Of a DNA stretch of 64,000 bases, positions 1-64,000 are shown in pieces. Made by a program: the position numbers and the translations under genes. The DNA lies in assembly GCF_011734195.1 (NCBI RefSeq), contig NZ_JAANTH010000001.1, forward strand, positions 682,001 to 746,000. The letters are read 5' to 3'. The notes under the pieces are model-generated. The model ran no database searches. It had not been told where the DNA came from and saw nothing but the letters and a program-made list of their open reading frames with translations. Source of the DNA: Halobacterium sp. R2-5. GTDB lineage: Archaea > Halobacteriota > Halobacteria > Halobacteriales > Halobacteriaceae. Every line of letters starts with the position of its first letter. The first letter of the stretch is position 1.

Positions 1-2
1 AA

Positions 3-158
3 CGCACCTACTTCAAGTCCCGGCTCATCGGCGACGAGCTCGACCTCTCCGCGAAGGAAGTCGGCGCCAACATGCCCGCCATCGAGGCCGGCGAGTTCGA
101 CGTCGACGTCGAGCGCTGGGGGTACTCCTCCTCGACCACGTGGAAGGTCGAGGCCTGA
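3..158 (+). CDS. DUF7123-like small protein, C-terminal part (partial)
   Basis: An open frame enters from the left edge and ends at the TGA at 156-158, leaving 51 residues. It reads TYFKSRLIGDELDLSAKEVG and ends with WGYSSSTTWKVEA. From memory this matches the C-terminus of the haloarchaeal DUF7123 family, small proteins of about 80 residues with a winged-helix look (helices, then a beta hairpin). No catalytic residues are visible. The start lies outside the window. Function is unknown; DNA binding would be an inference from the fold only. Confidence 0.75.
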   Translation, partial: RTYFKSRLIGDELDLSAKEVGANMPAIEAGEFDVDVERWGYSSSTTWKVEA

Positions 159-319
159 CCGTCGACTGACGCCACCCGGCCGCGCGAGCCCGTCGTCCCT
201 CGCGCGTAATTTCTCCCCGGCTCTGCCGGGAACCCAGTGTCTGTCGCAGTCCCGTTCGGACTGCACTCGGCTGCTCCACAGCCGCGGCTCCGGGGCTCTA
301 TCGCTGACGGCGTCCCGGG

Positions 320-925
320 TCAGGGGTCGTAGGAGAGCAGGTCGGCGGCCTCGCCCGCGAACTCCGCGGCGGTCGCGTCGAAGGAGTCGGCGTACCGCAC
401 GAGCAACACGACGAGAGTCTCCGGGCGCTCGATCGCGTAGCCGTCCGCCCGCGAGAGCACGCCCGCCTCCTCGAGCTGGGCGGCGTACTTGCTGACGGTC
501 GCCGGCGACACGTCGAGGGCGTCCGCGAGGTCGCTCGCGGTGGCGTCCGGGTCCCGCAGCAGCTCGACGACCATCCCGCGCGGGGTCTCCCGGCGGAGGT
601 AGCCGAGCGCGCGCTTCTCGAACGGCGAGAACCGGCCCGCCGGGTAGAAGCGCTTGTAGTCGCCGTCGCGCTCGCTCTCGACGGCGGACTCCTCCAGCAG
701 CCGCCGCAGGTGGTGTTGGGTCTCCCCGGTGCCGAGCTGGAGGTCGTCCCGGAGTTTCGAGAAGTGCGCGCCCGGCGTCGTCGTCACGTAGCCGGTGATG
801 GCGTCGCGGACGTCGCTGTCGCCGCTCTCGTCGTCGTCCCCGCCCGCGAGCCGCGTCAGCGGGCTCGCTGCGCCGACCGCAGCGAACCGCCGGAGCGTCG
901 AGCGCTTGTCCTCGTCGATGCCCAT
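320..925 (-). CDS. winged helix-turn-helix transcriptional regulator (two wHTH domains)
   Basis: A 201-residue cytosolic protein with two predicted winged-helix domains. The first is at about residues 38-95 (HFSKLRDDLQLGTGETQHHL) and the second at about 105-168, with recognition helix LDVSPATVSKYAAQLEEAG. This double-wHTH layout is common among haloarchaeal regulators. The N-terminus (LRRFAAVGAASPLTRLAG) looks like a degenerate membrane or signal segment but is too short and interrupted to act as one. The C-terminus carries a short hydrophobic helix near residue 172. The gene is last in a minus-strand run after the stomatin/NfeD pair, 55 bp from the stomatin stop, so co-transcription is possible. 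No ligand-binding domain is seen and the target is unknown. Confidence 0.85.
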   Translation of the reverse strand: MGIDEDKRSTLRRFAAVGAASPLTRLAGGDDDESGDSDVRDAITGYVTTTPGAHFSKLRDDLQLGTGETQHHLRRLLEESAVESERDGDYKRFYPAGRFSPFEKRALGYLRRETPRGMVVELLRDPDATASDLADALDVSPATVSKYAAQLEEAGVLSRADGYAIERPETLVVLLVRYADSFDATAAEFAGEAADLLSYDP

Positions 926-980
926 CTACGGGGGCGTACGTGGTCGGCCGAGAAAAGAGTTCGGTGACCCGTCGGCGCGA

Positions 981-2150
981 TTACGCGTTCTCGGTGTCGT
1001 CGCCCGCGTCGGCGTCGGTGTCGCCGCTCGCGCCCGCGTCGGCGTCGAGCTCCTGGTCCATCTCCTCGATGACCTCGTCGGTGTTGGTCAAGCCGGTATC
1101 TTCGCCCCGCTGGACGGCCTCGGCCTGCTCTTCGAGCTTCTCGGGGTCGACGTCGGCCTCCTTGCTGATCTGGTTGAGGATCTCGTCGATGTCGTCGAGG
1201 CCGATGAGTTCGCGGGTCTCCGCGTCGAACTCCAGGCTCCCGAGCTCGGTGCCGTCGTCGGCGACGTCGCTACCGGAGAGGTGTTTGCCGTACCGGCCGA
1301 CGAGACTCGACAGCTCCTGGGGGATGACGAACGTGTTCGACTCACCGTCGCCGATCCCCTCCAGGGTCTCCATGCCCTTCTCGATGATGGCGCGCTCGCC
1401 CATCGACTCCGCGGACTTCGCGCGGAGCACGGTCGAGATGGCGTCACCCTGCGCTTCGAGAATCTGGGACTGCTTCTCGCCCTGCGCGCGGATGATGTTC
1501 GACTGCTTGTCACCCTGCGCGTTCTCGATGGCGGACTGGCGTTCACCCTGCGCCTCCAGAATCATCGCGCGGCGGCGGCGCTCGGCGCTGGTCTGTTGCT
1601 CCATCGCCTTCTGGACCTCCTGGGAGGGGTTGACCTCGCGGACTTCGACGCTCTCGACGCGAATCCCCCACTCGTCGGTCGGCTCGTCGAGCTCCGTGCG
1701 GATGCGGGCGTTGATCTCCTGGCGCTTGTTCAGCGTGTCGTCGAGCTCCATGTCGCCGAGCACCGCGCGCAGCGTCGTCTGCGCGAGGTTCGAGACGGCG
1801 GTCTTGTAGTGGTCGACTTCGAGGAACGCGCGCTTGGCGTCCCGCACGCGGATGTAGACGACGGCGTCGGCGGTCACCGGCGAGTTGTCGCGGGTGATCG
1901 CCTCCTGGCGGGGCACGTCGATGGTCTGCGTGCGCATGTCGAAGGGGTACGTGCGCGCGACGAACGGCGGCACGATGTTGATACCGGGTTCGAGGAGGCC
2001 GCGGTACTCCCCGAACACCGTGAGCGCTTTCTTCTCGTAGGCGTCCACGATTTCGACGGTCTCGTAGACGACGACGGCCAGCAACAGCAACACCAGCAGT
2101 CCGACTACCGGTATCACTGCGCCGCCGGTCGCCAGCGGGGTGAACTCCAT
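981..2150 (-). CDS. stomatin/prohibitin-family SPFH membrane protein
   Basis: The protein has 389 residues. A single N-terminal membrane segment (about 11-30) is followed by an SPFH/band-7 domain (about 31-195) with the stomatin-like core DNSPVTADAVVYIRV. The helical stretch at about 199-238 has four 11-residue repeats of the form (x)AQG(E/D)(R/K)QSxIx, and the tail is very acidic. SPFH proteins form oligomeric membrane scaffolds. The NfeD gene lies just upstream on the same strand; stomatin and NfeD are a classic partner pair. The frame stays open far upstream, but the hydrophobic anchor starts right after the ATG at 2150, so I chose that start. Confidence 0.93.
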   Translation of the reverse strand: MEFTPLATGGAVIPVVGLLVLLLLAVVVYETVEIVDAYEKKALTVFGEYRGLLEPGINIVPPFVARTYPFDMRTQTIDVPRQEAITRDNSPVTADAVVYIRVRDAKRAFLEVDHYKTAVSNLAQTTLRAVLGDMELDDTLNKRQEINARIRTELDEPTDEWGIRVESVEVREVNPSQEVQKAMEQQTSAERRRRAMILEAQGERQSAIENAQGDKQSNIIRAQGEKQSQILEAQGDAISTVLRAKSAESMGERAIIEKGMETLEGIGDGESNTFVIPQELSSLVGRYGKHLSGSDVADDGTELGSLEFDAETRELIGLDDIDEILNQISKEADVDPEKLEEQAEAVQRGEDTGLTNTDEVIEEMDQELDADAGASGDTDADAGDDTENA

Positions 2151-2221
2151 GCGTGAACGTTCGGCGAGCGGACAATAAGTGTTGGTGCGGCTCGCAGCGC
2201 GAGCGACCGTCCGTCTCGGAA

Positions 2222-2749
2222 CTACGAGCCCTCGGCGTCTGTCAGCTCCTGTTCGAGCTCGCGGTCGATGTCGTCGAGGCCGTCGACGGCCTCCACGGTG
2301 ACGACGTTGCCGCCGCCCGGGTCGACGACCACGACGTCCTCGCCTTCGGGGATGGTGCCGGAGATGGTTCGCGCGCTGTACGACGAGTCGAACCCGCCGG
2401 ACTGGAGTTTGATGCGCCCCTCCCGCGGGGTCACCTCCTCGGTGACGTAGCCGCGGGACCCGCGGAGGTCCTCGGAGTCCCGGGTCTGCCCGCGCCCCGT
2501 CCCCTGGTAGAGCTCGTAGTTGCGGTAGAGGTACAGGGACGCCAGCCCGAACGCGAGCACGAGGCCCGCGAGCACGAACGGCGTCGCCGCCGCCGGGACG
2601 AACAGCCCGATGAGCCCGGCTGCCAGCAGCGCGACGCCGAGGACGATGAGGTGTGCACCGGGGGCGAGCGCCTCCATGATGCACAGCGTCGTCCCGACGA
2701 CCACGAGCAGGAACGACAGGGACTGTCCGAATACTTCGACTACGGCCAT
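2222..2749 (-). CDS. NfeD-family membrane protein
   Basis: The 175-residue protein has an N-terminal half with three hydrophobic helices (about 9-28, 33-52, 56-75). A soluble C-terminal domain (about 93-150) has the NfeD OB-fold character: G-rich, with REGRIKLQSGGF and a central GEDVVVVDPGG strand. This is the short NfeD class without the ClpP-like protease domain. It sits directly upstream of the stomatin gene on the same strand with 71 bp between them. In other organisms the pair assembles at the membrane, so joint function is likely. Start at the ATG on 2747-2749. Confidence 0.92.
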   Translation of the reverse strand: MAVVEVFGQSLSFLLVVVGTTLCIMEALAPGAHLIVLGVALLAAGLIGLFVPAAATPFVLAGLVLAFGLASLYLYRNYELYQGTGRGQTRDSEDLRGSRGYVTEEVTPREGRIKLQSGGFDSSYSARTISGTIPEGEDVVVVDPGGGNVVTVEAVDGLDDIDRELEQELTDAEGS

Positions 2750-2829
2750 ACTCCACAGTTAGGACGGCACCGGGAAAACCGTTTACCCGCCTGACCGACT
2801 GCGAGGTGGACACGTTCGGGCGAACGCGC

Positions 2830-3000
2830 TCAGAACAGCAGCAGCGCGAGGACGCCGACCATGGCGGCGACGCCCAGCAGGAAGAACGCGACGTTCTCCG
2901 GGGCCGGCGACCCGGGCTCGATGGCGCGCACGTCGGGTTCGGCGTCCGGGCCGACCTCGTCGACTTCGTAGCGCCACGCGCGGTCGTCGCTCTCTGACAT
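2830..3000 (-). CDS. small membrane protein (DUF7312-like)
   Basis: A 56-residue ORF starts at the ATG on 2998-3000 and stops with TGA at 2830-2832. The N-terminal half is acidic and soluble (WRYEVDEVG, EPDVRAIEPGSPAPENV). Residues about 37-56 form one membrane helix (FFLLGVAAMVGVLALLLF) ending at the C-terminus, so it is tail-anchored. The layout fits the haloarchaeal DUF7312 group as I recall it. It lies between pyk and nfeD on the same strand. Function unknown. Confidence 0.8.
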   Translation of the reverse strand: MSESDDRAWRYEVDEVGPDAEPDVRAIEPGSPAPENVAFFLLGVAAMVGVLALLLF

Positions 3001-3038
3001 ACCCGACAGTAGCCGAGCGACGCGGAAAAACGCGCGGG

Positions 3039-4772
3039 TTAGGAGTCGCCGGCGTAGACGACGCCGCGCTCGCCGTCCACGGTGACGACGCTCCCGGTGT
3101 CGACGTCCTCCAGGTCCGCGTCCCCGACCATCGGGACGTCGAGTTCGCGGGCGACCATCGCGGGGTAGCCGGTCATCCCGGTCTGCGCGCTCACGATGCC
3201 CGCGATCTTCGAGAGGTCGCCGCGGAACTCGTCGTCGAAGCCGTTGTCCAGCACGACGACCGAGCGCTCGGGCACCTCGGAGAGGTCGCCGTCGTCGAGC
3301 ACCGCGACGGGCGCGGTGACGCGTCCCTTCACGACGGACTGCCCGACGGCGAGCGTCTCCGCCGCGACGTGGACCTTCAGCGTGTTCGTCGTGCTCGCGC
3401 CCTCCAGCTCGGTCATCATGCCGACGAGCACGACCACCGTGTCGCCGCTGTCCACGATGTCGGAGTCGACGGCCGCCTGCACCGCGCGCTCGACGACCGT
3501 CGTCGCGTCCCCCTCCGCGACCGCCGCGTACTCCGCGTGGACGCCCCAGTTGAGCGCGAGCTCGCGGCGCACGCGGTGGGAGGGCGTCGCGCAGACCACG
3601 GGAACCCGCGGCCGGAACTTCGCGGCCTTCCGGGCCGTGTACCCGGACTCGGAGGCGACCACGACCGCGCTCGCGTCGATGTCCCGCGCGAGGTAGCGCG
3701 CCGACCGTGCGAGCGCGTCCGTCTTCGCCGTGCCGTCGGCGTTCGGGACGCGCTGCTCCTGCAGCTCCGCATACTCGCCGCTCCCCTCGACCTCGCGGAC
3801 GATGCGGTCCATCGTCTCAACCACTCGCGTCGGGTCGTCGCCCACGGCCGTCTCCGCGGACAGCATCACGGCGTCTGTGCCGTCGAGCACGGCGTTCGCG
3901 ACGTCGCTGGCCTCCGCGCGCGTCGGGCGGCGCGCGTGCACCATCGAGTCCAGCATCTCCGTCGCCGTGATGACGGGGACGCCCGCGTCCCGGCACCGCC
4001 GGATGATGCGCTTCTGGATCATCGGCACGTCCTCCATCGGGCACTCCACGCCGAGGTCGCCGCGCGCGACCATCACGCCGTCGGCGGCCTCGATGATGCC
4101 GTCGAGGTTCTCCACCGCGCCCGCCCGCTCGATCTTCGCGACCACGGGGAGGTCCGCGTCGAACGACTCCAGCACGCGCTCGACCTCCAGGACGTCCTCG
4201 CCGTCCCGAACGAAGCTCGCCGCGACGTAGTCGACGCCCTCCTCGGCGGCGAGCTCGAGGTCGTGGCGGTCCTTCTCCGTGACGACGTCGAGGTCTAACT
4301 CGACTCCGGGGACGTTCACGCCCTTCCGGCCGCCGAGGTCGCCGCCGGACTCCACGCGCGCGGTCACAACGTCACCCGAGACGCTCTCGACGACCGTCTC
4401 GATGCGGCCGTCGTCCAGCAGCACGCGGTCCCCGGGCTCGGCCGCCGCCACGCTCGTCGACAGTCCGATCGTCTCCCCGGTCGTCTCCCCGCCCGGCACG
4501 AACTCCACTGTGCTCCCGGTCTCGACGTGAACCGGCTCGTCGGTCTCCGCCGTGCGCACCTCCGGTCCCTTCGTGTCCAGCATCACCGCCACCGGCTTCT
4601 CCGTCACCTCGTCGACGCGCCGCGCCGTCGAAATCAGCTCGCGGCGGTCCTCGCGCCCCCCGTGGCTCGCGTTGATGCGCGCGACCGACATCCCCGCGTC
4701 CACCAGCGACCGGATCGACGCCTCGTCGTCTGTCGCCGGACCCAGCGTGCAGACGATCTTCGCGTTCCTCAT
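3039..4772 (-). CDS. pyk: pyruvate kinase
   Basis: Converts PEP and ADP to pyruvate and ATP, the last step of glycolysis. The 577 residues begin MRNAKIVCTLGPATDD and include the Mg/PEP site MVARGDLGVECP and the signature ITATEMLDSM. An allosteric-type domain follows, then an extra C-terminal domain like the PEP-utilizing mobile domain, as in Bacillus-type enzymes. In that extra domain the usual phospho-histidine motif (TSHAA) reads MTGYPAMVARE, so the histidine is absent. An upstream in-frame ATG at 4823 would add 17 basic residues and overlap the regulatory site; the ATG at 4772 is the family start. A TrmB-like operator lies 42-57 nt upstream, and the antagonist ppsA is about 6 kb away. Confidence 0.97.
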   Translation of the reverse strand: MRNAKIVCTLGPATDDEASIRSLVDAGMSVARINASHGGREDRRELISTARRVDEVTEKPVAVMLDTKGPEVRTAETDEPVHVETGSTVEFVPGGETTGETIGLSTSVAAAEPGDRVLLDDGRIETVVESVSGDVVTARVESGGDLGGRKGVNVPGVELDLDVVTEKDRHDLELAAEEGVDYVAASFVRDGEDVLEVERVLESFDADLPVVAKIERAGAVENLDGIIEAADGVMVARGDLGVECPMEDVPMIQKRIIRRCRDAGVPVITATEMLDSMVHARRPTRAEASDVANAVLDGTDAVMLSAETAVGDDPTRVVETMDRIVREVEGSGEYAELQEQRVPNADGTAKTDALARSARYLARDIDASAVVVASESGYTARKAAKFRPRVPVVCATPSHRVRRELALNWGVHAEYAAVAEGDATTVVERAVQAAVDSDIVDSGDTVVVLVGMMTELEGASTTNTLKVHVAAETLAVGQSVVKGRVTAPVAVLDDGDLSEVPERSVVVLDNGFDDEFRGDLSKIAGIVSAQTGMTGYPAMVARELDVPMVGDADLEDVDTGSVVTVDGERGVVYAGDS

Positions 4773-4813
4773 GCCCGCGGCTACACGGCCGCCACGCAAA
4801 AACGTACGTAATT

Positions 4814-4829
4814 TACTCGCCATCGAGTA
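4814..4829 (-). promoter_or_regulatory. TrmB-type operator upstream of pyk
   Basis: The sequence TACT-N7-GAGTA (TTACTCGCCATCGAGTAA with flanks) is a near-perfect palindrome, 42-57 nt before the pyk ATG. It matches the Halobacterium TrmB consensus TACT-N7/8-GAGTA. An AT-rich TATA-like stretch (TAAATTA on the minus strand) directly abuts and partly overlaps it on the pyk side, which would suit repression. The GYD gene on the other strand starts 49 nt away. Confidence 0.75.
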
Positions 4830-4877
4830 ACACAGTGGCCACAGCGCCTATTCGGCAGCGCGTCCAACCCCCCGCAT

Positions 4878-5165
4878 ATGCCGACGTACGCCGCTATCGC
4901 CGACGTCGAGACCGGTCAGTATCAGAACCCACAGGACATCGCCGCCATCTGGGGCGACGTCCGCGCCGACCTCGAAGAACAGGACTGCCAGCTCAAGGAC
5001 TCCTACGTCCTCCTCGGCGGCCACGACATCCTCCTCCTCTTCGAAGCCGACGACAGCCACGCCGCCCTCCAGGCCTCCATCGCCGCCGAGCGCTACGGCA
5101 TCAACATGCAGACCCACGAAGCCATCCCCGTCGAAAACCTCGGCGAACTCGTCGACGACCTCTGA
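4878..5165 (+). CDS. GYD domain-containing protein
   Basis: A 95-residue soluble protein with a ferredoxin-like fold pattern. It starts MPTYAAIADVETGQYQNPQD and contains KDSYVLLGGHDILLLFEADD, the region equivalent to the GYDDVV core of the GYD family. These are small stress-associated or sensor-like proteins without known catalysis. The gene is transcribed away from pyk across a 105-bp spacer that carries the TrmB-like site. It is followed by a structured intergenic repeat. Function unknown. Confidence 0.85.
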   Translation: MPTYAAIADVETGQYQNPQDIAAIWGDVRADLEEQDCQLKDSYVLLGGHDILLLFEADDSHAALQASIAAERYGINMQTHEAIPVENLGELVDDL

Positions 5166-5400
5166 GGGCGCTTTTGCGCTGCGGGCCGCCGCAGGCGGCC
5201 CTCGGCAAAACCGACACCAAAAGCACTCCTCCTTCGCTTCACTCCGTTCCGCTCAGTCGTCGGCCCGAGCGCTCACTGCGTTCGCGCTCGGTGAATCGCG
5301 GCCCTCGGGGCCGTCGGACCGCTCGCGCCGCGAATGCTCGTTACTCTCGGCTGCGTAGGTTCAAGTAGGAAGCCGGGACCAATCCGGCGCGTGACCTGAC
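5166..5400. repeat. dispersed haloarchaeal intergenic repeat, copy 1
   Basis: Starts right after the GYD stop codon. It has GCTTTT at 5170-5175 pairing with AAAAGC at 5219-5224 around a perfect 8-bp hairpin (GGGCCGCC-gca-GGCGGCCC, 5183-5101 region 5183-5201). Then come a segment AAAGCACTCCTCC, a GTCGTCGG block, a GAGCG-rich block and GCGAATGCTCGT. The same block order follows pabC near 59508-59700. No coding signal is seen in this 304-bp gap; the first stem could act as a transcript end structure. Confidence 0.6.
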
Positions 5401-5406
5401 AGTCGC

Positions 5407-5446
5407 CCGGTGCGCTCGGATTCGGAATGGCGGCAGCGCGCACCGG
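5407..5446. repeat. inverted repeat downstream of metG
   Basis: A perfect 9-bp inverted repeat, CCGGTGCGC (5407-5415) and GCGCACCGG (5438-5446), with a 22-nt loop. It sits 24-63 nt past the metG stop in the direction of metG transcription, so it could form a 3'-end RNA hairpin. No T-run follows, so calling it a terminator would be speculative. Confidence 0.5.
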
Positions 5447-5469
5447 AGTCGGCTTGCCGCCTGCGAGCC

Positions 5470-7518
5470 CTATTTGATTTTCGTGCCGGGTTCGCTGTCT
5501 TCGTGGGTGGTGAGGAGGTCGGCGTCCTCGCCTGCGGCGAGCACCATGCCGTTGGACTCCACGCCGAACAGCTCCGCCTTCTCGAGGTTCGCGACGATGA
5601 CGACGCGCTTCCCCGGGAGCTCGTCGAGGTCGTGGAGCTGCTTGATGCCCGCGACGATCTGGCGGACCTCGTGGCCGATGTCGACTTCGAGGCGCGCGAG
5701 GTCGTCGGCGCCCTCGATGCCCTCCGCGGATTCGATTTCGCCGACGCGCAGGTCGAGGCTCTGGAAGTCCTCGAAGCTGACGCGGTCGTCGGCGAGCGGT
5801 TCGAGCTCGGTGTCGGAGGTGTCGCTCACGTCTCCGTCGTCCTCGTCGCTACTGGCGGCTTCGACCTTCTCCTGGAGCTTCTCGTCGAGCTCCTCGACGC
5901 GCTCGTCCTCGACCTTCGTGAACAGCTCCTCGGGCTCGCCGAACTCCGCGGGCGGCGCCTGCAGGCAGTCCCCGACGGTGGCGTCCGCCGCGGAGCCGTC
6001 CTCGCCGATCTGCGTCCAGACCTCGTCGGCCTTCTCCGGGACGAACGGCTGGAGCAGCACCGCGACCGCCTTCACGAGCTGCACGCAGTCGCGGATGACG
6101 GGCGCGGCCTCCTCGTCGTCGAGCTTCCAGGGCTCGTTGCGCTGGATGTACTCGTTGCCGAAGCGCGCGAGCGCGACCGCGCGCTCGCCGGCGGACTTGA
6201 GGTCGTAGTCGTTGAGCGCGTCCTCGTAGTCGTCCATCGCCTGTGCGATTTCCGTCTCGACGTCGTCCGAGACCGCAGCGTCGGGTGTGCCGCCGAAGTT
6301 CCGGTTGGCGAACAGCAGCGCGCGGTAGACGAAGTTCCCCACGACGTCAGCGAGCTCGCTGTTCACGCGCTCGGCGAAGCGGTCCCACGAGAAGTTCACG
6401 TCGCGTTCGAACCCGCTCGCGGTCGCCATGTAGTATCGGAGGAGGTCCGGGTGGAACCCCTCGTCGAGGTACTCCTCCGCCCAGATGGCGCGGTTCTTCG
6501 ACGTCGAGAGCCCCTTGCCGTCGATGTTCACGAACCCGGTCGCGCAGACCGCGCGCGGCTCGGTGTAGTCTGCGGCCTCCAGCATCGCGGGCCAGTAGAC
6601 GGTGTGGTGCTGGATGATGTCGCGGCCGATGATGTGGACGATCTCGCCGTCGCCGTCCTTCCAGACGGACTCCCAGTCGAGGTTACCCTCGCGCTCGCTG
6701 TACTGCTTGGTCGTGGAGACGTACTCGATGGGGGCGTCCACCCAGACGTACAGCACGAGGTCGTCGGCGCCCTCGCCGGGGTAGTCGATGCCCCAGTCCA
6801 TGTCCCGCGTGATACAGAGGTCCTGCAGCTCACCCTCGATCCACTCGCGGGGCTGGTTCTGGGCGTTGCTCGTGCCCTCGAGGCGGTTGATGAACCCCTG
6901 GAGGTGCTCCTGGACGTCGGAGAGCCGGAGGAACTTGTGGTCGCGCTCGCGGTACTCCGCGGGGTTGCCGGTGAGCGCGGAGACGGGGTCCTCGATTTCG
7001 CCGGGTTCGAGGTGGCGCTGGCAGCCCTCGTCGCACTCGTCGCCGCGGGCGTGCTCGCCGCAGTACGGGCACGTGCCCTCGACGTAGCGGTCGGGCAGCC
7101 ACTGGTCGGCTTCGGGATCGTAGGCGACGTTGATCTTCTTCTCGAAGACGTGGCCGTTGTCCTCCCACGCGCGGACGAACTCCTTCGTGAGTTCCGTGTT
7201 GGTCTCGTCGTGGGTGTGGCCGTACTGGTCGAAGTCGACGTTGAACTTCGGGAACGTCTCCTCGTACTGTTCGTGGTGGCGGAGCGCGAACTCCTCGGGG
7301 CTGACGCCCTCCTCGGCGGCGTTGACGGCGATGGGGGTGCCGTGCATGTCGCTGCCGGAGACGTAGATGGCGTCCTGGCCGAGCTTTCGGAGGCCGCGCG
7401 TGAACGCGTCGGCGTTGACGTAGCTGCGCAGGTGGCCGATGTGGAGGTCGCCGTTGGCGTACGGCAGCCCCGCGGTGACCACCGTCGGGTCGTCCGTCGG
7501 GAAGTCCTCGTAGGTCAT
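5470..7518 (-). CDS. metG: methionyl-tRNA synthetase
   Basis: Charges tRNA-Met in the cytosol. The 682 residues contain a class-I catalytic core with HIGH at residues 26-29 (NGDLHIGHLRSY). A zinc knuckle spans about 150-167 (CPYCG and a second Cys pair), and the KMSKS loop reads KGLSTSKN at about 335-342. The anticodon-binding helical region follows, then a C-terminal EMAP/Trbp111-type tRNA-binding OB domain (about 585-682, LDLRVGEIESAEG). That domain is fused here; some archaea encode it separately. The frame is open for 62 codons upstream, but the conserved protein begins at the ATG on 7516-7518. Confidence 0.97.
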   Translation of the reverse strand: MTYEDFPTDDPTVVTAGLPYANGDLHIGHLRSYVNADAFTRGLRKLGQDAIYVSGSDMHGTPIAVNAAEEGVSPEEFALRHHEQYEETFPKFNVDFDQYGHTHDETNTELTKEFVRAWEDNGHVFEKKINVAYDPEADQWLPDRYVEGTCPYCGEHARGDECDEGCQRHLEPGEIEDPVSALTGNPAEYRERDHKFLRLSDVQEHLQGFINRLEGTSNAQNQPREWIEGELQDLCITRDMDWGIDYPGEGADDLVLYVWVDAPIEYVSTTKQYSEREGNLDWESVWKDGDGEIVHIIGRDIIQHHTVYWPAMLEAADYTEPRAVCATGFVNIDGKGLSTSKNRAIWAEEYLDEGFHPDLLRYYMATASGFERDVNFSWDRFAERVNSELADVVGNFVYRALLFANRNFGGTPDAAVSDDVETEIAQAMDDYEDALNDYDLKSAGERAVALARFGNEYIQRNEPWKLDDEEAAPVIRDCVQLVKAVAVLLQPFVPEKADEVWTQIGEDGSAADATVGDCLQAPPAEFGEPEELFTKVEDERVEELDEKLQEKVEAASSDEDDGDVSDTSDTELEPLADDRVSFEDFQSLDLRVGEIESAEGIEGADDLARLEVDIGHEVRQIVAGIKQLHDLDELPGKRVVIVANLEKAELFGVESNGMVLAAGEDADLLTTHEDSEPGTKIK

Positions 7519-7537
7519 ATGCTCTGGTTCTTCCGGC

Positions 7538-7554
7538 GCGGGCCTAAAGCCCGC
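7538..7554 (-). promoter_or_regulatory. metG promoter: TATA-like core inside a palindrome
   Basis: On the minus strand the sequence reads GCGGGC-TTTAG-GCCCGC, a perfect 6-bp inverted repeat whose loop is the TATA-like element. The centre lies 28 nt upstream of the metG ATG, the expected TATA position for a leaderless haloarchaeal transcript. Confidence 0.55.
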
Positions 7555-7751
7555 TGGTTGTGTCTCGTGGTTCCGGTACTCGCGCTGAGAAGTGGGGTTC
7601 GCGTCCGCCCGGCGGCCGCATGAGGGCCCGGGGGCGAACGATCCACCCGTGGACGGCGCTACCGCTGCACGCGCATCACGCGACGCGGGTAGCGGCGCGT
7701 CCAAGTCACGGCCGCTACTTTACGGCGACTGGACAAAAGCGTTTCCGCGCG

Positions 7752-8324
7752 TCAGGCGACGAACAGCACGCCCTCGAAGAGCGCGATGGTGACGAGGAGC
7801 CGGCCGACGCCGCCCGCGAACGTCGCGAGCGCGAACCGCCGGTGGTCCTTCTCGACGACGGAGAACGCGTACAGGGAGATGGTGTCCGGGAAGAACGGTA
7901 CCGACAGCGCGACCGCCATCCCGTAGTAGCCGTACGTCTGGACGAGTTCGACCATGCGAGACTTCGACCACTCGACGGGCTCGAAGCCGAGCCGCCGGAG
8001 CGCGCGCACGACGACCCCGGAGTGGCTGGCGCCGTGGCCGATAGACAACGCGATGACGCTCCCGATGGCCTTCCCGCCCGCACTCACTGCGACGACGAGC
8101 GCGACGAGCAGCGGGCCGGGGAGGCCGAGCCCGAGCGTGACCGCGCCCCCGCAGACGTAGCCGGCGGGACAGAGCACGACTTCGCTGGGCAGCGGGAGGA
8201 CGAACGCGATGAGGAACGAGTAGACGAAGATGATGACGAGTCCCGGCCACCCGGTGGCGGCGCGGACGGCCGACTCGATGGCGCCGAGGTCCGTGGAGAG
8301 CGCGAGGGCTGCGGACGGGAGCAC
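7752..8324 (-). CDS. VTT/DedA-like (SNARE-associated) membrane protein
   Basis: A 190-residue integral membrane protein of the VTT/YqaA type. It has a hydrophobic N-terminal region (LVIIFVYSFLIAFVLPLPSE) with the family-typical reentrant P-x-P-S-E motif. A glycine-rich segment follows (AVSAGGKAIGSVIALSIGHG), and the C-terminal membrane helices contain VPFFPDTISLYAFS. These proteins are linked to lipid scrambling or transport in other systems; the substrate here is unknown. Start is the GTG at 8322-8324, which places the first membrane segment correctly. It follows mfnA on the same strand with 26 bp between. Confidence 0.85.
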   Translation of the reverse strand: MLPSAALALSTDLGAIESAVRAATGWPGLVIIFVYSFLIAFVLPLPSEVVLCPAGYVCGGAVTLGLGLPGPLLVALVVAVSAGGKAIGSVIALSIGHGASHSGVVVRALRRLGFEPVEWSKSRMVELVQTYGYYGMAVALSVPFFPDTISLYAFSVVEKDHRRFALATFAGGVGRLLVTIALFEGVLFVA

Positions 8325-8350
8325 TACCTGTGTGGTGAACAGCCCCGGGG

Positions 8351-9421
8351 CTAAGTTCTACCGGCAGCGGAGAGGTCCGCGAGGAAGTCCTCGAGCATCC
8401 CGCGGGTGACGTGGGGCATGCAGACGACGCGGAGTTCGCCGGACGCGGTGCGGGAGATGCGCCAGCCGTCGTTGCGGAGCGACTCGAACTCGTCGTCCGG
8501 GACGTCGGCGGCGACGAGCGGCAGCACGGGGTCGACGACGTCGTAGCCGCGCGCGTCGAGTTCGGCGGCGAGGTAGTCGGCGTTGGCCTGTGAGCGCTCG
8601 TACTGGTCGCGGTAGCCGTCTGGCCAGAGCGCGTCGAGGGCGGCGTGCGTGCCGGCGACGCCCGCGCCCGAGCGCGTCCCGCCGAGCGTGGGTTGCGCGT
8701 CGGATTCGAGGTACGGGGTGTCGACGGCGAGCGCGTCCAGCGTCTCGGCGTCCCGCGCGAGGAAGCCGCCCGCGGGAATCGGCGCCTGCCCCATCTTGTG
8801 TGGGTCGACGGTCATCGTGTCCACGGGGGCGTCCGCGAAACTCCAGTCGCGGTCGGTGAACGGGAGCACGAACCCGCCCCAGGCGGCGTCGACGTGGAGG
8901 CGCGCGTCGACGCCGGCGGCGACCTCGCCGAGTTCGGGAATCGGGTCGACGCGGCCGTACTCCGTGGTGCCGGCGACGCCGACGACGAGCGCGGTGTCGT
9001 CGTCCGCGAGGTCGGCGACGGCGGCGACGTCCGCGCGGTGGTCGTCGCCGGTGGGCGCGAGTCGCAACTCGACGTCGAGGACGCCGGCGGCCTTCTGGAA
9101 GCTGAAGTGCGCGCTCTCGGGCGCGACGACGTTCACGTCGCCGTCGGCGAGGTTGCGCGCGGCCCGGACCGCCTGAATGTTGGCTTCGGTGCCGCCGGAG
9201 CCGACGTAGCCGTGGGGGTCATCGAGGCCGACGACGTCGCCGAGCGTCTCGACTGCTTCGGCTTCAAGGTCCGAGACGGCGGGGTAGGTCGCGGGGTCAC
9301 CGGGGTTGTCCGCGAGGAACGCCACGGCGGCCTCCCGGGCGGCGGGGTGGGGCTCCGTGCACATCGAGGAGAGCACGCGGTCGAACTCCTGCGGGGCGGG
9401 CGTCGCTGCCGCGCGATTCAT
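8351..9421 (-). CDS. mfnA: tyrosine/aspartate decarboxylase, MfnA family
   Basis: A PLP-dependent group II decarboxylase of 356 residues. The Schiff-base lysine is in [11 protein letters not shown] (Lys about 209). HVDAAWGG at about 176-183 holds the aspartate that binds the pyridine nitrogen, and [11 protein letters not shown] at about 75-85 contacts the phosphate. Archaeal MfnA decarboxylates tyrosine (methanofuran pathway) or aspartate to beta-alanine for coenzyme A. Haloarchaea make no methanofuran, so L-aspartate 1-decarboxylase activity is the likelier role here; that is inference. Start ATG at 9419-9421. Confidence 0.92.
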
Positions 9422-9458
9422 ACGGCCAGCGAGGCCGACCAGCGGTTTAGCGGTTGCG

Positions 9459-10694
9459 CTATTCCGTGAGGTAGCGGATGCGCTCGGGGACCGGCGGGTG
9501 CTGGTAGTGGAACGTCTCGTACAGGGGGTGCGGGAAGGGGTTGCCGAGGTTCTCGCTGGTGAGCGCGGCGAGCGCGCCCGCGAGCGGCTGGCCGTCGTCC
9601 ATCACGTCGACGGCGAACGCGTCGGCCTCGCGCTCGTTCGCGAGCCAGAGCCTGTTCGAGATGGGTTCGGCGAACTGGCTCACGGGCTCGACCCACAGCG
9701 CCGCGAGCAGCAGGCCCGCCGCCGGCACTTCGGGCGCGCCGAACATCGCGTACAGCCACGACGACTCCACGAGGAACTGCGCGACGAACAGCAGAATGCC
9801 GACCTGCACGACGCTAGCGGCCATCCCCTGCCAGATGTGCCCCTTCTTCCAGTGCGCGAGCTCGTGGGCGAGCACGCTCTGGAGCTCCGTCTCGTCGAGC
9901 TGGTCGACGAGCGTGTCGAAGAGCACGACGCGCTTGGTCGCGCCGAACCCCGTGAAGAACGCGTTCGAGTGGCCCGACCGGGAGCTCGCGTTCATCACGT
10001 AGACGTCGTCGCAGGTGAACCCGGCGCGCTCGAAGACGTCGTCGACCGCGTCGCGCAGACTGGAGTCCTCGACGGGCTCGAAGTCGTAGAACAGCGGCAG
10101 GAACACGCGCGGGACGACGACCTGCGTGGCGAGCAGGAAGACGGCGACGACACCCGTGGCGGCGAGCCACCACCACTCGGGGAACGCCTCGACGACGAAC
10201 AGCACGGCGGCGCCGAGCGCGGCGACGAGCACGACCGCGAACGCGGTGCTGACGAGCTTGTCGCGGACGAACAGTCCGGGAGACTGCTCGTTGAACCCGA
10301 ACGCGTCCTCGACGGCGAACGTCTCGAAGGCGTCGAACGGCACGCGGAGCGCCTGCATCGCGAGCGCGGCGCCGACGAACACGGCGACGCCCGCGAGCAG
10401 GTCGTTCCCGACTGTGTCGTAGGCCGCGGCGACGGCGTCGCCGAACAGACCCGTGTACAGCACGAGGAGGACGACGCCGAGCACGACGACGCTCTGCAGC
10501 TGGCTGGCGGCGGTCGTCAGCCGGTGGTAGTCGAGCAGCCGGTCGGGGTCGTCGACGCCGACGGTGTCGGCCAGCCACCCCGTGCGCTCGCGGACGGTCC
10601 GGTCGGCGTGCCGGACGTTCAAGGCGGCGAGCGCGACGAAGAAGCCGGTCGACCCGGCGACTAGCAGGAGGAAGACGGCGTGGTACGCGAGCAT
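9459..10694 (-). CDS. M48-family membrane zinc metalloprotease (Ste24-like)
   Basis: The 411-residue protein has about six membrane helices and the M48 zinc motif [10 protein letters not shown] (His277, Glu278, His281). The third ligand is probably in [12 protein letters not shown] at about 350. [12 protein letters not shown] upstream is the substrate-groove strand characteristic of Ste24/CAAX proteases, and the N-terminal long helices fit Ste24 better than the shorter HtpX. The active site faces the cytosolic side in relatives. It lies between mfnA and ppsA on the same strand; no functional link is evident. Confidence 0.92.
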
Positions 10695-10760
10695 GCGCGG
10701 CGATAGGAACTAGTCGGTGAAAACGGCTTTCGTGTCGGCGAACGGACGGCCGGGGGTCCG

Positions 10761-13010
10761 TCAGTCCCGGGCGGAGTCGAGGATGAGGCGCTGTTCGACG
10801 CGCTTGACCTCGTGCTGGACGTCCCGGACTGCGTCGATGTTCGCGGAGATCGAGGAGATGCCGGTCTCCACGAGGAAGTCAACCATGTCGGGCTTCGAGC
10901 CGGCCTGCCCGCAGATGCTGGTGGCGATGTCGTGCTCGCGGCAGGACTCGATGGCGGTCTCGATGAGCCGCAGCACGGACGGGTGGAGTTCGTCGAAGCG
11001 GTCCGCGACGTTGCCGTTGTTCCGGTCGACGGCGAGCACGTACTGCGTGAGGTCGTTCGTGCCGAACGACGCGAAGTCGATGCCCTCGGCGGCCATCTCG
11101 TCGACGGTCAGCGCCGCGGACGGCGTCTCCACCATCACGCCCCACTGGCGCTTCTCCGTGTCGATGCCGGCGTCGACCATGAGCTGGCGGGCCCGGCGGA
11201 CGTCGTCGGCGTCGTTCACGAGCGGGAACATGATCTCGACGTTGTCGTAGCCCATCTCGTAGAGCTCGCGGAACGCCGTGAGCTCGTGCTGGAAGACGTC
11301 CGGCCGGTCGAGGCTGCGGCGGATGCCCCGGTACCCCATCATGGGGTTGTGCTCGTGGGGCTCGTCGTTGCCGCCCTCGAGCTGGCGGAACTCGTCGGTC
11401 GGCGCGTCGAGCGTGCGCACGCGGACGGGCCGCGGGTAGAACTCCTCGGCGACGCCGCGGATGCCCGACACGAGCTCGTCGACGTAGGCGTCCTCGCCGT
11501 GGTCCTCGATGTAGCGCTCGGGCGTCTTGTTCGTCGAGAGGATCATGTGCTCCATGCGGAGCAGACCGACGCCGTCGGCGCCCGTGGCGGCCGCGCGCTC
11601 GGCGGCTTCCGGGATGGAGACGTTGACTTTCACTTCGGTCGCGGTCATCGGCTTCACGGGCGTCGTCGGCCGGGCCTCCTCGATGGGGTCGCGCTCGGAC
11701 TCGGGCTCCGAGCGCCCCTCGGTGATGGTGCCGCGGTCGCCGTCGAGCGTGACGATCTGGTCGTCGTTGAGCACGTCCGTGGCGTTCGTCGCGCCGACGA
11801 CCGCGGGACAGCCGAGCTCGCGGGAGACGATGGCGGCGTGACTGGTCATCCCGCCCTCGTCGGTGACGATGCCGGCGGCGCGCTTCATCGCGGGCACCAT
11901 GTCCGGCGTCGTCATCGCGGTGACGATGATGTCGCCCTCGCCGACCTTGTCGAGCTGGTCGAGTTTCGTGACGACGCGAGCCGGGCCGGACGCGATGCCG
12001 GGGCTGGCGCCGAGGCCGTTCACGAGCTCCTCGCCGGTGTCGTCGCTTTCGGTCATCTCGGTGTCTTCGTCGATGGTCGTGATGGGACGGGACTGGAGCA
12101 TGTAGACGTCGCCGTCCACCATCGCCCACTCCACGTCCTGCGGTTCTCCGTAGTGGTCCTCGACGCGCTCGCCGATCTTCACGAGCTCCAGAATCTCCTC
12201 GTCGGAGAGCACGCGCTGCTCGCGTTTCTCCTCGGGGACCTCGCGCTCGACGGTCTCGCCGGTCTCCTCGTCGCGGACGCACATCACCTTCTTGTCCGCG
12301 ACCGACACCGACTCGACGCTGCCGGTGTCGCGGTCGACGTGGTAGTTGTCCGGGGAGACGGAGCCCGAGACGACCGCTTCGCCGAGCCCCCACGCGGCCT
12401 CGATGATGGCCTCGTGGGCGCCCGTCGACGGGTGGCTCGTGAACATCACGCCGGACTTCTCGGCGTCGACCATCTTCTGGACGACCACCGCGATGTCGAC
12501 CTTGCGGTGTTCGAAGCCCTGCTCCTCGCGGTAGTAGATGGCGCGCTGCGTGAACAGCGACGCCCAGCAGCGCTTCACGCGGTCGATGAGGTCATCGCGG
12601 GTGATGTTGAGGAACGTCTCCTGTTGGCCCGCGAAGCTCGCGTCCGGGAGGTCCTCGGCGGTCGCCGACGACCGCACGGCGACCGACGCCTGCCCGTCGT
12701 CTAAGTCGTCGTACGACGAGAGGATGTCCTCGCGGATGTGTTCGGGCAGTTCGGTGTTCAGGATGATGTCCTTGGCCGCGGCTTCGGCGTCCGCGAGCGC
12801 GCCGGAGTCCTCGGGGTCGACGTTCACTGCGTCGAACAGTTCGTCGTCGATGTCTGCGTCCTCGATGAACGAGCGGTACGTACCGGCGGTCACGACGAAC
12901 CCCGGTGGGACGGGCAGCCCGGCGTCGGTCAACTCGCCGAGTGACGCGCCCTTGCCGCCGACACTGTCGATGTCGTCGGCCCGTATGTCCTCCAGCCAGC
13001 GTACAGCCAT
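10761..13010 (-). CDS. ppsA: phosphoenolpyruvate synthase
   Basis: Makes PEP from pyruvate with ATP going to AMP and phosphate, the gluconeogenic counterpart of pyruvate kinase. The 749 residues have an N-terminal ATP-grasp domain (SVGGKGASLGELTDAGLPVP), a swivelling phosphohistidine domain with GGMTSHAAIVSREL (His391), and a C-terminal TIM barrel with SICGQAGSKPD. Length is normal for the family. An upstream ATG at 13094 would add 28 unconserved residues; the ATG at 13008-13010 gives the standard MAVRWLEDI start. A TrmB-like element lies 67-82 nt upstream. Confidence 0.97.
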   Translation of the reverse strand: MAVRWLEDIRADDIDSVGGKGASLGELTDAGLPVPPGFVVTAGTYRSFIEDADIDDELFDAVNVDPEDSGALADAEAAAKDIILNTELPEHIREDILSSYDDLDDGQASVAVRSSATAEDLPDASFAGQQETFLNITRDDLIDRVKRCWASLFTQRAIYYREEQGFEHRKVDIAVVVQKMVDAEKSGVMFTSHPSTGAHEAIIEAAWGLGEAVVSGSVSPDNYHVDRDTGSVESVSVADKKVMCVRDEETGETVEREVPEEKREQRVLSDEEILELVKIGERVEDHYGEPQDVEWAMVDGDVYMLQSRPITTIDEDTEMTESDDTGEELVNGLGASPGIASGPARVVTKLDQLDKVGEGDIIVTAMTTPDMVPAMKRAAGIVTDEGGMTSHAAIVSRELGCPAVVGATNATDVLNDDQIVTLDGDRGTITEGRSEPESERDPIEEARPTTPVKPMTATEVKVNVSIPEAAERAAATGADGVGLLRMEHMILSTNKTPERYIEDHGEDAYVDELVSGIRGVAEEFYPRPVRVRTLDAPTDEFRQLEGGNDEPHEHNPMMGYRGIRRSLDRPDVFQHELTAFRELYEMGYDNVEIMFPLVNDADDVRRARQLMVDAGIDTEKRQWGVMVETPSAALTVDEMAAEGIDFASFGTNDLTQYVLAVDRNNGNVADRFDELHPSVLRLIETAIESCREHDIATSICGQAGSKPDMVDFLVETGISSISANIDAVRDVQHEVKRVEQRLILDSARD

Positions 13011-13076
13011 GTGGCAGGTAGATAGACCAGAACCGTCCATAAGAAGATTGCGAACGTCCCAGTCGCAATAATTACG

Positions 13077-13092
13077 AACTCGGAAGCGAGTC
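13077..13092 (-). promoter_or_regulatory. TrmB-like operator upstream of ppsA
   Basis: ACTC-N6-GAGT (ACTCGGAAGCGAGT, 13078-13091) has the same core and spacing as the site before pyk but lacks the outer T/A pair. It is 67-82 nt before the ppsA ATG. AT-rich TATA candidates (TAATTATTG near 13067-13075, TTCTTATGG near 13040) lie between it and the gene. An operator upstream of TATA is the layout reported for TrmB-activated genes. Confidence 0.6.
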
Positions 13093-13191
13093 ATCTTTCC
13101 CGTGACCCGAGGCGGTTTCGAGCGCTTCGACGCCCGCTCGCGAGTGGCGGCCGGCGGAGGATTTTAGCCGGCGGCTCGTCTCCACCCGGGC

Positions 13192-13620
13192 ATGGACGCG
13201 AAACGCGCAGCCGTTCACGCGGGGAAGTACTTCCTGTTCACGTCCGCGTTCGCTATCGTCGGCCTCGGTCTCGTCGCGGCGGGCGTCGCGCTCGGGGGCG
13301 TCGAGGCGTGGGACATCCTCTCGGCGAACTCGAACGCCACCGGACAGGCGCTGTCGGCGGCCGCGCCCGGCATCGCGCTGGCCGTTCTCGGACTACTCGT
13401 CTACCGGTTCGGGAAGGCGTGGTCGCTGTACAAGACGCTCACGGCCGCCAACGAGGACGCGCTCTCGGAGACGTTCGACACCCAGCGCGTCAAGAGCGAC
13501 ATCGTGAGCGTGCTCGACGACCGCCTCGCGGACATGCAGAACGACCTCCAGTCCGTGAACCGCGAGATCCGGAAGCTCAAGGACGACGACTCGTTCGACT
13601 TCTCCGAGCAGAAGAACTAG
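13192..13620 (+). CDS. membrane protein with C-terminal coiled coil, unknown function
   Basis: A 142-residue protein with two membrane helices: about 13-35 (YFLFTSAFAIVGLGLVAAGV) and about 57-75 (APGIALAVLGLLVYRF). A cytosolic helical tail (about 78-142) has heptad-like spacing (VLDDRLADMQNDLQSVNREI). I do not recognise the family. It is divergent from ppsA, and its stop overlaps the stop of the PhzF gene on the other strand by 4 bp. Confidence 0.8.
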   Translation: MDAKRAAVHAGKYFLFTSAFAIVGLGLVAAGVALGGVEAWDILSANSNATGQALSAAAPGIALAVLGLLVYRFGKAWSLYKTLTAANEDALSETFDTQRVKSDIVSVLDDRLADMQNDLQSVNREIRKLKDDDSFDFSEQKN

Positions 13621-14525
13621 GCTTCGAGAATGTCGTCCTCGTCGGTCGGCGGCACCTGTAGCGCCCCGTCGAGTGTCTCGACGGCCGTGCCGCCGACTCT
13701 CGGCGCGTCCCCGTTCTGCACGCGCACCCGGACGCGGCCCGGTCTGTCGACGAAGTGGCCCTGCTCGAAGGTCATCTCGTCGGCGATGTCGCCGCCGAAC
13801 GCGCCGTAGTGTTCGAGGTACGCGCCCGTCGCGCCGCTCGCGGTCCCCGTCACCGGGTCCTCCTTGATGCCGGCGCTCGGCACCCACGCGCGTCCGTGGA
13901 GCGTCGAGTCGCCGTCCAGCGTGTCGAACGAGAACGCGTACACGCCGCGGGCGTCGACGGCTTCGGAGAGCGCGACGAGCTCGTCGAAGTCCGGGCTCGC
14001 GTCGCCCAAATCCGAGAGGTAGGTGACGGGCGCGACGAGGAACGGCAGCCCCGTCGAGGACACCGCCAGCGGCAGGTCGTCGCTCGCGCCGCGGAGAGCC
14101 TCCTCCGCTAACCCGGTGGCGGCCGCGACGCGCTCGTAGCTCACGTCCACCTCGCGAATCTCCGGCGGGTTCTGCGTCATCCAGACGGTGCCGTCGTCCT
14201 CGACCTCGATGTCGAGGTCGCCGACGTTCGTCTCCAGTGTGTGCTCGCCCGCGTCGATGGCGCCGTCCGCGAACAGGTGCGCGTGGGTCGCGATGGTCGC
14301 GTGCCCGCAGAGGTCGACCTCCTCCTCCGGCGTGAAGTACCGGACCCGGCGGTCGGCGGTCTCGCTCTCCCGGACGAACGCCGTCTCGCTCGCGCCGAGC
14401 TCGTCGGCGATCGCCTGCATCTGGCCGTCGGTCAGGTCGTCGGCGGCCGGTACCACGCCGGCCGCGTTCCCCGCGCACGGCTCGTCCGTGAACGCGTCCA
14501 CGAGGAGGGCTCGCGTCTCAGTCAT
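13617..14525 (-). CDS. PhzF-family isomerase-like protein
   Basis: The 302 residues have the two-lobed diaminopimelate-epimerase-like fold of the PhzF family. The N-terminal motif FTDEPCAGNAAGVV, DELGASETAFV with the family's conserved glutamate, and LCGHATIATHAH are visible. The second lobe includes DPVTGTASGATGAYL. PhzF proteins catalyse isomerisation of a trans-dihydro-anthranilate type substrate in phenazine makers. No phenazine genes are present here and the physiological substrate is unknown. Tail-to-tail overlap of 4 bp with the upstream membrane protein gene. Confidence 0.92.
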   Translation of the reverse strand: MTETRALLVDAFTDEPCAGNAAGVVPAADDLTDGQMQAIADELGASETAFVRESETADRRVRYFTPEEEVDLCGHATIATHAHLFADGAIDAGEHTLETNVGDLDIEVEDDGTVWMTQNPPEIREVDVSYERVAAATGLAEEALRGASDDLPLAVSSTGLPFLVAPVTYLSDLGDASPDFDELVALSEAVDARGVYAFSFDTLDGDSTLHGRAWVPSAGIKEDPVTGTASGATGAYLEHYGAFGGDIADEMTFEQGHFVDRPGRVRVRVQNGDAPRVGGTAVETLDGALQVPPTDEDDILEA

Positions 14526-14567
14526 GGTCGCGGCTTCTCGCTCCCGCGTGTTGCGTGTTTTCCTTCC

Positions 14568-15947
14568 CTACCCGAGCCAGCCCGCGAGGTCCGCGACGAC
14601 CGCCTCGGCGACGCTTCCCGGGCGGAAGTACTCGTTCGGGTTCGGGTCGCCTTCGCCCGGGACGAACAGGTGGTTCAGGTCGTCGTACAGCCGCGTGTGT
14701 TCCTCGCCGAGCGCGTCCTCCCACGCGGGGAAGTCCTCGGTCGGGCTGACCTGGTAGTCGCGGCCGCCCTGTAGCGCGTACGCCTCGGCGTCCAGCCCGG
14801 TCGCCGTCGCCACCGGGTCGTAGTCGGCGACGTCCCGCCAGAACTCGGCGCTCCACGCGAAGCCGCCGTCCCCGTAGTTTCCGGCCGCGAGCCGCTCGGC
14901 GGCCGCCGCCGCGTCCTCGATGCGCTCCCGCTCGGCCTCGGTCACTTCGCCGTCGAGCTCCGCGAGGTAGCGAAGCTGGTCGGGGACGGGTTCGTACAGC
15001 GGCCGCGACGGCGCCGCGAGCAGGAAGGCCGCCGCGTCGCCGTCCCGCTCGGCGACGCGAGGCACGGCGTACCCGCCGAGGCTATGGCCGACGACCGCCG
15101 CACTGCTCACATCGGTCTCCGCGCGCAGCCGGGAGAGCGCGGTCAGCGCGTCGTCGACGACGAGCGCGTCGAAGCCGAGTTCGCTGGTCCCCACGTCGCA
15201 GGCGTACGTGCGCTTGTCGTACCGGAGGACCGCGACGCCCTCGGTCGCCAGCCCCCACGCGAGGTCCTTCAGCGGTTTGTTCGGACCGATGGTCCCGTCG
15301 CGGTCGTTCGGCCCGGAGCCGTGCACGAGCACGACCCCGGTGTCGGCGCCGTCCGTTGGCACGGTGAGCGTCGCCCCGAGGTCGCAGACCGGTGAACTGA
15401 GGGACAGTTCGCGCTCCTCGAACGCGGACTCGTCGGCGTACGCGGGCGGCGAGTACGCCTGCTCCAGGGGGACGAACTGCAGCCCCTCGATTGCGGCGCC
15501 CTCGAAGACCACCTGTACGCAGAGCACGCCCGCCTCGAACTGCGCCTGCACGACCAGCACCTCGTAGCCGCCCGCGGGCTCCCGCGTCACGCCCGAGATA
15601 CCCTCGAAGCGGCCGAGCTCGGCGGTCGTCTGCTCCCAGTCGGACTGCAGGCGGGACGCCGAGTACTGGCTCTGGACGGTCTCCGAGAGCAGCGCGAACG
15701 CCGCCTCGTACTCGCCCGCGCCCAGCGACTGCACGAGCTCGACCGCTCTCTCGCGCTGCGCGACCTCGCTGACGGTCGTCCGCGCAGTCGTGGTCGGCTG
15801 GTCCGTCGCCGTCTCGATCGGCGCGGTCGTCGCCGCGTCGTCGCCGCCACGCGAACAGCCCGCGAGCGCGGCGGCCGCCGCCGTCGCCACGGTCTGGAGG
15901 ACTCGGCGCCGGCGATTCGACGGGGCGTCGTCGGAGGGCGGTGTCAC
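14568..15947 (-). CDS. Tat lipoprotein alpha/beta hydrolase with DUF3887-like domain
   Basis: About 459 residues. The N-terminus has a twin-arginine signal (NRRRRVLQTVATAAAAALAG) and a lipobox ALAGC, so the protein is probably exported folded and lipid-anchored outside. A threonine-rich linker leads to a DUF3887-like domain (about 70-170). An alpha/beta-hydrolase domain follows, with oxyanion region VVLVHGSGPNDRDG and nucleophile elbow VVGHSLGGYAV. Substrate unknown. The frame is open to a GTG at 16017-16019, but codons between the two GTG starts are less GC-biased (AGA, GGT, AAA, GGA, TCA), so I prefer the GTG at 15945-15947. Confidence 0.83.
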   Translation of the reverse strand: MTPPSDDAPSNRRRRVLQTVATAAAAALAGCSRGGDDAATTAPIETATDQPTTTARTTVSEVAQRERAVELVQSLGAGEYEAAFALLSETVQSQYSASRLQSDWEQTTAELGRFEGISGVTREPAGGYEVLVVQAQFEAGVLCVQVVFEGAAIEGLQFVPLEQAYSPPAYADESAFEERELSLSSPVCDLGATLTVPTDGADTGVVLVHGSGPNDRDGTIGPNKPLKDLAWGLATEGVAVLRYDKRTYACDVGTSELGFDALVVDDALTALSRLRAETDVSSAAVVGHSLGGYAVPRVAERDGDAAAFLLAAPSRPLYEPVPDQLRYLAELDGEVTEAERERIEDAAAAAERLAAGNYGDGGFAWSAEFWRDVADYDPVATATGLDAEAYALQGGRDYQVSPTEDFPAWEDALGEEHTRLYDDLNHLFVPGEGDPNPNEYFRPGSVAEAVVADLAGWLG

Positions 15948-16076
15948 GCTTCCCGGTTTACCGACGCCGCGCTTGAAGGTTTCCCGCGTTCTCGCCGGCT
16001 GCACCGCTGACACGTTCACGCGGCCGGGTGCGCCTGTAAACCGTTAAGTAGCGACGCCCGCGACTCCCCACACGCA

Positions 16077-16778
16077 ATGAGCGACCTCCCGGACGATTTC
16101 AAGTGCACTATCACCAACTGGGAGTACATCTACGGTCTCTGTCGCGACGTCAGCGACGACGTCAAGGCCTCCGAGTTCGAGCCCGACGTCGTCGTCGCGC
16201 TCGCCCGCGGCGGCTGGTTCGCGGGCCGGTGTCTCTGTGACTTCCTCGGCCTCGACGACCTCACGAGCCTGAAGATGGAACACTACGTCGGCACCGCCCA
16301 GAAGTCCGGCGAGCCCGAGGTCCGGTACCCGATGCCGGAGGGCTCCGTCGAGGACAAGGACGTCCTCATCATCGACGACATCGCGGACACCGGCGGCTCT
16401 ATCGAGCGCGCCCACGAGTACGTCGACGACCGGGAGGCCAACGAGATCCGCACCGCCACCCTCCAGCTGCTGGGTACCAGCGAGTACGACCCCGACTACG
16501 TCGGCGAGTACCTCGACGAGTGGACGTGGGTCGTCTACCCGTGGAACTTCATCGAGGACATGGTCGACCTCGTCTCCGGCGTCATGGAGAAGGACGGCGA
16601 CGGTCCGTACACCCGCGAGGACATCCAGAACCTCCTCTCGTCGTACCACGACGTCGGCCGCATCGAGATGGAGATCGCCCAGCCCGACCGCCTCGACGAA
16701 GTCTTAGAGGAGATGGTTCGCCGGGACGTGCTCGTGAAGGCCGGCGACGCCGAGTGGAAGCTCCGCGTCGACGCCTGA
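16077..16778 (+). CDS. phosphoribosyltransferase family protein (purine salvage)
   Basis: A 233-residue type-I phosphoribosyltransferase with the PRPP-binding loop VLIIDDIADTGGSI at about residues 96-109. The N-terminal VVVALARGGWFAGR binds pyrophosphate in relatives. A longer C-terminal region resembles a small winged helix (about 175-233). It likely acts on xanthine, guanine or hypoxanthine, but the base cannot be read from sequence. The next gene on the strand is MTA phosphorylase, so salvage of free purine is a coherent theme. A TTAAG element 29-33 nt upstream fits a TATA box. Confidence 0.85.
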   Translation: MSDLPDDFKCTITNWEYIYGLCRDVSDDVKASEFEPDVVVALARGGWFAGRCLCDFLGLDDLTSLKMEHYVGTAQKSGEPEVRYPMPEGSVEDKDVLIIDDIADTGGSIERAHEYVDDREANEIRTATLQLLGTSEYDPDYVGEYLDEWTWVVYPWNFIEDMVDLVSGVMEKDGDGPYTREDIQNLLSSYHDVGRIEMEIAQPDRLDEVLEEMVRRDVLVKAGDAEWKLRVDA

Positions 16779-16823
16779 GCTCCCATCGTTTCGTTTAGGT
16801 GCGTCCGCCGTCCACGTCGTGCC

Positions 16824-17678
16824 ATGATAGGATTCATCGGCGGCTCCGGCATCTACGAGGCGCTCCCCCTGAACGACGTCCGCGAGGAGGACGTGACGAC
16901 GCCGTACGGCGAGCCGAGCGCGCCCGTCACGGTCGGCGAGTTCGGCGACACCGGCACCGAAGTGGCGTTCCTCCCGCGGCACGGCCCCGACCACCAGCGC
17001 TCCCCGACGAACCTCCCGTACAAGGCGAACATCTACGCGCTCAAGCAGCTCGGCGTCGAGCGCATCCTCGCGTCGAACGCCGTCGGCAGCCTCAAGGAGG
17101 AACTGCCGCCGCAGACGCTCGTCGTCCCGGACCAGATCTTCGACCGCACGAAGCACCGCGACTCCACGTTCTTCGGGGACGGCGTCGTCGTCCACCAGCC
17201 GTTCGCGGACCCGTACTGCCCGCACATGGTCGAACATCTCCACGAGTCCGCAGAGGAGGCGACCGACGCCGAAACGCAGGAGGGTGGCACGTACGTCTGT
17301 ATCGAGGGGCCGCAGTACTCCACGCGCGCGGAGTCGGAGTTCTACAAGTCACAGGGCTGGGACCTCGTCGGCATGACCGCCATCCCGGAGGCCAAACTCG
17401 CCCGCGAGGCCGAGATGTGTTACGCGACGGTCGCCGGCGTCACCGACTACGACGTGTGGAAGCAGGACAGCGAGGTCACCCTCGAAGAGGTCCTGGAGAA
17501 CGCCGCCGCCAACGAGGACGCCATCAAGCGCACCGTCGAACACGCCATCGAGACGCTGCCCGAGGAGCGCGACTGCGACTGCGGCCACGCCCTCGAAGGC
17601 ACCGTGAACACGCCCACGGAGGCCATCCCCGAGGACACCCGCGAGCGCGTCGACGAGCTCGTCGGCGACTACCTCTGA
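16824..17678 (+). CDS. mtnP: S-methyl-5'-thioadenosine phosphorylase
   Basis: Phosphorolysis of MTA to adenine and methylthioribose-1-phosphate in methionine salvage. The 284 residues begin MIGFIGGSGIYEALPL and show the phosphate-binding RHGPDHQRSPTNLPYKANIYA, the signature IEGPQYSTRAES and the base-pocket region GMTAIPEAKLAREAE. It lies 45 bp after the phosphoribosyltransferase gene, with its own TATA-like GTTTAG at 16793-16798 (26-31 nt upstream). A Cys-rich CDCGH segment near residue 250 is present. Confidence 0.95.
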   Translation: MIGFIGGSGIYEALPLNDVREEDVTTPYGEPSAPVTVGEFGDTGTEVAFLPRHGPDHQRSPTNLPYKANIYALKQLGVERILASNAVGSLKEELPPQTLVVPDQIFDRTKHRDSTFFGDGVVVHQPFADPYCPHMVEHLHESAEEATDAETQEGGTYVCIEGPQYSTRAESEFYKSQGWDLVGMTAIPEAKLAREAEMCYATVAGVTDYDVWKQDSEVTLEEVLENAAANEDAIKRTVEHAIETLPEERDCDCGHALEGTVNTPTEAIPEDTRERVDELVGDYL

Positions 17679-17767
17679 AACCACGGCGCTCGGCCGGCCA
17701 GTACGGTAAGATTCGCTTCCCCGTACCCAAAATGTAAATACTATTCCCGCGTTCGTTACAGTGAACA

Positions 17768-18475
17768 ATGGGGGAGCACGCGAACGTGGAGGCGTTCTCG
17801 AACGAGCTCGCGGCACTGAAGCGAGACGGCTGCAACGTCCTCGTCGTCAGCGACGCGGCCGACCGCGACGCCGCCTGCGAGCGCCTGCTCGGTGCGCCCG
17901 AGCTCGACCGCCGTCACGTCTTCCTCGCGACCGACGCCGACGTCTCTGCGGTCCTCGACCGCCACAGCCCCCGCCGGACTGACCCGTCCACCCTCGGCGT
18001 CGTGGACGCCACGCCCGCGACCGGCGCGCGCTCGGCGGCCGCCGCGTCCCCCAGCGCGAGCGAGCTGCCGACGCCGCGCGGCGAGTGGTACGAGCGCGTC
18101 GACGATCCCTCGGACTTCGCGGCGCTCACGACGGCGGTCACGGACGCCCTCGACCGCGTCGCCGCGGACGCCGACGGCCCCAGCGAGGTCCGGCTCTGCG
18201 TCGACGCTCTCGACCCGCTGTTCGACGCCGTGCGCTCCGGGGCTGTCAGCGAGGAGCGGCTGTTCCGCTTCCTCCACCTCCTCACGAACGCCGTCCGCGA
18301 GGTAGACGGCATGGGTCACTTCCACGTCTCCCCGGACGCCACCGAGGCGTTCCTCGCGACCGTCGAGCCGCTGTTCGGCGCGACGCTGACCGTCGACACC
18401 GACGCCGACGGCGGCGCGCGCCAGCGCTGGCGGCTCCACGACTCCGACCGCGTCACCGACTGGTTCGCGTTCTAA
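17768..18475 (+). CDS. DUF7504-like haloarchaeal protein (degenerate RecA/KaiC-like)
   Basis: A 235-residue soluble protein with alternating alpha/beta character. NVLVVSDAADRDAACERLLG opens it, but no Walker A lysine is seen. A second half (EVRLCVDALDPLFDAVRSG, FHVSPDATEAF) looks like the C-terminal strands of a RecA-like core. This resembles the haloarchaeal DUF7504 group as I recall it, which may derive from KaiC-type ATPases that lost the nucleotide site. Often such proteins are linked to signalling; nothing nearby supports a specific role. AT-rich GTAAATACTATT at about 17733-17745 could be its promoter. Confidence 0.75.
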   Translation: MGEHANVEAFSNELAALKRDGCNVLVVSDAADRDAACERLLGAPELDRRHVFLATDADVSAVLDRHSPRRTDPSTLGVVDATPATGARSAAAASPSASELPTPRGEWYERVDDPSDFAALTTAVTDALDRVAADADGPSEVRLCVDALDPLFDAVRSGAVSEERLFRFLHLLTNAVREVDGMGHFHVSPDATEAFLATVEPLFGATLTVDTDADGGARQRWRLHDSDRVTDWFAF

Positions 18476-18490
18476 AACCGGCCGATAGAT

Positions 18491-19660
18491 CTACGCCGGC
18501 GCTCCGGCGTCCGCTTCCGCGTTCTCGCAGACCCAGAGGTCGCCGAACAGGTCGTCCTGTTCGAGCGTGACCGCGCCGCGGTGCGCGAGGAAGAGCAGGG
18601 CGAGGAACGTCTGCACGCGCGACTCGCCGGCGTCCGCGACCTCCTCGTAGAGGACTTCCGTGCGGCCGCCGCCGTACTTCTCGTCGAGGACCGCCCGGAC
18701 GTCCTCGATGGTCGCCTCGACGTCCTCCTCGTGGGCGTTCCCGAGCGCCTCCTCGGCGGTCGGCTCGTCGTCCATCCGGAACTCGTCCCCGGAGTGGTAG
18801 TCCAGCTCCTGGACGCCGCGCCGGAACCCCTGCGGGGAGTCGGACGTGTCGTACTCGCGGGACTCCTTCCACCACGACCCGCGCTCGGCCTCCCGGAGGT
18901 CGCGGACGAGTTCGTCCAGCGTCTCCGGGTTGCCGCGCGCGTGCTTGCGCTCCAGCCGCCGGTCCATCTCCGATTCGAGCGCGTCCACGGGGTCGTAGGC
19001 TGGCCGGCCGCCCTCCTCGGGCGGCGCCTCCCACGGCGGGCGCTCGACTTCTTCGTCCTCTTCGGGCTCGTCGTCGCCGTCGTCCAGCATCGCGTCGCTC
19101 TTCATCCGCAGGAGCACGCTCGCGTAGAACAGCGCGCGCCCCGACGTCCGCAGGTCCGCCTCGTCGAGCGCTTCGAGGAACTTGTCCGTCACCGCGACGA
19201 TGTCGATGTCCCACGGCTCGATCTCGCCGTCCTTCGCGAGCTGCACGAGCAGTTCGACGGGCTCGACCTCGTCGTCGGGGTTCGGCTCGGGGTCGGCCGG
19301 CGACTCCGCGATGAGCTCCGCGGCGCTGTCCGGCGTCTCGGTCTCCTCCGCGGCGGGTGCGTCGGCAGTCGTCAGCCCGCCGTCGGGCGCGCTCTCGCTC
19401 TCGCGCTCGGCTTTACGGTCCTCGTGGCCGGTGATGTCCAGCGGGACGTCGTCGGAGCCGCCGTCGGCTCGCACCTCCTGCTGGTCGTCGCTCGCCGTGT
19501 CCGCGGACTCGCTTCGCTCGCCCTGCTCGCGGGTCGCAGTGCTCCCCGCTCGCTCACTCGCGGACTCACTATGTTCGTCCGCGCCCTCGCTGGCTCGCGG
19601 GTCGCAGTGCTCCCCGCTCGTGTTCTCCGAGGGCTCGCTCCGCTCGCCCTCGCTAGTCAT
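18491..19660 (-). CDS. scpA: segregation and condensation protein ScpA
   Basis: The kleisin partner of SMC. The core starts at about residue 125 with VELLVQLAKDGEIEPWDIDI, continues through LFYASVLLRMKSDAML, and ends with a winged helix (TFLALLFLAHRGAVTLEQ) near residues 355-385. Its start overlaps the 3' end of smc by 8 bp, so translation is probably coupled. The first ~65 residues are a low-complexity block (GERSEPSENTSG and similar) built from repeat DNA: a 28-bp direct repeat occurs at 19525-19552 and 19593-19620 in different frames. No scpB gene is seen nearby. Confidence 0.93.
   Translation of the reverse strand: MTSEGERSEPSENTSGEHCDPRASEGADEHSESASERAGSTATREQGERSESADTASDDQQEVRADGGSDDVPLDITGHEDRKAERESESAPDGGLTTADAPAAEETETPDSAAELIAESPADPEPNPDDEVEPVELLVQLAKDGEIEPWDIDIVAVTDKFLEALDEADLRTSGRALFYASVLLRMKSDAMLDDGDDEPEEDEEVERPPWEAPPEEGGRPAYDPVDALESEMDRRLERKHARGNPETLDELVRDLREAERGSWWKESREYDTSDSPQGFRRGVQELDYHSGDEFRMDDEPTAEEALGNAHEEDVEATIEDVRAVLDEKYGGGRTEVLYEEVADAGESRVQTFLALLFLAHRGAVTLEQDDLFGDLWVCENAEADAGAPA
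19525..19552. repeat. 28-bp direct repeat in scpA, copy 1
   Basis: Identical to 19593-19620, 68 bp away. In scpA this copy is read as about residues 37-46 (RAGSTATREQ). Since 68 is not a multiple of three, the two copies encode different peptides. Confidence 0.9.
19593..19620. repeat. 28-bp direct repeat in scpA, copy 2
   Basis: Second identical copy, read as about residues 14-23 of ScpA (TSGEHCDPRA), a different frame from copy 1. It is flanked by the palindromic GAGGGC(GAGCGGAGCGA)GCCCTC unit that encodes EGERSEP. Confidence 0.9.
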
Positions 19661-22600
19661 CGGCTGTCGCCCCCTGCGCGGAGAGGTCGATGCCGGTGAC
19701 GACGCTGCGGTTGTCCTCCTGCATCGTCACGCCGATGGCGCGCTCGGAGCGGTCGAGCATCGCCGACCGGTGGCTGACGACGACGAACTGCGCGTCGGCC
19801 GCGAGCTCGTCGACGAGTTCGCCGACGCGGTCGGCGTTGACGGCGTCGAGGAACGCGTCCACCTCGTCGAGCGCGTAGAACGGCGCGGGGTTGTGCCGCT
19901 GGATGCCGAAGATGAACGCGAGGGCGGTCAGGGACTTCTCCCCGCCGCTCATCGCGTCCAGCCGCTGGACGGGCTTGTCCGCGGGCTGGGCTTTCATCGT
20001 CAGTCCGCCCTCGAAGGGGTCCTCGGGGTTCTCCAGCTCCAGTTCGCCGGTGCCCGCCGACAGCCGCGAGAAGATGCGCTGGAACTGGTCGTTGATGGCG
20101 TCGAAGGCGTCCATGAACGTCGACTTCTTCTGCTCGTCGTAGTGGTCGATGCGCTCCTGGATGCCGTCGCGCTCCTCGACCAGGGTCGCGCGCTTGTCCT
20201 CCAGGTCGTCGAGGTCGGCCTCGACGTCGTCGTACTCGTCGATGGCCTTCATGTTCACCGGTTCGAGGGCCTCCATCTGGCGTTCGAGGCGCGCGACGTT
20301 CTCCTCGACCTCGTCGAGGTCCGGAATCTCCTCGGCGTCGTAGTCGCCGACAGCCTCCTCCAGGTCCTCGATTTCGTCGGCGAGACGCGACTCCGCCTTT
20401 CGCAGGCTCTCCAGGCGATTCTCGACCTTCTCGACCTCGTTTGCCTGCTCGTCGCGGGCTGTCTTCGCCTCCCTGAGGTCGTCTTTGAGCTCCTCGCGTT
20501 CGCTCTTGAGGTCCGCGAGCTCCTCTTCGAGCTCGGCGACCGCCGCTTCCTTCTCGGCGAGTTCGTCCTGCTTGGCCTCGATCTGCTCCTGGAGGTCGTC
20601 GATGCGCTCCTGCTGTTCGGCCTTCTCGTTCTGCGCGTCCTCGATGTCGTCGTGGAGGTCCTCGACGGCGTCCTCGGCGTACTCCTTCTCCAGCTGGAGG
20701 CTGTTCAGCTCGCCGTCGAGGTCGTCCACGCGTTCCTCGAGGTCCGCGATGTCCGCCTCGATGTCCTCCTTCTCGGCCGTGAGCTCGGGGATCTTCGAGT
20801 CCGCGAGCTCGCCCTCAAGCTCCTCGATGTCGGCCTCCAGGGCCGCGATCTCGTCTTGCTTTTCGGAGATGTCGGCTTCGATTTCCTGCATCTGCTCGTC
20901 GACGTCTTCGCGTTCGCCCTGTAGCTCCTCGATTCTGTCCTCGAGCTCGTCGATGCGCTCCTCGGCGTCCTCGCGCTCGCTCTCGGCGGCCTCCACGTCG
21001 TTCTGGAGGGACTGCACCTGCTCGCTTGCGTCCTGCCGGCGGTCCCGGGCGTCCTCCAGGCGGTCGTCGATTTCCCGGACGTCCTCGCGAATCTCGGCGC
21101 GCTCGTCTTCGAGGCGCTGGATGCGCTCGGCGACGCGCTCCAGCTGGCCCTTGCCGGACTTCGAGAACGAGTACCGCGAGCCAGAGCGGGACCCGCCGGT
21201 CATCGCGCCGGACTTCTCCACGAGTTCGCCCGAGAGCGTCACGAGCCGGTAGTCGCCCATCAGGTCGCGGGCGGTCTCCATGTTCTCCACGACGAGCGTG
21301 TCCCCGAGCACGTACGAGAAAATCGGCGCGTACTGCTCGTCGAAGTCCACGAGGTTGTACGCGAAGTCCACCACGCCCGGCATATCTGGCGTGCTCGGCA
21401 GCGACCGGTGACGCATCTTCGTGATGGGGAGCATCGTCGCGCGGCCGGCGTTGCGCTGCTTGAGGTACTCGATGCAGCGCTGGCCGACGCCGTCGTCGTC
21501 CACCACGACGTTCGCCAGCCGGCCGCCGGCCGCGGTCTCACACGCGGTCGCGTACTGCTCGCTGACGCCGCCGAGCTGGCCGACCGTCCCGTGGACGCCG
21601 TCCACGTCGCTGTTCAGAATCGTGGTGACGGCCTTCCCGTACGAGCTGTCCCCGGACTGGTTCGCCTGCGCTTCCAGGCGCGCGTACTCCTCCTGCGCGG
21701 CGGAGAGGTCGTCCTCGACGTCCTCGAGGTCGTCCTGGCGCTCGCGCTTCTCCTGCTTGAGGTCCTCGACGACCTCCACGATCTGCTCGCGGTTCCGCTT
21801 CGCCTTCGCGAGCTCGTCCTCGAGGTCGTCGAGCGTGGCGTCCAGCTCCGGCAGCCTGTCGCGGGCGTCTTCGAGGTCGGACTTCGCCTCGTCGACGGCG
21901 TCCGAGCGGCGCTTGGCCTCGTCCAGCAGGCGGTCCTGCTCGCGCTGGAGGTCGTTGCGCTCGCTCTTCGCGTCCTCAAGTCGCTCTTTCTTCTCCGCGA
22001 GATCGGCCTTCAGCTCGTCGAACTCCGTGTCCACGGACTCGATTTCGGCTTCCACGTCCGCGAGGTCGGACTCACGCTGCTGGATGTCCGCCTTCACGGA
22101 GGCCTTCTCGACTTTCAGGTCCTTGATGTCGCCCTCGAGCTCGTCGATCTGCTCCTGCTTGCGGTCGATCTCCACGAACGCCTGCCGGCGCTCGCTCTCC
22201 GCGTCCTCGATGCGCTCCTCGGCGGCCTCGACCTTGTCTTCGAGCCGCGAGATGTCGCCCTTGATCTCCTCCATCTCGCGCTTGATCTCCAGCTGTTCGT
22301 CCTCGCCCTTCCGCTCGATTTCCGCGTTCAGGTCCTCGAGGTCCTCCTCCAGACGGAGCACCGTGCCGCGGCGCTCGTCCAGTTCCTCCTGGAGTTCGTC
22401 GAGGTCGTCCTCGCGGGCGGCGACGTCCGCGCGCGTCGCGTCGAGGTCGTCGCGCTTCTCCTCGAGCTCGGCGGCCTTCGCGTACCCCTCGTACTCCTGT
22501 TTCTCGTCGCGGAGGCCCTGGTACTCGAGGGCCGTCTCGCGCTCGTCCTCGAGCTGTTCGAGGCGGTCGCGCTTCTCCTCGATGCGGAGGTCCGCCTCGC

Positions 22601-23225
22601 TGATGCGCTCCTCGACGACTTCGAGTTCCTCGTAGGCGTCTGCTTTCTTCGCGTCGAACTCCGCGACGCCCGCGATCTCGTCGACGATCTCGCGGCGCTC
22701 GCCCGGCGTCATGTTGATGATGCCGGTGACGTCGCCCTGCATCACGACGTTGTATCCTTCCGGGGCGACTCCCGCCTGCGCGAGCAGGTCGCGGATGTCC
22801 GAGAGGTTCACCGAGCGCTCGTTCAGGTAGTAGTAGGAGTAGTAGTTGTCGTCCGTGCGCTTCACGCGGCGCTTGACGGTGATGGTGTCGACGTCGCCGA
22901 CGTTCTCCGAGCCCGCGGCGGCCTCCACCTGCGAGCGGGAGAGCGTGCCGTCCTCGTTGTTCAGCACGACCTCGACGCTGGCCTCTCGCGGGCCGGTAGC
23001 CTCGTCTTCGCCCTCGTGGCTGGGGTTGTAGATGAGGTCCGTGAGCTTCTCCGCGCGCATCCCCGAGGTGCGCGCCAGCCCGAGCGCGAACAGCACCGCG
23101 TCGATGATGTTCGACTTCCCGGAGCCGTTCGGCCCGCTGATGGTCGTGAAGTCCTCGTAGAACGGGATGCGGGTCGTCCCGGCGAAGCTCTTGAAGTTCT
23201 CGAGGACGATTTCGTCGATGTACAT
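19653..23225 (-). CDS. smc: chromosome segregation protein SMC
   Basis: A 1190-residue SMC ATPase that forms ring-shaped dimers holding chromosomal DNA. Walker A GPNGSGKSN is at residues 31-39. A coiled coil runs to about residue 500, then a hinge (about 510-660, with GVHGTVGQL and SGAMTGGSRSGSRYS after it), then a second coiled coil. The C-terminal ABC signature is MSGGEKSLTALAF, followed by Walker B FYALDEVDAFLD. It is flanked by a small coiled-coil gene upstream and scpA downstream (8-bp overlap) on the same strand, a three-gene condensation operon. Confidence 0.98.
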   Translation of the reverse strand: MYIDEIVLENFKSFAGTTRIPFYEDFTTISGPNGSGKSNIIDAVLFALGLARTSGMRAEKLTDLIYNPSHEGEDEATGPREASVEVVLNNEDGTLSRSQVEAAAGSENVGDVDTITVKRRVKRTDDNYYSYYYLNERSVNLSDIRDLLAQAGVAPEGYNVVMQGDVTGIINMTPGERREIVDEIAGVAEFDAKKADAYEELEVVEERISEADLRIEEKRDRLEQLEDERETALEYQGLRDEKQEYEGYAKAAELEEKRDDLDATRADVAAREDDLDELQEELDERRGTVLRLEEDLEDLNAEIERKGEDEQLEIKREMEEIKGDISRLEDKVEAAEERIEDAESERRQAFVEIDRKQEQIDELEGDIKDLKVEKASVKADIQQRESDLADVEAEIESVDTEFDELKADLAEKKERLEDAKSERNDLQREQDRLLDEAKRRSDAVDEAKSDLEDARDRLPELDATLDDLEDELAKAKRNREQIVEVVEDLKQEKRERQDDLEDVEDDLSAAQEEYARLEAQANQSGDSSYGKAVTTILNSDVDGVHGTVGQLGGVSEQYATACETAAGGRLANVVVDDDGVGQRCIEYLKQRNAGRATMLPITKMRHRSLPSTPDMPGVVDFAYNLVDFDEQYAPIFSYVLGDTLVVENMETARDLMGDYRLVTLSGELVEKSGAMTGGSRSGSRYSFSKSGKGQLERVAERIQRLEDERAEIREDVREIDDRLEDARDRRQDASEQVQSLQNDVEAAESEREDAEERIDELEDRIEELQGEREDVDEQMQEIEADISEKQDEIAALEADIEELEGELADSKIPELTAEKEDIEADIADLEERVDDLDGELNSLQLEKEYAEDAVEDLHDDIEDAQNEKAEQQERIDDLQEQIEAKQDELAEKEAAVAELEEELADLKSEREELKDDLREAKTARDEQANEVEKVENRLESLRKAESRLADEIEDLEEAVGDYDAEEIPDLDEVEENVARLERQMEALEPVNMKAIDEYDDVEADLDDLEDKRATLVEERDGIQERIDHYDEQKKSTFMDAFDAINDQFQRIFSRLSAGTGELELENPEDPFEGGLTMKAQPADKPVQRLDAMSGGEKSLTALAFIFGIQRHNPAPFYALDEVDAFLDAVNADRVGELVDELAADAQFVVVSHRSAMLDRSERAIGVTMQEDNRSVVTGIDLSAQGATADD

Positions 23226-23241
23226 GCTGAAGGGGAGCGGC

Positions 23242-23529
23242 CTACGCGACGATGATGTCGTCGAGACCCGACTCCTCGTTGTCGTCAGCCTCGCCCTCCA
23301 CTGGTTTAGTCGCTTCGTCTGCCCCCTCCTCGGTGTCGTCGTCCGGTTCGATGACGCCGCCCTCGCGGGCCTCCCGGAGCTCCTCGGTGCTCGGCGGCTC
23401 GTCGAGTTCGGCTTCCAGCGTGCGGATGCGCTCGCTGGCGTCCACGAGCTCCTCGGTGAGCCCGCGCACCGTGGCTTCCAGCTCCTCCACTCGCTGTTCG
23501 AGTTCGTCGACGTCGGCCTCGTCAGTCAT
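23242..23529 (-). CDS. small coiled-coil protein upstream of smc (DUF7518-like)
   Basis: A 95-residue protein. Residues 5-42 form a clear leucine-heptad coiled coil (VDELEQRVEELEATVRGL), followed by a very acidic disordered tail. It starts at the ATG on 23527-23529 and ends 16 bp before smc on the same strand, so it is the likely first gene of the smc-scpA operon. From memory a gene of this kind (DUF7518) precedes smc in other haloarchaea. Function unknown; a role with SMC is inferred from position only. Confidence 0.8.
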   Translation of the reverse strand: MTDEADVDELEQRVEELEATVRGLTEELVDASERIRTLEAELDEPPSTEELREAREGGVIEPDDDTEEGADEATKPVEGEADDNEESGLDDIIVA

Positions 23530-23552
23530 ACGTTCTGGACGGAGCGCGAGAC

Positions 23553-23563
23553 GGATAAGTATA
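23553..23563 (-). promoter_or_regulatory. probable promoter of the smc operon
   Basis: On the minus strand the sequence CTATACTTATCC lies 24-34 nt upstream of the ATG at 23529. This is a good TATA element at the leaderless position. Confidence 0.5.
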
Positions 23564-23659
23564 GGTCGGACGAGCGTCTGACGAATGTCTAGAATCTTGG
23601 TTGTCGCGGTCGCGCCCCCTTCGTTAGCCCTAAGCGGCCGCCCCCCGAATCGTGCCGTA

Positions 23660-25135
23660 ATGAGTACGCAGGCCGCCTCACAGGACCTCGCGGCGATCAT
23701 CGGGCTGGAGGTCCACGTGCAACTGGAGACGGACACCAAGATCTTCTGCGGGTGTTCGACCGAGACGGGGGACGCGGAGCCGAACACGCACACGTGTCCG
23801 GTCTGTCTCGGGCTGCCGGGCGCGCTCCCCGTGCTGAACGAGGGCGCCGTCGAGGCCGCCGTCAAGCTCGGGAAGGCCATCGACGCGGACATCCCCGAGC
23901 GCACGCGCTTCCACCGGAAGAACTACTTCTACCCCGACCTCCCGAAGGGCTTCCAGATCACGCAGTACGACGCGCCCATCTGCCAGGACGGCGAACTCGA
24001 CGTGACCGTCGGCGACGACCGGCGCACCATCGGCATCGAGCGCGCGCACCTCGAGGAGGACCCGGGGAGCCTCCAGCACGTCGGCGGCAGCATCGACACG
24101 GCGGACTACACGCTCGTGGACTACAACCGCGCGGGGACGCCGCTGATGGAGATCGTCACGCGGCCGGACTTCCGGAGCGCGGGCGAGACGCGGGCGTTCC
24201 TCGCGAAGCTCACGGACGTCCTCGAGTACCTCGGCATCTTCGACGCGGAGCGCGACGGCAGCCTGCGCGTGGACGCCAACATCTCGATGGTCGACGCCGA
24301 GGAGCTGGAGGGCGGCGTCGACGACGAGGTCCTCGAAGCCGCGAACCGCACCGAGGTGAAGAACATCTCCAGCCACAAGGCCGCCGAGAAGGCCCTCTCC
24401 TACGAGATTACGCGCCAGCGCAACCAGATTCAGCGCGGCCGCGAGGTCGAACAGGAGACCCGCCACTGGGACGAGTCCCGGGGCATCACGGTGTCGATGC
24501 GCTCGAAGGAGGAGGAGAAGGACTACCGCTACTTCCGGGAGGCCGACATCCCGCCGCTGGAGGTCTCGGACTGGAAGGACGAGATTCCGATTCCGGAGCT
24601 CCCGGACGCGCGCCGCGAGCGCTTCCGCGAGGAGTACGACCTCGGCGCGGAGACCGCCTCCAAACTCACTTCGCGGAAGGCCGTCGCGGACCTCTTCGAG
24701 GAGCTCGCCGACGAGTACGACGCGGGCCTGGCGGCCACGTGGGTCGCGGACAACGTCCTCGGGGAGCTGAACTACCGCGGGATGGAGGTCAGCGACGTCG
24801 AGGACCGCATCGGGGAGTTCGCGCGCCTCGTGGAGCTCGTCGCGGAGGACGAGATCACGGCGAAGAACGCCGAGGAGGTCGTGCTGCGGGAGATGCTCGA
24901 CGAGGGCCGCGAGCCCGACGCGGTCGTCGACGAGGAGGGCCTCGGGAAGACCACGGGCGGCGAGGTCGAGGCCGCTGTCGCCGAGGCCATCGAGGAGAAC
25001 CCCGACGCCGTCGAGGACTACCACGAGGGCGAGGGCGGCGCGCTGAACTTCCTCGTCGGCCAGGTGATGGGGAAAACCGGCGGGAGCGCCGACCCCGGTC
25101 AGGTCAACGAGCTGCTGCGCGAGCAGCTGGAGTAG
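23660..25135 (+). CDS. gatB: Asp/Glu-tRNA amidotransferase subunit B
   Basis: Part of GatCAB, which converts Glu-tRNA-Gln or Asp-tRNA-Asn to the amide form. The 491 residues include the GatB signature region GLEVHVQLETDTKIFC and a CxC...CPVC zinc site (about 34-55). Catalytic-domain motifs FYPDLPKGFQITQYD and DYNRAGTPLMEIV are present, with a C-terminal YqeY-like helical domain (about 345-491). The frame is open upstream, but the ATG at 23660 gives the family N-terminus. gatA and gatC are not in the window, so the complex is encoded at separate loci. Confidence 0.96.
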   Translation: MSTQAASQDLAAIIGLEVHVQLETDTKIFCGCSTETGDAEPNTHTCPVCLGLPGALPVLNEGAVEAAVKLGKAIDADIPERTRFHRKNYFYPDLPKGFQITQYDAPICQDGELDVTVGDDRRTIGIERAHLEEDPGSLQHVGGSIDTADYTLVDYNRAGTPLMEIVTRPDFRSAGETRAFLAKLTDVLEYLGIFDAERDGSLRVDANISMVDAEELEGGVDDEVLEAANRTEVKNISSHKAAEKALSYEITRQRNQIQRGREVEQETRHWDESRGITVSMRSKEEEKDYRYFREADIPPLEVSDWKDEIPIPELPDARRERFREEYDLGAETASKLTSRKAVADLFEELADEYDAGLAATWVADNVLGELNYRGMEVSDVEDRIGEFARLVELVAEDEITAKNAEEVVLREMLDEGREPDAVVDEEGLGKTTGGEVEAAVAEAIEENPDAVEDYHEGEGGALNFLVGQVMGKTGGSADPGQVNELLREQLE

Positions 25136-25172
25136 CGGTCGCTGCTTCTCGACGCCCCGTGGGTTTCGCTAG

Positions 25173-25538
25173 CTACGGTTCGGTGTCGAAGGACTCGTGC
25201 CCGACGACGTAGAGGACGCCGATTACGGCCAGCGAGAGGCCGCCGAGGCCGACCGCAGCCGTGTAGAAGTAGTCGCCAGCTTCGCTACCGCCGCTGCCGA
25301 ACGTCTCGACTCCCGAGACGATTAGCGAGAGTCCGAGCGCGACGTTCCCGAGGCCCGAGAGCAGCGACCAGCGCACGCGGTCGGTGACGCCGGAGGCGAC
25401 GAACAGCGCGCCGGCGGCCGCGAGCAACGCCATCTGGACACCGAGCAGCGGCCGCGGCGGGAACGACAGGACGAGGGCGACGGCGCCGACCGCGAACAGC
25501 ACCACGCCGACCCACCGATTCACTCTCCGTTGGAGCAT
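25173..25538 (-). CDS. small four-helix membrane protein, unknown function
   Basis: A 121-residue protein with four predicted membrane helices: about 8-26, 31-50, 57-76 and 89-111. The N-terminus is basic (MLQRRVNRW). No motif identifies the family. It faces gatB tail-to-tail (37-bp spacer) and is divergent from topA. No functional context. Confidence 0.75.
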   Translation of the reverse strand: MLQRRVNRWVGVVLFAVGAVALVLSFPPRPLLGVQMALLAAAGALFVASGVTDRVRWSLLSGLGNVALGLSLIVSGVETFGSGGSEAGDYFYTAAVGLGGLSLAVIGVLYVVGHESFDTEP

Positions 25539-25690
25539 ACGCCTACTCGAACGGACCCGGGGTTAGTCGTTGCGCGTGCTCGCACGCCGCGCGAGTACCC
25601 GCACTCGTGGGCGGGCGCGAGCGCGCCTTGTCCCGGCGCCCGCTGGCGGTTCTCGGTCCCGAAATCTTTACCCGCGGTTGTGGCGTAGCG

Positions 25691-25719
25691 CCTCCAAGAC
25701 CACCCCGGCGGGTGGAGGT
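25691..25719 (+). promoter_or_regulatory. topA leader: Shine-Dalgarno with overlapping hairpins
   Basis: GGAGGT at 25714-25719 ends 5 nt before the topA GTG, a strong Shine-Dalgarno. CCTCCA (25691-25696) can pair with TGGAGG (25713-25718), and inside it CCACCC-CGGC-GGGTGG (25700-25715) forms a perfect 6-bp hairpin. Either structure would hide the ribosome site. A TATA-like ATCTTTACC lies near 25670, implying a leader of about 30 nt. Confidence 0.55.
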
Positions 25720-25724
25720 ACACC

Positions 25725-28208
25725 GTGGAACTCATCGTCACAGAGAAGAACAACGCGGCGCGACGCATCGCTGACATCCTCTCGGAGGGAGGGGCAAGCA
25801 CAGACACGACCGCGGGGGTGAACGTCTACGAGTGGGGGGGCCGACGCTGCATCGGGCTCTCCGGCCACGTCGTCGGCGTCGACTTCCCGCCCGAGTACAG
25901 CGACTGGCGGGACGTCGAGCCGGCCGAACTCGTCCACGCGGACGTCGTCAAGGAGCCCACCCAGGAGGACATCGTGAACGCGCTCCAGCGGCTCGCCCGC
26001 GAGGCCGACAGCGTCGTCATCGCGACCGACTACGACCGCGAGGGCGAGCTCATCGGGAAGGAGGCCTACGAGCTCGTCCGCGAGGTCAACGAGGAGGCGC
26101 CCATCCAGCGGGTGCGCTTCTCCTCGATCACGGACAACGAGGTCAAGTCGGCGTTCGCGGACCCCGACGACATCGATTTCGACCTCGCTGCGGCGGGGGA
26201 GGCCCGGCAGGTCATCGACCTCGTGTGGGGCGCCGCGCTCACGCGGTTCCTCTCTCTGTCCGCGCGCCAGATGGGCGAGGACTTCATCTCGGTTGGTCGC
26301 GTGCAGTCCCCCACCCTGAAGCTCATCGTGGACAAGGAGCGCGAAATCGAGGCGTTCGAGCCCGACGACTACTGGGAGCTGTTCGCGGACCTCGCGAAAG
26401 ACGACGTGGAGTTCGAGGCCCAGTACTTCTACGAGGGCGAGGACGGAAACGAGGCCGAGCGCGTCTGGGACGAGGACGCCGCCGAGCGCGCGTTCTCGGT
26501 GCTCCGGGAGGCCGGCGAGGCGGTCGTCGAGTCCGTCTCGCGGCGCACCCGCAGCGACGACCCGCCGGCGCCGTTCAACACCACGCAGTTCATCCGCGCC
26601 GCCGGCTCGCTGGGGTACTCCGCGGGCCGCGCGATGAGCATCGCGGAGGACCTCTACACCGCGGGTTACATCACGTATCCCCGGACGGACAACACCGTCT
26701 ACCCCGAGGACCTCGACGAGCGGGACCTGCTCGGCGAGTTCGAGCAGACTGTGTTCGGGGACAGCGCCGAGATGCTGCTCGAACGGGACGACCTCTCGCC
26801 GACCGAGGGCGACGAGGAGACGACCGACCATCCGCCGATTCACCCGACGCCGGACTTCCCGGACCGGAACAAGCTCTCCGAGGACGAGTGGGAGGTGTAC
26901 GAGCTCGTCGTACGCCGCTTCTTCGCGACGCTGGCCGAGCCCGCCGTCTGGGAGCACCTGCGCGTCGTCGCGGACGCGGACGGCGAGTCCCTCAAGGCCA
27001 ACGGCAAGCGCCTCGTCGAGGAGGGGTACCACGCGGTCTACCCGTACTTCAACACGAGCGAGAACTACGTGCCGGACGTCGACGAGGGCGACCGCCTCGA
27101 CCTCACTGATCCGCGGATGGAGGCCAAGCAGACCCAGCCGCCGCGCCGGTACGGCCAGAGCCGGCTCATCGAGACGATGGAGGACATGGGCATCGGCACG
27201 AAGTCCACCCGCCACAACACCATCGAGAAGCTCTACGACCGCGGCTACATCGAGGGCGACCCGCCGCGCCCGACGACGCTCGCGAAGGCCGTCGTGGAGG
27301 CCGCCGAGGAGTACGCCGACCTCGTGGTCAGCGAGCAGATGACCAGCGAGCTGGAGGCCGACATGACCGCCATCGCCGACGGCGAGAAGACGCTGGACGA
27401 GGTCACCGAGGAGTCCCGGGAGTATCTCGACCGCGTGTTCGACGAGCTCACGGGCTCCCGCGAGGAGATCGGGGACTTCCTCCGTGACTCGCTGAAGGCG
27501 GACAAGACGCTCGGCGAGTGCCCCGAATGCGGCGACACGCTGCTCGTGCGGCGCTCCCGGACGGGCTCGTACTTCGTGGGCTGCGACGGCTACCCCGAGT
27601 GCCGGTTCACGCTCCCGCTGCCGTCCACTGGCGAGCCGCTCGTCCTCGAAGAGACGTGCGACGAGCACGGCCTCCACGAGGTGAAGATGCTCGCCGGCCG
27701 GGACACGTTCGTCCACGGTTGCCCGCTCTGCGCGGCCGAGGAGGCCGAGGAGAGCGAGGACCGCGTCATCGGCGCGTGTCCCGAGTGCGGTGAAGAGGAG
27801 GGCGGCGAGCTCGCCATCAAGCAGCTCCAGACCGGCAGCCGGCTCGTCGGCTGCACGCGCTACCCGGACTGCGACTACTCGCTGCCGCTGCCTCGGCGCG
27901 GCGACATCGAAGTCACCGACACGTACTGCGAGGAGCACGACCTCCCCGAACTCGTCGTCCACGACGGCGACGACGACCCGTGGGAGCTCGGCTGCCCCAT
28001 CTGCAACTACGAGGAGTACCAGCAGCGCCAGCGCAAGCAGGGCGTCGAGGCGCTCGACGGCATCGGTCCCGCGACTGCGGAGAAACTAGCGGAGGCCGGC
28101 ATCGAGGACGTCGGCGACCTCGCGGCCGCGGACGCCGAGGACCTCGCGGAGTCAGTCTCGGGCGTGAGCGAGGACAGCGTCCGGGAGTGGCAGGCGCAGG
28201 CGGACTGA
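25725..28208 (+). CDS. topA: DNA topoisomerase I (type IA)
   Basis: Relaxes negative supercoils by single-strand passage. The 827 residues begin with a TOPRIM domain (ELIVTEKNNAARRIA; acidic triad region ATDYDREGELIG). The catalytic tyrosine is Tyr318 in YITYPRTDNT. Four zinc-binding segments follow near the C-terminus (CPECGD, HGCPLC, CPECGE, GCPIC), and a helix-hairpin-helix tail ends the protein (ALDGIGPATAEKLAEAG). Start is the GTG at 25725, supported by the Shine-Dalgarno 5 nt upstream. Confidence 0.97.
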   Translation: MELIVTEKNNAARRIADILSEGGASTDTTAGVNVYEWGGRRCIGLSGHVVGVDFPPEYSDWRDVEPAELVHADVVKEPTQEDIVNALQRLAREADSVVIATDYDREGELIGKEAYELVREVNEEAPIQRVRFSSITDNEVKSAFADPDDIDFDLAAAGEARQVIDLVWGAALTRFLSLSARQMGEDFISVGRVQSPTLKLIVDKEREIEAFEPDDYWELFADLAKDDVEFEAQYFYEGEDGNEAERVWDEDAAERAFSVLREAGEAVVESVSRRTRSDDPPAPFNTTQFIRAAGSLGYSAGRAMSIAEDLYTAGYITYPRTDNTVYPEDLDERDLLGEFEQTVFGDSAEMLLERDDLSPTEGDEETTDHPPIHPTPDFPDRNKLSEDEWEVYELVVRRFFATLAEPAVWEHLRVVADADGESLKANGKRLVEEGYHAVYPYFNTSENYVPDVDEGDRLDLTDPRMEAKQTQPPRRYGQSRLIETMEDMGIGTKSTRHNTIEKLYDRGYIEGDPPRPTTLAKAVVEAAEEYADLVVSEQMTSELEADMTAIADGEKTLDEVTEESREYLDRVFDELTGSREEIGDFLRDSLKADKTLGECPECGDTLLVRRSRTGSYFVGCDGYPECRFTLPLPSTGEPLVLEETCDEHGLHEVKMLAGRDTFVHGCPLCAAEEAEESEDRVIGACPECGEEEGGELAIKQLQTGSRLVGCTRYPDCDYSLPLPRRGDIEVTDTYCEEHDLPELVVHDGDDDPWELGCPICNYEEYQQRQRKQGVEALDGIGPATAEKLAEAGIEDVGDLAAADAEDLAESVSGVSEDSVREWQAQAD

Positions 28209-28209
28209 C

Positions 28210-28347
28210 TCAGGCCCCGTCGAAGCCGTTGCCCCCGCAGGAAGGGCAGCTCGACTCGTTGCGGCCGTAGCGCGCCCCGCACAGCCCGCACTCGTACTCC
28301 GTTGGCGCGTCCTCCACTCGTCGTCGGAGTTCCTCGACGGCGCTCAT
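28210..28347 (-). CDS. small CPxCG-related zinc finger protein
   Basis: A 45-residue protein with two Cys pairs, CGLCG and CPSCGG, forming one zinc ribbon after a short helix (AVEELRRRVEDAP). Start is the ATG at 28345-28347; a longer open frame upstream has no conserved content. TAAATA at 28375-28380 sits 28-33 nt upstream of the ATG and fits a TATA box. It ends 1 bp after the topA stop on the opposite strand. Function unknown. Confidence 0.8.
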   Translation of the reverse strand: MSAVEELRRRVEDAPTEYECGLCGARYGRNESSCPSCGGNGFDGA

Positions 28348-28565
28348 GACATGCGTTACCACACAACGAGGGAGTAAATAGGTTCCGGGGGCGTCATCGA
28401 ACCCGCCGAACGAGAGACGAATCGGCACTGGCTCTGCTAAAAGTGACTTCATGGGCTTAGTAGATCGATACTATTGGACGGCCGTCTACTTCCTTATCGG
28501 GGCGAACCTTCGCGAAGCGAGCGCGCGGCGAAGCGGGTAAGTAGACGCCGGCGCAAGTGAGACGC

Positions 28566-29831
28566 GTGCGTCTCGACGACTACATCGAGGGGCTCCAGCC
28601 GGACGAGGACGTCGAGCGGCGGCGCCTCGCGGGCGAGAAGTCCTACGAAGTGCTGGACTACCTCGACGACGTCGAATCCGGGTTCGAGTCCGCCGTGCAG
28701 GGGGACACGCTCGTCGGCGCGACCGCGCCGTCGGTGTTCGTCGGGCGGTCGTCGTACCCGAACGTCTCCGCGGGCATCCTCTCGCCAGTCGCGGGCGGCG
28801 CCGACCCCGAGGAGTACGCGACGAGCGGCGAGTGGTACCAGCAGGGCCTGGACATCGACAACGTCCTCCAGTACCGGACCGGTCTCCTGAACTCGCGGCG
28901 GTCGGCGAACGTCGACGTCCACGACGTCTGGGACGGCTTCGTCGGCACGCAGCGCGAGGTCGCGATGGCCGACCGGCCGGTGGACGTCGAAATCGGGCTC
29001 TCGGACACGCCGGACTTCGACGCGAGCGAGTACACGAACCCGGCGGCGAACGCGCCCTCGGGCCCGAACGCCAGCGCCGAGTCCGCGGCGCTCACCGAGA
29101 ACCCCCACGTGCCGCGGTACGTCGAGAAGACCCTAGAGGACGACGACTGGGCGGCGGAGGGCGCGATGACGTACCTCTACCGCCGCGGGTTCGACGTCTA
29201 CGACATCAACCGCGTGCTCTCCGTGGGCGCGCTCGGGCAGGCCGACCACCGCCGGCTCGTCCCGACGCGGTGGTCGATCACGGCCGTCGACGACACCGTC
29301 GGCCAGTTCCTCCGCGGGAAGATCCGGGACAATCCGAGCGTGAACCAGGTGTCTGTCCACGTCAACGAGTACATGGGCAACCGCTACTGGGTGATTCTGG
29401 CGCCGGGCCGCTGGGAGTACGAGCTCGTGGAGATGAAGGCCCCGGGCAGCATCTGGAACCCCGACCCCGCCGGCGACATCTGGATGGCCTCCGCGAGCGA
29501 GGGCTACGAGGGCCGCACGGGCTACGTCGACGAGACCGCGGGCGCGTACTACGCCGCCCGCCTCGGCGTGCTCGAACACTTAGACGACGTCGGCCGGCAG
29601 GCGAAGGCGCTCGTGCTCCGCGAAGTCAGCGACGACTACTGGGCGCCCGTCGGCGTCTGGCAGGTACGGGAGAGCGTGCGGAACGCCTTCGACGGCGAGC
29701 CCGGCGAGGGCGAGACGTTCCACGGCGCCGTCCGGGAAGTCGTCGACCACCTCCCGGTGTCGCTTTCGGACCTCCGCCGGAAGTCGAGCATGGTCGCGGG
29801 CGTCCAGAGCGACCTCTCGGAGTTCTCGTAG
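28566..29831 (+). CDS. nreA: DNA repair protein NreA
   Basis: Archaeal NreA works with PCNA in repair of alkylation or mitomycin damage in Haloferax. The 421 residues begin MRLDDYIEGLQPDEDVERRR and hold the family core (SSYPNVSAGILSPV, YRRGFDVYDINRVLSVG). The C-terminal tail QSDLSEFS resembles a PCNA-interacting peptide (QxxLxxF) and is the expected place for it. Start is the GTG at 28566; a GTG nine bases upstream is also possible. The 218-bp upstream gap holds TATA-like CTTCCTTATC and a GAGCG-type repeat. Confidence 0.93.
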   Translation: MRLDDYIEGLQPDEDVERRRLAGEKSYEVLDYLDDVESGFESAVQGDTLVGATAPSVFVGRSSYPNVSAGILSPVAGGADPEEYATSGEWYQQGLDIDNVLQYRTGLLNSRRSANVDVHDVWDGFVGTQREVAMADRPVDVEIGLSDTPDFDASEYTNPAANAPSGPNASAESAALTENPHVPRYVEKTLEDDDWAAEGAMTYLYRRGFDVYDINRVLSVGALGQADHRRLVPTRWSITAVDDTVGQFLRGKIRDNPSVNQVSVHVNEYMGNRYWVILAPGRWEYELVEMKAPGSIWNPDPAGDIWMASASEGYEGRTGYVDETAGAYYAARLGVLEHLDDVGRQAKALVLREVSDDYWAPVGVWQVRESVRNAFDGEPGEGETFHGAVREVVDHLPVSLSDLRRKSSMVAGVQSDLSEFS

Positions 29832-29882
29832 CCCGCGATTCGGGGGTTCGCTTAAGACGTCGCCGGGTGTAGGCTGCGTGTG

Positions 29883-30098
29883 ATGCTCCCCGCATTCGTC
29901 GGCGGCCTCCCCGGCGGCATGGAACTCGCGGTCATGTTCCTGATGCTAGTGTCGTTCGCTGTCGTCGCGTTCGTGGTCGTCGCCCTCGGTAAGATGGCGT
30001 TCGGCGGCCGCGACGACGGGCGCGTCGAGGAACTGGAGTCCCGCGTCGCCGACCTCGAAGCCGAACTCGCCGAAGAGCGCCGGAACGACGACCAGTAG
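29883..30098 (+). CDS. small membrane protein with TatA-like N-terminus and coiled-coil tail
   Basis: A 71-residue protein. MLPAFVGGLPGGMELAVMF resembles the start of haloarchaeal TatA (GGLPGGPELLV), but the amphipathic helix (ANKLPKLARS-like) is missing. Instead a long membrane helix (about 14-38) leads into a charged coiled coil (VEELESRVADLEAEL). So it is either a TatA-derived protein with another role or chance similarity. Twin-arginine export is dominant in haloarchaea, which makes this worth noting. Start ATG at 29883 (a GTG directly precedes it). Confidence 0.7.
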   Translation: MLPAFVGGLPGGMELAVMFLMLVSFAVVAFVVVALGKMAFGGRDDGRVEELESRVADLEAELAEERRNDDQ

Positions 30099-30165
30099 GG
30101 CGAACTCCGCGCCGTCGACCGCCGCAGTCACGGGTTTTTTCGCGGGTGCCGACGAACCCACTCCC

Positions 30166-30939
30166 ATGAGTGGTACCTCTCCTGACGGGTCGAAGCCGCG
30201 CGCCGTGCTCGTCGCGTTCGGCCTCGCCCTCCTCGGCTTCGCGCTCGTCGTCCCCGCTACCATCCTCGTCACGGGCGTCTACGTCGGCGTCACGGGCAAC
30301 CAGATCGGTGACGTCGCGGGGCTCGGCCTCGGCTTGATAGCCTTGCAGGGAATCGCGTTCCCGACGACGGCGTGGCTGTACATCCGGCGGCGCGGGCTCT
30401 CGTGGGACTACGTCTCCGTGGAGTTCCCGGACCTCTCGGACCTGAAGTACGTCGCCGCCGCGTACGTCGCCATCTTCGCCGCCATCTACGCCATCAGCGT
30501 CGTGCTCGCGCTCACTTCCACGGAGGCCGCGACGAACACGGGCGCGACCACCGCCCTCGAGAACCCCGGCATCATCCCGTACCTGATTCCGATACAGCTG
30601 TTGCTCATCGGTCCCGGCGAGGAGCTGCTGTTCCGCGGCATCATCCAGACGCGACTCCGCGAGCGGTTCGACGTCTGGCCGTCCATCCTGCTGGCGTCCG
30701 CGGCGTTCGCGCCGCTGCACATCTTCGCACTCTCCGGCGGGCTCTCCGCGGCGGCGGTCACCATCGGCATCCTGTTCGTGCCGAGCGTCGCGTTCGGCTA
30801 CATCTACGAGAAGACCGGCAACCTCGTCGTCCCCGCGCTCGCGCACGGCCTCTACAACGCCACGCTGTTCACGCTGATGTACGTCGCCGTGACGTACGCG
30901 CCCGAGGCGACGTCCGACACGGCGCTGCTCGGGTTCTAG
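30166..30939 (+). CDS. CPBP-family intramembrane metalloprotease
   Basis: The 257 residues form an integral membrane protein of the Abi/CPBP (Rce1-like) family. The three motifs are present: GPGEELLFRG (glutamate pair), AFAPLHIFAL (His) and ALAHGLYNA (His/Asn). Six to eight membrane helices are predicted. Relatives cleave near membrane anchors, for example CAAX-processed proteins or regulatory substrates. It follows the TatA-like small gene by 67 bp on the same strand. Substrate unknown. Confidence 0.92.
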   Translation: MSGTSPDGSKPRAVLVAFGLALLGFALVVPATILVTGVYVGVTGNQIGDVAGLGLGLIALQGIAFPTTAWLYIRRRGLSWDYVSVEFPDLSDLKYVAAAYVAIFAAIYAISVVLALTSTEAATNTGATTALENPGIIPYLIPIQLLLIGPGEELLFRGIIQTRLRERFDVWPSILLASAAFAPLHIFALSGGLSAAAVTIGILFVPSVAFGYIYEKTGNLVVPALAHGLYNATLFTLMYVAVTYAPEATSDTALLGF

Positions 30940-31128
30940 TCCGCGCTCTCCAGGTTTCCGAACGTCACGGGCGTGCTCGACGGCTTCCTCGTGTGGCCCA
31001 TCTCCGGAATCGCGCGCTCCTCGCCGTACTCCTCGGGGCCGGTTTCTCACGGGTCGATTGGTAGCGTACCCGACAGTCGAACACCGCGAAGACAAATCCC
31101 GGCTGGCCAGCCACTCAGGGTACAGCCG

Positions 31129-32874
31129 TCACGTGTCCCAGTCGAACGCTCCGCCGTCGGTCGCCGCCGCGCCCCGCCGGGTCCCGCTGTCGGCGTTCGT
31201 CTCCGGGTCGACCGTCGCGCCGTCGCCGGCGTCCTCGGGCACGTCGAACTCGTCCAGCAGCGCCGCCAACTCCTCCGTGCGGCCCGCGAGGTCGTCCATG
31301 CGGTCCGCGACCTCGTCGGTCGCCTCCGTCTGCTCGGCGGCGCTGTCCGCGACCGTGTCGGCCTCGCTGGCGGTCTCCTCGCTCACGCTCGCTATCTCGT
31401 CGACCATCCCGACCGCGTCGGTCACCGACTGGGCGCCCTGTTCGGTCGCCTCCGATATCTCCTGGACGGAGTGGTTGACGTTCGCGACCTCGTCTACGAT
31501 GGCGTCGAAGTCCCGGAGCACGCCCTCCGCCCGGTCGATCTTGCGCTCGACCTCCGCGTCCACCTCCGCGATGGCCGTCGAGGCGTCCTCCGCGCGCTGC
31601 GTGACGGTGTCCACGAGCTCGGAGATGTCGGCGGCCTGCTCGCGGGTCTCCTCCGCGAGGTCCTTGACCTCGTCCGCGACCACGGCGAAGCCATCGCCGT
31701 CCTCGCCGGTGCGCGCGGCCTCGATCGACGCGTTCAGCGCGAGCATGTTCGTCTCCTCCGCGATGTCGTCGATGAGCTCCGTGATGCCGTCGATGCGGTC
31801 GACCTCCGCGGCGAGCTCCTCGACGGTGTCGGCGACCGCCTGGCTCTGCTCGCGCAGTCCGCGCAGCGCCTCGATGGTGTCCTCGACCTCCGCCCGGCCG
31901 TCCTCGCCGCGGTCGGCGGCCGCCTGCGCGGTCTCCGCGACGTCGTCCGCGCTCGCCGCGATCTCCTCGACGGTCGCGGACACCGTGTCCATCTCCGCGG
32001 CGATGTCGTTCAGCTGCGTCGTCTGCTGGTTCGCGCCGGCCGCGATCTCGTCGACGCTCGCGCTCACCTCCGCGCTGTGCTCCGCGACCTCGTCGACCCG
32101 CGTCTCCGTCTCCGCGGACACCGCGAGGACGTCCTCGGAGAACGACTGGATGTCAGCGATCGTGTTCCCGAGCGTCGTCAGGAGGTCGTTGAAGTCCTCG
32201 ACGACCGCGCGGTGTTCGGCCGCGACGTCGAGGCTGTCGGGGTCAAGGAGGGCGGTGAGGTCGCCGTTGCGGGCGGCGTCGGTCGCCGCCGACAGCGCGT
32301 CGACGAGCCGCTCGAGCTGCTCGGACTGGCGCTCCAGCTCCGCCTGCTTGGCCTCCAGCTCCTCGGTGTGGGATTCGAGGCTGTCGGCCATCGTCGCCAT
32401 GCTGTCCCCGAACCGGCCGGGGACGTCGGCGTCCAGCGCCGCGTTCTCGAAGTCCTGCCGGGCGAGGGCGTCGGCCTGCCGGGACGCCGTCGCGAGGTTC
32501 GCCTGCATCCGTCGGAACGACGCCACCAGGCCCGCGATCTCGTCCTCGCGGTCCGACGACGGGATGTCCGCGCGCTGGAACTCGCCCGCGGCGATGTCGT
32601 CGGCGGCGGCTTCCAGTTCCACCAGCGGCTCGACGAAGTCCCGCTCGGCAATGAGGTACGTGTTGTAGAACGCGACGACCGAAAGCACGAGCGTCGCGGC
32701 GACTCCCGCGACCTGTACGGTTCCGGACGCGAACAGCGCGAACGCCGCCATCGACGCCGCGCCGGCGAACTGCAGACCGACCGCGGTCAGTATCTTCCGC
32801 TCGACCGACTCGGCCGCGCCGGCCAGCGCTATCGACTTCCAGAGTAGGGACTCGTACGTCGACCGAAGGGTCAT
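31129..32874 (-). CDS. methyl-accepting chemotaxis transducer without an outside sensor domain
   Basis: The 581-residue transducer has two adjacent membrane helices at about 28-48 and 52-74, with only a few residues between them, so there is no extracellular ligand domain. A HAMP domain follows (about 75-130), then long helices and a signalling domain with the hairpin tip [20 protein letters not shown]. Possible methylation glutamate pairs (AEEVE, DEVAEH) flank it. The protein probably senses a membrane-borne or cytosolic signal, or pairs with a membrane receptor; Halobacterium MpcT and the sensory-rhodopsin transducers share this topology. No rhodopsin gene is nearby. Confidence 0.93.
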
Positions 32875-32933
32875 GCCCGGGGCTTCGCGGAGTCACCTAA
32901 AAGCAGCCGGCGGCGATTCCCAGAGTCCGGGAG

Positions 32934-33218
32934 CTACTCCGTCGACACCGGGCCGACCTCGACGACCTCGCGAACGGCGTCCACGAACGCCTGGCGCTTC
33001 TGGAAGTACGTGGAGTCGACGTCCTCGAGGATGGATTCGAGCGTCTGCGGGCCGTCCGGCGTCCGTACGACCGTCTCGCCCTCCTTCCGGATTACCTCGC
33101 TCTTCTGCTGGCCCCACGTCAGCCGGGACGCGACGCGCGCCAGCGGCGCCCCCTCGACGGATTCGCCCTCGCCGAGCTCGACGGCGGGTTCCTCGTCCTC
33201 CTCGGTGTCGTCAGCCAT
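32934..33218 (-). CDS. DUF5789-family protein
   Basis: A 94-residue acidic protein. The conserved core is LTWGQQKSEVIRKEGETVV with RTPDGPQTLESILEDV and STYFQKRQAFVDAVREV, which matches the haloarchaeal DUF5789 family. It is predicted cytosolic with mixed alpha/beta structure. Start ATG at 33216-33218; the ten in-frame residues upstream are unlikely. It is 59 bp upstream of the transducer gene on the same strand. Function unknown. Confidence 0.88.
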   Translation of the reverse strand: MADDTEEDEEPAVELGEGESVEGAPLARVASRLTWGQQKSEVIRKEGETVVRTPDGPQTLESILEDVDSTYFQKRQAFVDAVREVVEVGPVSTE

Positions 33219-33254
33219 ACCCGGCGCTTCGTGAGGGGCTTGATTCAACCTTTC

Positions 33255-33335
33255 GAAGAGAGCGTGGGCGAGCGCAGCGAGCCCACGTTATACCGAGCGG
33301 TGAACGAAGTGAGCCGCGAGCAGCGTGAGCGAACC
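33255..33335. repeat. GAGCG-type haloarchaeal intergenic repeat
   Basis: CGTGGGC (33263-33269) and GCCCACG (33281-33287) form a perfect hairpin whose loop is GAGCGCAGCGA. It is followed by GAACGAAGTGAGC and CAGCGTGAGCGAACC units. The same GAGCGnAGCGAGC core appears in scpA and near 52100. Non-coding here. Confidence 0.55.
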
Positions 33336-33433
33336 GTCCGGACAGCACCCCAACGTGTTCGAGCGAGCCGACTGTACTGCGCGCGGTGAGCGTCTGACGT
33401 ACTGTTTTTACCCTTCGATAACAAGGGGCAGCC

Positions 33434-34363
33434 ATGACCAGCCTGGGGGAGACCTACGACCGGCGCGCGGGGGAGGCGAGTCAGCGGCGCGTCTACCTCG
33501 GCACCGGCTTGTTCGCGGCGGGCGCGCTGCTCGTCGTCGGCGGGATTCTCGCCGGGGCGACGGGGCTCCTCATCAACAACGGCTTCGGGCAGTACGAGAG
33601 CCGTGAGATCGCCGTCATTCTCGCGGGCCTGGGCGTCCCCGCGGTGCTCGTCGGCATCTTCACCGTGCTCCCGGCGAACCGCCTGCAACGCGGCGCGGCC
33701 GCTGTCGGCGCGGGCTTGAGCGTCCTCGGCGTGATGCTGTTCCGCGCGACGTACCCGTACCTGTACGTGCCGAACTCGGGCGGCGTGCCGACGACGGGGA
33801 CGCTGGCGTTCATCCTCGTCTACGCCGCCGGCATCATCACGACCTTCTGGTGTCTGTTCACGGCGGTCGCGACGTTCAAGACGCGCAACGACCCCGGCGG
33901 GACGGTGACGCTCACCGTCACGAAGGACGGCGAGACGCACACCGTGGAGGTGCCCGCCGACGACGTCGAGAGCGCCCGCGAGAAGCTCTCGTCCGGGAGC
34001 TTCGGCGGCGTCGGCGTCTTCGGTGGCGTCGAGGACCCCGACGAGCGAACGCGCGCGAACGCCTCCGAGCCGAAACCCGAACCGACGACGCCCGCTCCGC
34101 AGTCCTCGTCGCGGCAGCAGTCCGCGCGCGGCGCGTCGGCCTCCGTCTCGGACGGCGGCGCGACCACCGAGGACATCTCCTCCCCGCTCGACGACAGCGA
34201 CTCGAAGCCGTCCGCGGGCGGCCCGACGCCGGACAAGTACTGCGGGAACTGCACGCACTTCGAGTACGCCGGCTCGGACGGCATGCAGCCGTACTGCGCG
34301 CTCTACGAGGAGGAGATGGACGACATGGAGGCCTGCGAGTGGTGGGAGCGAAACGACCAGTAG
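33434..34363 (+). CDS. haloarchaeal membrane protein with C-terminal zinc motif (DUF7139-like)
   Basis: The 309-residue protein has an N-terminal half with four to five membrane helices (about 22-45, 55-75, 85-102, 118-145), then a soluble linker rich in Ser/Thr/Pro. The C-terminal motif CGNCTHFEY ... YCALYEEEMDDMEACEWWE has four cysteines and probably binds zinc. The layout matches DUF7139 as I recall it. TTTTTACCC at 33407-33415, about 20-27 nt upstream, is a TATA candidate. Function unknown. Confidence 0.85.
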   Translation: MTSLGETYDRRAGEASQRRVYLGTGLFAAGALLVVGGILAGATGLLINNGFGQYESREIAVILAGLGVPAVLVGIFTVLPANRLQRGAAAVGAGLSVLGVMLFRATYPYLYVPNSGGVPTTGTLAFILVYAAGIITTFWCLFTAVATFKTRNDPGGTVTLTVTKDGETHTVEVPADDVESAREKLSSGSFGGVGVFGGVEDPDERTRANASEPKPEPTTPAPQSSSRQQSARGASASVSDGGATTEDISSPLDDSDSKPSAGGPTPDKYCGNCTHFEYAGSDGMQPYCALYEEEMDDMEACEWWERNDQ

Positions 34364-34364
34364 C

Positions 34365-34802
34365 TTAGCGTTCTGCGAGCCGCGCTTCGACGTCTGCCCA
34401 GTGGCTGCCCGTCCAGAAGTACTGGCCGCAGTCCCCGCACCGCCACACGGGCGACGCGTCCTCGGGGACGTACTCGGGCAGGTCGCGTTCGGAGTCGACG
34501 TCCCGGAGTTCGCCGTTGCACGCGCCGCAGCGCTCGCCCGGCGCCGGCGAGAGGTCGACGCCCGCCGCGCCGAGTTCTTCGAGCTGTTCGTCGACGTCCT
34601 TCGACTCGACGAGCAGCCTCTCCGGCGCTCGGTCGGCGAGCTGGCGGTCCCGCGTGACGACTACGCGGTCCTCGCGGGCGGCGAGGTCGAGAATCTCGTC
34701 GTCGGCCTCGATTCCCCGGTCCAGGCAGTACGCGGCGTCGTGGCCGCACATCCGCAGGACGCGCGCGAGGCTGCCGAGCATCGCGTCCACCAGTAGTTTC
34801 AC
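34365..34802 (-). CDS. Mut7-C RNase (PIN-like) domain protein with zinc ribbon
   Basis: A 145-residue protein with an N-terminal PIN-like domain. LLVDAMLGSLARVLRMCGHD, DDEILDLAAREDRVVVTRD and later acidic residues fit the Mut7-C family of predicted nucleases. A C-terminal zinc ribbon (CGACN ... CGDCGQYFW) follows and HWADVEARL closes the family pattern. Start is a GTG at 34800-34802 that overlaps the polX stop by 4 bp, so translation with polX is probably coupled. RNA target unknown. Confidence 0.88.
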   Translation of the reverse strand: MKLLVDAMLGSLARVLRMCGHDAAYCLDRGIEADDEILDLAAREDRVVVTRDRQLADRAPERLLVESKDVDEQLEELGAAGVDLSPAPGERCGACNGELRDVDSERDLPEYVPEDASPVWRCGDCGQYFWTGSHWADVEARLAER

Positions 34803-36571
34803 GAGTCGAGGAACTCGCGGACGCCGTCGGCGTCGCGGGCGTTCAGCACGTCGCCGGCTTCCGCCCAGCCGCGACGCGCGGTGTGGACGCCGTACTCGAC
34901 GTTCGCGTACTCGTTCGTCGTGTGAGCGTCCGTGTTGATGGAGATCGTCGCGCCGGCCTCCACGGCGGCCTGGACGGCGCTCCCCCAGAGGTCGAGGCGG
35001 TGGGGGTTGCCGTTGATCTCGAGCGCGGTGCCGGCGTCCGCGGCGGCCGCCGCGAGCGCGGCCGCGTCGAACTCCATCGCGGGGCGGTCGTTGATGAGCC
35101 GGCCCGAGGGGTGGCCGAGCACGTCCACGTGCGGGTGTTCGACCGCCGCGATCAGGCGCTCGGTCTGGTCGCCGCCGTCCTCCCCGAGACCGCTGTGCGG
35201 GCTCGCGACGACGATGTCGAGGTCCGCGAGCACGTCGTCGGCGACGTCCACGACGTTCCCCTCGGTGTCGATGTTCGTCTCGACGCCGTGGAACACGTCG
35301 ATTGCGACGTCCTCGCGGACGGCGTCCACTTCCTCGATCTGCTCGCGGAGGTCGTCCCCGGAGAGCCCGCTGTCGCCGAACACGCCCGGGCCCTCGGCGT
35401 GGTCCGTGACGGCGACGAAGTCGTGGCCGAACTCCGCCGCGCCGGTGACCATCTCCGCCACGGGGAGGCTGCCGTCCGACCACTCCGTGTGCGTGTGCAG
35501 GTCACCGTTCACGTCGCCGTCCTCGATTAGCTCGGGGAGTTCGCCGCGCTTCGCAGCCTCCACCTCGCCGCGGTCCTCGCGCAGCTCCGGCGGAATCCAC
35601 GGCAGGCCGAGCGCGTCGTAGACCGCCTCCTCGGTCTCGCTGGCGAGCAGGTCACCGACGCGCTGCCTCTCGTCGGTTCCCTCACCCCCGTCGGGATTCT
35701 CGACGTCTGCGGTGTCGAAGACGCCGTACTCGTTGACCTTCTTCCCCTGGTCGAGGGCGTGGTTGCGGACGCGGACGTTGTGGTCCTTGCTGCCCGTGAA
35801 GTACTGGAGCGCCGACCCGAACTCCTCGTCGACCACCACGCGGATGTCGACGCGGACGTCGCTCGTGCGCACGCTCGTCTTCGTCGGCCCCAGGTCGATC
35901 GTCTCGTCCACGCGGTCCCACTCCGTCAGCGCCTCGCCGACCGCCTCGCCGGCGTCGCTGGCGACGAGCACGTCCACGTCGCCGATGGTCTCCCGCCAGC
36001 GCCGCGTCGACCCGGCGACCTCCACGCGGTCGACGGCGTCGACGTCCGCGAGGAACGCCCGCACGTCCTCCGCGATCGGGCGGCCGTCCCCGAGCAGTTC
36101 GCGCTCCTGGGCTCGCCGCGCGAACGCGACGTGGTCGAGGATGTTCTGCTCGGTCTTCGGCCCGAACCCGGACACCTCCTGAATCTCGCCGGCCTCCGCC
36201 GCGGCCTCCAGGTCGTCGAGGGTCTGCACGCCGAGCGCGTCGTAGAGCTTCTTCACCGTCTTCGGGCCGACGCCCTCCACCGACGTCAGCTCCGTCATCT
36301 CCACGGGAAGCTTCTCGCGCTCCGCTTCGACCTCCTCGATATCACCGGTCTCGACGTACTCCACGACCTTCGCGGAGATGGCGTCGCCGACGCCCTCGAT
36401 TGCCCCGACTGCGTCGGCGCTCTCGGCCGCGAGGTCCTCGATTGGCTCCGGGTAGTCCCGGATGTTCGACGCCGCGCGCCGGTACGTGTTCGGCTTGTAG
36501 CTGACGTCCCGGGCTTCGAGGAGGTCCGCGTACTCCTCTAAGACGCTCGCGACCTCGCCGTTCCGGCTCAT
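34799..36571 (-). CDS. polX: DNA polymerase X family protein with PHP domain
   Basis: A bacterial/archaeal-type PolX of 590 residues. It has an N-terminal 8-kDa-like domain with helix-hairpin-helix motifs (VGDAISAKVVE, VEGVGPKTVKKLYDALG). The polymerase palm has catalytic aspartates in IGDVDVLVASD and VRVDIRVV. A C-terminal PHP domain (about 345-590, GDLHTHTEWSDG, VTDHAEGPG, HPSGR) acts as a 3'-5' exonuclease or AP endonuclease in relatives. Role in base excision repair is likely. Start ATG at 36569-36571 overlaps the DUF5788 stop by 4 bp. Confidence 0.95.
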   Translation of the reverse strand: MSRNGEVASVLEEYADLLEARDVSYKPNTYRRAASNIRDYPEPIEDLAAESADAVGAIEGVGDAISAKVVEYVETGDIEEVEAEREKLPVEMTELTSVEGVGPKTVKKLYDALGVQTLDDLEAAAEAGEIQEVSGFGPKTEQNILDHVAFARRAQERELLGDGRPIAEDVRAFLADVDAVDRVEVAGSTRRWRETIGDVDVLVASDAGEAVGEALTEWDRVDETIDLGPTKTSVRTSDVRVDIRVVVDEEFGSALQYFTGSKDHNVRVRNHALDQGKKVNEYGVFDTADVENPDGGEGTDERQRVGDLLASETEEAVYDALGLPWIPPELREDRGEVEAAKRGELPELIEDGDVNGDLHTHTEWSDGSLPVAEMVTGAAEFGHDFVAVTDHAEGPGVFGDSGLSGDDLREQIEEVDAVREDVAIDVFHGVETNIDTEGNVVDVADDVLADLDIVVASPHSGLGEDGGDQTERLIAAVEHPHVDVLGHPSGRLINDRPAMEFDAAALAAAAADAGTALEINGNPHRLDLWGSAVQAAVEAGATISINTDAHTTNEYANVEYGVHTARRGWAEAGDVLNARDADGVREFLDS

Positions 36572-37002
36572 CGCTTGATACCCCCGTCGTCGTCGTGGCC
36601 GAGCGCCTCCTTCAGGAACGAGAACCACCGCTTCTTGTCGGCGCGCTCCTTGGCCTCGATTTCGGCCTCGAGGCTCGTCGTCCCCAGCGACTCCAGGGCG
36701 TTCAGCGCGCGCTCGATGCCCACGATGGCGTCTACGAGGCGCTCGCCCTCCTCCCGAGTGATGTCGCCCTCCTCGAGGCGCTCGCGGCGCTCCAGGCGCT
36801 CCCGCCGCAGCAGCTTCTTCGCCTCCTCGACGTCCTCGCGGCGCTCTGCGGGCACGCTGTCGAGTTTCTTCACTTCGAAGACGAACTGCTGTAGCTCCAG
36901 CTCCTCGCCCTGCACGTCGAGCGTGTCGGGGATGGACGCCCCCACCGTCGCACCCTCCCTGTCGACGCGTTCGAGGAGCTGCTTCCGCTCGAACTCGCGC
37001 AT
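36568..37002 (-). CDS. DUF5788-family protein
   Basis: A 144-residue mainly helical, highly charged cytosolic protein (KKLDSVPAERREDVEEAKKL, LRRERLERRERLEEGD). It matches the haloarchaeal DUF5788 family as I recall. Its stop overlaps the polX start (ATGA type), placing it first in a tight three-gene set with polX and the Mut7-C protein. A function in DNA repair or RNA processing is possible by context only. Confidence 0.82.
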   Translation of the reverse strand: MREFERKQLLERVDREGATVGASIPDTLDVQGEELELQQFVFEVKKLDSVPAERREDVEEAKKLLRRERLERRERLEEGDITREEGERLVDAIVGIERALNALESLGTTSLEAEIEAKERADKKRWFSFLKEALGHDDDGGIKR

Positions 37003-37159
37003 ACTACAGGTACCGGCGGCTCCCGCAAAAGCCCCCCGGCTGTCCGGACTTCCGTCCGCAGCTCCCGGGAAGACCGCGCCGACCTGCCCAGCAGTCGGGG
37101 TTAGTCGCCGAGTACCTTTACCGGCGACCGATCACTCGGAGGTACACGGACGAGACCAC

Positions 37160-37309
37160 ATGGCGACGATATACTACGCGTTCGTGGGCGTGTTCCTCGG
37201 CGGCTTCCTCGCCTACCTCCACACGCCCCGCCCCGGCGACCTCGACAGGCTCCTCCTCGCTGTGTCCGCGCTCGGCTTCTTCGGTGCCGTCTCGCTCTTG
37301 CTCGTTTAG
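37160..37309 (+). CDS. small two-helix membrane protein
   Basis: A 49-residue ORF from the ATG at 37160 to TAG at 37307-37309. It has two hydrophobic helices (YYAFVGVFLGGFLAYLH and LLLAVSALGFFGAVSLLLV) joined by TPRPGDLDR, and is a hairpin in the membrane. GAGTACCTTTACC near 37112-37124 could hold its promoter. Family unknown; coding is supported by the clean hydrophobic pattern in the codon-biased frame. Confidence 0.65.
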   Translation: MATIYYAFVGVFLGGFLAYLHTPRPGDLDRLLLAVSALGFFGAVSLLLV

Positions 37310-37405
37310 CGCCGGGCCGGCTCGCTCGGCCGGCGGCACGCCGTCTCGAAACGCGGGCCGTCGCCGACCCAAAACGATAACCACGCGCCTGCCCAACCTC
37401 CGGCA

Positions 37406-38359
37406 ATGGCGACGTGTGACCGGTGTGGCGAGCAGGAGTCGATGCCGTACCAGTGTCGGCTCTGCGGCGGCACGTACTGTTCGTCCCACAGGCTCCCGGA
37501 GAACCACGACTGTCCGGGCCTCGACGAGTGGGACGACCCCGGCGGCGTCTTCGACAGCGGGTTCGACGACAGCGTGAACGACGGCGGCCGCTCCGGCGGC
37601 GGGCTCGCGGCGAAAGTCCCCGTGGACACGGGGCCGGGCGGCGTGCTCGGCTACTTCCGCGGGAACGTCTCGTTCGCGCTGCTCGCGCTGATGTGGCTGA
37701 CGTTCATCCTCCAGTACGCCGTGGCGCCCGTCCTCGACGTGCCGCCGTACAGCCAGCAGTGGTTCAACATCTTCACCATCAACACGACGGCGCCGCTGGC
37801 CGTCTGGACGTGGGTGACGTCGGTGTTCTCCCACGGCGGCTTCGGCCACATCGTGCTGAACAGCATCGTGCTGTACTTCTTCGGCCCCGTGGTCGAGAAG
37901 CGCATCGGCTCCGCGAAGCTCGTCGGGCTGTTCGTCGTCGCGGGCGCGCTCGCCGGCCTCGCGCAGGTCGGCGCGACGCTCGTGACGAACCCGAGCGTGC
38001 TCGGCGAGCCGCTGGCGTTCACGCAGAACGGCTCCGCGGTGCTCGGCGCGAGCGGCGCCATCGCGGCGCTGATGGGCGTGCTCACGGTGCTGAACCCGAA
38101 CCTCCGCATCTACCTCTACTTCGTCATCCCGATGCCGCTGTGGATCGCGACGCTGCTGTTCGCCGGCTACTCCATCTTCGTCTCGACCGTCGGCGGCGGC
38201 ATCGGCGCGGGCGGCGTCGCGCAGTTCGCGCACCTCGCCGGCCTCGGTATCGGCCTGCTGTACGGCGTGAAGGTCAAACGCGAGGGCGAGCGCGCGCCGA
38301 ACCAGCTCCAGCTCGGCGGCGGCCCGGGCGGGCCGGGCGGGCCCGGCCGGCGTCGCTAG
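37406..38359 (+). CDS. rhomboid intramembrane serine protease with N-terminal AN1 zinc finger
   Basis: The 317 residues start with an AN1-like finger (CDRCGE, CRLCGGTYCSSH, about 4-36), a disordered linker, then the rhomboid domain (about 85-295). The catalytic serine is in VLGASGAIAALMG and the histidine in FAHLAGLGIG. HGGFGHIVLNSIVLYFFGP is the typical helix-2 H/N region. The AN1-rhomboid fusion is known in haloarchaea (RhoII type). It ends in a glycine/proline tail. endonuclease V starts 1 nt after its stop, so they are co-transcribed. Confidence 0.95.
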   Translation: MATCDRCGEQESMPYQCRLCGGTYCSSHRLPENHDCPGLDEWDDPGGVFDSGFDDSVNDGGRSGGGLAAKVPVDTGPGGVLGYFRGNVSFALLALMWLTFILQYAVAPVLDVPPYSQQWFNIFTINTTAPLAVWTWVTSVFSHGGFGHIVLNSIVLYFFGPVVEKRIGSAKLVGLFVVAGALAGLAQVGATLVTNPSVLGEPLAFTQNGSAVLGASGAIAALMGVLTVLNPNLRIYLYFVIPMPLWIATLLFAGYSIFVSTVGGGIGAGGVAQFAHLAGLGIGLLYGVKVKREGERAPNQLQLGGGPGGPGGPGRRR

Positions 38360-38360
38360 C

Positions 38361-39173
38361 ATGGACGTCGTCCGCCCGGGGTTCCTCCCCGGCTCGGACC
38401 GCTCTCGGGAGGAGATGGAGGCCCTCCAGCGCGAGATCGCGGCCGCGGCCTCGTTCGGGGACGACTTCGAGTTCGACGTCGCCGACCTGGAACTCGCAGA
38501 CTCACCGGTGGACGAGCCGACGGCCGCGGACAGCGTGAGCGAGCAGACGGCGCTCACGGCCGGCGACGCGCCCGTCGTCGTCGGTGTCGACCAGGCGTTC
38601 GTCGGAGACGACTACTCCGTGAGCGCCGCGGTCGCGATTCGCGGCGGCCGCGTGATCGAGCGCGCCGCCGGCCGCGCGGCGCTGCAGTTCCCGTACGTCC
38701 CGGGCTTGCTGTCGTTCCGCGAGGGCGACGCCATCGTGGACGCGCTCGAATCGCTGTCCGTGGAGCCGGACGTACTCGTCCTCGACGGCAGCGGCCGCAT
38801 CCACTTCCGGCAGGCGGGCATCGCCACTCACGTCGGCGTACTCTTCGACGTTCCCGCCGTCGGCGTCGCGAAGAACCTGCTCTGCGGGACGCCCCGCGAC
38901 CCCTTCGACGACCCGCTGCCGGAGGGCGCGCGCGTCGCCATCGAAGCCGACGACTCGATGGACGCGCCAGAGGGGACGGTCGTCGGGTACGCCTACCAGT
39001 CCCGGCAGTACCCGAACCCCCAGCAGCGCCACGTCAACCCCTTGATCGTGAGCCCCGGCCACCGCGTCAGCGCCGAGACGGCAGTGGACGTCGTCGCGGC
39101 GACCTGCACGGGGTACAAGCTCCCGGCGCCGACGCGGCTGGCAGACCGGTACGCGGACGACCTGAAGGACTGA
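38361..39173 (+). CDS. nfi: endonuclease V
   Basis: Cuts DNA (and in some organisms RNA) at the second bond 3' to hypoxanthine, a repair step for deaminated adenine. The 270 residues carry the family acids in VVVGVDQAFVGDD, QFPYVPGLLSFREGD and VLVLDGSGRIHFRQAGIATH. The usual HPR is HFR here, a conservative change outside the metal site. The N-terminal 70 residues are acidic and variable. It sits directly behind the rhomboid gene. Confidence 0.95.
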   Translation: MDVVRPGFLPGSDRSREEMEALQREIAAAASFGDDFEFDVADLELADSPVDEPTAADSVSEQTALTAGDAPVVVGVDQAFVGDDYSVSAAVAIRGGRVIERAAGRAALQFPYVPGLLSFREGDAIVDALESLSVEPDVLVLDGSGRIHFRQAGIATHVGVLFDVPAVGVAKNLLCGTPRDPFDDPLPEGARVAIEADDSMDAPEGTVVGYAYQSRQYPNPQQRHVNPLIVSPGHRVSAETAVDVVAATCTGYKLPAPTRLADRYADDLKD

Positions 39174-39227
39174 CGGCGCGATGCCGCCGACTCAACCCTT
39201 AACTGCCGGGCGCGCGACAGTACGCGC

Positions 39228-40043
39228 ATGGAGAAGGTCGCGCTCATCACCGGGTGCTCGTCGGGAATCGGAGCGGCGACGGCGCGCTCGCTGCTCGAGG
39301 AGGAGTGGACGGTCGTCGCCACCGCGCGGGACGTCGACGACCTGGCGGCGCTCGCGGCGGAGGGCTGCGAGACCGCCGAGCTGGACGTGACGAAGCCGGC
39401 GCAGTGCCGGAACGTCGTCGACGACGTGGTCGCCGAGCACGGCCGGCTGGACTGCCTCGTGAACAACGCGGGGTACGCCCAGCTCGGGCCGCTGGAGGAC
39501 GTCCCCACCAGGGAGCTCCACCGGCAGTTCGACGTGAACGTCTACGGCCCGCACCGCCTGATTCGCGCGGCGCTCCCGCACATGCGCGAGCGCGAGGACG
39601 GCACCATCGTCAACGTCTCCAGCGTCTCCGGGCGCGTCGGGACGCCGGGGATGGGCGCGTACAACGGCTCGAAGTTCGCGCTCGAGGGGATGAGCGACGC
39701 GCTCCGCGGAGAAGTGTCATCGTACGGCATCGACGTCGCGGTCGTCGAGCCCGGGCCGGTGGAGACGAAGTTCTCGGACCGCGCGGAGTCCGAGATCCAG
39801 GGCCTCGACCGCAGCGGCGCCTACGAGAAGCTCTACTCGTTCTTCGAGGACGCGAGCGCCGTGAACGGCATCGGCGCGGTCGGCCCGGACGAGGTCGCGG
39901 AGGTCATCACCGAGGCCGCGGTCAGCCCCGACCCGAAGGCGCGGTACCCCGTCGGGACCGCGGGCCGGGTCGGCGTGCTCGCGCGCTTCCTGCCCGAGTC
40001 GTGGCTGGACGCGGGTTACCGGCTGCTCCAGCGATTCTCGTAG
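39228..40043 (+). CDS. SDR-family oxidoreductase
   Basis: The 271-residue classical short-chain dehydrogenase has NAD(P)-binding TGCSSGIGAATA (about 8-19). LVNNAGYA and the serine in SSVSGRVGT are present, with the catalytic YNGSK (Tyr and Lys about 142-146). The C-terminal 80 residues resemble lipid- or steroid-acting SDRs. Substrate unknown. It lies 54 bp after endonuclease V on the same strand. Confidence 0.94.
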   Translation: MEKVALITGCSSGIGAATARSLLEEEWTVVATARDVDDLAALAAEGCETAELDVTKPAQCRNVVDDVVAEHGRLDCLVNNAGYAQLGPLEDVPTRELHRQFDVNVYGPHRLIRAALPHMREREDGTIVNVSSVSGRVGTPGMGAYNGSKFALEGMSDALRGEVSSYGIDVAVVEPGPVETKFSDRAESEIQGLDRSGAYEKLYSFFEDASAVNGIGAVGPDEVAEVITEAAVSPDPKARYPVGTAGRVGVLARFLPESWLDAGYRLLQRFS

Positions 40044-40151
40044 GCACTCGTCGAGACGGGCGGCGCGGGACCGCTCGGCGACTGGCGTCCGGCAGTCGTC
40101 ACAGCGACCGGAATCGTCTTGCCCGCGTGGCCCCGCGTCAGAACTGTCCTG

Positions 40152-41552
40152 ATGATACGGAACCGGGAGGAGCTGGCGACGACAGAGGGCCGGGACACCG
40201 CACTCGCGTGTGTCGAGGCGGGGATTCGAGCTGCCCACCCGAAGTCGGTCGTCCGCGAGGCCGTGACTCGTTCTGGAGACACGCTGTCCGTACTCGGCGA
40301 CGAGTACGACCTGCGCGAGTACACCGAGGTCGTGGTCGTCGGCGGCGGGAACGCCGCCGGCTACGTCGCGGCCGCCCTCGAGGACGTGCTCGGCGACCGG
40401 CTCGACCGCGGGGCTGTCGTCACTGACGACCCGACCCCGACCGAGTGCGTCGACGTCCTGCGGGGCGACCATCCGGTGCCGAGCGAGCGCGGGGTCGCGG
40501 GAGCGAACACCGTCCTCGACCTCGCCGAGTCCGCGACCGAGGACACGCTCGTGCTGGCGGTGGTCACCGGCGGCGGGAGCGCCCTCCTCCCGGCGCCCGC
40601 CGGGGACGTCACGCTCGCGGACCTCCAGGCGACGACCGACGAACTGCTCGCCTCCGGCGCGACCATCCACGAGATAAACGCCGTCCGGAAGCACCTCTCC
40701 GCGCTGAAGGGCGGCCAGCTCGCTCGCGCCGCCGCGCCCGGGACGGTGGTGGGGCTGCTGTTGAGCGACGTGAACGGCGACGACCTGAGCGTCATCGGTA
40801 GCGGGCCGACTGCACCGGACGACTCGACGTTCGCGGAGGCCGTGGAAGTCCTCGAAGCCTACGACGTGGCGGTCCCCGACCGCGTGGAGTCGCGCCTCCG
40901 TCGCGGCGCTGACCGGGACGACCACGCGGCCGACTGTCGAGACACACCGACAGCGACGGACAACTCTGAAATCGCCGCGGAGACGCCGACGAGCGGCGAT
41001 TCCGTGTTCGACCGCGTCACCAACTACGTCCTGGCGAACGGGTTCACCGCACTCGCCGCCGCCCGCGAGATCGCCGCCGAGCGGGGGTACGAGGCGATGA
41101 TTCTCTCCGCGAGCGTCCGCGGGGAGGCCCGTGAAGCCGCCAAGACCCACGTCGCGGTCGCCGAGGAGGTGGTCGCGACGGACAACCCCGTGTCGGCGCC
41201 GGCAGTCGTCCTCTCGGGCGGTGAGACGACGGTGACAGTCAGCGGCGACGGCGAGGGCGGGCCGAACCAGGAGTTCGCCACGAGCGCCGCCGCAGAACTG
41301 GACCTCGACGGCGTGACGCTGGCGGCCGTCGACACCGACGGCATCGACGGTGCGACCGACGCCGCTGGCGCCGTGGTCGACGCCGACACGGTCGACGGGG
41401 GCGCCGACGCGGCCCGTGCCGCGCTCGCCGACAACGACGTCACACCGTTCCTCCGGGAGCGGGGCGCACTAGTTCAGACGGGCGCGACCGGCACGAACGT
41501 CAACGATCTCCGCGTGCTGGTCGTCGAGGAGAGTCCTAACTCGGCCGACTAG
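40152..41552 (+). CDS. glycerate 2-kinase (DUF4147/MOFRL family)
   Basis: Phosphorylates D-glycerate to 2-phosphoglycerate, feeding lower glycolysis. The 466 residues have an N-terminal DUF4147 domain with VVVGGGNAAGYVAAALEDVL and AVRKHLSALKGGQLA, and a C-terminal MOFRL domain with VVLSGGETTVTVSGDGEGGP and DTDGIDGATDAAGAVVD. A hydrophilic insertion of about 20 residues near 258-280 is unusual. The frame is open to an ATG at 40119, but MIRNREELATTEGR at 40152 is the better start. It converges with a GntP permease, suggesting uptake plus phosphorylation. Confidence 0.92.
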   Translation: MIRNREELATTEGRDTALACVEAGIRAAHPKSVVREAVTRSGDTLSVLGDEYDLREYTEVVVVGGGNAAGYVAAALEDVLGDRLDRGAVVTDDPTPTECVDVLRGDHPVPSERGVAGANTVLDLAESATEDTLVLAVVTGGGSALLPAPAGDVTLADLQATTDELLASGATIHEINAVRKHLSALKGGQLARAAAPGTVVGLLLSDVNGDDLSVIGSGPTAPDDSTFAEAVEVLEAYDVAVPDRVESRLRRGADRDDHAADCRDTPTATDNSEIAAETPTSGDSVFDRVTNYVLANGFTALAAAREIAAERGYEAMILSASVRGEAREAAKTHVAVAEEVVATDNPVSAPAVVLSGGETTVTVSGDGEGGPNQEFATSAAAELDLDGVTLAAVDTDGIDGATDAAGAVVDADTVDGGADAARAALADNDVTPFLRERGALVQTGATGTNVNDLRVLVVEESPNSAD

Positions 41553-41688
41553 CTGACTATCTGCTGTGTCGCTTCCAGATGGAGCTATCGTCTGGCTGGC
41601 TGCCGGCTGTGTGCCGACACGCGTTTGACCCCGTCGGCTGGGGGCGGTCGCACGAATCGCGTGGTGAACGTCGGCTGGGTGGTGGCCG

Positions 41689-43050
41689 CTACAGCACCAG
41701 GCCGACGACGTTCTGGACGACGAGAATCCAGACGATGCTGGCGACGCCGAGAACGAGCGTCCCGAGCGTCCACGCCTGGTAGGCGGTCGCCGCCTCCATG
41801 TCCGTGAACTCCGTGATGATCCAGAAGTAGGAGTCGTTCGCGTGACTGACGGTCATGCTCCCTGCGCCGATGGCGAGCACCGCGAAGACCCGTCCCCACT
41901 GGGTCGCGAGACCGAGCGGGTCGAGCAGCGACGCGAAGAGGCTGGCGGTCGTCAGGATGGCGACCGTCGAGGAGCCGAGTGCGGTCTTCATCGCGGCCGC
42001 GACGACGAACGCGGCGAGCAGGCCGATGCCGAGGCCGCCGAACGTGTCCGTGACGAACTGTTCGAGCGGGAGCGCGCCGAGCACTTCGCCGAACGCGCCA
42101 CCGGCACCGGTCACGGCGAGGATGACGGCGGCCTTCTTGATGCCCTCGCTCACCCACTCGTCGGTGATGTCGTTCGTGAACTCGGGGACCACCGCGAACG
42201 AGATGAACACGCCGATGATGAGCGCGACTGCGGGGTCACCGAGGAACAGCAGCCAGCGCTGGAGCGCGCCGGTGACGAGTTCCGGGTTCTCGGCTTCCGG
42301 ATACGCCGCGATGCTCCCGAGCGCGATGAGCGCGATGGGGACGACGAGCGGCGCGAACGACGCCGCGGGGGACGGCAGCGAGCCGTACTCCGCCTTGATG
42401 TCCTCCATGGTCATCTCGGGCGCCGGGTCGATGTGGTACCGGGACGCGACCCGGTTGGCCCACGCCGACGCGACGAACACGATGGGGGCGCTCACGACGA
42501 GTCCCGCGAGCATCACGAGACCGATGTCCGCACCGAGAATCCCCGCCGCTGCGATGGGGCCCGGCGTCGGCGGGACGAACACGTGGGTGACGTAGAGACC
42601 GCCGGCGAGCGCGACCCCGAGCGTGGACAGCGAGAGCGAGGAGCGCTCGGCCAGCGAGCGGTTCAGCCCGGAGAGGATGACGAACCCGGAGTCACAGAAC
42701 ACGGGGATGCTGACGATGCTCCCCGTGATCGCCATCACCTCGGTCGTGTACTCCTCGCCGACGACCCCGAGAATCGACTCCGCGATGACGATCGCCGCGC
42801 CGGAGCGTTCGAGCGCGGTGCCGATGATGGTCCCCGCGAGAATCACGATGCCGATGTACCCGAGGACGCCGCCGAACCCGTCCGTGACGAGGGAAGCCGC
42901 TTCGGCCGGGTCGACGCCCGCGACGAGCGCCGTGCCGTACGCCGCGATGAGCAGCGCGAGAAACGCGTGCAGGTTCAGTTTCGCGGTGGCGACGATGATG
43001 AACGCGACTGCCGCCAAGAGCAACAGTACCAGCGGAATTCCTGACAACAT
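41689..43050 (-). CDS. GntP-family permease (gluconate/glycerate type)
   Basis: A 453-residue carrier with about 12-14 membrane helices. Family motifs include PVFCDSGFVILSGLNRSLA, HVFVPPTPGPIAAAGILG and MKTALGSSTVAILTTA, with SMTVSHANDSYFW near the C-terminus. GntP carriers import gluconate or related sugar acids with protons. The convergent neighbour is glycerate kinase, so glycerate is a good candidate substrate (inference). A 14-bp palindrome overlaps its TATA region. Start ATG at 43048-43050. Confidence 0.94.
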   Translation of the reverse strand: MLSGIPLVLLLLAAVAFIIVATAKLNLHAFLALLIAAYGTALVAGVDPAEAASLVTDGFGGVLGYIGIVILAGTIIGTALERSGAAIVIAESILGVVGEEYTTEVMAITGSIVSIPVFCDSGFVILSGLNRSLAERSSLSLSTLGVALAGGLYVTHVFVPPTPGPIAAAGILGADIGLVMLAGLVVSAPIVFVASAWANRVASRYHIDPAPEMTMEDIKAEYGSLPSPAASFAPLVVPIALIALGSIAAYPEAENPELVTGALQRWLLFLGDPAVALIIGVFISFAVVPEFTNDITDEWVSEGIKKAAVILAVTGAGGAFGEVLGALPLEQFVTDTFGGLGIGLLAAFVVAAAMKTALGSSTVAILTTASLFASLLDPLGLATQWGRVFAVLAIGAGSMTVSHANDSYFWIITEFTDMEAATAYQAWTLGTLVLGVASIVWILVVQNVVGLVL

Positions 43051-43068
43051 GCAACCGGTTTCATACGA

Positions 43069-43082
43069 TTTATACGTATAAA
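43069..43082 (-). promoter_or_regulatory. palindromic TATA element upstream of the GntP permease
   Basis: TTTATACGTATAAA is a perfect 14-bp palindrome, 19-32 nt before the permease ATG, exactly where a leaderless TATA box belongs. It is the most AT-rich patch in this part of the window. A regulator could occlude TATA by binding it, or the symmetry may simply come from TATA-type sequence on both strands. Confidence 0.6.
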
Positions 43083-43129
43083 ATTGCCTTCAGCGGCATC
43101 GTTCAGAAACCGGAGTGGACTGGCGGTCG

Positions 43130-44164
43130 TCAGTCCAGACACGCCGCGACGACGCGGAGCGGGCGCTCCCCCCTGACTTCGTCGGCGAGCAGCGGTACGC
43201 GCTTGACGTCGTACTCGCGGAACAGCTCCTGGGCCTGCGAGAGCGCCGCCTGCTGGACTTCCCAGCGGCGCGCGCAGAACTCGCAGCCCTCGGGGTTCGG
43301 GGAGACGAACGCCTCCCCGGGCACGTCGACGGTGTCCGCGAGCGGCTCCATCACGCGGTTGACGACGACGGTCCCCACGGGGACGCCGAACTCCGCGAGC
43401 CGGTCGGTGAGCCGCTGGGCTTCGAGGACGCTCATCTCCTCGGGCACCAGGACGACGCGGAAGTCCGTTCTGGTCGGGTCCGTCAGGACTGCGCGGAGGC
43501 GTTCGACGCGCTCCTCCACGGCGTCGAGGTTCCCGAGGCCGGCCTGTTCCTCGTCGTCGTCGCCCTGTCCGAACATCCCCGTGAGGCCGTCCATCATCCC
43601 GCCGAAGCGCTCGCGGAACTGCATCATGCGGCCGACCATCGAATCCAGCACTTCCGGGAGTTCCAGCAAGCGGAGCGTGTGCCCCGTGGGAGCGGTGTCG
43701 ACGACGACGCGGTCGAAGCGCTCGTCGTCCATGTACTCCAGGAGGAGCTGGACGGCGGCGGCCTCGTCGGCGCCCGGCATCATCGCGGCGTCGTCGTCGG
43801 CGCCGCCCGCCGCGCCGCCGAGCAGCTCGTCGAGTCCGCCCGCGAAGCCGCCGTCCTGCCCGAACATGCCGGCCTGTGAGAGCGCGTCGTCGGGGTCGAT
43901 TTCGACCGCCCAGAGGGGACTGTCCTCGCGGACCTTCGCGGGGCGGCCGGGCACGTCGAACTCCAGGGTGTCCGACAGCGAGTGCGCGGGGTCCGTCGAC
44001 ACGACGAGCGTGGCGGTGCCGTCGTTCGCGCTCGCGAGCGCGGTCGCCGCCGCCATCGTCGTCTTCCCGACGCCCCCCTTCCCGCCGTACAGCACGTACT
44101 CCGCGGTCCCGCTCGCCACGCCGGGGTCGAGGGAGTCGACGGCCTCGACCTCGATTTCGTCCAT
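43130..44164 (-). CDS. Get3/ArsA-family ATPase
   Basis: A 344-residue deviant-Walker ATPase. P-loop GGKGGVGKTT is at 27-36, switch I STDPAHSLSDTLE, and VVDTAPTGHTLRLLELP is the switch II region. Near the C-terminus CEFCARRWEVQQ holds the CxxC that in Get3 binds zinc at the dimer interface. A methionine-rich segment (MMQFRERFGGMMDGLTGMFG) resembles the client-binding helix of Get3. So a tail-anchored protein targeting role is likelier than arsenite efflux, since no ars genes are near. Start ATG at 44162-44164. Confidence 0.92.
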   Translation of the reverse strand: MDEIEVEAVDSLDPGVASGTAEYVLYGGKGGVGKTTMAAATALASANDGTATLVVSTDPAHSLSDTLEFDVPGRPAKVREDSPLWAVEIDPDDALSQAGMFGQDGGFAGGLDELLGGAAGGADDDAAMMPGADEAAAVQLLLEYMDDERFDRVVVDTAPTGHTLRLLELPEVLDSMVGRMMQFRERFGGMMDGLTGMFGQGDDDEEQAGLGNLDAVEERVERLRAVLTDPTRTDFRVVLVPEEMSVLEAQRLTDRLAEFGVPVGTVVVNRVMEPLADTVDVPGEAFVSPNPEGCEFCARRWEVQQAALSQAQELFREYDVKRVPLLADEVRGERPLRVVAACLD

Positions 44165-44284
44165 GGGGGAGCGTCGGCGACCCAGCGGGGTCAAAGCGTC
44201 GGTTGGCGTGTCGGGCCGCTCGCGGCCTGTCCGCGAACGTATTGGCCAGAGAAGTTTTCCGATTGAGGTGTGTTATCTCTCTGC

Positions 44285-44479
44285 ATGGAGGGCGTCCTGA
44301 ACGAGCGCACGGAGACGGTGCACAAGAAGGGGGTGGAGAACCCCTACAGCCGGACGAAGTGCGGCGCCACGACCGACCTCGGCCACGACGAGCTCCGGAC
44401 CGTCCCCGTCGAGCGCGCGCTCGACGACTTCGACGCCTGCCGCTGCGGCCGGTGTTTCTCCGACGCCGGCGGGTACTGA
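44285..44479 (+). CDS. small Cys-containing protein, unknown function
   Basis: A 64-residue soluble protein, start ATG at 44285. It has an early Cys (RTKCGATTD) and a C-terminal CRCGRCFSDAGGY, a possible zinc site with three or four cysteines. The central part is acidic. It is convergent with the aminotransferase gene (1 bp between stops) and divergent from the Get3-like gene. AGAAGTTTTCC at 44250-44260 may be the promoter. Family not recognised. Confidence 0.78.
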   Translation: MEGVLNERTETVHKKGVENPYSRTKCGATTDLGHDELRTVPVERALDDFDACRCGRCFSDAGGY

Positions 44480-44480
44480 G

Positions 44481-45587
44481 CTACCGGTCGGCGAAGTAGT
44501 CAGCGAGGCGCTCGGCGGCTTCCTCGACGCGCGGCGTCACGAGCGCGAAGCGCAGCCAGTCCTCGCGAGCGGTGCCGAAGCCGGCGCCCGGCATCCCCGC
44601 GACGCCGGCCTCGTCGATCAGCTCGAACGTGTTCTCCAGCGTCCCCGGGAAGTCGGGGAAGCGCGCGAGCACGTAGAAGCCGCCGTCGGGCTTAGTGTAC
44701 TCCGCGCCCGCGTCGTCGAGCGCGGACGTGAACGTCTCCACGCGCTCGGCGAGGCGCTCGCGGTTCTCCTCGTAGTAGCTCGGGTCGGTCTCCCGGAGCG
44801 CGTGCAGCACGGCGGCCTGCGCGGGCCGCGACCCCGCCACGTTCGTCAGCATGTGCCGGGACTTCATCGGCTCCACGTGGGCCTCGGGCGCGATGCAGTA
44901 GCCGACGCGGAACCCCGTGATCGCCAGCGACTTCGAGAAGGAGTTCACGACGACGCGGTGCTCGGAGTCGAACTCCAGGGCGGACGTGAACCGCCCGGAG
45001 AAGTCGAAGTGGTCGTACACCTCGTCGCTGACCAGAATCGCGTCGTACTCCTCGGCGACGGCGACCAGTTCGCGCATCGTCTCCTCGCCGTACACCGCGC
45101 CCGTGGGGTTGTTCGGCGTCGTCGCCATGATGCACGCGGTGTCCTCGCTGGCCGCCGCGCGTACGTCCGCGGGGTCGAGGGCGCCGTCCGCAGCCGTGCC
45201 GACGAACACCTGCTCGCCGCCGAGCATGTTCGTCTTCCCCGGGTAGTAGGGGTAGACGGGGTCGGTCATCACGACCTCGTCGCCGGCGCCGCGCTCCAGC
45301 GCGCGCCCCATCGCCAGGTAGTTCGCCCCGCCGCCGCCGTTCGTGACGATCACCTGCTCGACGGGCACCTGCCGGCGCGCCGCGATCTCCTCGCGGAGCT
45401 CGCGGAGGCCGTCGCTGGGCGGGTACTGGAAGTTCTGGCCGCCCGTGTCGGCGTACTCGTGGAGCCCCTCGGCGAGCGCGGGCGGCGACCCCCAGTCGGG
45501 GTTCCCCGACACCATGTTCACCACGTCGCGGTCCGCGTTCACCGCGTACTGTATCACGCGGAAGAACAGCGGCTCCTCGTAGTCCAT
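44481..45587 (-). CDS. class I/II PLP-dependent aminotransferase
   Basis: A 368-residue fold-type I aminotransferase. NNPTGAVYGEETMRELV, LVSDEVYDHFDFSG (Asp binding the pyridine nitrogen) and the Schiff-base lysine in NSFSKSLAITGFRVGY are present, with the substrate-binding arginine in DWLRFALVTP. It is of the aspartate/aromatic aminotransferase type; the amino donor is not readable. The frame is open for 200 codons upstream, but the conserved start is MDYEEPLFFRVIQYAVN at the ATG on 45585-45587. Confidence 0.93.
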   Translation of the reverse strand: MDYEEPLFFRVIQYAVNADRDVVNMVSGNPDWGSPPALAEGLHEYADTGGQNFQYPPSDGLRELREEIAARRQVPVEQVIVTNGGGGANYLAMGRALERGAGDEVVMTDPVYPYYPGKTNMLGGEQVFVGTAADGALDPADVRAAASEDTACIMATTPNNPTGAVYGEETMRELVAVAEEYDAILVSDEVYDHFDFSGRFTSALEFDSEHRVVVNSFSKSLAITGFRVGYCIAPEAHVEPMKSRHMLTNVAGSRPAQAAVLHALRETDPSYYEENRERLAERVETFTSALDDAGAEYTKPDGGFYVLARFPDFPGTLENTFELIDEAGVAGMPGAGFGTAREDWLRFALVTPRVEEAAERLADYFADR

Positions 45588-45692
45588 ACCCTCTCCTTCT
45601 CGCCGCGACACGTGGCTCTTTCGTCCCCGCGGGAGGCGGCGAACGTTACCGCTACTCCGCGGTTGATTCGGCCGGTCGCCGTGGGTTCGAGT

Positions 45693-46043
45693 ATGGTCGA
45701 CTACGCCGAACACCTCCGCGAGTACTACGACGCCGTCGACGACGACCGCATCGACGACTTGCTCGACTTGTTCGCCGACGACGTCGTCTACGACCGCCCT
45801 GGTCAGCAGTCCATCGAGGGCAAGGACGACCTCGAAACGTTCTACCGCGAGGGCCGCCCGCTGGAGGACGGCAGCCACACCGTCCACGACGTGCTCGTCG
45901 ACGGGTCTCGTGCGGCCGTCCGCGGCACGTTCTCGGGCGTGCAGGACGGCGAGGACGTCGAGTTCGGGTTCGCGGACGTCCACGTCTTCGAGGACGGCCG
46001 CATCGCGAAGCGGTACACGTACACCGACCGCGACACCGTCTGA
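45693..46043 (+). CDS. SnoaL-like / NTF2-fold protein
   Basis: A 116-residue cone-shaped NTF2-fold protein. YAEHLREYYDAVDDDRIDDL is the first helix pair and LFADDVVYDRPGQQSIEGKD is the SnoaL-like strand. VLVDGSRAAVRGTFSG and GFADVHVFEDGRIAKRYTY complete the sheet. Proteins of this class are polyketide-cyclase-like or ketosteroid-isomerase-like enzymes or binding proteins; no activity can be assigned. Start ATG at 45693, 41 bp before the CinA-type gene. Confidence 0.88.
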   Translation: MVDYAEHLREYYDAVDDDRIDDLLDLFADDVVYDRPGQQSIEGKDDLETFYREGRPLEDGSHTVHDVLVDGSRAAVRGTFSGVQDGEDVEFGFADVHVFEDGRIAKRYTYTDRDTV

Positions 46044-46083
46044 CGCCACCACCTTCTTGCTCGCGCGCTCGGTATCCCGAGCC

Positions 46084-46602
46084 ATGCGCGAGTACGCCGC
46101 CGACCCGCCGATAGAGGAGGAACTCAACGACGAACTCCCGGCCGCCGGCCATACCGTCGCGACCGCCGAATCCTGCACTGGCGGGCTCATCGGGTCGCTG
46201 CTGACGGACGTCTCCGGGTCCAGTGACTACTTCGACCGGTCGCTGGTGACGTACACGTACGACGCCAAACTCGACCTCGGCGTCTCGCGGGAGGCGCTCG
46301 ACGAGCACGGCGCCGTCAGCGAGCCGGTCGCCCGGCAGATGGCGCAGGCGACCCGGGACGCCGCCGGCACGACGTGGGGCGTCTCCACGACGGGCATCGC
46401 CGGCCCCACGGGCGGCAGCGACGGGAAGCCCGTCGGCACCGTCTACATCGGCGTCGCGTACGCCGGCGACTGGGGGACGCAGACGTCGTACGCGGACGTC
46501 GAGCGCCGCGAGTTCGACGGGACGCGGACCGAGATCAAGGAGCAGATCGCGCGCCGCGCGCTCCGCAAGCTCGGCGAGCACGTCGCGGAGGCCCGGCCGT
46601 GA
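46084..46602 (+). CDS. CinA-family protein (NMN amidohydrolase domain)
   Basis: A 172-residue protein equal to the stand-alone C-terminal CinA/PncC domain. TVATAESCTGGLIGSLLTDV carries the catalytic serine region and STTGIAGPTGGSDGKPVGTV is the second signature. These enzymes deamidate nicotinamide mononucleotide in NAD recycling. No N-terminal MoaB-like domain is present, as in the short PncC form. It lies 41 bp after the SnoaL-like gene on the same strand. Confidence 0.93.
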   Translation: MREYAADPPIEEELNDELPAAGHTVATAESCTGGLIGSLLTDVSGSSDYFDRSLVTYTYDAKLDLGVSREALDEHGAVSEPVARQMAQATRDAAGTTWGVSTTGIAGPTGGSDGKPVGTVYIGVAYAGDWGTQTSYADVERREFDGTRTEIKEQIARRALRKLGEHVAEARP

Positions 46603-46648
46603 CCGCGTCCCGTAACTGTGACGTGTCCCCGGACTCTCGGTCCGCGCG

Positions 46649-47131
46649 ATGAACAAAGGCGACCACATCCTCAACGGGCTGCTGCTCGCGGTCGGGCTCG
46701 GGTACGTCCTCTACCCCGCCGGCGGCGTCGAGACCCTGCACACGATCGCGGCAGTCCTCATCCCCGTCGTTCTCGGTGCACTCTTCCCGGACGTCGACAC
46801 GGACTTCGGGAAGCACCGCAAGACTCTCCACAACATCCCCGTGCTCGCGCTGCTGTACGTCTTCCCCGTCTACTTCGGGAACCTCCAGTACGTCTGGATC
46901 GGCGTCCTCACCCACTACGTGCTCGACGTCGTCGGGAGCAAGCGCGGCATCGCGCTGTTCTACCCGCTCTCCGACCAGGAGTACGGGCTCCCGGTCGGCG
47001 TCACCACGGTGTCGAAGTACGCCAGCACAGTCACGGTCGTCATCACGCTCGTCGAACTCGCGGCCATCGCGGTCGTCGTCCACGTCGCCCCGCAGTACGT
47101 CCCCATGGACGCGGTGAGTTCCGTCTTCTAG
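46649..47131 (+). CDS. membrane-bound metal-dependent hydrolase (YdjM/DUF457 family)
   Basis: A 160-residue membrane protein with four to five helices. The family motif is the N-terminal NKGDHILNG (His) with GALFPDVDTDFGKHRKTLHN, a cluster of Asp and His facing the membrane interface. GVLTHYVLDVVGSKRG adds a second His/Asp pair. Activity is not established for archaeal members. Its stop overlaps by 4 bp with the stop of the PHP gene on the other strand. Confidence 0.9.
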   Translation: MNKGDHILNGLLLAVGLGYVLYPAGGVETLHTIAAVLIPVVLGALFPDVDTDFGKHRKTLHNIPVLALLYVFPVYFGNLQYVWIGVLTHYVLDVVGSKRGIALFYPLSDQEYGLPVGVTTVSKYASTVTVVITLVELAAIAVVVHVAPQYVPMDAVSSVF

Positions 47132-47883
47132 TAGACGGCGACGTCGTCGAACTTCCCGCCGTACGCGATGTGGCGGGGGTGGGTGGGCTCCATGCCCGAG
47201 AGGAGGAGCCGGTCGACTTTCTCCCACGTGTTCTCGTAGCCGAGGTGGAGCTGCTCGGCGAGCTCTCGCGCCCGGAAGCGGGCGTTGCGCTGGTGGTACG
47301 TCCGCCGGGACACGCCCGACTGGAGCGCGTCCACGAGGTCCGCCTCCGAGTCGATGTCGGCGTCGAACTCCGTCCAGACGCCGCCGACGGTCTCGGGCCG
47401 GTGGGCGTACGAGGACGCGAACGCGGGGATGCCGTAGGCGTCGGCGACCTTCCGCGCGCGCCGGTCGTGGTGCGGGAGGTGTTTCGGGTTGTACGTCTCC
47501 ACGGCGTCGATTCTGTCGCGGAGCCGCTCGACGTCCGCGGCGGTCAGACTCACCGTGAGGAATCCCGGGTGGGGAGCGAGCACCGCGGCGTCCTGGCGGT
47601 CGAACTCCGAGATGGCGCCGTCGAGGGTCACGAAGTCCGGGACGGGGTCGTCGAGCCCGACTGCGAGCACGTGCTTGCGGTCCCGCCACGACCCCGTGAA
47701 CACCTCGCGGCCGGGCACCACCAGCAGCTCGTCGTCAGAGAACGCGGCGGCGCGCTCGCGGAGCTCCGGCAGCCGCGTGAAGTGCGGCGCGTACACGAGC
47801 ACGTCCACGCCAGCGGCCTTCGCGCGACGGACCACGTCGTCGTCGAGCACCTTCACGTGGAGGTCGACCCGTGTCGTCGGCAC
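47128..47883 (-). CDS. PHP-domain protein
   Basis: The 251 residues show a PHP-type metal-dependent phosphoesterase barrel. VDLHVKVLDDD opens the protein where DxHxH is usual (only one His of the pair). VYAPHFTR, VVPGREVFTG and VLAPHPGF supply further ligands. The C-terminal part (RTYHQRNARFRARELAEQLH) fits the PHP-associated domain found in haloarchaea. The loss of the second N-terminal His may weaken one metal site. Start is a GTG at 47881-47883. Substrate unknown. Confidence 0.85.
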   Translation of the reverse strand: MPTTRVDLHVKVLDDDVVRRAKAAGVDVLVYAPHFTRLPELRERAAAFSDDELLVVPGREVFTGSWRDRKHVLAVGLDDPVPDFVTLDGAISEFDRQDAAVLAPHPGFLTVSLTAADVERLRDRIDAVETYNPKHLPHHDRRARKVADAYGIPAFASSYAHRPETVGGVWTEFDADIDSEADLVDALQSGVSRRTYHQRNARFRARELAEQLHLGYENTWEKVDRLLLSGMEPTHPRHIAYGGKFDDVAVY

Positions 47884-47966
47884 GACACGAACTTCGCGGG
47901 CCGAGGTTTAGCGGTTTACGGTTCCGGCCGATAAACTCCGCGTCCGATGTACGGCGTTCGCGGCCG

Positions 47967-47972
47967 CTTATG
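47967..47972 (+). promoter_or_regulatory. TATA-like element for acyl-CoA dehydrogenase
   Basis: CTTATG at 24-29 nt before the ATG, in a GC-rich surrounding. It is the only AT-rich hexamer at the leaderless TATA position. Confidence 0.45.
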
Positions 47973-47995
47973 CTGGTGGCACCCGAACCACCGGT

Positions 47996-49207
47996 ATGAG
48001 CCTGAACCTGCTCTCCGAGGACGTCGTGCCCGAGCACGCCCTCGACGTCAAGCGGGACGCCCGGGAGTTCGCCGAAGAGCACATCGCGCCGAACGCCGAG
48101 GAGTACTACCGGACCGGGGACTACCCCTGGGAGATTCTGGAGGCGGGGATGGACGCCGGCCTCGTCGCCCAGGACATCGGCGAGGAGTACGGCGGCCGCG
48201 GTCTCGACCTCGAACAGGTCCTGGCCATCGCCGAGGAGTTCTACCGCGCGGACGCCGGCATCGCGCTGACGCTCCAGCTCGCGAGCTTCGGCGCGGAGAT
48301 GCTCGAACAGTACGGCACCGACGAGCAGAAAGAACGGTACCTCCGCCCGGTCGCTGAGAACGACCAGATCACGGGCCTCGCGGTCTCCGAACCCGACATC
48401 GGTTCTGACCTCGCGGGGATGCACACGACCGCCGAGAAGGACACCGCCGAGCAGAGCTCGGCGAGCTCTGAGTCGACTTCGGCGACTCAGAACGGCGACG
48501 AGTACGTGCTGAACGGCGAGAAGTACTGGATCGGCAACGGCGTCGAAGCCGACTGGGTGACGGTGTACGCGAAGACCGGGGACACCGACGACCGCTACAT
48601 GAACTACTCGCTGTTCATCGTCCCCACCGATACGGACGGCTACGAGGCCGAGCACATCCCCGAGAAGATGGGGATGCGCGCCTCCAAGCAGGCCCACATC
48701 GTCTTCGACGACTGCCGGATTCCCGAGGAGAACGTCATCGGCAGCGAGGGAGCCGGGTTCATGATGCTCGCGGACTTCTTCAACCACGGCCGCGTCGTCG
48801 TCGGCGGGCACGGCCTCGGCCTCGCCGCCGCGGCGCTCGAAGAGGCCTGGGAGTTCGTCCACGAGCGCGAGGAGTTCGGACGCCACGTCGCGGACTTCCA
48901 GGCGGTCCAGCACGGCCTCGCGGACATGCGCCTGGAGTTCGAGGCCGCCCGTGCGCTGAACTACCGCGCCGCCCGCAAGGTCGAGAACTACGAGAACCCC
49001 GGGCTGTGGGCGGCGATGGCGAAGACGAAGTCCACGGAGGTCGCCGTCGACAACGCCGAACAGGGGATGCAGTTCCACGGCGGCCGCTCGATTCTCACCG
49101 ACCGCCGCATCGCCCGGGTCTACCGGGACGCCCGCATCCCCGTCATCTACGAGGGGGCCAACGAGATCCAGCGCAACCTCATCTACCGGCAGTCCGGCGA
49201 GCAGTAG
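47996..49207 (+). CDS. acyl-CoA dehydrogenase
   Basis: A flavoenzyme that introduces a trans-2 double bond into acyl-CoA, passing electrons to ETF. The 403 residues include helical N-terminal domain, ITGLAVSEPDIGSDLAG (FAD/substrate signature), YVLNGEKYWIGNG, and the C-terminal YEGANEIQRNLIYRQ with the catalytic glutamate. Residues about 150-165 (AEQSSASSESTSATQ) are an insertion encoded by two overlapping palindromes and absent from typical relatives. Acyl chain length cannot be told. No beta-oxidation partner genes are adjacent. Confidence 0.95.
   Translation: MSLNLLSEDVVPEHALDVKRDAREFAEEHIAPNAEEYYRTGDYPWEILEAGMDAGLVAQDIGEEYGGRGLDLEQVLAIAEEFYRADAGIALTLQLASFGAEMLEQYGTDEQKERYLRPVAENDQITGLAVSEPDIGSDLAGMHTTAEKDTAEQSSASSESTSATQNGDEYVLNGEKYWIGNGVEADWVTVYAKTGDTDDRYMNYSLFIVPTDTDGYEAEHIPEKMGMRASKQAHIVFDDCRIPEENVIGSEGAGFMMLADFFNHGRVVVGGHGLGLAAAALEEAWEFVHEREEFGRHVADFQAVQHGLADMRLEFEAARALNYRAARKVENYENPGLWAAMAKTKSTEVAVDNAEQGMQFHGGRSILTDRRIARVYRDARIPVIYEGANEIQRNLIYRQSGEQ
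48452..48490. repeat. two overlapping palindromes inside the acyl-CoA dehydrogenase gene
   Basis: CAGAGCTC-ggc-GAGCTCTG (48452-48470) overlaps CTGAGTCG-n7-CGACTCAG (48468-48490) by three bases. Both have perfect 8-bp arms. The 39-bp block is in frame and encodes about 13 residues of Ser/Glu/Thr-rich filler. Confidence 0.85.
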
Positions 49208-49430
49208 CGAGGCGGACGACGGACCGATTTTCGTTCCGGCAGACTGGAGGGGGTGACGAACACCCTGGGCCGACGAACCGGCCTCTCGGTGCGTCTATCG
49301 CCCGTATCTGGCGCCGGTTGTCGTTCGTTATCTCGTTGCTAACAGCGCTTTCGAGAGTGATAACGCGTCTGACGCGCGACCGACAATCACGGGACGCTCC
49401 GGGTTCAGTGGTTGCGAATGCGACACAAGG

Positions 49431-49436
49431 TTTATC
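49431..49436 (+). promoter_or_regulatory. TATA-like element for the zinc-finger gene at 49461
   Basis: TTTATC at 25-30 nt before the ATG, preceded by an AT-richer stretch (about 49320-49440). This is a good leaderless promoter fit. The rest of the 253-bp gap after the acyl-CoA dehydrogenase holds nothing I can assign. Confidence 0.5.
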
Positions 49437-49460
49437 TGCGCGGTCAGGTTACAGCTACCC

Positions 49461-49802
49461 ATGTCTGCGTGGGAGTGCGCGATCGTCGGCTGCGGGTCCA
49501 CGTTCGAGCGCGTCGAGGCGCTCCTCGCCCACCAGGTCGCCGACCACGACGCTCACGACTGCGAAATCTGCGGGGAGACGGTCCCCGAGGGCTACTTCGC
49601 GATCAAGCACGGCCTGCGCGAGCACACGCGCGCCGAGTACGTCCGATTCTACGACGGCGACGCCGAGGCGATCCGCGAGCGCGAACGCGTCCTCGACGAC
49701 GTCGCGGAGGCGGTCGACCCCGCGGTGCTCGAGGACCTCCTGAGCGACGAGCCGGTGGACGCCGCCGACGCGACCGACGCCGCACACGCGACGACGAGCT
49801 GA
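49461..49802 (+). CDS. C2H2-type zinc finger protein (DUF7565-like)
   Basis: A 113-residue protein with two finger-like units. CAIVGCGSTFERVEALLAHQ with downstream DHDAHD is a Cys2His2 pattern, and CEICGETVPEGYFAIKHGLREH is the second. The rest is helical and acidic, ending in an Ala/Asp-rich tail. It fits the haloarchaeal DUF7565 family as I recall it. Nucleic-acid or protein binding is possible but unproven. The FAH-family gene follows after 50 bp on the same strand. Confidence 0.82.
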   Translation: MSAWECAIVGCGSTFERVEALLAHQVADHDAHDCEICGETVPEGYFAIKHGLREHTRAEYVRFYDGDAEAIRERERVLDDVAEAVDPAVLEDLLSDEPVDAADATDAAHATTS

Positions 49803-49852
49803 GTTCTCGCCCGCTCCGTAAGCGATTAGGGGCGGCTCCGCGACCACGCGGT

Positions 49853-50578
49853 ATGCGACTCGCACGACTCCGAACCAGCGATGGCGTCGTCTCCGGGGAG
49901 TACGACGACGGCGTCGTCGTCGCGGACGGCACCGAGCACGTCGTCGGCGAGGACGGTACGCTCGCGCCGCCCTGCGACCCGTCGGCGCTGTACTGCGTCG
50001 GCCGCAACTACGCGGAGACGCTCGACCAGATGGACTACGAGCGCCCCGACCAGCCGGACTTCTTCATCAAGCCGCCGGTCTCGGTGGTCGGCCACGGCGA
50101 CGACGTCCCGTACCCGACGTTCACGGACGAACTGACGTACGCCGGCGAGCTCGCGGCGGTCGTCGGCGAGCGCTGCCACCGCGTCGACGAGGCCGACGTG
50201 CCGGACGTGCTGCGCGGGTTCACCATCATGAACGACCTCGACGCACTCGACCAGCCCGGGCGCACCGCGCGGAAGGCCTTCGACGCCTCCGGCCCGCTCG
50301 GCCCGTGGATCGAGACCGACGTCGACCCGCGCGGCATCGACATGCACACCGACGTCGCGGGCGAGCGACGCCAGGAAGCCAACACGGAGCTGATGCTGTT
50401 CGACCCCTACGAGGTCGTCTCGTTCCTCTCCGAGCGATTCACGTTCCAGTCGGGGGACGTCATCGCGTTCGGCAGTCCCGCCAACCCCGGGCTCGTCGAA
50501 CCCGGCGACACCGTCGAAATCACGTACGAGGGCGTCGGCACCCTGGAGAACACCATCGTCGAACCGAACGGGGACTGA
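49853..50578 (+). CDS. fumarylacetoacetate hydrolase family protein
   Basis: A 241-residue FAH-fold enzyme. The core shows ALYCVGRNYAETLDQM, PDFFIKPPVSVVGHGD, and metal ligands in LTYAGELAAVVGERC (usually ExE; here the first acid is less clear) and IMNDLDALD. ANTELMLFDPYEVVSFLSE and VIAFGSPANPGLVEPGD follow. Family members cleave C-C bonds of acylpyruvates or decarboxylate oxaloacetate. The exact substrate is unknown, and the altered metal motif makes activity uncertain. Confidence 0.87.
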   Translation: MRLARLRTSDGVVSGEYDDGVVVADGTEHVVGEDGTLAPPCDPSALYCVGRNYAETLDQMDYERPDQPDFFIKPPVSVVGHGDDVPYPTFTDELTYAGELAAVVGERCHRVDEADVPDVLRGFTIMNDLDALDQPGRTARKAFDASGPLGPWIETDVDPRGIDMHTDVAGERRQEANTELMLFDPYEVVSFLSERFTFQSGDVIAFGSPANPGLVEPGDTVEITYEGVGTLENTIVEPNGD

Positions 50579-50598
50579 ATTGCCTGCGTCTCCGTTCG

Positions 50599-50775
50599 TC
50601 AGGCCAACTGTGCGCCGCCCTCGACGCGGTTGTGGAACACGTCGTCGGTCAGCCGCACGTGCTCGACGACGCGCTCGTGAACTTCCTCGTTGGAGAACTC
50701 CCTGTCGTCACTGAGGTACGCGCATCTCGGATCCCACCCACAGGCCGGGCACTCCGAGAACAGGTGTTTGGGCAT
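50599..50775 (-). CDS. small CxxC protein, unknown function
   Basis: A 58-residue ORF from the ATG at 50773-50775. MPKHLFSECPACGWDPRCAY has a CPAC pair and a third Cys; the rest is acidic/helical (NEEVHERVVEHVRLTDDVF). Only three cysteines are seen, so a full zinc site would need a His. An upstream ATG at 50817 would add 14 residues. It is convergent with the FAH gene. Family not recognised. Confidence 0.6.
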   Translation of the reverse strand: MPKHLFSECPACGWDPRCAYLSDDREFSNEEVHERVVEHVRLTDDVFHNRVEGGAQLA

Positions 50776-50956
50776 AGTTAGCACTACTCGCCCAGCAGTC
50801 AAGAGTGCTGTTACCAAGTAGTGACACCGCCCGATGAACGAAGAGGACGTGCGGTTAGCGCTCTTCGGAATACGCTCGCGGCTACGCCGCCCACGCTGCT
50901 TGAGAAGCGCTTTCAGCGCTCCTCGCTGGTCTCGTGAGCGATAGCGAACGAGACGT

Positions 50957-50980
50957 CGAAGAACGCGCTAGCGTTCTTCG
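50957..50980. repeat. perfect hairpin across the spt5 stop codon
   Basis: CGAAGAACGC (50957-50966) and GCGTTCTTCG (50971-50980) are perfect 10-bp arms with a GCTA loop; the spt5 TAG lies in the loop and adjoining arm. A close copy of the 3' arm region (TAGCGCTCTTCGGAAT) is at 50856-50871. It could be a terminator-like structure or a repeat element. Confidence 0.6.
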
Positions 50981-51405
50981 GAATCGAGCACGCGAATCTG
51001 GTCGCCGCGGACCGTCACCGGAATCGGGACGGTCGCCTCGTACAGCTCGACGGTCACCTGGTCCTTGCTCTCGTCGATGCGCTGGACCTGGGCCTTCTCG
51101 CCCTTGAACGGGCCGGCGATGAGCTCGACGATGTCGCCCTCCGCGATGCCCTCGACGTCGGGCTTCGGGGAGAGGAAGTGCTCGACCTCGCTGATGCCGG
51201 ACTCGCCGGGGACGAGGCTGCGCGCGTGCGGAATCTCGTCCATCACGCGCTCGATGATGGCGTGGTCGTCGGCTTCGACCATCACGTAGCTGGTGAGCGC
51301 GTCCGGCGCGAGCACCGCGTGAATCTCGTCGGCCTCGCGGTTCGCGATCATGCTGGCGACGGTCTGCTCCTGGCTCGCGGTCGTCTTGACGGCGTACACG
51401 CCCAT
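50968..51405 (-). CDS. spt5: transcription elongation factor Spt5 (NusG)
   Basis: Binds the RNA polymerase clamp and raises processivity. The 145 residues have an NGN domain (about 1-85, YAVKTTASQEQTVASMI and SYVMVEADDHAII) and a KOW domain (about 88-145, GDIVELIAGPFKGEKAQVQR). It ends DSEER. The partner Spt4 is not in the window. It follows secE by 1 bp on the same strand, the conserved secE-spt5 pair. Confidence 0.96.
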   Translation of the reverse strand: MGVYAVKTTASQEQTVASMIANREADEIHAVLAPDALTSYVMVEADDHAIIERVMDEIPHARSLVPGESGISEVEHFLSPKPDVEGIAEGDIVELIAGPFKGEKAQVQRIDESKDQVTVELYEATVPIPVTVRGDQIRVLDSEER

Positions 51406-51406
51406 T

Positions 51407-51580
51407 TTAGATCACCGAGGTGACGACTTCCATCAGCAGGAAGATGACGAAACCGAGCAGGCCGACCAGCAGGATGCCGGCGCCGGCGATCTTCGCAATC
51501 TGGGAGAACTCCTCCCACGACGGCGTGCTCGCCAGCCGGAGCACGCGCGTGTATGCGGAAAGCTCTAGGGGAACGTCCAT
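51407..51580 (-). CDS. secE: protein translocase SecE subunit (Sec61 gamma)
   Basis: A 57-residue single-span subunit of the SecYE translocon. It has an N-terminal amphipathic helix (LSAYTRVLRLASTPSWEEFS), then the membrane helix IAGAGILLVGLLGFVIFLLM. Start is the ATG at 51578-51580; an ATG four codons upstream is less likely. It is adjacent to spt5, and ftsZ is upstream on the same strand after an inserted opposite-strand gene. Confidence 0.94.
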   Translation of the reverse strand: MDVPLELSAYTRVLRLASTPSWEEFSQIAKIAGAGILLVGLLGFVIFLLMEVVTSVI

Positions 51581-51677
51581 ACTCGCGTACACTCGGCGAG
51601 CGCTCTTTTATCTATTGATGCCGGGCCGCGCGAGCGGCCCCCTCCTTTATCGTTCTCTCGGGCGTATCTCTACGTAC

Positions 51678-51962
51678 ATGCCCGAAGAAGTCATCTTCGA
51701 GTCCGAGAGCGACCGGAGCCGCGAGGAGATCGCCGCCTATCTGCGCACCGTCGCGGACAACCTCGAATCCGGCGAGGGAATCACGCTGAAATCGGACGGC
51801 GACTCGTTGTCTCTCGACCCGCCGACGCACTCGACGTTCGAGGTGAAGGCCGAACGCGAAGGCCCCGAAGGCGGCCCGAAAGAGCTGAGCGTCGAGTTCG
51901 AACTGGAGTGGCCGGAGGACGGCGAAACTGAATCCGAGAGCGGCGAACTGGAAATCGAGTAG
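51678..51962 (+). CDS. amphi-Trp domain-containing protein
   Basis: A 94-residue acidic protein of the amphi-Trp family. MPEEVIFESESDRSREEIAA, then YLRTVADNLESGEGITLK and a closing sheet ending with VEFELEWPEDGE. Function unknown; the family is common in haloarchaea and often stands alone. Its location between ftsZ and secE, on the opposite strand, is odd because those genes are usually adjacent. Start ATG at 51678. Confidence 0.88.
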   Translation: MPEEVIFESESDRSREEIAAYLRTVADNLESGEGITLKSDGDSLSLDPPTHSTFEVKAEREGPEGGPKELSVEFELEWPEDGETESESGELEIE

Positions 51963-51984
51963 GGGAAGTGGTGAAGCCGCGGAA

Positions 51985-52135
51985 AGCCGTGCGGAGCGGA
52001 GCGCATCAGCGCGGCGAAGCCGGGCTGTTCACCGCCGGAGCGGGGCGGAGCCCCGCGGAGGCGGGTCTTTTTAGCGTAGCTTTTTGCGCCGAGCGGTGGG
52101 CGAGCGAAGCGAGCGCACCCGAGGCGGAAAAAGGT
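51985..52135. repeat. GC-rich intergenic repeat between amphi-Trp gene and ftsZ
   Basis: The 174-bp spacer has GCGGGGCGGAGCCCCGC hairpins, a TTTTTAGCGTAGCTTTTTGC stretch, and GGGCGAGCGAAGCGAGCGCACCC. These are units of the same GAGCGnAGCGAGC type seen at 33260 and in scpA. The T-rich stretch lies just downstream of the amphi-Trp stop and could end its transcript. Confidence 0.5.
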
Positions 52136-52136
52136 A

Positions 52137-53303
52137 CTATTCCACGTAGTCGATGTCGTCGATTTCGGAGTCGCCGCCGTCGGGCTCCGGGGCGGGTTCG
52201 GGTTCGGGGTCGTCGCCGCGGCCGTAGATCTGGGGGGAGTCGACGCCGGTGACGACGACCATGGTGCGCATCTCGCCGTCGAGTTCCTCGTCGATGCTGG
52301 TGCCCCAGATGATGCGGGCGTCGGGGTCGATGCGGTCGTAGAGCTGCTCGACGACGCCTTCGGCCTCCTCGATGCTCATGTCGGGGCCGCCGGTGACGTT
52401 GACGAGCGCGGAGTTCGCCGAGGAGATGTCGACGTCGAGCAGCGGGGAGCGCAGCGCGCTCTTGACGGAGTCGGCGGCTTTGGCGTCGGAGTCGGCTTCG
52501 CCGAGGCCGATCATGGCGACGCCACCCTTCTCCATGACGGTGCGAACGTCGGCGAAGTCGAGGTTGACGAGGCCGGGCTTGGTGATGAGCTCCGTGATGC
52601 CCTTGACCGAGCGCATGAGAACTTCGTCGGAGACCTTGAAGGCCTCGCGGACGGGGAGCTTGCCGACGGAGTCGAGGAGGCGGTCGTTGGGGACGACGAT
52701 GACGGTGTCGGCGACGTCGCGGAGGCGTTCGAGGCCGGCTTCGGCGTTGGTGCGGCGGACTTCGCCTTCCGCGGTGAACGGCGTGGTGACGATGGCGATG
52801 GTGAGCGCGCCGGCTTCGCGGGCGGCCTTCGCGACGACGGGCGCGGAGCCGGTGCCGGTACCGCCGCCGAGGCCGGCGGTGACGAACACCATGTCCGAGC
52901 CCTCGATGGAGTCCCGGATCTCGTCCTGGGATTCGAGGGCGGCTTCCTCGCCGACCTGTGGGAGCGAGCCGGCGCCGCGGCCCTGGGTCTTCTGCTGGCC
53001 CATGAGAATCTTGGTGTCGGCCTCGATGTCGACGAGGTGCTGGACGTCGGTGTTGGCGGCGACCAGCGACGCGCCGTGGATGCCCTCCTCGAACATGCGG
53101 TTGATGGTGTTCGACCCCGCGCCGCCGCAGCCGACGACGGTGATGCTCGTCTGGAGCTCCTGGAGCACGTCTTCGAGCTCGTCGTCGGTCATCTCCCCGG
53201 TGGGGACGCTGGCGGACGACCCCTCTGACGGGACGTCACCTGCTTCCGAGGCCGAGTCCTCGTCCTCGGCCTCGTCGATGGCGTCCTGCACAATCGAGTC
53301 CAT
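52137..53303 (-). CDS. ftsZ: cell division protein FtsZ
   Basis: A 388-residue tubulin-like GTPase forming the division ring. It has an acidic N-terminal extension (about 1-45), then [15 protein letters not shown], the tubulin signature [13 protein letters not shown], and the T7 loop [15 protein letters not shown]. The C-terminal tail is acidic and ends [11 protein letters not shown]. Haloarchaea use two FtsZ proteins; this one fits FtsZ1 because of its location next to secE-spt5. Start ATG at 53301-53303. dtdA ends 27 bp upstream on the same strand. Confidence 0.96.
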
Positions 53304-53330
53304 TGTTGGGTAACGGGTAGCGTGTGAGGC

Positions 53331-54686
53331 TTAATTACCTTTCCCCTCCGCGTCGGACGGGCGGCAGACGCGCTCGCGCGTCCGCTCGCGGAACCCGACC
53401 GAAATGGTCGCGGTCTCGGTGCGGGTGACGTCGCCCGGTTCGACTTCGGCGCCGTCGACGGTCACCGGTTCCCCGGACGCGAGTTTGCCGAACTTCGGCC
53501 CTTCGGGGACGCCGAGGTCGCTGGCGGCCGCGGGGTCGAAGGCCTCCTGCGTGGCGGTGAGTGTGCCGTTCTCGCGGCCGACGTCGTAGTCGCGTTCGAG
53601 GACTCCCACGACGCGGTCGAGGAACGCGTCGTAGGCGGCGTCGTCGGCGAACGCGGCGGGGCCGGCGAGTCGGTTGCCGTTCTCCTCGGTGGCGTACGCG
53701 AGCGCCGTCTCGTGGGCGGCGTTCACGGCTGCCTCTGCGTCGGTCGCGTGGACGGCGTCGAGCAGGCCGGCGGGCAGGTCGACGACCGCGTAGCCGTCGT
53801 CGTACCCCGCGGCTCGCTCGCCGAACCGCAGGCCATCGTCGACCTGCCGGACGTCGCGTTCGAGACTGTCGACGAGGTCGAGGAGGACGCCGTCGCTCTC
53901 GCGGACCCACGTCTCGCTGACGACGCGGTAACCCAACTCGGCGACGACGCGCTCGACGGCAGGCTCGTCGCCGTCGACGACCGCGTGCTCGGCGCCGCTC
54001 GCGTCGAATATCCGCCGGACGACGTCTCGGTGGGCTTCGGGGTCGCCGAGGTCGTCGAGACACCAGTCGGCGGCGACGTGGCCGACGCCCCAGCCGGTCT
54101 CCTCGACGATGCGAGTGGGGCGGGGCGCGTAGTGCCCGCCGCCGAACGCGACGAGTGCGCGGTCAGAGCGGGCGCCGACGCCGCGCAGGTCGAGGACCGC
54201 TTCCGCGACCGCTCGGGCGCCCTCCGGGTCGTCCCACTGCTCGTCGCCGCTGCCGAGTTCCACGAACATCGACGGCGCGCTCACCTCGGTCGGGCCGTGG
54301 TGCGTGCACTCCATGCCGACGTCGTAGCCCTCGGGGGCGTGCTCGCGGAGCGCCGCGACGACGTCCCGGTGGGCGTTCGGGCACGTCTCGGCCAGCGAGC
54401 GGTCCTCGCCGCCGTACTCGGCGTCGCCGAAGTTCCCGGTGTGGTGGGCGGTCAGCAGCGCGCCGGTGTCGCCGGCGTGCCGCGAGACGACGACCACGTA
54501 GTCGGGGTCGTCGAACGCCGCCGCGGGGTCCTCGATGTCGATGTGGAGCTCGTCGAACTCCCGGAGCTCGAAGCCGTCAGCGCGGTAGACACCGCCGCCA
54601 ACCTCCTCGAAGTCGCCGAGGTCGAGCAGGTGCTCGCCGATGTGTTCGGACGCGCTGTCGGCCCGGCTCACGACGATTCCAATCAC
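53331..54686 (-). CDS. dtdA: D-aminoacyl-tRNA deacylase (DtdA)
   Basis: Removes D-amino acids from tRNA (archaeal/plant type, GEK1 family). The 451 residues hold VVVSRHAGDTGALLTAHHTG, MECTHHGPTEVSAPSMFVE, and AFGGGHYAPRPT. Zinc ligands are expected from these His clusters. Haloarchaeal DtdA proteins are longer than those of methanogens because of an added C-terminal region (about 285-451), seen here. Start is a GTG at 54684-54686. It is upstream of ftsZ on the same strand. Confidence 0.94.
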   Translation of the reverse strand: MIGIVVSRADSASEHIGEHLLDLGDFEEVGGGVYRADGFELREFDELHIDIEDPAAAFDDPDYVVVVSRHAGDTGALLTAHHTGNFGDAEYGGEDRSLAETCPNAHRDVVAALREHAPEGYDVGMECTHHGPTEVSAPSMFVELGSGDEQWDDPEGARAVAEAVLDLRGVGARSDRALVAFGGGHYAPRPTRIVEETGWGVGHVAADWCLDDLGDPEAHRDVVRRIFDASGAEHAVVDGDEPAVERVVAELGYRVVSETWVRESDGVLLDLVDSLERDVRQVDDGLRFGERAAGYDDGYAVVDLPAGLLDAVHATDAEAAVNAAHETALAYATEENGNRLAGPAAFADDAAYDAFLDRVVGVLERDYDVGRENGTLTATQEAFDPAAASDLGVPEGPKFGKLASGEPVTVDGAEVEPGDVTRTETATISVGFRERTRERVCRPSDAEGKGN

Positions 54687-54741
54687 GGCCGGGCCTACGC
54701 CGCGGCTCCTAAAACGACTGCCGTTCCCCGCCGAGTTCCCG

Positions 54742-56073
54742 TCAGTCCGCGCTCGCGCCGAACGCCGAGCGCGCGGCCTGCACGGTGGCCCGGAGGAGCC
54801 GGGCGACCGCCTCGCGGCGCTTCACGAGGAGGACGGCAGCGAGCGCGAGGTAGACCGCGGTGTACGCGTACAGCACGAGGATGCTGAGCTCGGTCGCGCG
54901 CGGCTCGGCGACCGTCCGGATGATGGCGAACTCGGCGAACACCTGCGTGAGGAACAGCACGAGCAGCGTCACGGCCTCCCAGACGGTGATGCGGAGGTTC
55001 GAGAGGATGGCGATGGCGAAGAGGCTCTGCGCGGCGGTGATCCAGATCTCGACGGCCTGCTTCTCGTCGAACGGGAGCGTACCGATGCTCCCCGACGCGA
55101 TGCTGTAGACGACCGCGAGCGTGCCGATGAGCAGCGTCCACTGGTTGAGCTTCGAGGAGATGAGCGCGTTGAAACCCGCGGTCGAACGCGCCTTGTTCAC
55201 GAGGTAGACGACGACGATGAGCTCCGGGCTCTCGGAGGCCAGCGGCGCGATCCACTGAATCATGAAGAACGGCGGGATGCCGGCGTTCTCGCCGATGACT
55301 TCCAGGCCGTGCGCGAACGGGTGGACGGCGGTGTAGATGACCGCGCCGGAGAACGCGAACAGGAAGAGGACGGTGGCGACGCGGGCGGCCTTCCCTAGCT
55401 CCTGGAGGTACCCGGGGACGCCGACGTGGTCGGTGTCGTGGGAGACGTCGCCGCGGATGATGATGGCGATGTAGGTGGCGAACAGCCCGACGAGCACGAC
55501 GGTGTCGAGGACGTCGATGCCGCCGCGGAACGGCACGAGGAACGCGTACGTGGTCGCCGCGAGCAGGAACGTGACTTCGGTGGCGATGGCGGGGTCGAGG
55601 TTGACGACGCTGCGGAGGCCGCCGCGCTGGTCGACGGCGGGGTCGCGCGACGAGCGCGCCTTGTAGACGGTGAACAGCGCGACCCCGGACCACCCGATGC
55701 CGATGAGGATGCGGTTCGCGCCCGTCATGTTCGCGACCGCGAGGTTCGCGGCCTCGGCGCCCCGGGCCGTGCCGACGTTCGCGCCGGCGGTCCAGGCGTA
55801 CAGCGCGTCGACGGCGTACTCGGGCGCGACCGCGAGCACCGCGAGCACCGCGATGGCGAACGCCGGCGGCACGTCCTTCTCGGCGGTCTCGGCCCCCCAC
55901 GCGAGGAGGAACGACGCGCCGAGGACGGCGACGCCGCTGACCGCGACGGTCGTCATCTCGCCGAGCCCGTACGCGTCCGGGCCACCGGTCGCGAAGACGA
56001 CGACCCACGGTGCGGTCAGCAGCGCTGCCACCACCAGCGCCGCCAGCGGGTGCCGCAACTGCTCTCGCAACAT
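54742..56073 (-). CDS. sodium/calcium exchanger-like membrane protein
   Basis: A 443-residue cation/Ca2+ antiporter-like protein with 11-12 membrane helices. The two internal alpha-repeat motifs read AVAPEYAVDALYAW and APLASESPELIVVVYLVN. Acidic residues at the motif centres fit cation binding. It differs clearly from the next gene, a classical CaCA protein. Two antiporters in a row suggest joint work on Na/Ca balance, but they are different subfamilies, so not a simple duplication. Confidence 0.86.
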   Translation of the reverse strand: MLREQLRHPLAALVVAALLTAPWVVVFATGGPDAYGLGEMTTVAVSGVAVLGASFLLAWGAETAEKDVPPAFAIAVLAVLAVAPEYAVDALYAWTAGANVGTARGAEAANLAVANMTGANRILIGIGWSGVALFTVYKARSSRDPAVDQRGGLRSVVNLDPAIATEVTFLLAATTYAFLVPFRGGIDVLDTVVLVGLFATYIAIIIRGDVSHDTDHVGVPGYLQELGKAARVATVLFLFAFSGAVIYTAVHPFAHGLEVIGENAGIPPFFMIQWIAPLASESPELIVVVYLVNKARSTAGFNALISSKLNQWTLLIGTLAVVYSIASGSIGTLPFDEKQAVEIWITAAQSLFAIAILSNLRITVWEAVTLLVLFLTQVFAEFAIIRTVAEPRATELSILVLYAYTAVYLALAAVLLVKRREAVARLLRATVQAARSAFGASAD

Positions 56074-56136
56074 ACGTACAGTGACCGCGATGCGCTCCCT
56101 AACGCTTGTGGTAGTCCCGGAACGCGCGGGGGTCGG

Positions 56137-57093
56137 CTACGGCAGCAGGAAGTAGAGGAAGCCGACGTAGCCGGCGAGCAGCGCCCCGCCCTCGATTCGC
56201 GTGATGCGCTCGCCGAGGCCCATGATGGCGAGCGCGGCGACGGTGAACGCGAGCATCACGGGGAACTCGTAGCTGACCGTCGCCGGCGTCACCGAGATGG
56301 GGACGATGACGGCGACGACGCCGATGACCGCGAGCACGTTGTAGATGTTCGACCCGACGACGTTCCCGATGGAGAACTGGCTCTCGCCGCGGACCGCGCT
56401 CACCAGCGAGGTCGCCAACTCGGGAACGGACGTGCCGAACGCGATGACGGTGAGGCCGATGAAGAGGTCGCCGAAGCCCCATGCCTGCAGGACGCCGCGG
56501 CCGCCGAGGATGAGCGCCCGCGACCCCACGAGCAGCAGAACGATAGAGCCGACGAGAATCAGGTAGTCCCGGGCGGTGGCGTTCGCGGCATCGTCGCCCA
56601 TCTCGACGTCCTCTGGGAGCGCGACGTCGTCCTCCTGTTTGGACTTGTAGTAGAGGTAGCCCGTGAACGCGGCGAGCAGCGCGAGCAGGACGGCGCCGTC
56701 GAACGCGGCGAGGGTGCCGTCGAGGCCGAGCGCGACGAGCAGGACAGCCGCGGCGAACATGAACGGCCCGTGCTGGTAGAGGGTCTTGTCGTCGACCCGC
56801 ATCGGCCGGACGACCGCCGAGGCGCCGAGCACGAGGCCGATGTTGGCGATGTTCGACCCGACGATGTTCCCGAGCGCGATGCCGTCGGAGGCGGTGAGCG
56901 CGCCGGTCGCGGAGACGAACAGCTCGGGGGCAGTGGTGGCGAACGCGACGATAGTGACCCCGACCGTCGCGGCCTTCACACCGTGGGAGAGCGCGAGCGT
57001 AGACGCCGCGGCGACGAGGAGTTCGGCGCCGACGTAGAGCAGCAGGATGCCGACGAGCAGTGTCGCGCCGTCGGCGAGGAGTGTGCCGGCCAT
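56137..57093 (-). CDS. calcium/sodium antiporter (CaCA family)
   Basis: A 318-residue antiporter with ten membrane helices in two inverted halves. The alpha-repeats read ATTAPELFVSATGA ... GNIVGSNIANIGLVL and GTSVPELATSLVSA ... GNVVGSNIYNVLAVI, the hallmark of YrbG/NCX_Mj-type exchangers, with both conserved glutamates. A cytosolic loop (about 155-185) is acidic. Start is the ATG at 57091-57093; the frame is open further, into the divergent aroE gene, but without conservation. Confidence 0.94.
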   Translation of the reverse strand: MAGTLLADGATLLVGILLLYVGAELLVAAASTLALSHGVKAATVGVTIVAFATTAPELFVSATGALTASDGIALGNIVGSNIANIGLVLGASAVVRPMRVDDKTLYQHGPFMFAAAVLLVALGLDGTLAAFDGAVLLALLAAFTGYLYYKSKQEDDVALPEDVEMGDDAANATARDYLILVGSIVLLLVGSRALILGGRGVLQAWGFGDLFIGLTVIAFGTSVPELATSLVSAVRGESQFSIGNVVGSNIYNVLAVIGVVAVIVPISVTPATVSYEFPVMLAFTVAALAIMGLGERITRIEGGALLAGYVGFLYFLLP

Positions 57094-57142
57094 ATCGCGC
57101 CGTCGGCGCTCGCCGGCTAAAACCGTTCGGAGTGAGAACCAG

Positions 57143-57148
57143 TTATAA
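57143..57148 (+). promoter_or_regulatory. TATA box of aroE
   Basis: TTATAA at 24-29 nt before the aroE GTG, the expected position for a leaderless transcript. The divergent antiporter has a TTTTAG element on the other strand near 57117-57122. Confidence 0.6.
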
Positions 57149-57171
57149 GCGACGCCGGAGTTTGTGGAGGC

Positions 57172-57975
57172 GTGCAGGTATTCGGACTCGTCGGGAACCC
57201 GGTCGAACACTCGCTGTCGCCGCCGATGCACGAGGCCGCGTACGACGACCTCGGACTGGACGCCCGGTACGTCACGTTCGAGCCGGACCGCGGCGATATC
57301 GAGGCTGCCGTCGAGGGCGCGGACGCGCTCGGCGTCGCCGGCCTGAACGTCACCATCCCGTTCAAGCAGGCCGTCCTCGACGTCGTCGAGCCGGACGACC
57401 TCGCGGCCCGCATCGGCGCCGTGAACACGATCGACTTCTCGGGTGACACGATCACTGGACACAACACCGACACGGAGGGCGTGCGCCGCTCGTTCGCCCA
57501 CCACGACGTCCCGCTAGCCGAACGGGACGCCGTCGTCGTGGGCGCCGGCGGCGCGGGTCGCGCGGCGTCGTTCGCGCTCGCCGACGCGGACGCCGACGTC
57601 AGCATCGCGAATCGAACTGTCTCGACGGCGGAATCGCTCGCGGCGGACGTCGGACCGGCGGCGTCCGCGCACTCGCTGGACGCGCTCCCGGAGCTGCTCG
57701 CGGACGCCGACGTGCTGGTGAACGCGACCAGCGTGGGGATGGAAGAAGACGTTTCGCCCGTCCCGGCAGACGCGCTCCACGCCGACCTCGCGGTCCTCGA
57801 CGCCGTCTACGCGCCGCTGGAGACGCGGCTGCTCCGGGACGCCGACGCCGCGGGTGCGACGACCATCGACGGCGCGTGGATGCTGCTGTTCCAGGGTGTC
57901 GCCGCCTTCGAGCTCTGGACGGGCCGAGACGCGCCCGTGGACGCGATGAACGACGCGCTCCGGGCGTCCCTCTGA
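57172..57975 (+). CDS. aroE: shikimate dehydrogenase
   Basis: Reduces 3-dehydroshikimate with NADPH in the aromatic amino-acid pathway. The 267 residues begin [20 protein letters not shown] and have the catalytic [10 protein letters not shown] (Lys) and GAVNTI. A Rossmann motif [15 protein letters not shown], an NRT motif (IANRTVS) and [14 protein letters not shown] follow. Start is a GTG at 57172, confirmed by the conserved first residues. The HhH protein gene follows 40 bp later. Confidence 0.96.
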
Positions 57976-58015
57976 GCGGGCGGCTTTAAGTGAAGTGGGG
58001 GAATATAGCCACCCA

Positions 58016-58621
58016 ATGGGACTACTCTCGACACTCAAATCGCTACTCGGGATGGAGGATGAGGGCAACTCCGCCGGTAGTGGGGTGGACGTGACCGTCG
58101 AGCGCGAGCCGTCGGCCGAGTCCGAGCGAGCCGTCAAGGAACCGGACGAGGAAGTCGACTCGACGCCCGAGGCGACGGGCGACGAGACGGACTCCGCGGA
58201 GACCGAGTGGGAATCCGAGCCGGAAGACGAGCCGGCCGGCGAGTCCGAGGACGAGGAGAGCGAAGACGAGGAAACCGCGGATGAGGCGGCCGGTGGCGAC
58301 GACGAGCCGGTCGCGACCGAAACGGACGCCAGCGCCTCGACGGAGTCGCTGGTCGACGAGGACCACACGGACGACTCGACGCGCGCCGCCGAGCCGGCCG
58401 AGGCCGCGGGCCCGGACGACGACGGCTCCGACGCCGTCGAGGGCGACTCCGTCACCGTCCTGAAGGGCATCGGGCCGGCGTACGCCGACCGGCTCTCGGA
58501 CGCGGGCGTCGACACGGTCGCGGAGCTCGCCGCGGCCGACGTCGAGGACCTCGCCGAGCGCGTCGACCTCTCGCCGAAGCGCGTCGGCCGCTGGGTGGAG
58601 ACCGCCCAGGACTACGAGTGA
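58016..58621 (+). CDS. acidic protein with C-terminal helix-hairpin-helix domain
   Basis: A 201-residue protein. An N-terminal helix (MGLLSTLKSLLGM) is followed by about 130 residues of very acidic, low-complexity sequence. The C-terminal domain (about 152-201, LKGIGPAYADRLSDAGVDTV) is a helix-hairpin-helix unit of the kind found at the ends of haloarchaeal topA and ribosomal-type proteins. It probably binds DNA or nucleic-acid proteins. Start ATG at 58016. The pabC gene follows after 31 bp. Confidence 0.86.
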   Translation: MGLLSTLKSLLGMEDEGNSAGSGVDVTVEREPSAESERAVKEPDEEVDSTPEATGDETDSAETEWESEPEDEPAGESEDEESEDEETADEAAGGDDEPVATETDASASTESLVDEDHTDDSTRAAEPAEAAGPDDDGSDAVEGDSVTVLKGIGPAYADRLSDAGVDTVAELAAADVEDLAERVDLSPKRVGRWVETAQDYE

Positions 58622-58652
58622 TGGGCACAGGTGCCCGGTCCGCCGTCGAGAC

Positions 58653-59507
58653 GTGCAGTACCACGTAGACGGCGAGCTCGTGGCCGCTGAGGACGCGACG
58701 GTGAGCGTCCGCAACCGCGGGTTCCAGTACGGCGACGCCGCCTTCGAGACGCTGCGCGCGTACGGCGGACAGGTGTTCGCGTGGGCCGCCCACGCCAGCC
58801 GCCTCCGTGCGTCCTGTGATGCGCTCGGTATCGACCACGCGCTCTCGGACCGCGACCTCCGTGGCCGCGTCCACGCGACGCTCGCCGCGAACGACCTCGC
58901 GAACGCCTCCGTCCGCCTGACCGTGACCCGCGGCGACCAGTCCGGGTCGTTCGCGCCCGGCGACGACGTCGACCCGACCGTCGTCGTCGTCGCAGACGAA
59001 CTCCCGCGCGGCGGCGTCGGGGGCGAGCGCGCGTGGCGGTCGCCAGCGTCCGCCGCGACCGTCGCCGTCGAGCGCGTCGCCGACGACGCGCTCCCCGCCG
59101 TCGCGAAGACGAACAACTACCTCAACGGCGTCCTCGCGCGCATCGACGCCGGGGACGCCGACGAGGCGATTCTCCTCGACAGCGAGGGCCGTGTCACGGG
59201 CGGCGCCACGAGCAACGTCTTCTTCGTCGATGACGGCGTCGTCCACACGCCCAGTCTGGACCTCCCGGTCAACCCCGGCATCACGCGCTGGGCGGTCGTC
59301 GAGCTCGCCGAGGACATCGGAATCACCGTCGAGGAAGGCCACTACACGCCCCAGGACCTCCGCGCCGCCGACGAACTCTTCCTCACGAACACCACGTGGG
59401 AGGTCCGGCCCGTCTCCGAGTACGACGACACTACCTACTCGACGTGCAAGGTCGGCGCGCGGCTCGCCCGCGCGTTCGCCGAGGAAGTCGAGCAGCGGCA
59501 CTACTAA
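58653..59507 (+). CDS. pabC: aminodeoxychorismate lyase-like class IV aminotransferase
   Basis: A 284-residue fold-type IV PLP enzyme. NRGFQYGDAAFETLRAYGG is the class IV N-terminal motif, AKTNNYLNGVLARIDA contains the catalytic lysine, and LDSEGRVTGGATSNVFFV the distal signature. Aminodeoxychorismate lyase yields p-aminobenzoate for folate. A branched-chain or D-amino acid aminotransferase is the alternative; pabA/pabB are not in the window, so the symbol is tentative. Start is a GTG at 58653. Confidence 0.82.
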   Translation: MQYHVDGELVAAEDATVSVRNRGFQYGDAAFETLRAYGGQVFAWAAHASRLRASCDALGIDHALSDRDLRGRVHATLAANDLANASVRLTVTRGDQSGSFAPGDDVDPTVVVVADELPRGGVGGERAWRSPASAATVAVERVADDALPAVAKTNNYLNGVLARIDAGDADEAILLDSEGRVTGGATSNVFFVDDGVVHTPSLDLPVNPGITRWAVVELAEDIGITVEEGHYTPQDLRAADELFLTNTTWEVRPVSEYDDTTYSTCKVGARLARAFAEEVEQRHY

Positions 59508-59700
59508 CGCACTTTTTGCTGCGCTCGCGGCCTCCGTCCGCTCGCTGGCAAAACTTGCGGAAAAAGCACTCCTCCCTCCAGCCGCGGGCTTCGCCCGCGT
59601 TAGTCGGTCGTCGGCCTCGCGGCTTCGCCGCGAGTGAACCGCTCGCGCCTCGCGGCGCTCGCGGATGCTCGTGCGTGAACATCCGCGGATTCCGGCACGC
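59508..59700. repeat. dispersed haloarchaeal intergenic repeat, copy 2
   Basis: Begins at the pabC stop. CTTTTT at 59512-59517 and AAAAAG near 59561-59566 can pair. AAAAGCACTCCTCC, GTCGTCGGCCT, GTGAACCGCTCGCGCC and GATGCTCGTG follow in the same order as near 5166-5340. Non-coding; the frame read through it (starting at 59665) is not part of the Rieske gene. Confidence 0.6.
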
Positions 59701-59730
59701 TCAAATCCGCGCGCCGAATACGCGGTGCCG

Positions 59731-60150
59731 ATGGGAGACGAGCGCATCGCCGCTGTCGACGAGGTGCCGACGGACGGGACGCTGCTGTACACGCTCGCCG
59801 ACGACGGCGACGAGCGCGAGGCCATCCTGCTGCAGCTCTCGGACGGCACCGTCACGTCGTTCCTGAACTACTGCATGCACTGGACGGACGTGAAACTCGA
59901 CACCGGCGACGGCGCGCCCGTGCGGAACGGCGACGTGGTCTGCCGGAAGCACGCGGCGACGTTCGAGAAGGACTCCGGGGTCTGCACGCACGGCCCCTGC
60001 GAGGGCGCGCAGCTCGACCGCGTCGAGGTCGCGGTCCGCGACGGCGACGTCTACCTCGCGGACGGCGACTACGAGTTCGTGCGAACGGGCGCCGACGAGG
60101 ACGACCCCGTGGACCTCTCGACGTCGCCGGGCTCGCGCCTCGGCTTCTAG
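59731..60150 (+). CDS. Rieske [2Fe-2S] protein
   Basis: A 139-residue cytosolic Rieske-type protein. The ligands are C48-x-H50 and C71-x2-H74 (NYCMHW and VCRKHAATF), the standard spacing. A disulfide-like Cys pair (CTHGPC) follows. There is no signal or membrane helix, so it is a soluble ferredoxin-like electron carrier rather than a bc-complex subunit. Partner unknown. Start ATG at 59731, with TATA-like CGAATACG upstream. Its stop overlaps the stop of the HTH gene by 4 bp. Confidence 0.92.
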   Translation: MGDERIAAVDEVPTDGTLLYTLADDGDEREAILLQLSDGTVTSFLNYCMHWTDVKLDTGDGAPVRNGDVVCRKHAATFEKDSGVCTHGPCEGAQLDRVEVAVRDGDVYLADGDYEFVRTGADEDDPVDLSTSPGSRLGF

Positions 60151-60437
60151 ACGTTCTCGACGACGAACGCGGGCTCCTCGATGCCCTCGTTCTTACATTC
60201 GGGACACCGCGACGGCACGTTCACGGGGTCGTCGAAGCCGTCGAACCCACAGTTTCGGCACTCCGGCGGCTTCACGAGCAGTTCCTCGCCGGTGCCGTCG
60301 AGGCTCTTCGAGAGGTGTCGGACGTGGGTCAGTGCCGTCCCACGGGAGACGTCGAACGCCTCGGCGAGGCCGCTGGGCGTCTCCGGGCGGTCGCGGAGCG
60401 TGTCGAGGATACGCTCGCGGGTGGTCTGGTCGTCCAT
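60147..60437 (-). CDS. HTH regulator with C-terminal zinc ribbon (COG3357-type)
   Basis: A 96-residue predicted transcription factor. The HTH is at about 5-50 (RPETPSGLAEAFDVSRGTAL), followed by VKPPECRNCGFDGF and SRCPECKNEGIEEPAFVV, a four-Cys zinc ribbon. It matches the archaeal family of HTH plus Zn-ribbon regulators. Target unknown. It is transcribed towards the Rieske gene and its start is 59 bp from the divergent nucleotidyltransferase. Confidence 0.9.
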   Translation of the reverse strand: MDDQTTRERILDTLRDRPETPSGLAEAFDVSRGTALTHVRHLSKSLDGTGEELLVKPPECRNCGFDGFDDPVNVPSRCPECKNEGIEEPAFVVENV

Positions 60438-60496
60438 ACCCCACCGTGCGTTCCCCGATGAAAAAGGACTTATCGAACCCTGAAGACTATCGACGT

Positions 60497-61465
60497 ATGA
60501 AAGCCGTCGTCCTCGCCGGAGGGTACGCGACGCGTCTGTGGCCCATCACGAAGCACCGGCCGAAGATGTTCCTCCCGGTCGGCGACTCTACCGTCATCGA
60601 CGAGATCTTCGCGGACCTGGAAGCCGACGACCGCATCGACGAGGTGTTCGTCTCCACGAACGAGCGCTTCGCGGATGACTTCGAGGCGTACCTCGCGGAC
60701 AGCGAGTTCGAGAAGCCGACGCTCACCGTCGAAGACACATCCGAGGAGGACGAGAAGTTCGGCGTCGTCGGCGCGCTCGCACAGCTCGTCGACCGCGAGA
60801 ACGTCGACGACGACCTCGTCGTGGTCGCCGGGGACAACCTCATCAGCTTCGACATCGCGGAGTTCGTGGACTTCTTCGAGGCGAAGGGGACGCCCGCGCT
60901 GGCGGCCTACGACGTCGGGAGCTACGAGCGCGCGAAGTCCTACGGCCTGGTCGACCTCGACGGCGACGAGGTCGTCGACTTCCAGGAGAAGCCCGACGAG
61001 CCCAAGAGCACGCTCGTCTCCATCGCGTGCTACGCGTTCCCCCGGGAGACGCTGCCCGACCTCGACACCTACCTCGCGGAGGGCGAGAACCCCGACGAGC
61101 CCGGCTGGTTCATGCAGTGGCTGCAGGCCCGCCAGTCCGTCCACGCGTTCACCTTCGAGGGCGCGTGGTTCGACATCGGCACGCCGGAGTCGTACCTCGA
61201 CGCCGTCCAGTGGAAGCTCGACGGCGACAACCTCATCAGCGACGACGCCACGGTCGAGAACACGACCATCGGCGAGAACGTCCACGTGATGGGCGACGCC
61301 GACCTCCGGAACTCCAGCGTCGACAACTCCATCATCTTCCCGAACGCGACGCTGCGGGACTGCGACGTCCGGGACTCCATCATCGACGAGCAGACGCGCC
61401 TGGAGAACATCGACTTCGCGGGCGCGCTCATCGGCGCGCACACCACGATCTCGAACGGGCAGTAG
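60497..61465 (+). CDS. NDP-sugar nucleotidyltransferase
   Basis: The 322-residue enzyme has the NTP-transfer signature LAGGYATRLWPITKHRPKMF, followed by a Rossmann-like core with VVAGDNLI (metal-binding Asp) and VDFQEKPDEPKSTLVS. A left-handed beta-helix tail (about 235-322, TTIGENVHVMGDADLRNSSV) is present. It makes an activated sugar (glucose- or mannose-type) from sugar-1-phosphate and NTP, likely for S-layer glycosylation (AglF-like) or polysaccharide. Substrate is not fixed by sequence. Start ATG at 60497. Confidence 0.93.
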   Translation: MKAVVLAGGYATRLWPITKHRPKMFLPVGDSTVIDEIFADLEADDRIDEVFVSTNERFADDFEAYLADSEFEKPTLTVEDTSEEDEKFGVVGALAQLVDRENVDDDLVVVAGDNLISFDIAEFVDFFEAKGTPALAAYDVGSYERAKSYGLVDLDGDEVVDFQEKPDEPKSTLVSIACYAFPRETLPDLDTYLAEGENPDEPGWFMQWLQARQSVHAFTFEGAWFDIGTPESYLDAVQWKLDGDNLISDDATVENTTIGENVHVMGDADLRNSSVDNSIIFPNATLRDCDVRDSIIDEQTRLENIDFAGALIGAHTTISNGQ

Positions 61466-61466
61466 C

Positions 61467-62087
61467 CTAACAAATCGACTTCGCGTTGATGCCCATTCCT
61501 TCTAGGGCGTCGACGTACTCCTCGTAGGCGACGTCTACGACCTCTACAGCCGCCGCGCTCGCGCGCTCCCAGTCGTCGTCACCGTCGGCGACGTCGCCGA
61601 GCAGTCCGACTGCGGCCTCGGTGTCCTCGTCAGTCTCCGCCCGGAGAGCGCGGAACAGGTCCGCGCGGCCCTCGTCGGCCTGATTCACGAAGTAGCTCAC
61701 GAACTGCGCGAGCGTGCGGTCGGCGACGAGCCCGCGGCCGACGACCGCACCCGCGCGCTCCACTGGGTCCTCCAGCTCGCGCAGGTGGTCGTGGACGGCG
61801 CCCGGGTCCGCGTCCACGTCGTCGCCGAATTCTGCGGTGACGCGGTCGTAGTGGTCGCGCTCGCGCTTCGCGAACGTGCCGAACGCCTCGGCTGCGTCCC
61901 CGGACGCGCTCTCCGCCCAGGCCTCGAACACGTCGGCTGCCGCGGCCTCGCTGGCGGCCGCCGCGCGCAGCACCGTCTCGTCGTCGAGCGTGGCGTCCGT
62001 GAGGGCGACGAGGCGCTTCGAGGAGCCGAGGCGGTCGAGTTCGGTCGCCGCGTCGGCCTCGACGGTCGCCCGGAAGTCGTCGTCCAT
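61467..62087 (-). CDS. ferritin-like helical protein, unknown function
   Basis: A 206-residue all-helical acidic protein. EAAAADVFEAWAES and FAKRERDHYDRVTAEF contain an ExxH-like pattern (RERDHYD), and WERASAAAVEVVDVAYEEYVD closes the fold. This resembles a four-helix rubrerythrin/ferritin-like bundle, but a full di-iron ligand set is not clear. Related genes have been labelled as transcription antitermination proteins in haloarchaea, without support visible here. Divergent from the rhodanese-MBL gene. Confidence 0.78.
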   Translation of the reverse strand: MDDDFRATVEADAATELDRLGSSKRLVALTDATLDDETVLRAAAASEAAAADVFEAWAESASGDAAEAFGTFAKRERDHYDRVTAEFGDDVDADPGAVHDHLRELEDPVERAGAVVGRGLVADRTLAQFVSYFVNQADEGRADLFRALRAETDEDTEAAVGLLGDVADGDDDWERASAAAVEVVDVAYEEYVDALEGMGINAKSIC

Positions 62088-62147
62088 ACACTGCGATTCG
62101 CGCGCTTCGCACGTGAGCTTTTGCCACGCGAGACCGTACGGCCGGTC

Positions 62148-63269
62148 GTGACCTCGCCATCAATCACGCCGCGGGAACTGTACGACCGCATCCGGAGCGG
62201 GGGCGTCTCCGTGCTGGACGTCCGCGACCGCGACGAGTTCGAGGCGTGGCACGTCGACGGCCCGGACGTAACCGCGGCCCACGTGCCGTACATGCAGTTT
62301 GCGGCCGCGCAGGCCTCCGGGAACGCCGCCGACCTCCTCCCAGACGACCTCGACGAGCCGGTCGTGGCGGTCTGTGCAGTCGGTGAGGCCAGCGGGGAGG
62401 CTGCCGAGGCGCTCCGCGAGGAGGGGGTCGACGCCGTGAACCTCGACGGCGGGATGGAGGCGTGGGCGGACCTCGTGGTCGCCCGCGACCTCGGCGGTAG
62501 CGTCGTGCAGTACGAGCGCCCGTCGTCGGGCTGTCTGTCCTACCTGCTCGCGGACGGCGACGAGGCAGCAATCGTGGACCCACTCGCCGCCGCGAGCGAG
62601 CGCTATGTGGTAGACGCCGCCGACCGCGAGGCCAGCATCGAGTACGCCGTCGACACGCACGTCCACGCCGACCACCTCTCGGGAGTCCGCGCGCTCGCCG
62701 ACGAGACCGGCGCGGAGCGCGTGCTGCCCGCGGGCGCGACCGAGCGCGGCCTCCACTACGACGCGACGCTCGTCGAAGACGGCGACTCGCTCTCGGTCGG
62801 CGACCGGGAGGTCGTCGTCCACCACGCGCCCGGCCACACGACCGAACTCGTCGTGCTGGAGTGGGGCGACCGGCTGCTCACCGCGGACTGCCTGTTCCTC
62901 GACGGCGTCGGCCGCCCGGACCTCGAAGCCGAAGACCGCGCCCGCGAGCTCGCGGGCCGGCAGTACGACACGCTCCACGACGTGATTCTCTCATTCTCGG
63001 CGGAGACCGCGGTGCTCCCGGGGCACGTCGAGGCGACGACACGGATCGCGGGGGACGGCTTCGCTCGCGACCTCGGTGACGTCCGCGACTCGCTGGAGTT
63101 CGCCGACCTCTCGCGGGAGGCGTTCGTACAGCGGCTCACGACGGACCTGCCGCCGCGGCCGGCGAACTACGAGGAGATCGTGTCGGCGAACCTCGGCGAG
63201 CAGGAGTTAGGAGAGGAGACGCTGGAGCTGGAGCGCGGGCCGAACAACTGCGCGGTGTCCTCGACGTGA
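62148..63269 (+). CDS. rhodanese-MBL fold fusion (persulfide dioxygenase-like)
   Basis: A 373-residue protein. An N-terminal rhodanese domain (about 6-112) has its cysteine at Cys76 in VVAVCAVGEASG, then LDGGMEAWADL. The C-terminal metallo-beta-lactamase domain (about 115-350) has THVHADHLSG (His171, His173, Asp175, His176), HAPGHTTELV and VLPGHVE. This set fits ETHE1/persulfide dioxygenases, but the domain order is reversed from the common MBL-rhodanese form. A sulfur-oxidation or sulfide-detoxification role is likely. Start is a GTG at 62148. Confidence 0.88.
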   Translation: MTSPSITPRELYDRIRSGGVSVLDVRDRDEFEAWHVDGPDVTAAHVPYMQFAAAQASGNAADLLPDDLDEPVVAVCAVGEASGEAAEALREEGVDAVNLDGGMEAWADLVVARDLGGSVVQYERPSSGCLSYLLADGDEAAIVDPLAAASERYVVDAADREASIEYAVDTHVHADHLSGVRALADETGAERVLPAGATERGLHYDATLVEDGDSLSVGDREVVVHHAPGHTTELVVLEWGDRLLTADCLFLDGVGRPDLEAEDRARELAGRQYDTLHDVILSFSAETAVLPGHVEATTRIAGDGFARDLGDVRDSLEFADLSREAFVQRLTTDLPPRPANYEEIVSANLGEQELGEETLELERGPNNCAVSST

Positions 63270-63270
63270 C

Positions 63271-63597
63271 TCAGTCGTCGTCCGCGGCGGCGGCGCCCGC
63301 AGCGGCGTCCTCCTCGATGCTCGGCGGGTACTTCCCGCGGTCGAGCTTGAGGTCGGACTGCGGGCGCGCCATGCAGGTGAGCGCGTAGTTCTCGGCCTCT
63401 TCCTCGGTGAGGCCGCGGGCCGCGGGCTGGGTGACGTCGCCCTCCTCGATTTTCGCGGAGCACGCCAGACACATGCCGACGCGGCAGGAGTACTCCTGCG
63501 CGATGCCCTCCTCGAGGCAGGCCGACAGGATGGTCTCCTTGTCGGAGACCCGAATCTCCTCACCGGTCCCGACGAACTCGACGGTGTACTCGGTCAT
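63271..63597 (-). CDS. [2Fe-2S] ferredoxin
   Basis: A 108-residue plant-type ferredoxin. The cluster ligands are C38, C43, C46 (EYSCRVGMCLAC) and C75 (ALTCMARP). It lacks the long acidic N-terminal insertion of the main haloarchaeal ferredoxin and ends in an Asp/Ala tail. It is divergent from a geranylgeranyl reductase gene across 108 bp, and such reductases use ferredoxin as electron donor, so it may serve that enzyme. Start ATG at 63595-63597. Confidence 0.93.
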   Translation of the reverse strand: MTEYTVEFVGTGEEIRVSDKETILSACLEEGIAQEYSCRVGMCLACSAKIEEGDVTQPAARGLTEEEAENYALTCMARPQSDLKLDRGKYPPSIEEDAAAGAAAADDD

Positions 63598-63622
63598 AGC
63601 TGGCGGTTGCAGGAGAACGGGT

Positions 63623-63631
63623 AAAACTCTT
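63623..63631 (-). promoter_or_regulatory. TATA-region box of ferredoxin gene
   Basis: On the minus strand this reads AAGAGTTTT, 26-34 nt before the ferredoxin ATG. The identical 9-mer is at the same place on the other strand for the reductase (63673-63681). Confidence 0.6.
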
Positions 63632-63672
63632 CCTTCGCCCGTGTCCTCGCCGAGCGGACAGATTCGGACGTA

Positions 63673-63681
63673 AAGAGTTTT
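63673..63681 (+). promoter_or_regulatory. TATA-region box of geranylgeranyl reductase gene
   Basis: AAGAGTTTT, 25-33 nt before the ATG at 63706. It forms a perfect inverted repeat with 63623-63631. Confidence 0.6.
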
Positions 63682-63705
63682 CCTCGCGGCTACGAACGCG
63701 GGTGT

Positions 63706-64000
63706 ATGACAACCCACGAGTCCGATACCGACTCGCACAGCGAGTCGACTCCCCAGACGTGGTCTGGGGACATCGCCGTCGTCGGGGCCGGCACTGCGGG
63801 CTGTTACACGGCCGCGACGGCGGCGAACGCCGGCTACGACGTCGCGGTCGTCGAGCGGAAGTCCGCGGAGGAGGCCGGCCACATCGCGTGCGGTGACGCC
63901 CTCAAGGGCGCGGACGCGTTCCCCGAGGCCATCCCGAAGGAGCGCCTCGAACCCGCGTTCACGAACACGGGCGTCGACCACGGCCGCTTCGAGATTCCCC
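63706..64000 (+). CDS. geranylgeranyl reductase family flavoprotein (N-terminal part)
   Basis: About 98 residues are visible before the window ends. After a hydrophilic start, GDIAVVGAGTAGCYTAATAA is the FAD-binding Rossmann motif (GxGxxG), VAVVERKSAEE ends the first beta-alpha-beta unit, and HIACGDALKGAD matches the reductase family. These enzymes saturate the isoprenoid chains of archaeal lipids or the side chain of menaquinone. The C-terminal part is missing, so lipid versus quinone action cannot be decided. Confidence 0.85.
   Translation, partial: MTTHESDTDSHSESTPQTWSGDIAVVGAGTAGCYTAATAANAGYDVAVVERKSAEEAGHIACGDALKGADAFPEAIPKERLEPAFTNTGVDHGRFEIP

Follow-up and report, generated by a model that had tools for sequence, protein, structure and literature searches.

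In the haloarchaea, transcription is regarded as the main control on the flow between phosphoenolpyruvate and pyruvate (PMC3794607). In Hbt. salinarum, TrmB binding has been shown, TrmB represses pykA and glucose releases this repression; within five minutes of glucose, pykA rises 12.7-fold and ppsA falls 3.6-fold in a TrmB-dependent manner (PMC3794607). The motif recognized there is TACT-N7-8-GAGTA (PMC4158304, PMC3794607), and ppsA, pykA and gapII are TrmB targets, gapII also being one in Har. hispanica (PMC3794607; PMC10817205). In the latter organism, TrmB-repressed genes carry their motifs over the BRE and activated genes carry them further upstream, and for the Thermococcales the rule is that a site upstream of the TATA box activates (quoted in PMC10817205). 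Regarding the core promoter, the haloarchaeal consensus sequences are TTWT for TATA and CGAAA for the BRE (PMC4983044), with a WW element at -10 (PMC4983044; PMC6085418).

In the case of Halobacterium sp. R2-5, a 16-base palindrome at 4814-4829 of the window (the whole stretch of 64,000 nucleotides that was analysed) precedes the pyruvate kinase gene pyk. It reads TACTCGCCATCGAGTA on the plus strand and TACTCGATGGCGAGTA on the minus strand, the latter being an exact TACT-N7-GAGTA, that is, the published Halobacterium TrmB motif (PMC4158304, PMC3794607). A preliminary description of this DNA had reported such a string 42-57 nt before pyk as a match to the Halobacterium TrmB consensus; sequence, coordinates and distance were all correct, and the match to the published motif is exact. 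Altogether, the palindrome is very likely a real TrmB binding site. The features of this region are:

3039..4772, minus strand: pyk, encoding pyruvate kinase of 577 aa (TIGR01064 and NF004978 over cut-off)
4782..4783, minus strand: TA at -11/-10, taken as the haloarchaeal WW element from its conservation (PMC4983044, PMC6085418)
4798..4802, minus strand: probable TATA element of pyk, TTTTT at -30 to -26, which varies little whether or not an operator is present (consensus TTWT, PMC4983044)
4803..4810, minus strand: presumed BRE region of pyk between operator and TATA, assigned by position only and a poor match to CGAAA (PMC4983044)
4812..4814, minus strand: A-rich tail of the operator on its TATA side (GAGTWAR), source of a TAAATTA candidate (4815-4809)
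4814..4829, minus strand: predicted TrmB operator TACTCGATGGCGAGTA, covering -57 to -42 relative to the pyk start codon (ATG at 4772), from motif match and conservation
4878..5165, plus strand: divergent GYD-domain gene, whose TATA-like TATT (4849-4852) lies 20 bp downstream of the operator

The string alone is weak evidence for an operator, because it is not enriched genome-wide and its second match in the window is coding. In detail, exact TACT-N7-GAGTA occurs at two places in the window against 0.03 expected from window shuffles, both places matching on both strands. Across the 2.98-Mb genome there were 9 strand matches compared to 7 for the reversed control pattern, thus no enrichment of the exact string; other genome-wide pattern counts were inflated by coding sequence. 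The second window match, at 40291-40306, was rejected, as it consists of codons for L-G-D-E-Y within a DUF4147/MOFRL, glycerate 2-kinase-like gene. It is a decoy for motif scans.

More weight could be placed on conservation. Upstream regions of pyk from 80 haloarchaeal contigs, together with 94 further genes from genomes of the same order, gave 167 distinct promoters, in which ACTC-N6-GAGT was searched within -75 to -50 of pyk, one mismatch being allowed. The operator was found in 89 of them (74 being exact over the eight fixed bases), whereas shuffled pyk promoters gave 1.4 matches on average and never more than 5. The site is thus kept before pyk in relatives, a point on which the preliminary description had asked for a check. 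In 80 of the 89 operator-bearing promoters the 16-mer starts at -55 to -58, and the orthologous site of Hbt. salinarum, AACTCAGTATCGAGTA, lies at -57. The conserved core is ACTCG-N4-CGAGT and the full consensus over the pyk promoters ACTCG-N4-CGAGTWAR, with a conserved A-rich tail solely on the TATA side; the base two positions after GAGT is A in 71/81 promoters.

The pyk operator is present in at least six haloarchaeal families, namely the family of the window (9/18 promoters), f3 (5/12), f6 (8/14), f8 (2/2), f10 (3/4) and f11 (6/8). At the genus level it occurs in Natrinema, Natrialba, Natronococcus, Haladaptatus (one without), Halorussus, Haloarchaeobius and Haloferax. It was absent from all 19 promoters of f2 and all 8 of f5, and the single match among the 9 of f4 sits at another position; among the promoters compared, those of Halorientalis and Halostella also lack it. 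We take f2 to be a Haloarcula-like family because its pyk promoters resemble those of Halorientalis. The occurrence of the site in at least six families points to a loss in the Haloarcula branch, a polarity that is not proved; on a pyk tree of 81 rows operator presence changes at least 12 times, a count that cannot separate gain from loss. Presence or absence of TrmB was rejected as the reason for operator loss, since a TrmB ortholog was found in 40/40 haloarchaea tested (in one of them, G042, split into two pieces).

Several variations of the site were also seen. Two genomes of the window's own genus (G087 and G064) have lost the operator and kept the T-tract core promoter. In Halorubrum, the pyk promoters carry a variant, CACTCG-N4-CGACTC, at the same place, and its altered half-site is conserved within the genus. 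In several Halorussus-like genomes the operator is shifted away from pyk by about 12 bp, or one helical turn, to -68 to -70, leaving about 24 bp to TATA.

The same alignment allowed us to assign the core promoter. On the 3' side of the operator, TTTTT and a TA-type pair at -11/-10 are the sole strongly conserved features of the 167 promoters, the pair more weakly so than TTTTT. The T-tract starts from -29 to -31 in 85/89 promoters with an operator and in about 50/78 without. Because of TTTTT at about -30 and TA at -11/-10, the pyk mRNA is probably leaderless, with its start at or beside the ATG; no Shine-Dalgarno sequence was seen before pyk, as would be expected of such a transcript. Of the 85 promoters having both elements, 71 have the operator end 11-12 bp from TTTTT. 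On this predicted promoter map about 11 bp separate the end of the pyk operator from the downstream TATA, so that the operator abuts the BRE and TATA is not covered.

TrmB of this genome scores 580.8 against the NCBIfam halo-TrmB cut-off of 500 and is 74% identical to the Hbt. salinarum protein; its helix-turn-helix stretch of 34 residues, which includes the Tyr-Asp pair, is identical, and it keeps the Gly-x5-Glu-Asp sugar-site residues (residues per PMC4158304). A second copy of the palindrome was found at the gene for the opposing enzyme:

10761..13010, minus strand: ppsA, encoding phosphoenolpyruvate synthase, which opposes pyk (TIGR01418, 978 bits, cut-off 740)
13077..13092, minus strand: further TrmB-type operator GACTCGCTTCCGAGTT, preceding ppsA, whose TATA-like TTCTTAT (13045-13039) follows 32 bp downstream

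The ppsA palindrome is also found in other Halobacterium and in Haloferax. Before gapII, the palindrome occurs in Natrinema, Halorussus, Haladaptatus, Natronococcus, Haloferax and Halorientalis. In Halobacterium the gapII copies are degenerate, with 2 mismatches, and Halorientalis marina has a clear gapII site and no pyk site. The assignment to TrmB made in the preliminary description thus gains support from motif identity, from a TrmB ortholog whose DNA-reading stretch is identical and from the palindrome at ppsA and gapII, and its proposal that a glycolytic gene is repressed at low sugar agrees with the published findings on Hbt. salinarum, where repression of pykA depends on TrmB (PMC3794607).

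A possible mechanistic view emerges from the spacing between operator and TATA, measured from the GAGT end to the first TATA base, with some spacings read by eye. At most pyk genes it is 11-12 bp, at gapII 20 bp in most Halobacterium and about 28 bp elsewhere, and at ppsA 32-36 bp. The closest operator thus belongs to the repressed gene (pyk) and the more distant ones to activated genes (gapII, ppsA). The pyk spacing, close enough to collide with TFB, fits the BRE rule of Har. hispanica. We consider it rather probable that 4814-4829 is the TrmB operator of pyk and would occlude TFB at the BRE under low sugar. In the proposed sequence of events, a TrmB dimer would at low sugar occupy ACTCG-N4-CGAGT at -57 to -42 and shield the BRE together with the upstream side of the complex at TATA (TTTTT, -30 to -26), so that TFB/TBP and RNA polymerase would be kept from assembling and no pyruvate kinase would be made. 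Further upstream at ppsA and gapII, TrmB would aid assembly, turning gluconeogenesis on. Glucose or glycerol would loosen TrmB binding, by which pyk would be freed and ppsA would drop. Here, binding as a dimer at the pyk operator and occlusion of TFB at the BRE as the physical step of repression are presumed, and by analogy this species should behave like Hbt. salinarum. Three points count against this explanation: by the Thermococcales rule an operator upstream of TATA would predict activation, the pyk operator is lost in some Halobacterium (G087, G064), and with a BRE so unlike CGAAA the basal pyk promoter may depend on an activator.

Alternative explanations concern the promoter, the target and the regulator. 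That the pyk palindrome is a chance string without function hardly deserves credence: the exact string is not enriched across the genome and a like match sits inside the coding gene at 40291, but position and spacing are fixed in at least six families, which strongly disfavours chance, and position together with conservation show that the pyk operator is not a chance occurrence. Regarding the promoter, the preliminary description had named a TAAATTA TATA candidate abutting and overlapping the proximal half of the operator. The string exists at 4815-4809 and shares two bases with the operator, but the conserved TATA is TTTTT, 12 bp past GAGT. If TAAATTA were the TATA box overlapped by the operator, the pyk mRNA would have a leader of about 15 nt. 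TAAATTA is indeed TATA-like, yet it is found in only 2 of the 167 pyk promoters, those of this genome and of Hbt. bonnevillei, and is missing from the other 165. Moreover, what is conserved is TTTTT at -30 and TA at -11/-10, and promoters without an operator still keep the T-tract; the operator's tail accounts for the AA that follows GAGT, and the apparent lack of a Shine-Dalgarno sequence is in keeping with a leaderless mRNA. We thus regard this placement of TATA as quite improbable.

Regarding the target, the divergent GYD gene instead of pyk could be what the operator mainly serves, as it lies 20 bp from the TATA-like element of this gene in this genome, and in Halobacterium and some Halorussus 48-49 bp separate it from the GYD ATG, a gapII-like spacing. 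Across lineages, however, the distance to the GYD start varies from 48 to more than 80 bp and the pyk spacing is fixed at 11-12 bp, and in Hbt. salinarum and Haloferax the operator is kept and no GYD gene was found there, making GYD a very improbable main target. As to the regulator, the palindrome could be, or could also be, a site of GfcR; the effect of TrmB on pyk would in that case come from the displacement of an activator. In Hfx. volcanii the glycolytic genes that GfcR activates include those for pyruvate kinase and GAPDH I (PMC11519228), and a GfcR is encoded here (344 bits, cut-off 300). The operator is conserved in Haloferax and stands where an activator might bind, upstream of a BRE whose poor match to CGAAA implies that the basal promoter may need an activator. 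Against GfcR, the palindrome is also found on the gluconeogenic side, before ppsA as well as gapII, and no strong copy precedes gapI of Haloferax, which is reported to be a GfcR target (the other GfcR targets were searched by exact palindrome only). On account of these observations at ppsA, gapII and Haloferax gapI we argue that the palindrome is probably in the first place a site of TrmB, and a role as GfcR site appears unlikely.

Repression of pyk by TrmB at this operator remains the preferred reading. A bolder extension of it, which we consider possible but doubtful, is that one operator serves both sides: TrmB at 4814-4829 would repress pyk (12 bp) and activate GYD (20 bp), the latter spacing being that of TrmB-activated gapII in Halobacterium. 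The sign would be set by the operator-to-TATA spacing (12 represses; 20, 28 and 32-36 activate). On this view haloarchaea would have inherited the pyk/ppsA switch from their common ancestor, and the Haloarcula lineage would have lost it.

Two observations concern the neighbouring genes. In Halobacterium, Halorussus, Haladaptatus and Natrialbaceae, a GCCAC element (here within window 4830-4878, plus strand) precedes the GYD TATA-like element at a short distance that varies little. The GfcR gene lies directly 3' of a glucose dehydrogenase-like gene in this genome (L141:224-1947).

The described systems can now be compared to this locus. Pyrococcus TrmB/TrmBL1 and Thermococcus Tgr likewise sense sugar, and they repress glycolytic and activate gluconeogenic genes by operator position (PMC4158304, PMC10817205), but their motifs are different (TACT-N3-AGTA and TATCAC-N5-GTGATA) and their repressing sites are reported to lie on or downstream of the TATA box. 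GfcR of Hfx. volcanii also controls pyk in response to sugar (PMC11519228), but is an activator with a phosphoribosyltransferase domain. The Har. hispanica TrmB regulon shares a similar palindrome, the gapII target and the motif over the BRE in repressed genes (PMC10817205); it differs in that the pyk/ppsA control point is absent, and the f2 genomes without a pyk site (0/19) fit the reported lack of TrmB control of pyk in that species. Our survey also bears on the published claim of regulon rewiring (PMC10817205), as the pyk site is no peculiarity of Halobacterium. The closest system is Hbt. salinarum, with TrmB (VNG1451C), pykA (VNG0324G) and ppsA (VNG0330G), where motif and gene pair are the same and TrmB and site are orthologous; the differences are the species and the core promoter, which was here assigned by comparison and places the site upstream of TATA. 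The pyk operator offers a target defined to the base, and its geometry makes a clear prediction of how a single regulator could switch opposing enzymes on and off. In conclusion, the TrmB-pyk link was already known from Hbt. salinarum and what we describe is its operator in another Halobacterium; new are the corrected promoter map, a proposed spacing rule, and evidence that many haloarchaea share the pyk site whereas the Haloarcula-like family lacks it.

Follow-up and report, generated by a model that had tools for sequence, protein, structure and literature searches.

The DNA topoisomerase I gene, topA, lies in the window (the whole 64,000-nucleotide stretch of Halobacterium DNA analysed here) behind a short putative leader with a conserved hairpin that abuts a Shine-Dalgarno (SD)-like motif. 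At the same place, many other haloarchaea have a leaderless upstream open reading frame (uORF) that stops at the topA start. We favor, with moderate confidence, the explanation that the hairpin leader is a constant brake or spacer that replaces a lost uORF. The conserved topA uORF is itself the more interesting result of the two.

We matched topA in all 391 genomes sampled from the class. As the earlier note had claimed, the window letters place GGAGGT 5 nt upstream of the topA GTG, separated from it by the spacer ACACC (Table 1). GGAGG is kept in 12 of 13 Halobacterium topA upstreams, and SD motifs are rare in the genome of the window, where GGAGG precedes 20 of 376 roughly called starts. A slightly relaxed pattern finds a promoter box in 178 of 183 distinct topA upstreams. 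Within 25723-25758, the topA start codon itself is predicted to pair with CGCGG ~30 nt downstream, with an unpaired probability of ~0 at 37 C. In several haloarchaea, topA consists of two matching parts inside one long open frame of ~1380-1580 aa (for example G010:C1:404059-408150), an arrangement which suggests that these long frames contain inteins.

Table 1. Features of the topA promoter, putative leader and start region, in window positions.
Feature	Position	Strand	Basis or remark
BRE-like CGAAA of the topA promoter	25660..25664	+	Sequence; CGAAA is given as the haloarchaeal BRE motif (PMC4983044)
TATA-like TCTTTA	25665..25670	+	CGAAATCTTTA in 13/13 Halobacterium
CCTCC, outer 5' arm	25691..25695	+	Probably untranscribed, unconserved; 5' of the putative start
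Putative transcription start, A	25696..25696	+	BRE spacing; uncertainty ~25694-25698
Putative 29-nt topA leader	25696..25724	+	Depends on the putative start
5' arm CCACCC of conserved hairpin	25700..25705	+	Comparison of leaders
Loop CGGC	25706..25709	+	Varies among relatives
3' arm GGGTGG	25710..25715	+	Final GG = first bases of the SD
SD-like GGAGGT	25714..25719	+	Matches SD-like motif within relatives' uORF
topA, DNA topoisomerase I	25725..28208	+	827 aa, GTG start

Two lines of evidence bear on where the topA RNA starts. Antisense transcription start sites of H. salinarum are described as having the BRE at -36, the TATA box at -26, a pyrimidine at -1 and a purine at +1 (PMC6523106). A25696 lies 36 nt after the BRE C of the window, and the C25695/A25696 pyrimidine-purine step at this BRE and TATA spacing favors A25696. 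Further, the uORF ATG falls 37-39 nt past the BRE C in all 88 relatives that have one (53 at 38, 27 at 39 and 8 at 37), and this spacing, applied to the window, gives a start at 25696-25699. We infer that topA transcription begins at about A25696. CCTCC would then lie outside the RNA.

Leaderless uORFs of 7-34 codons, each stopping at the topA start, stand at the head of 88 of the 183 distinct haloarchaeal topA upstreams (loci L023, L024, L026, L028-L030, L035 and L039 are examples). Both phase and stop are conserved. The ATG-to-start distance takes 17 different values from 23 to 95 nt, and the uORF frame relative to topA is +2 in 86 of 88, 0 in two (L023 and L172, which end directly before the GTG) and +1 in none. 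The uORF stops at +7 in 81 cases, at -2 in 3, at -3 in 2 and at +1 in 2. A stop triplet stands at +7 in 84 of the 86 frame +2 uORFs (76 TGA, 8 TAA), arising from a topA Leu codon that is CTG, TTG or CTA but in no case CTC; in L023, L035 and L172 codon 3 is CTC and the uORF stops earlier, and in L076 the +7 stop is lost and a +1 stop is present. The encoded peptides end in, for example, GGEPPWS or GGxRWN.

Predictions of position and frame were written before 80 held-out stretches were examined, of which 68 were classified, 8 were duplicates and four (L209, L213, L225 and L226) were unplaced by motif. All 42 out-of-frame ATGs at 37-39 nt in this set are in frame +2, and L172 is of the other predicted type; the label of L203 as a frame +2 uORF is an artefact, its ATG lying at 31 nt. 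The prediction that codon 3 is CTC where there is no uORF held partly, in 21 of 30 direct starts, 22 of 27 leaders without an upstream ATG and 6 of 34 extensions. Nine box-less held-out rows were reclassified by the relaxed pattern, with L153 and L163 becoming uORFs and L215 being too short. In the unplaced L225 (61-220), the topA leader is of an uncommon kind, with no ATG and, by eye, GGTGGAGAT before the GTG.

The other topA upstreams comprise 34 in-frame N-terminal extensions, mostly of Haloferacaceae (33 if L104, a direct GTG start wrongly placed in this class, is moved); 24 direct starts that follow the box by 36-46 nt; 5 cases in which topA itself begins with a leaderless ATG; 27 leaders without an upstream ATG, the window included; and 5 upstreams without a box. 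An SD-like motif is present in 87 of 88 uORF upstreams and in 22 of the 27 leaders without an upstream ATG, and elsewhere in 1 of 24 direct starts, none of 5 leaderless ATGs and 2 of 34 in-frame extensions. A relaxed scan of 400 kb of genome G246 (L227-L246) found, among 296 free-standing starts, seven upstream ATGs in frame +2 and one in frame +1 whose frames stop at the gene start, so topA may not be alone in having a leaderless uORF; the strict promoter pattern gives leaderless genes at 4 of 362 and 8 of 378, too few for a genome-wide test. Our search of openly readable articles returned none that names a uORF or a hairpin in the leader of topA in haloarchaea.

The position occupied by CAATGACC or a similar sequence in uORF species has CAACGACC or CAAGACC in Halobacterium leaders. 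The window has AAG in place of ATG, 28 nt from the GTG, and the start codon and in-phase stop of the uORF are absent from its leader, which has no +7 stop. The +7 triplet is TCA, and thus no stop, in all 13 Halobacterium, and the ACG or AAG lies 26, 28, 29, 30 or 31 nt from the GTG. Because this distance varies, uORF phase is no longer kept in the genus, and on that ground we discounted the idea that the Halobacterium ACG survives as a non-AUG uORF start. In a separate family (f7; L027 and L150), ACG likewise replaces the uORF ATG, with phase and TGA stop intact, a 6-bp stem present and TTG as the topA start; this ACG may be a surviving non-AUG uORF start. On a FastTree protein tree of 99 rows, limited to rows with long enough coding sequence and leaving out 17 near-duplicates, the distribution of the hairpin requires 4 changes, and f7 is placed away from Halobacteriaceae. 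To judge from these comparisons, the window leader looks like a decayed descendant of the relatives' uORF. Its SD would, we infer, have been inherited from a re-initiation site, a reading that fits the account in PMC6728339, according to which haloarchaea rely on SD motifs when re-initiating and scarcely when initiating de novo.

The earlier note had named covariation as a check on two stems, an inner one (CCACCC/GGGTGG) and an outer one (CCTCCA/TGGAGG), and the outcome divides them. Six distinct Halobacterium leaders, aligned with few gaps, keep the inner stem paired in 35 of 36 cells (97%), and two of its six pairs have changed on both sides: A-U to G-C in one row, and the loop-closing C-G to G-C or U-A in two rows. 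In L112 the loop-closing pair is broken (C.A). Slid controls, with the partner shifted by 1-3 columns, are 29-69% paired and show zero double changes; the covariation score is reached by 5 of 500 shuffles, and the count of pair types by 87. A MAFFT alignment of 17 leaders misplaces shifted stems and was excluded from pair counts, and a cis/trans arm-swap comparison was not counted because it is biased by the arms having been picked by pairing. For the outer stem the check fails, since its CCTCC arm is unconserved: TTCGC, CAACC, CCGGC or CCACC stands in its place in 5 of 13 Halobacterium (L116, L118, L119, L120 and L123), with GGAGG retained. We therefore rejected the outer stem as an RNA element, these changes being uncompensated.

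Beyond the genus, we searched for stems of at least 5 Watson-Crick pairs with a loop of 3-6 nt, beginning 2-10 nt from the putative 5' end. Such a stem occurs in 18 of 21 leadered Halobacteriaceae upstreams, where shuffles predict 1.2, and in 1 of 88 uORF leaders, where 3.9 would be expected. The three misses are L011/L121 (4 bp by the rule), L014/L125 (a G-U pair required) and L020/L129 (none). Individual hairpin-bearing species give shuffle p values from 0 to 0.40, weakly significant singly, and because the rows are related the independent cases are fewer, at about five lineages (genera g1, g4, g5 and g7, and family f7). The structure appears dispensable within Halobacteriaceae, since L129 is hairpin-free and L124, L126, L134 and L135 have putative topA leaders of 5-9 nt. 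Together, these comparisons support the view that leadered topA mRNAs of Halobacteriaceae have conserved the inner hairpin as an RNA structure.

We propose that a consensus-like BRE/TATA promoter drives topA in the window, with transcription starting at about A25696. The RNA would begin with ~4 free nucleotides, followed by the 6-bp GC-rich hairpin (25700-25715), AGGUACACC and GTG, so that the 3' arm of the hairpin would end two bases inside the SD. In uORF species, translation would begin at the 5'-terminal AUG; after 7-34 codons the ribosomes would terminate on the topA start codon and re-initiate there, helped by the SD-like GGAGGT that the uORF reads as Gly-Gly. In Halobacterium, the uORF start would have become ACG or AAG, phase and stop would have been lost, and initiation on the structured SD leader would have taken over from coupling. 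By analogy, the most likely role of the hairpin would be that of a constant 5'-end brake on translation, or a spacer, keeping TopA at a moderate level, and not that of a thermosensor.

This choice leans on a haloarchaeal precedent. Another haloarchaeal 5'-UTR, from Haloferax, has a stem-loop of -7.4 kcal/mol that is reported to lower translation, which rises when the stem-loop is destabilised (PMC2636863); the window stem is predicted at -10.8 kcal/mol. On this basis we commit to a constant translational brake or spacer. Given the putative start, the stem is stable, lies within the leader and is evolutionarily kept. A brake does not by itself account for SD retention in 12 of 13 Halobacterium. 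More tentatively, haloarchaeal topA could be under one of several interchangeable translational throttles at a fixed 5' end, either a leaderless uORF that passes ribosomes on through termination and re-initiation or, where the uORF is lost, a 5'-terminal hairpin abutting an SD.

The main rival to the translational brake is that the hairpin mainly shields the 5' end of the mRNA from decay, with effects on translation secondary. The hairpin would begin ~4 nt from the 5' end, as such a role might ask, and it is kept where the SD is lost, L121 and all four Halarchaeum-type (g4) genomes having it without GGAGG. The literature searched contains no such case, and we consider this role unlikely.

A functionless by-product of GC-rich sequence is improbable, even though the window by itself would allow it. 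The fold of 25688-25760 has a z of -0.73 against dinucleotide shuffles, 50 of 200 of which fold equally well, and the 29-nt leader alone gives a shuffle p of ~0.15; such weak statistics make the hairpin unexceptional from the window alone, and its significance arises by comparison. In 400 kb of the same genome, 13 of 294 free-standing starts, roughly called by a home-made gene caller, have a stem of at least 5 bp in such a geometry and 9 have GGAGG; topA alone has both. An Rfam search of the window gave no match at the gathering score, and we rejected a catalogued RNA family or riboswitch. The hairpin is also missing from some family relatives, as a by-product would permit. Against this reading stand the excess of stems in leadered upstreams and their scarcity in uORF relatives, the two-sided changes at near-complete pairing, and the recurrence of the hairpin in the separate lineage f7, with the relatedness of rows reducing the number of independent cases.

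Distinctly improbable is a switch in which a fold of CCTCC/GGAGG and ACCC/GGGU hides the SD and is opened by temperature, salt or a factor. The earlier note had described two nested stems over the SD. CCTCCA (25691-25696) is indeed complementary to TGGAGG (25713-25718), as is CCACCC (25700-25705) to GGGTGG (25710-25715), but both stems use TGG 25713-25715; the full stems are thus mutually exclusive and compete, and the bases used twice rule out a nested double stem. The predicted minimum free energy fold of 25688-25760 accordingly combines CCUCC/GGAGG with only ACCC/GGGU. Masking then depends on where the RNA starts. A transcript from 25688 would have each of the six SD bases more than 90% paired at 25-45 C, and 7 of 13 Halobacterium carry CCTCC or TCTCC, which would still pair with a wobble (one of them, L121, without GGAGG). 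With the better supported start at 25696, which excludes CCTCC, only GG 25714-25715 of GGAGGU is predicted to be paired, and AGGU is predicted to be 95-100% unpaired at 25-60 C and at least 87% unpaired at 25-75 C. Of the suggestion that the hairpin hides the SD, the part concerning the first GG stands, whereas AGGU would be open; this argues against masking. Because CCTCC lies 5' of the putative start and its arm has changed uncompensated in 5 of 13 Halobacterium, an SD-burying fold is unlikely.

The response to temperature raised in the earlier note also finds no support in predicted folding: the stem is unmelted by 60 C, where its 5' arm is still ~98% paired, and AGGU is open throughout. 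The persistence of the hairpin in L121 and the four Halarchaeum genomes, where the SD is lost, counts against SD masking as its main role. An SD-masking RNA thermometer was therefore rejected, predicted SD opening being unaffected by temperature and the hairpin not being tied to the SD in relatives, and we regard thermosensing or salt-sensing by the topA leader as unlikely. A weak two-pair AC/GU extension over the last GU of the SD is predicted in 5 of 13 Halobacterium (L116-L118, L120 and L123; probability ~0.84-0.91), so a partial SD mask may exist in those species.

An inverted repeat placed directly after the putative start would also suit a DNA operator, bound by a regulator immediately 3' of the promoter, but a sequence-specific site should retain its bases, and the arms differ among relatives (CCACCC, CCACCG, CCACCT, CCGCCC, CCCGCC, ACCGGC and CCGACA) with pairing retained, so we rejected this very unlikely explanation.

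If the brake replaces the uORF as we propose, translation of a single essential housekeeping gene would start in four ways behind the same promoter: a direct leaderless start, an in-frame leaderless extension, a leaderless uORF with re-initiation, and a hairpin and SD leader. Were the throttles to alternate as suggested, TopA dosage, and hence supercoiling, would depend on how leaderless and leadered initiation are balanced. The locus would offer a concrete way to test how archaea control the level of topoisomerase I. It would also be a natural experiment on when the mostly SD-independent haloarchaea use a Shine-Dalgarno, since SD-like motifs in this gene are almost confined to upstreams with an internal start codon.

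Among known systems, the closest to the hairpin is the leader of HVO_0721, which likewise has a short predicted stem-loop in a haloarchaeal 5'-UTR; stabilising that stem-loop abolished translation and destabilising it raised translation (PMC2636863). Unlike topA, the HVO_0721 leader has no SD and is regulated by growth phase jointly with its own 3'-UTR, whereas the topA hairpin directly adjoins an SD and has been preserved through compensatory changes.

The uORFs have parallels of their own. In overlapping gene pairs of Haloferax volcanii (PMC6728339), as in the topA uORFs, the upstream stop lies on the downstream start and an SD-like motif lies in the upstream frame. The topA uORFs differ from these pairs in having only 7-34 codons, in lying at the putative 5' end, in the coupling being conjectural and in mostly overlapping by 10 nt (TGA at +7). 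Small ORFs of 15-31 aa are also described upstream of annotated genes in H. volcanii (PMC4983044), but these lie within 5'-UTRs of 150-250 nt, and topA is absent from the 16-row table of that paper. Mycobacterial leaderless uORFs (PMC12548453) are likewise short leaderless ORFs before a gene, proposed to deliver ribosomes by coupling. Unlike them, the topA uORF is archaeal, belongs to one gene conserved across several families, and alternates with a hairpin leader.
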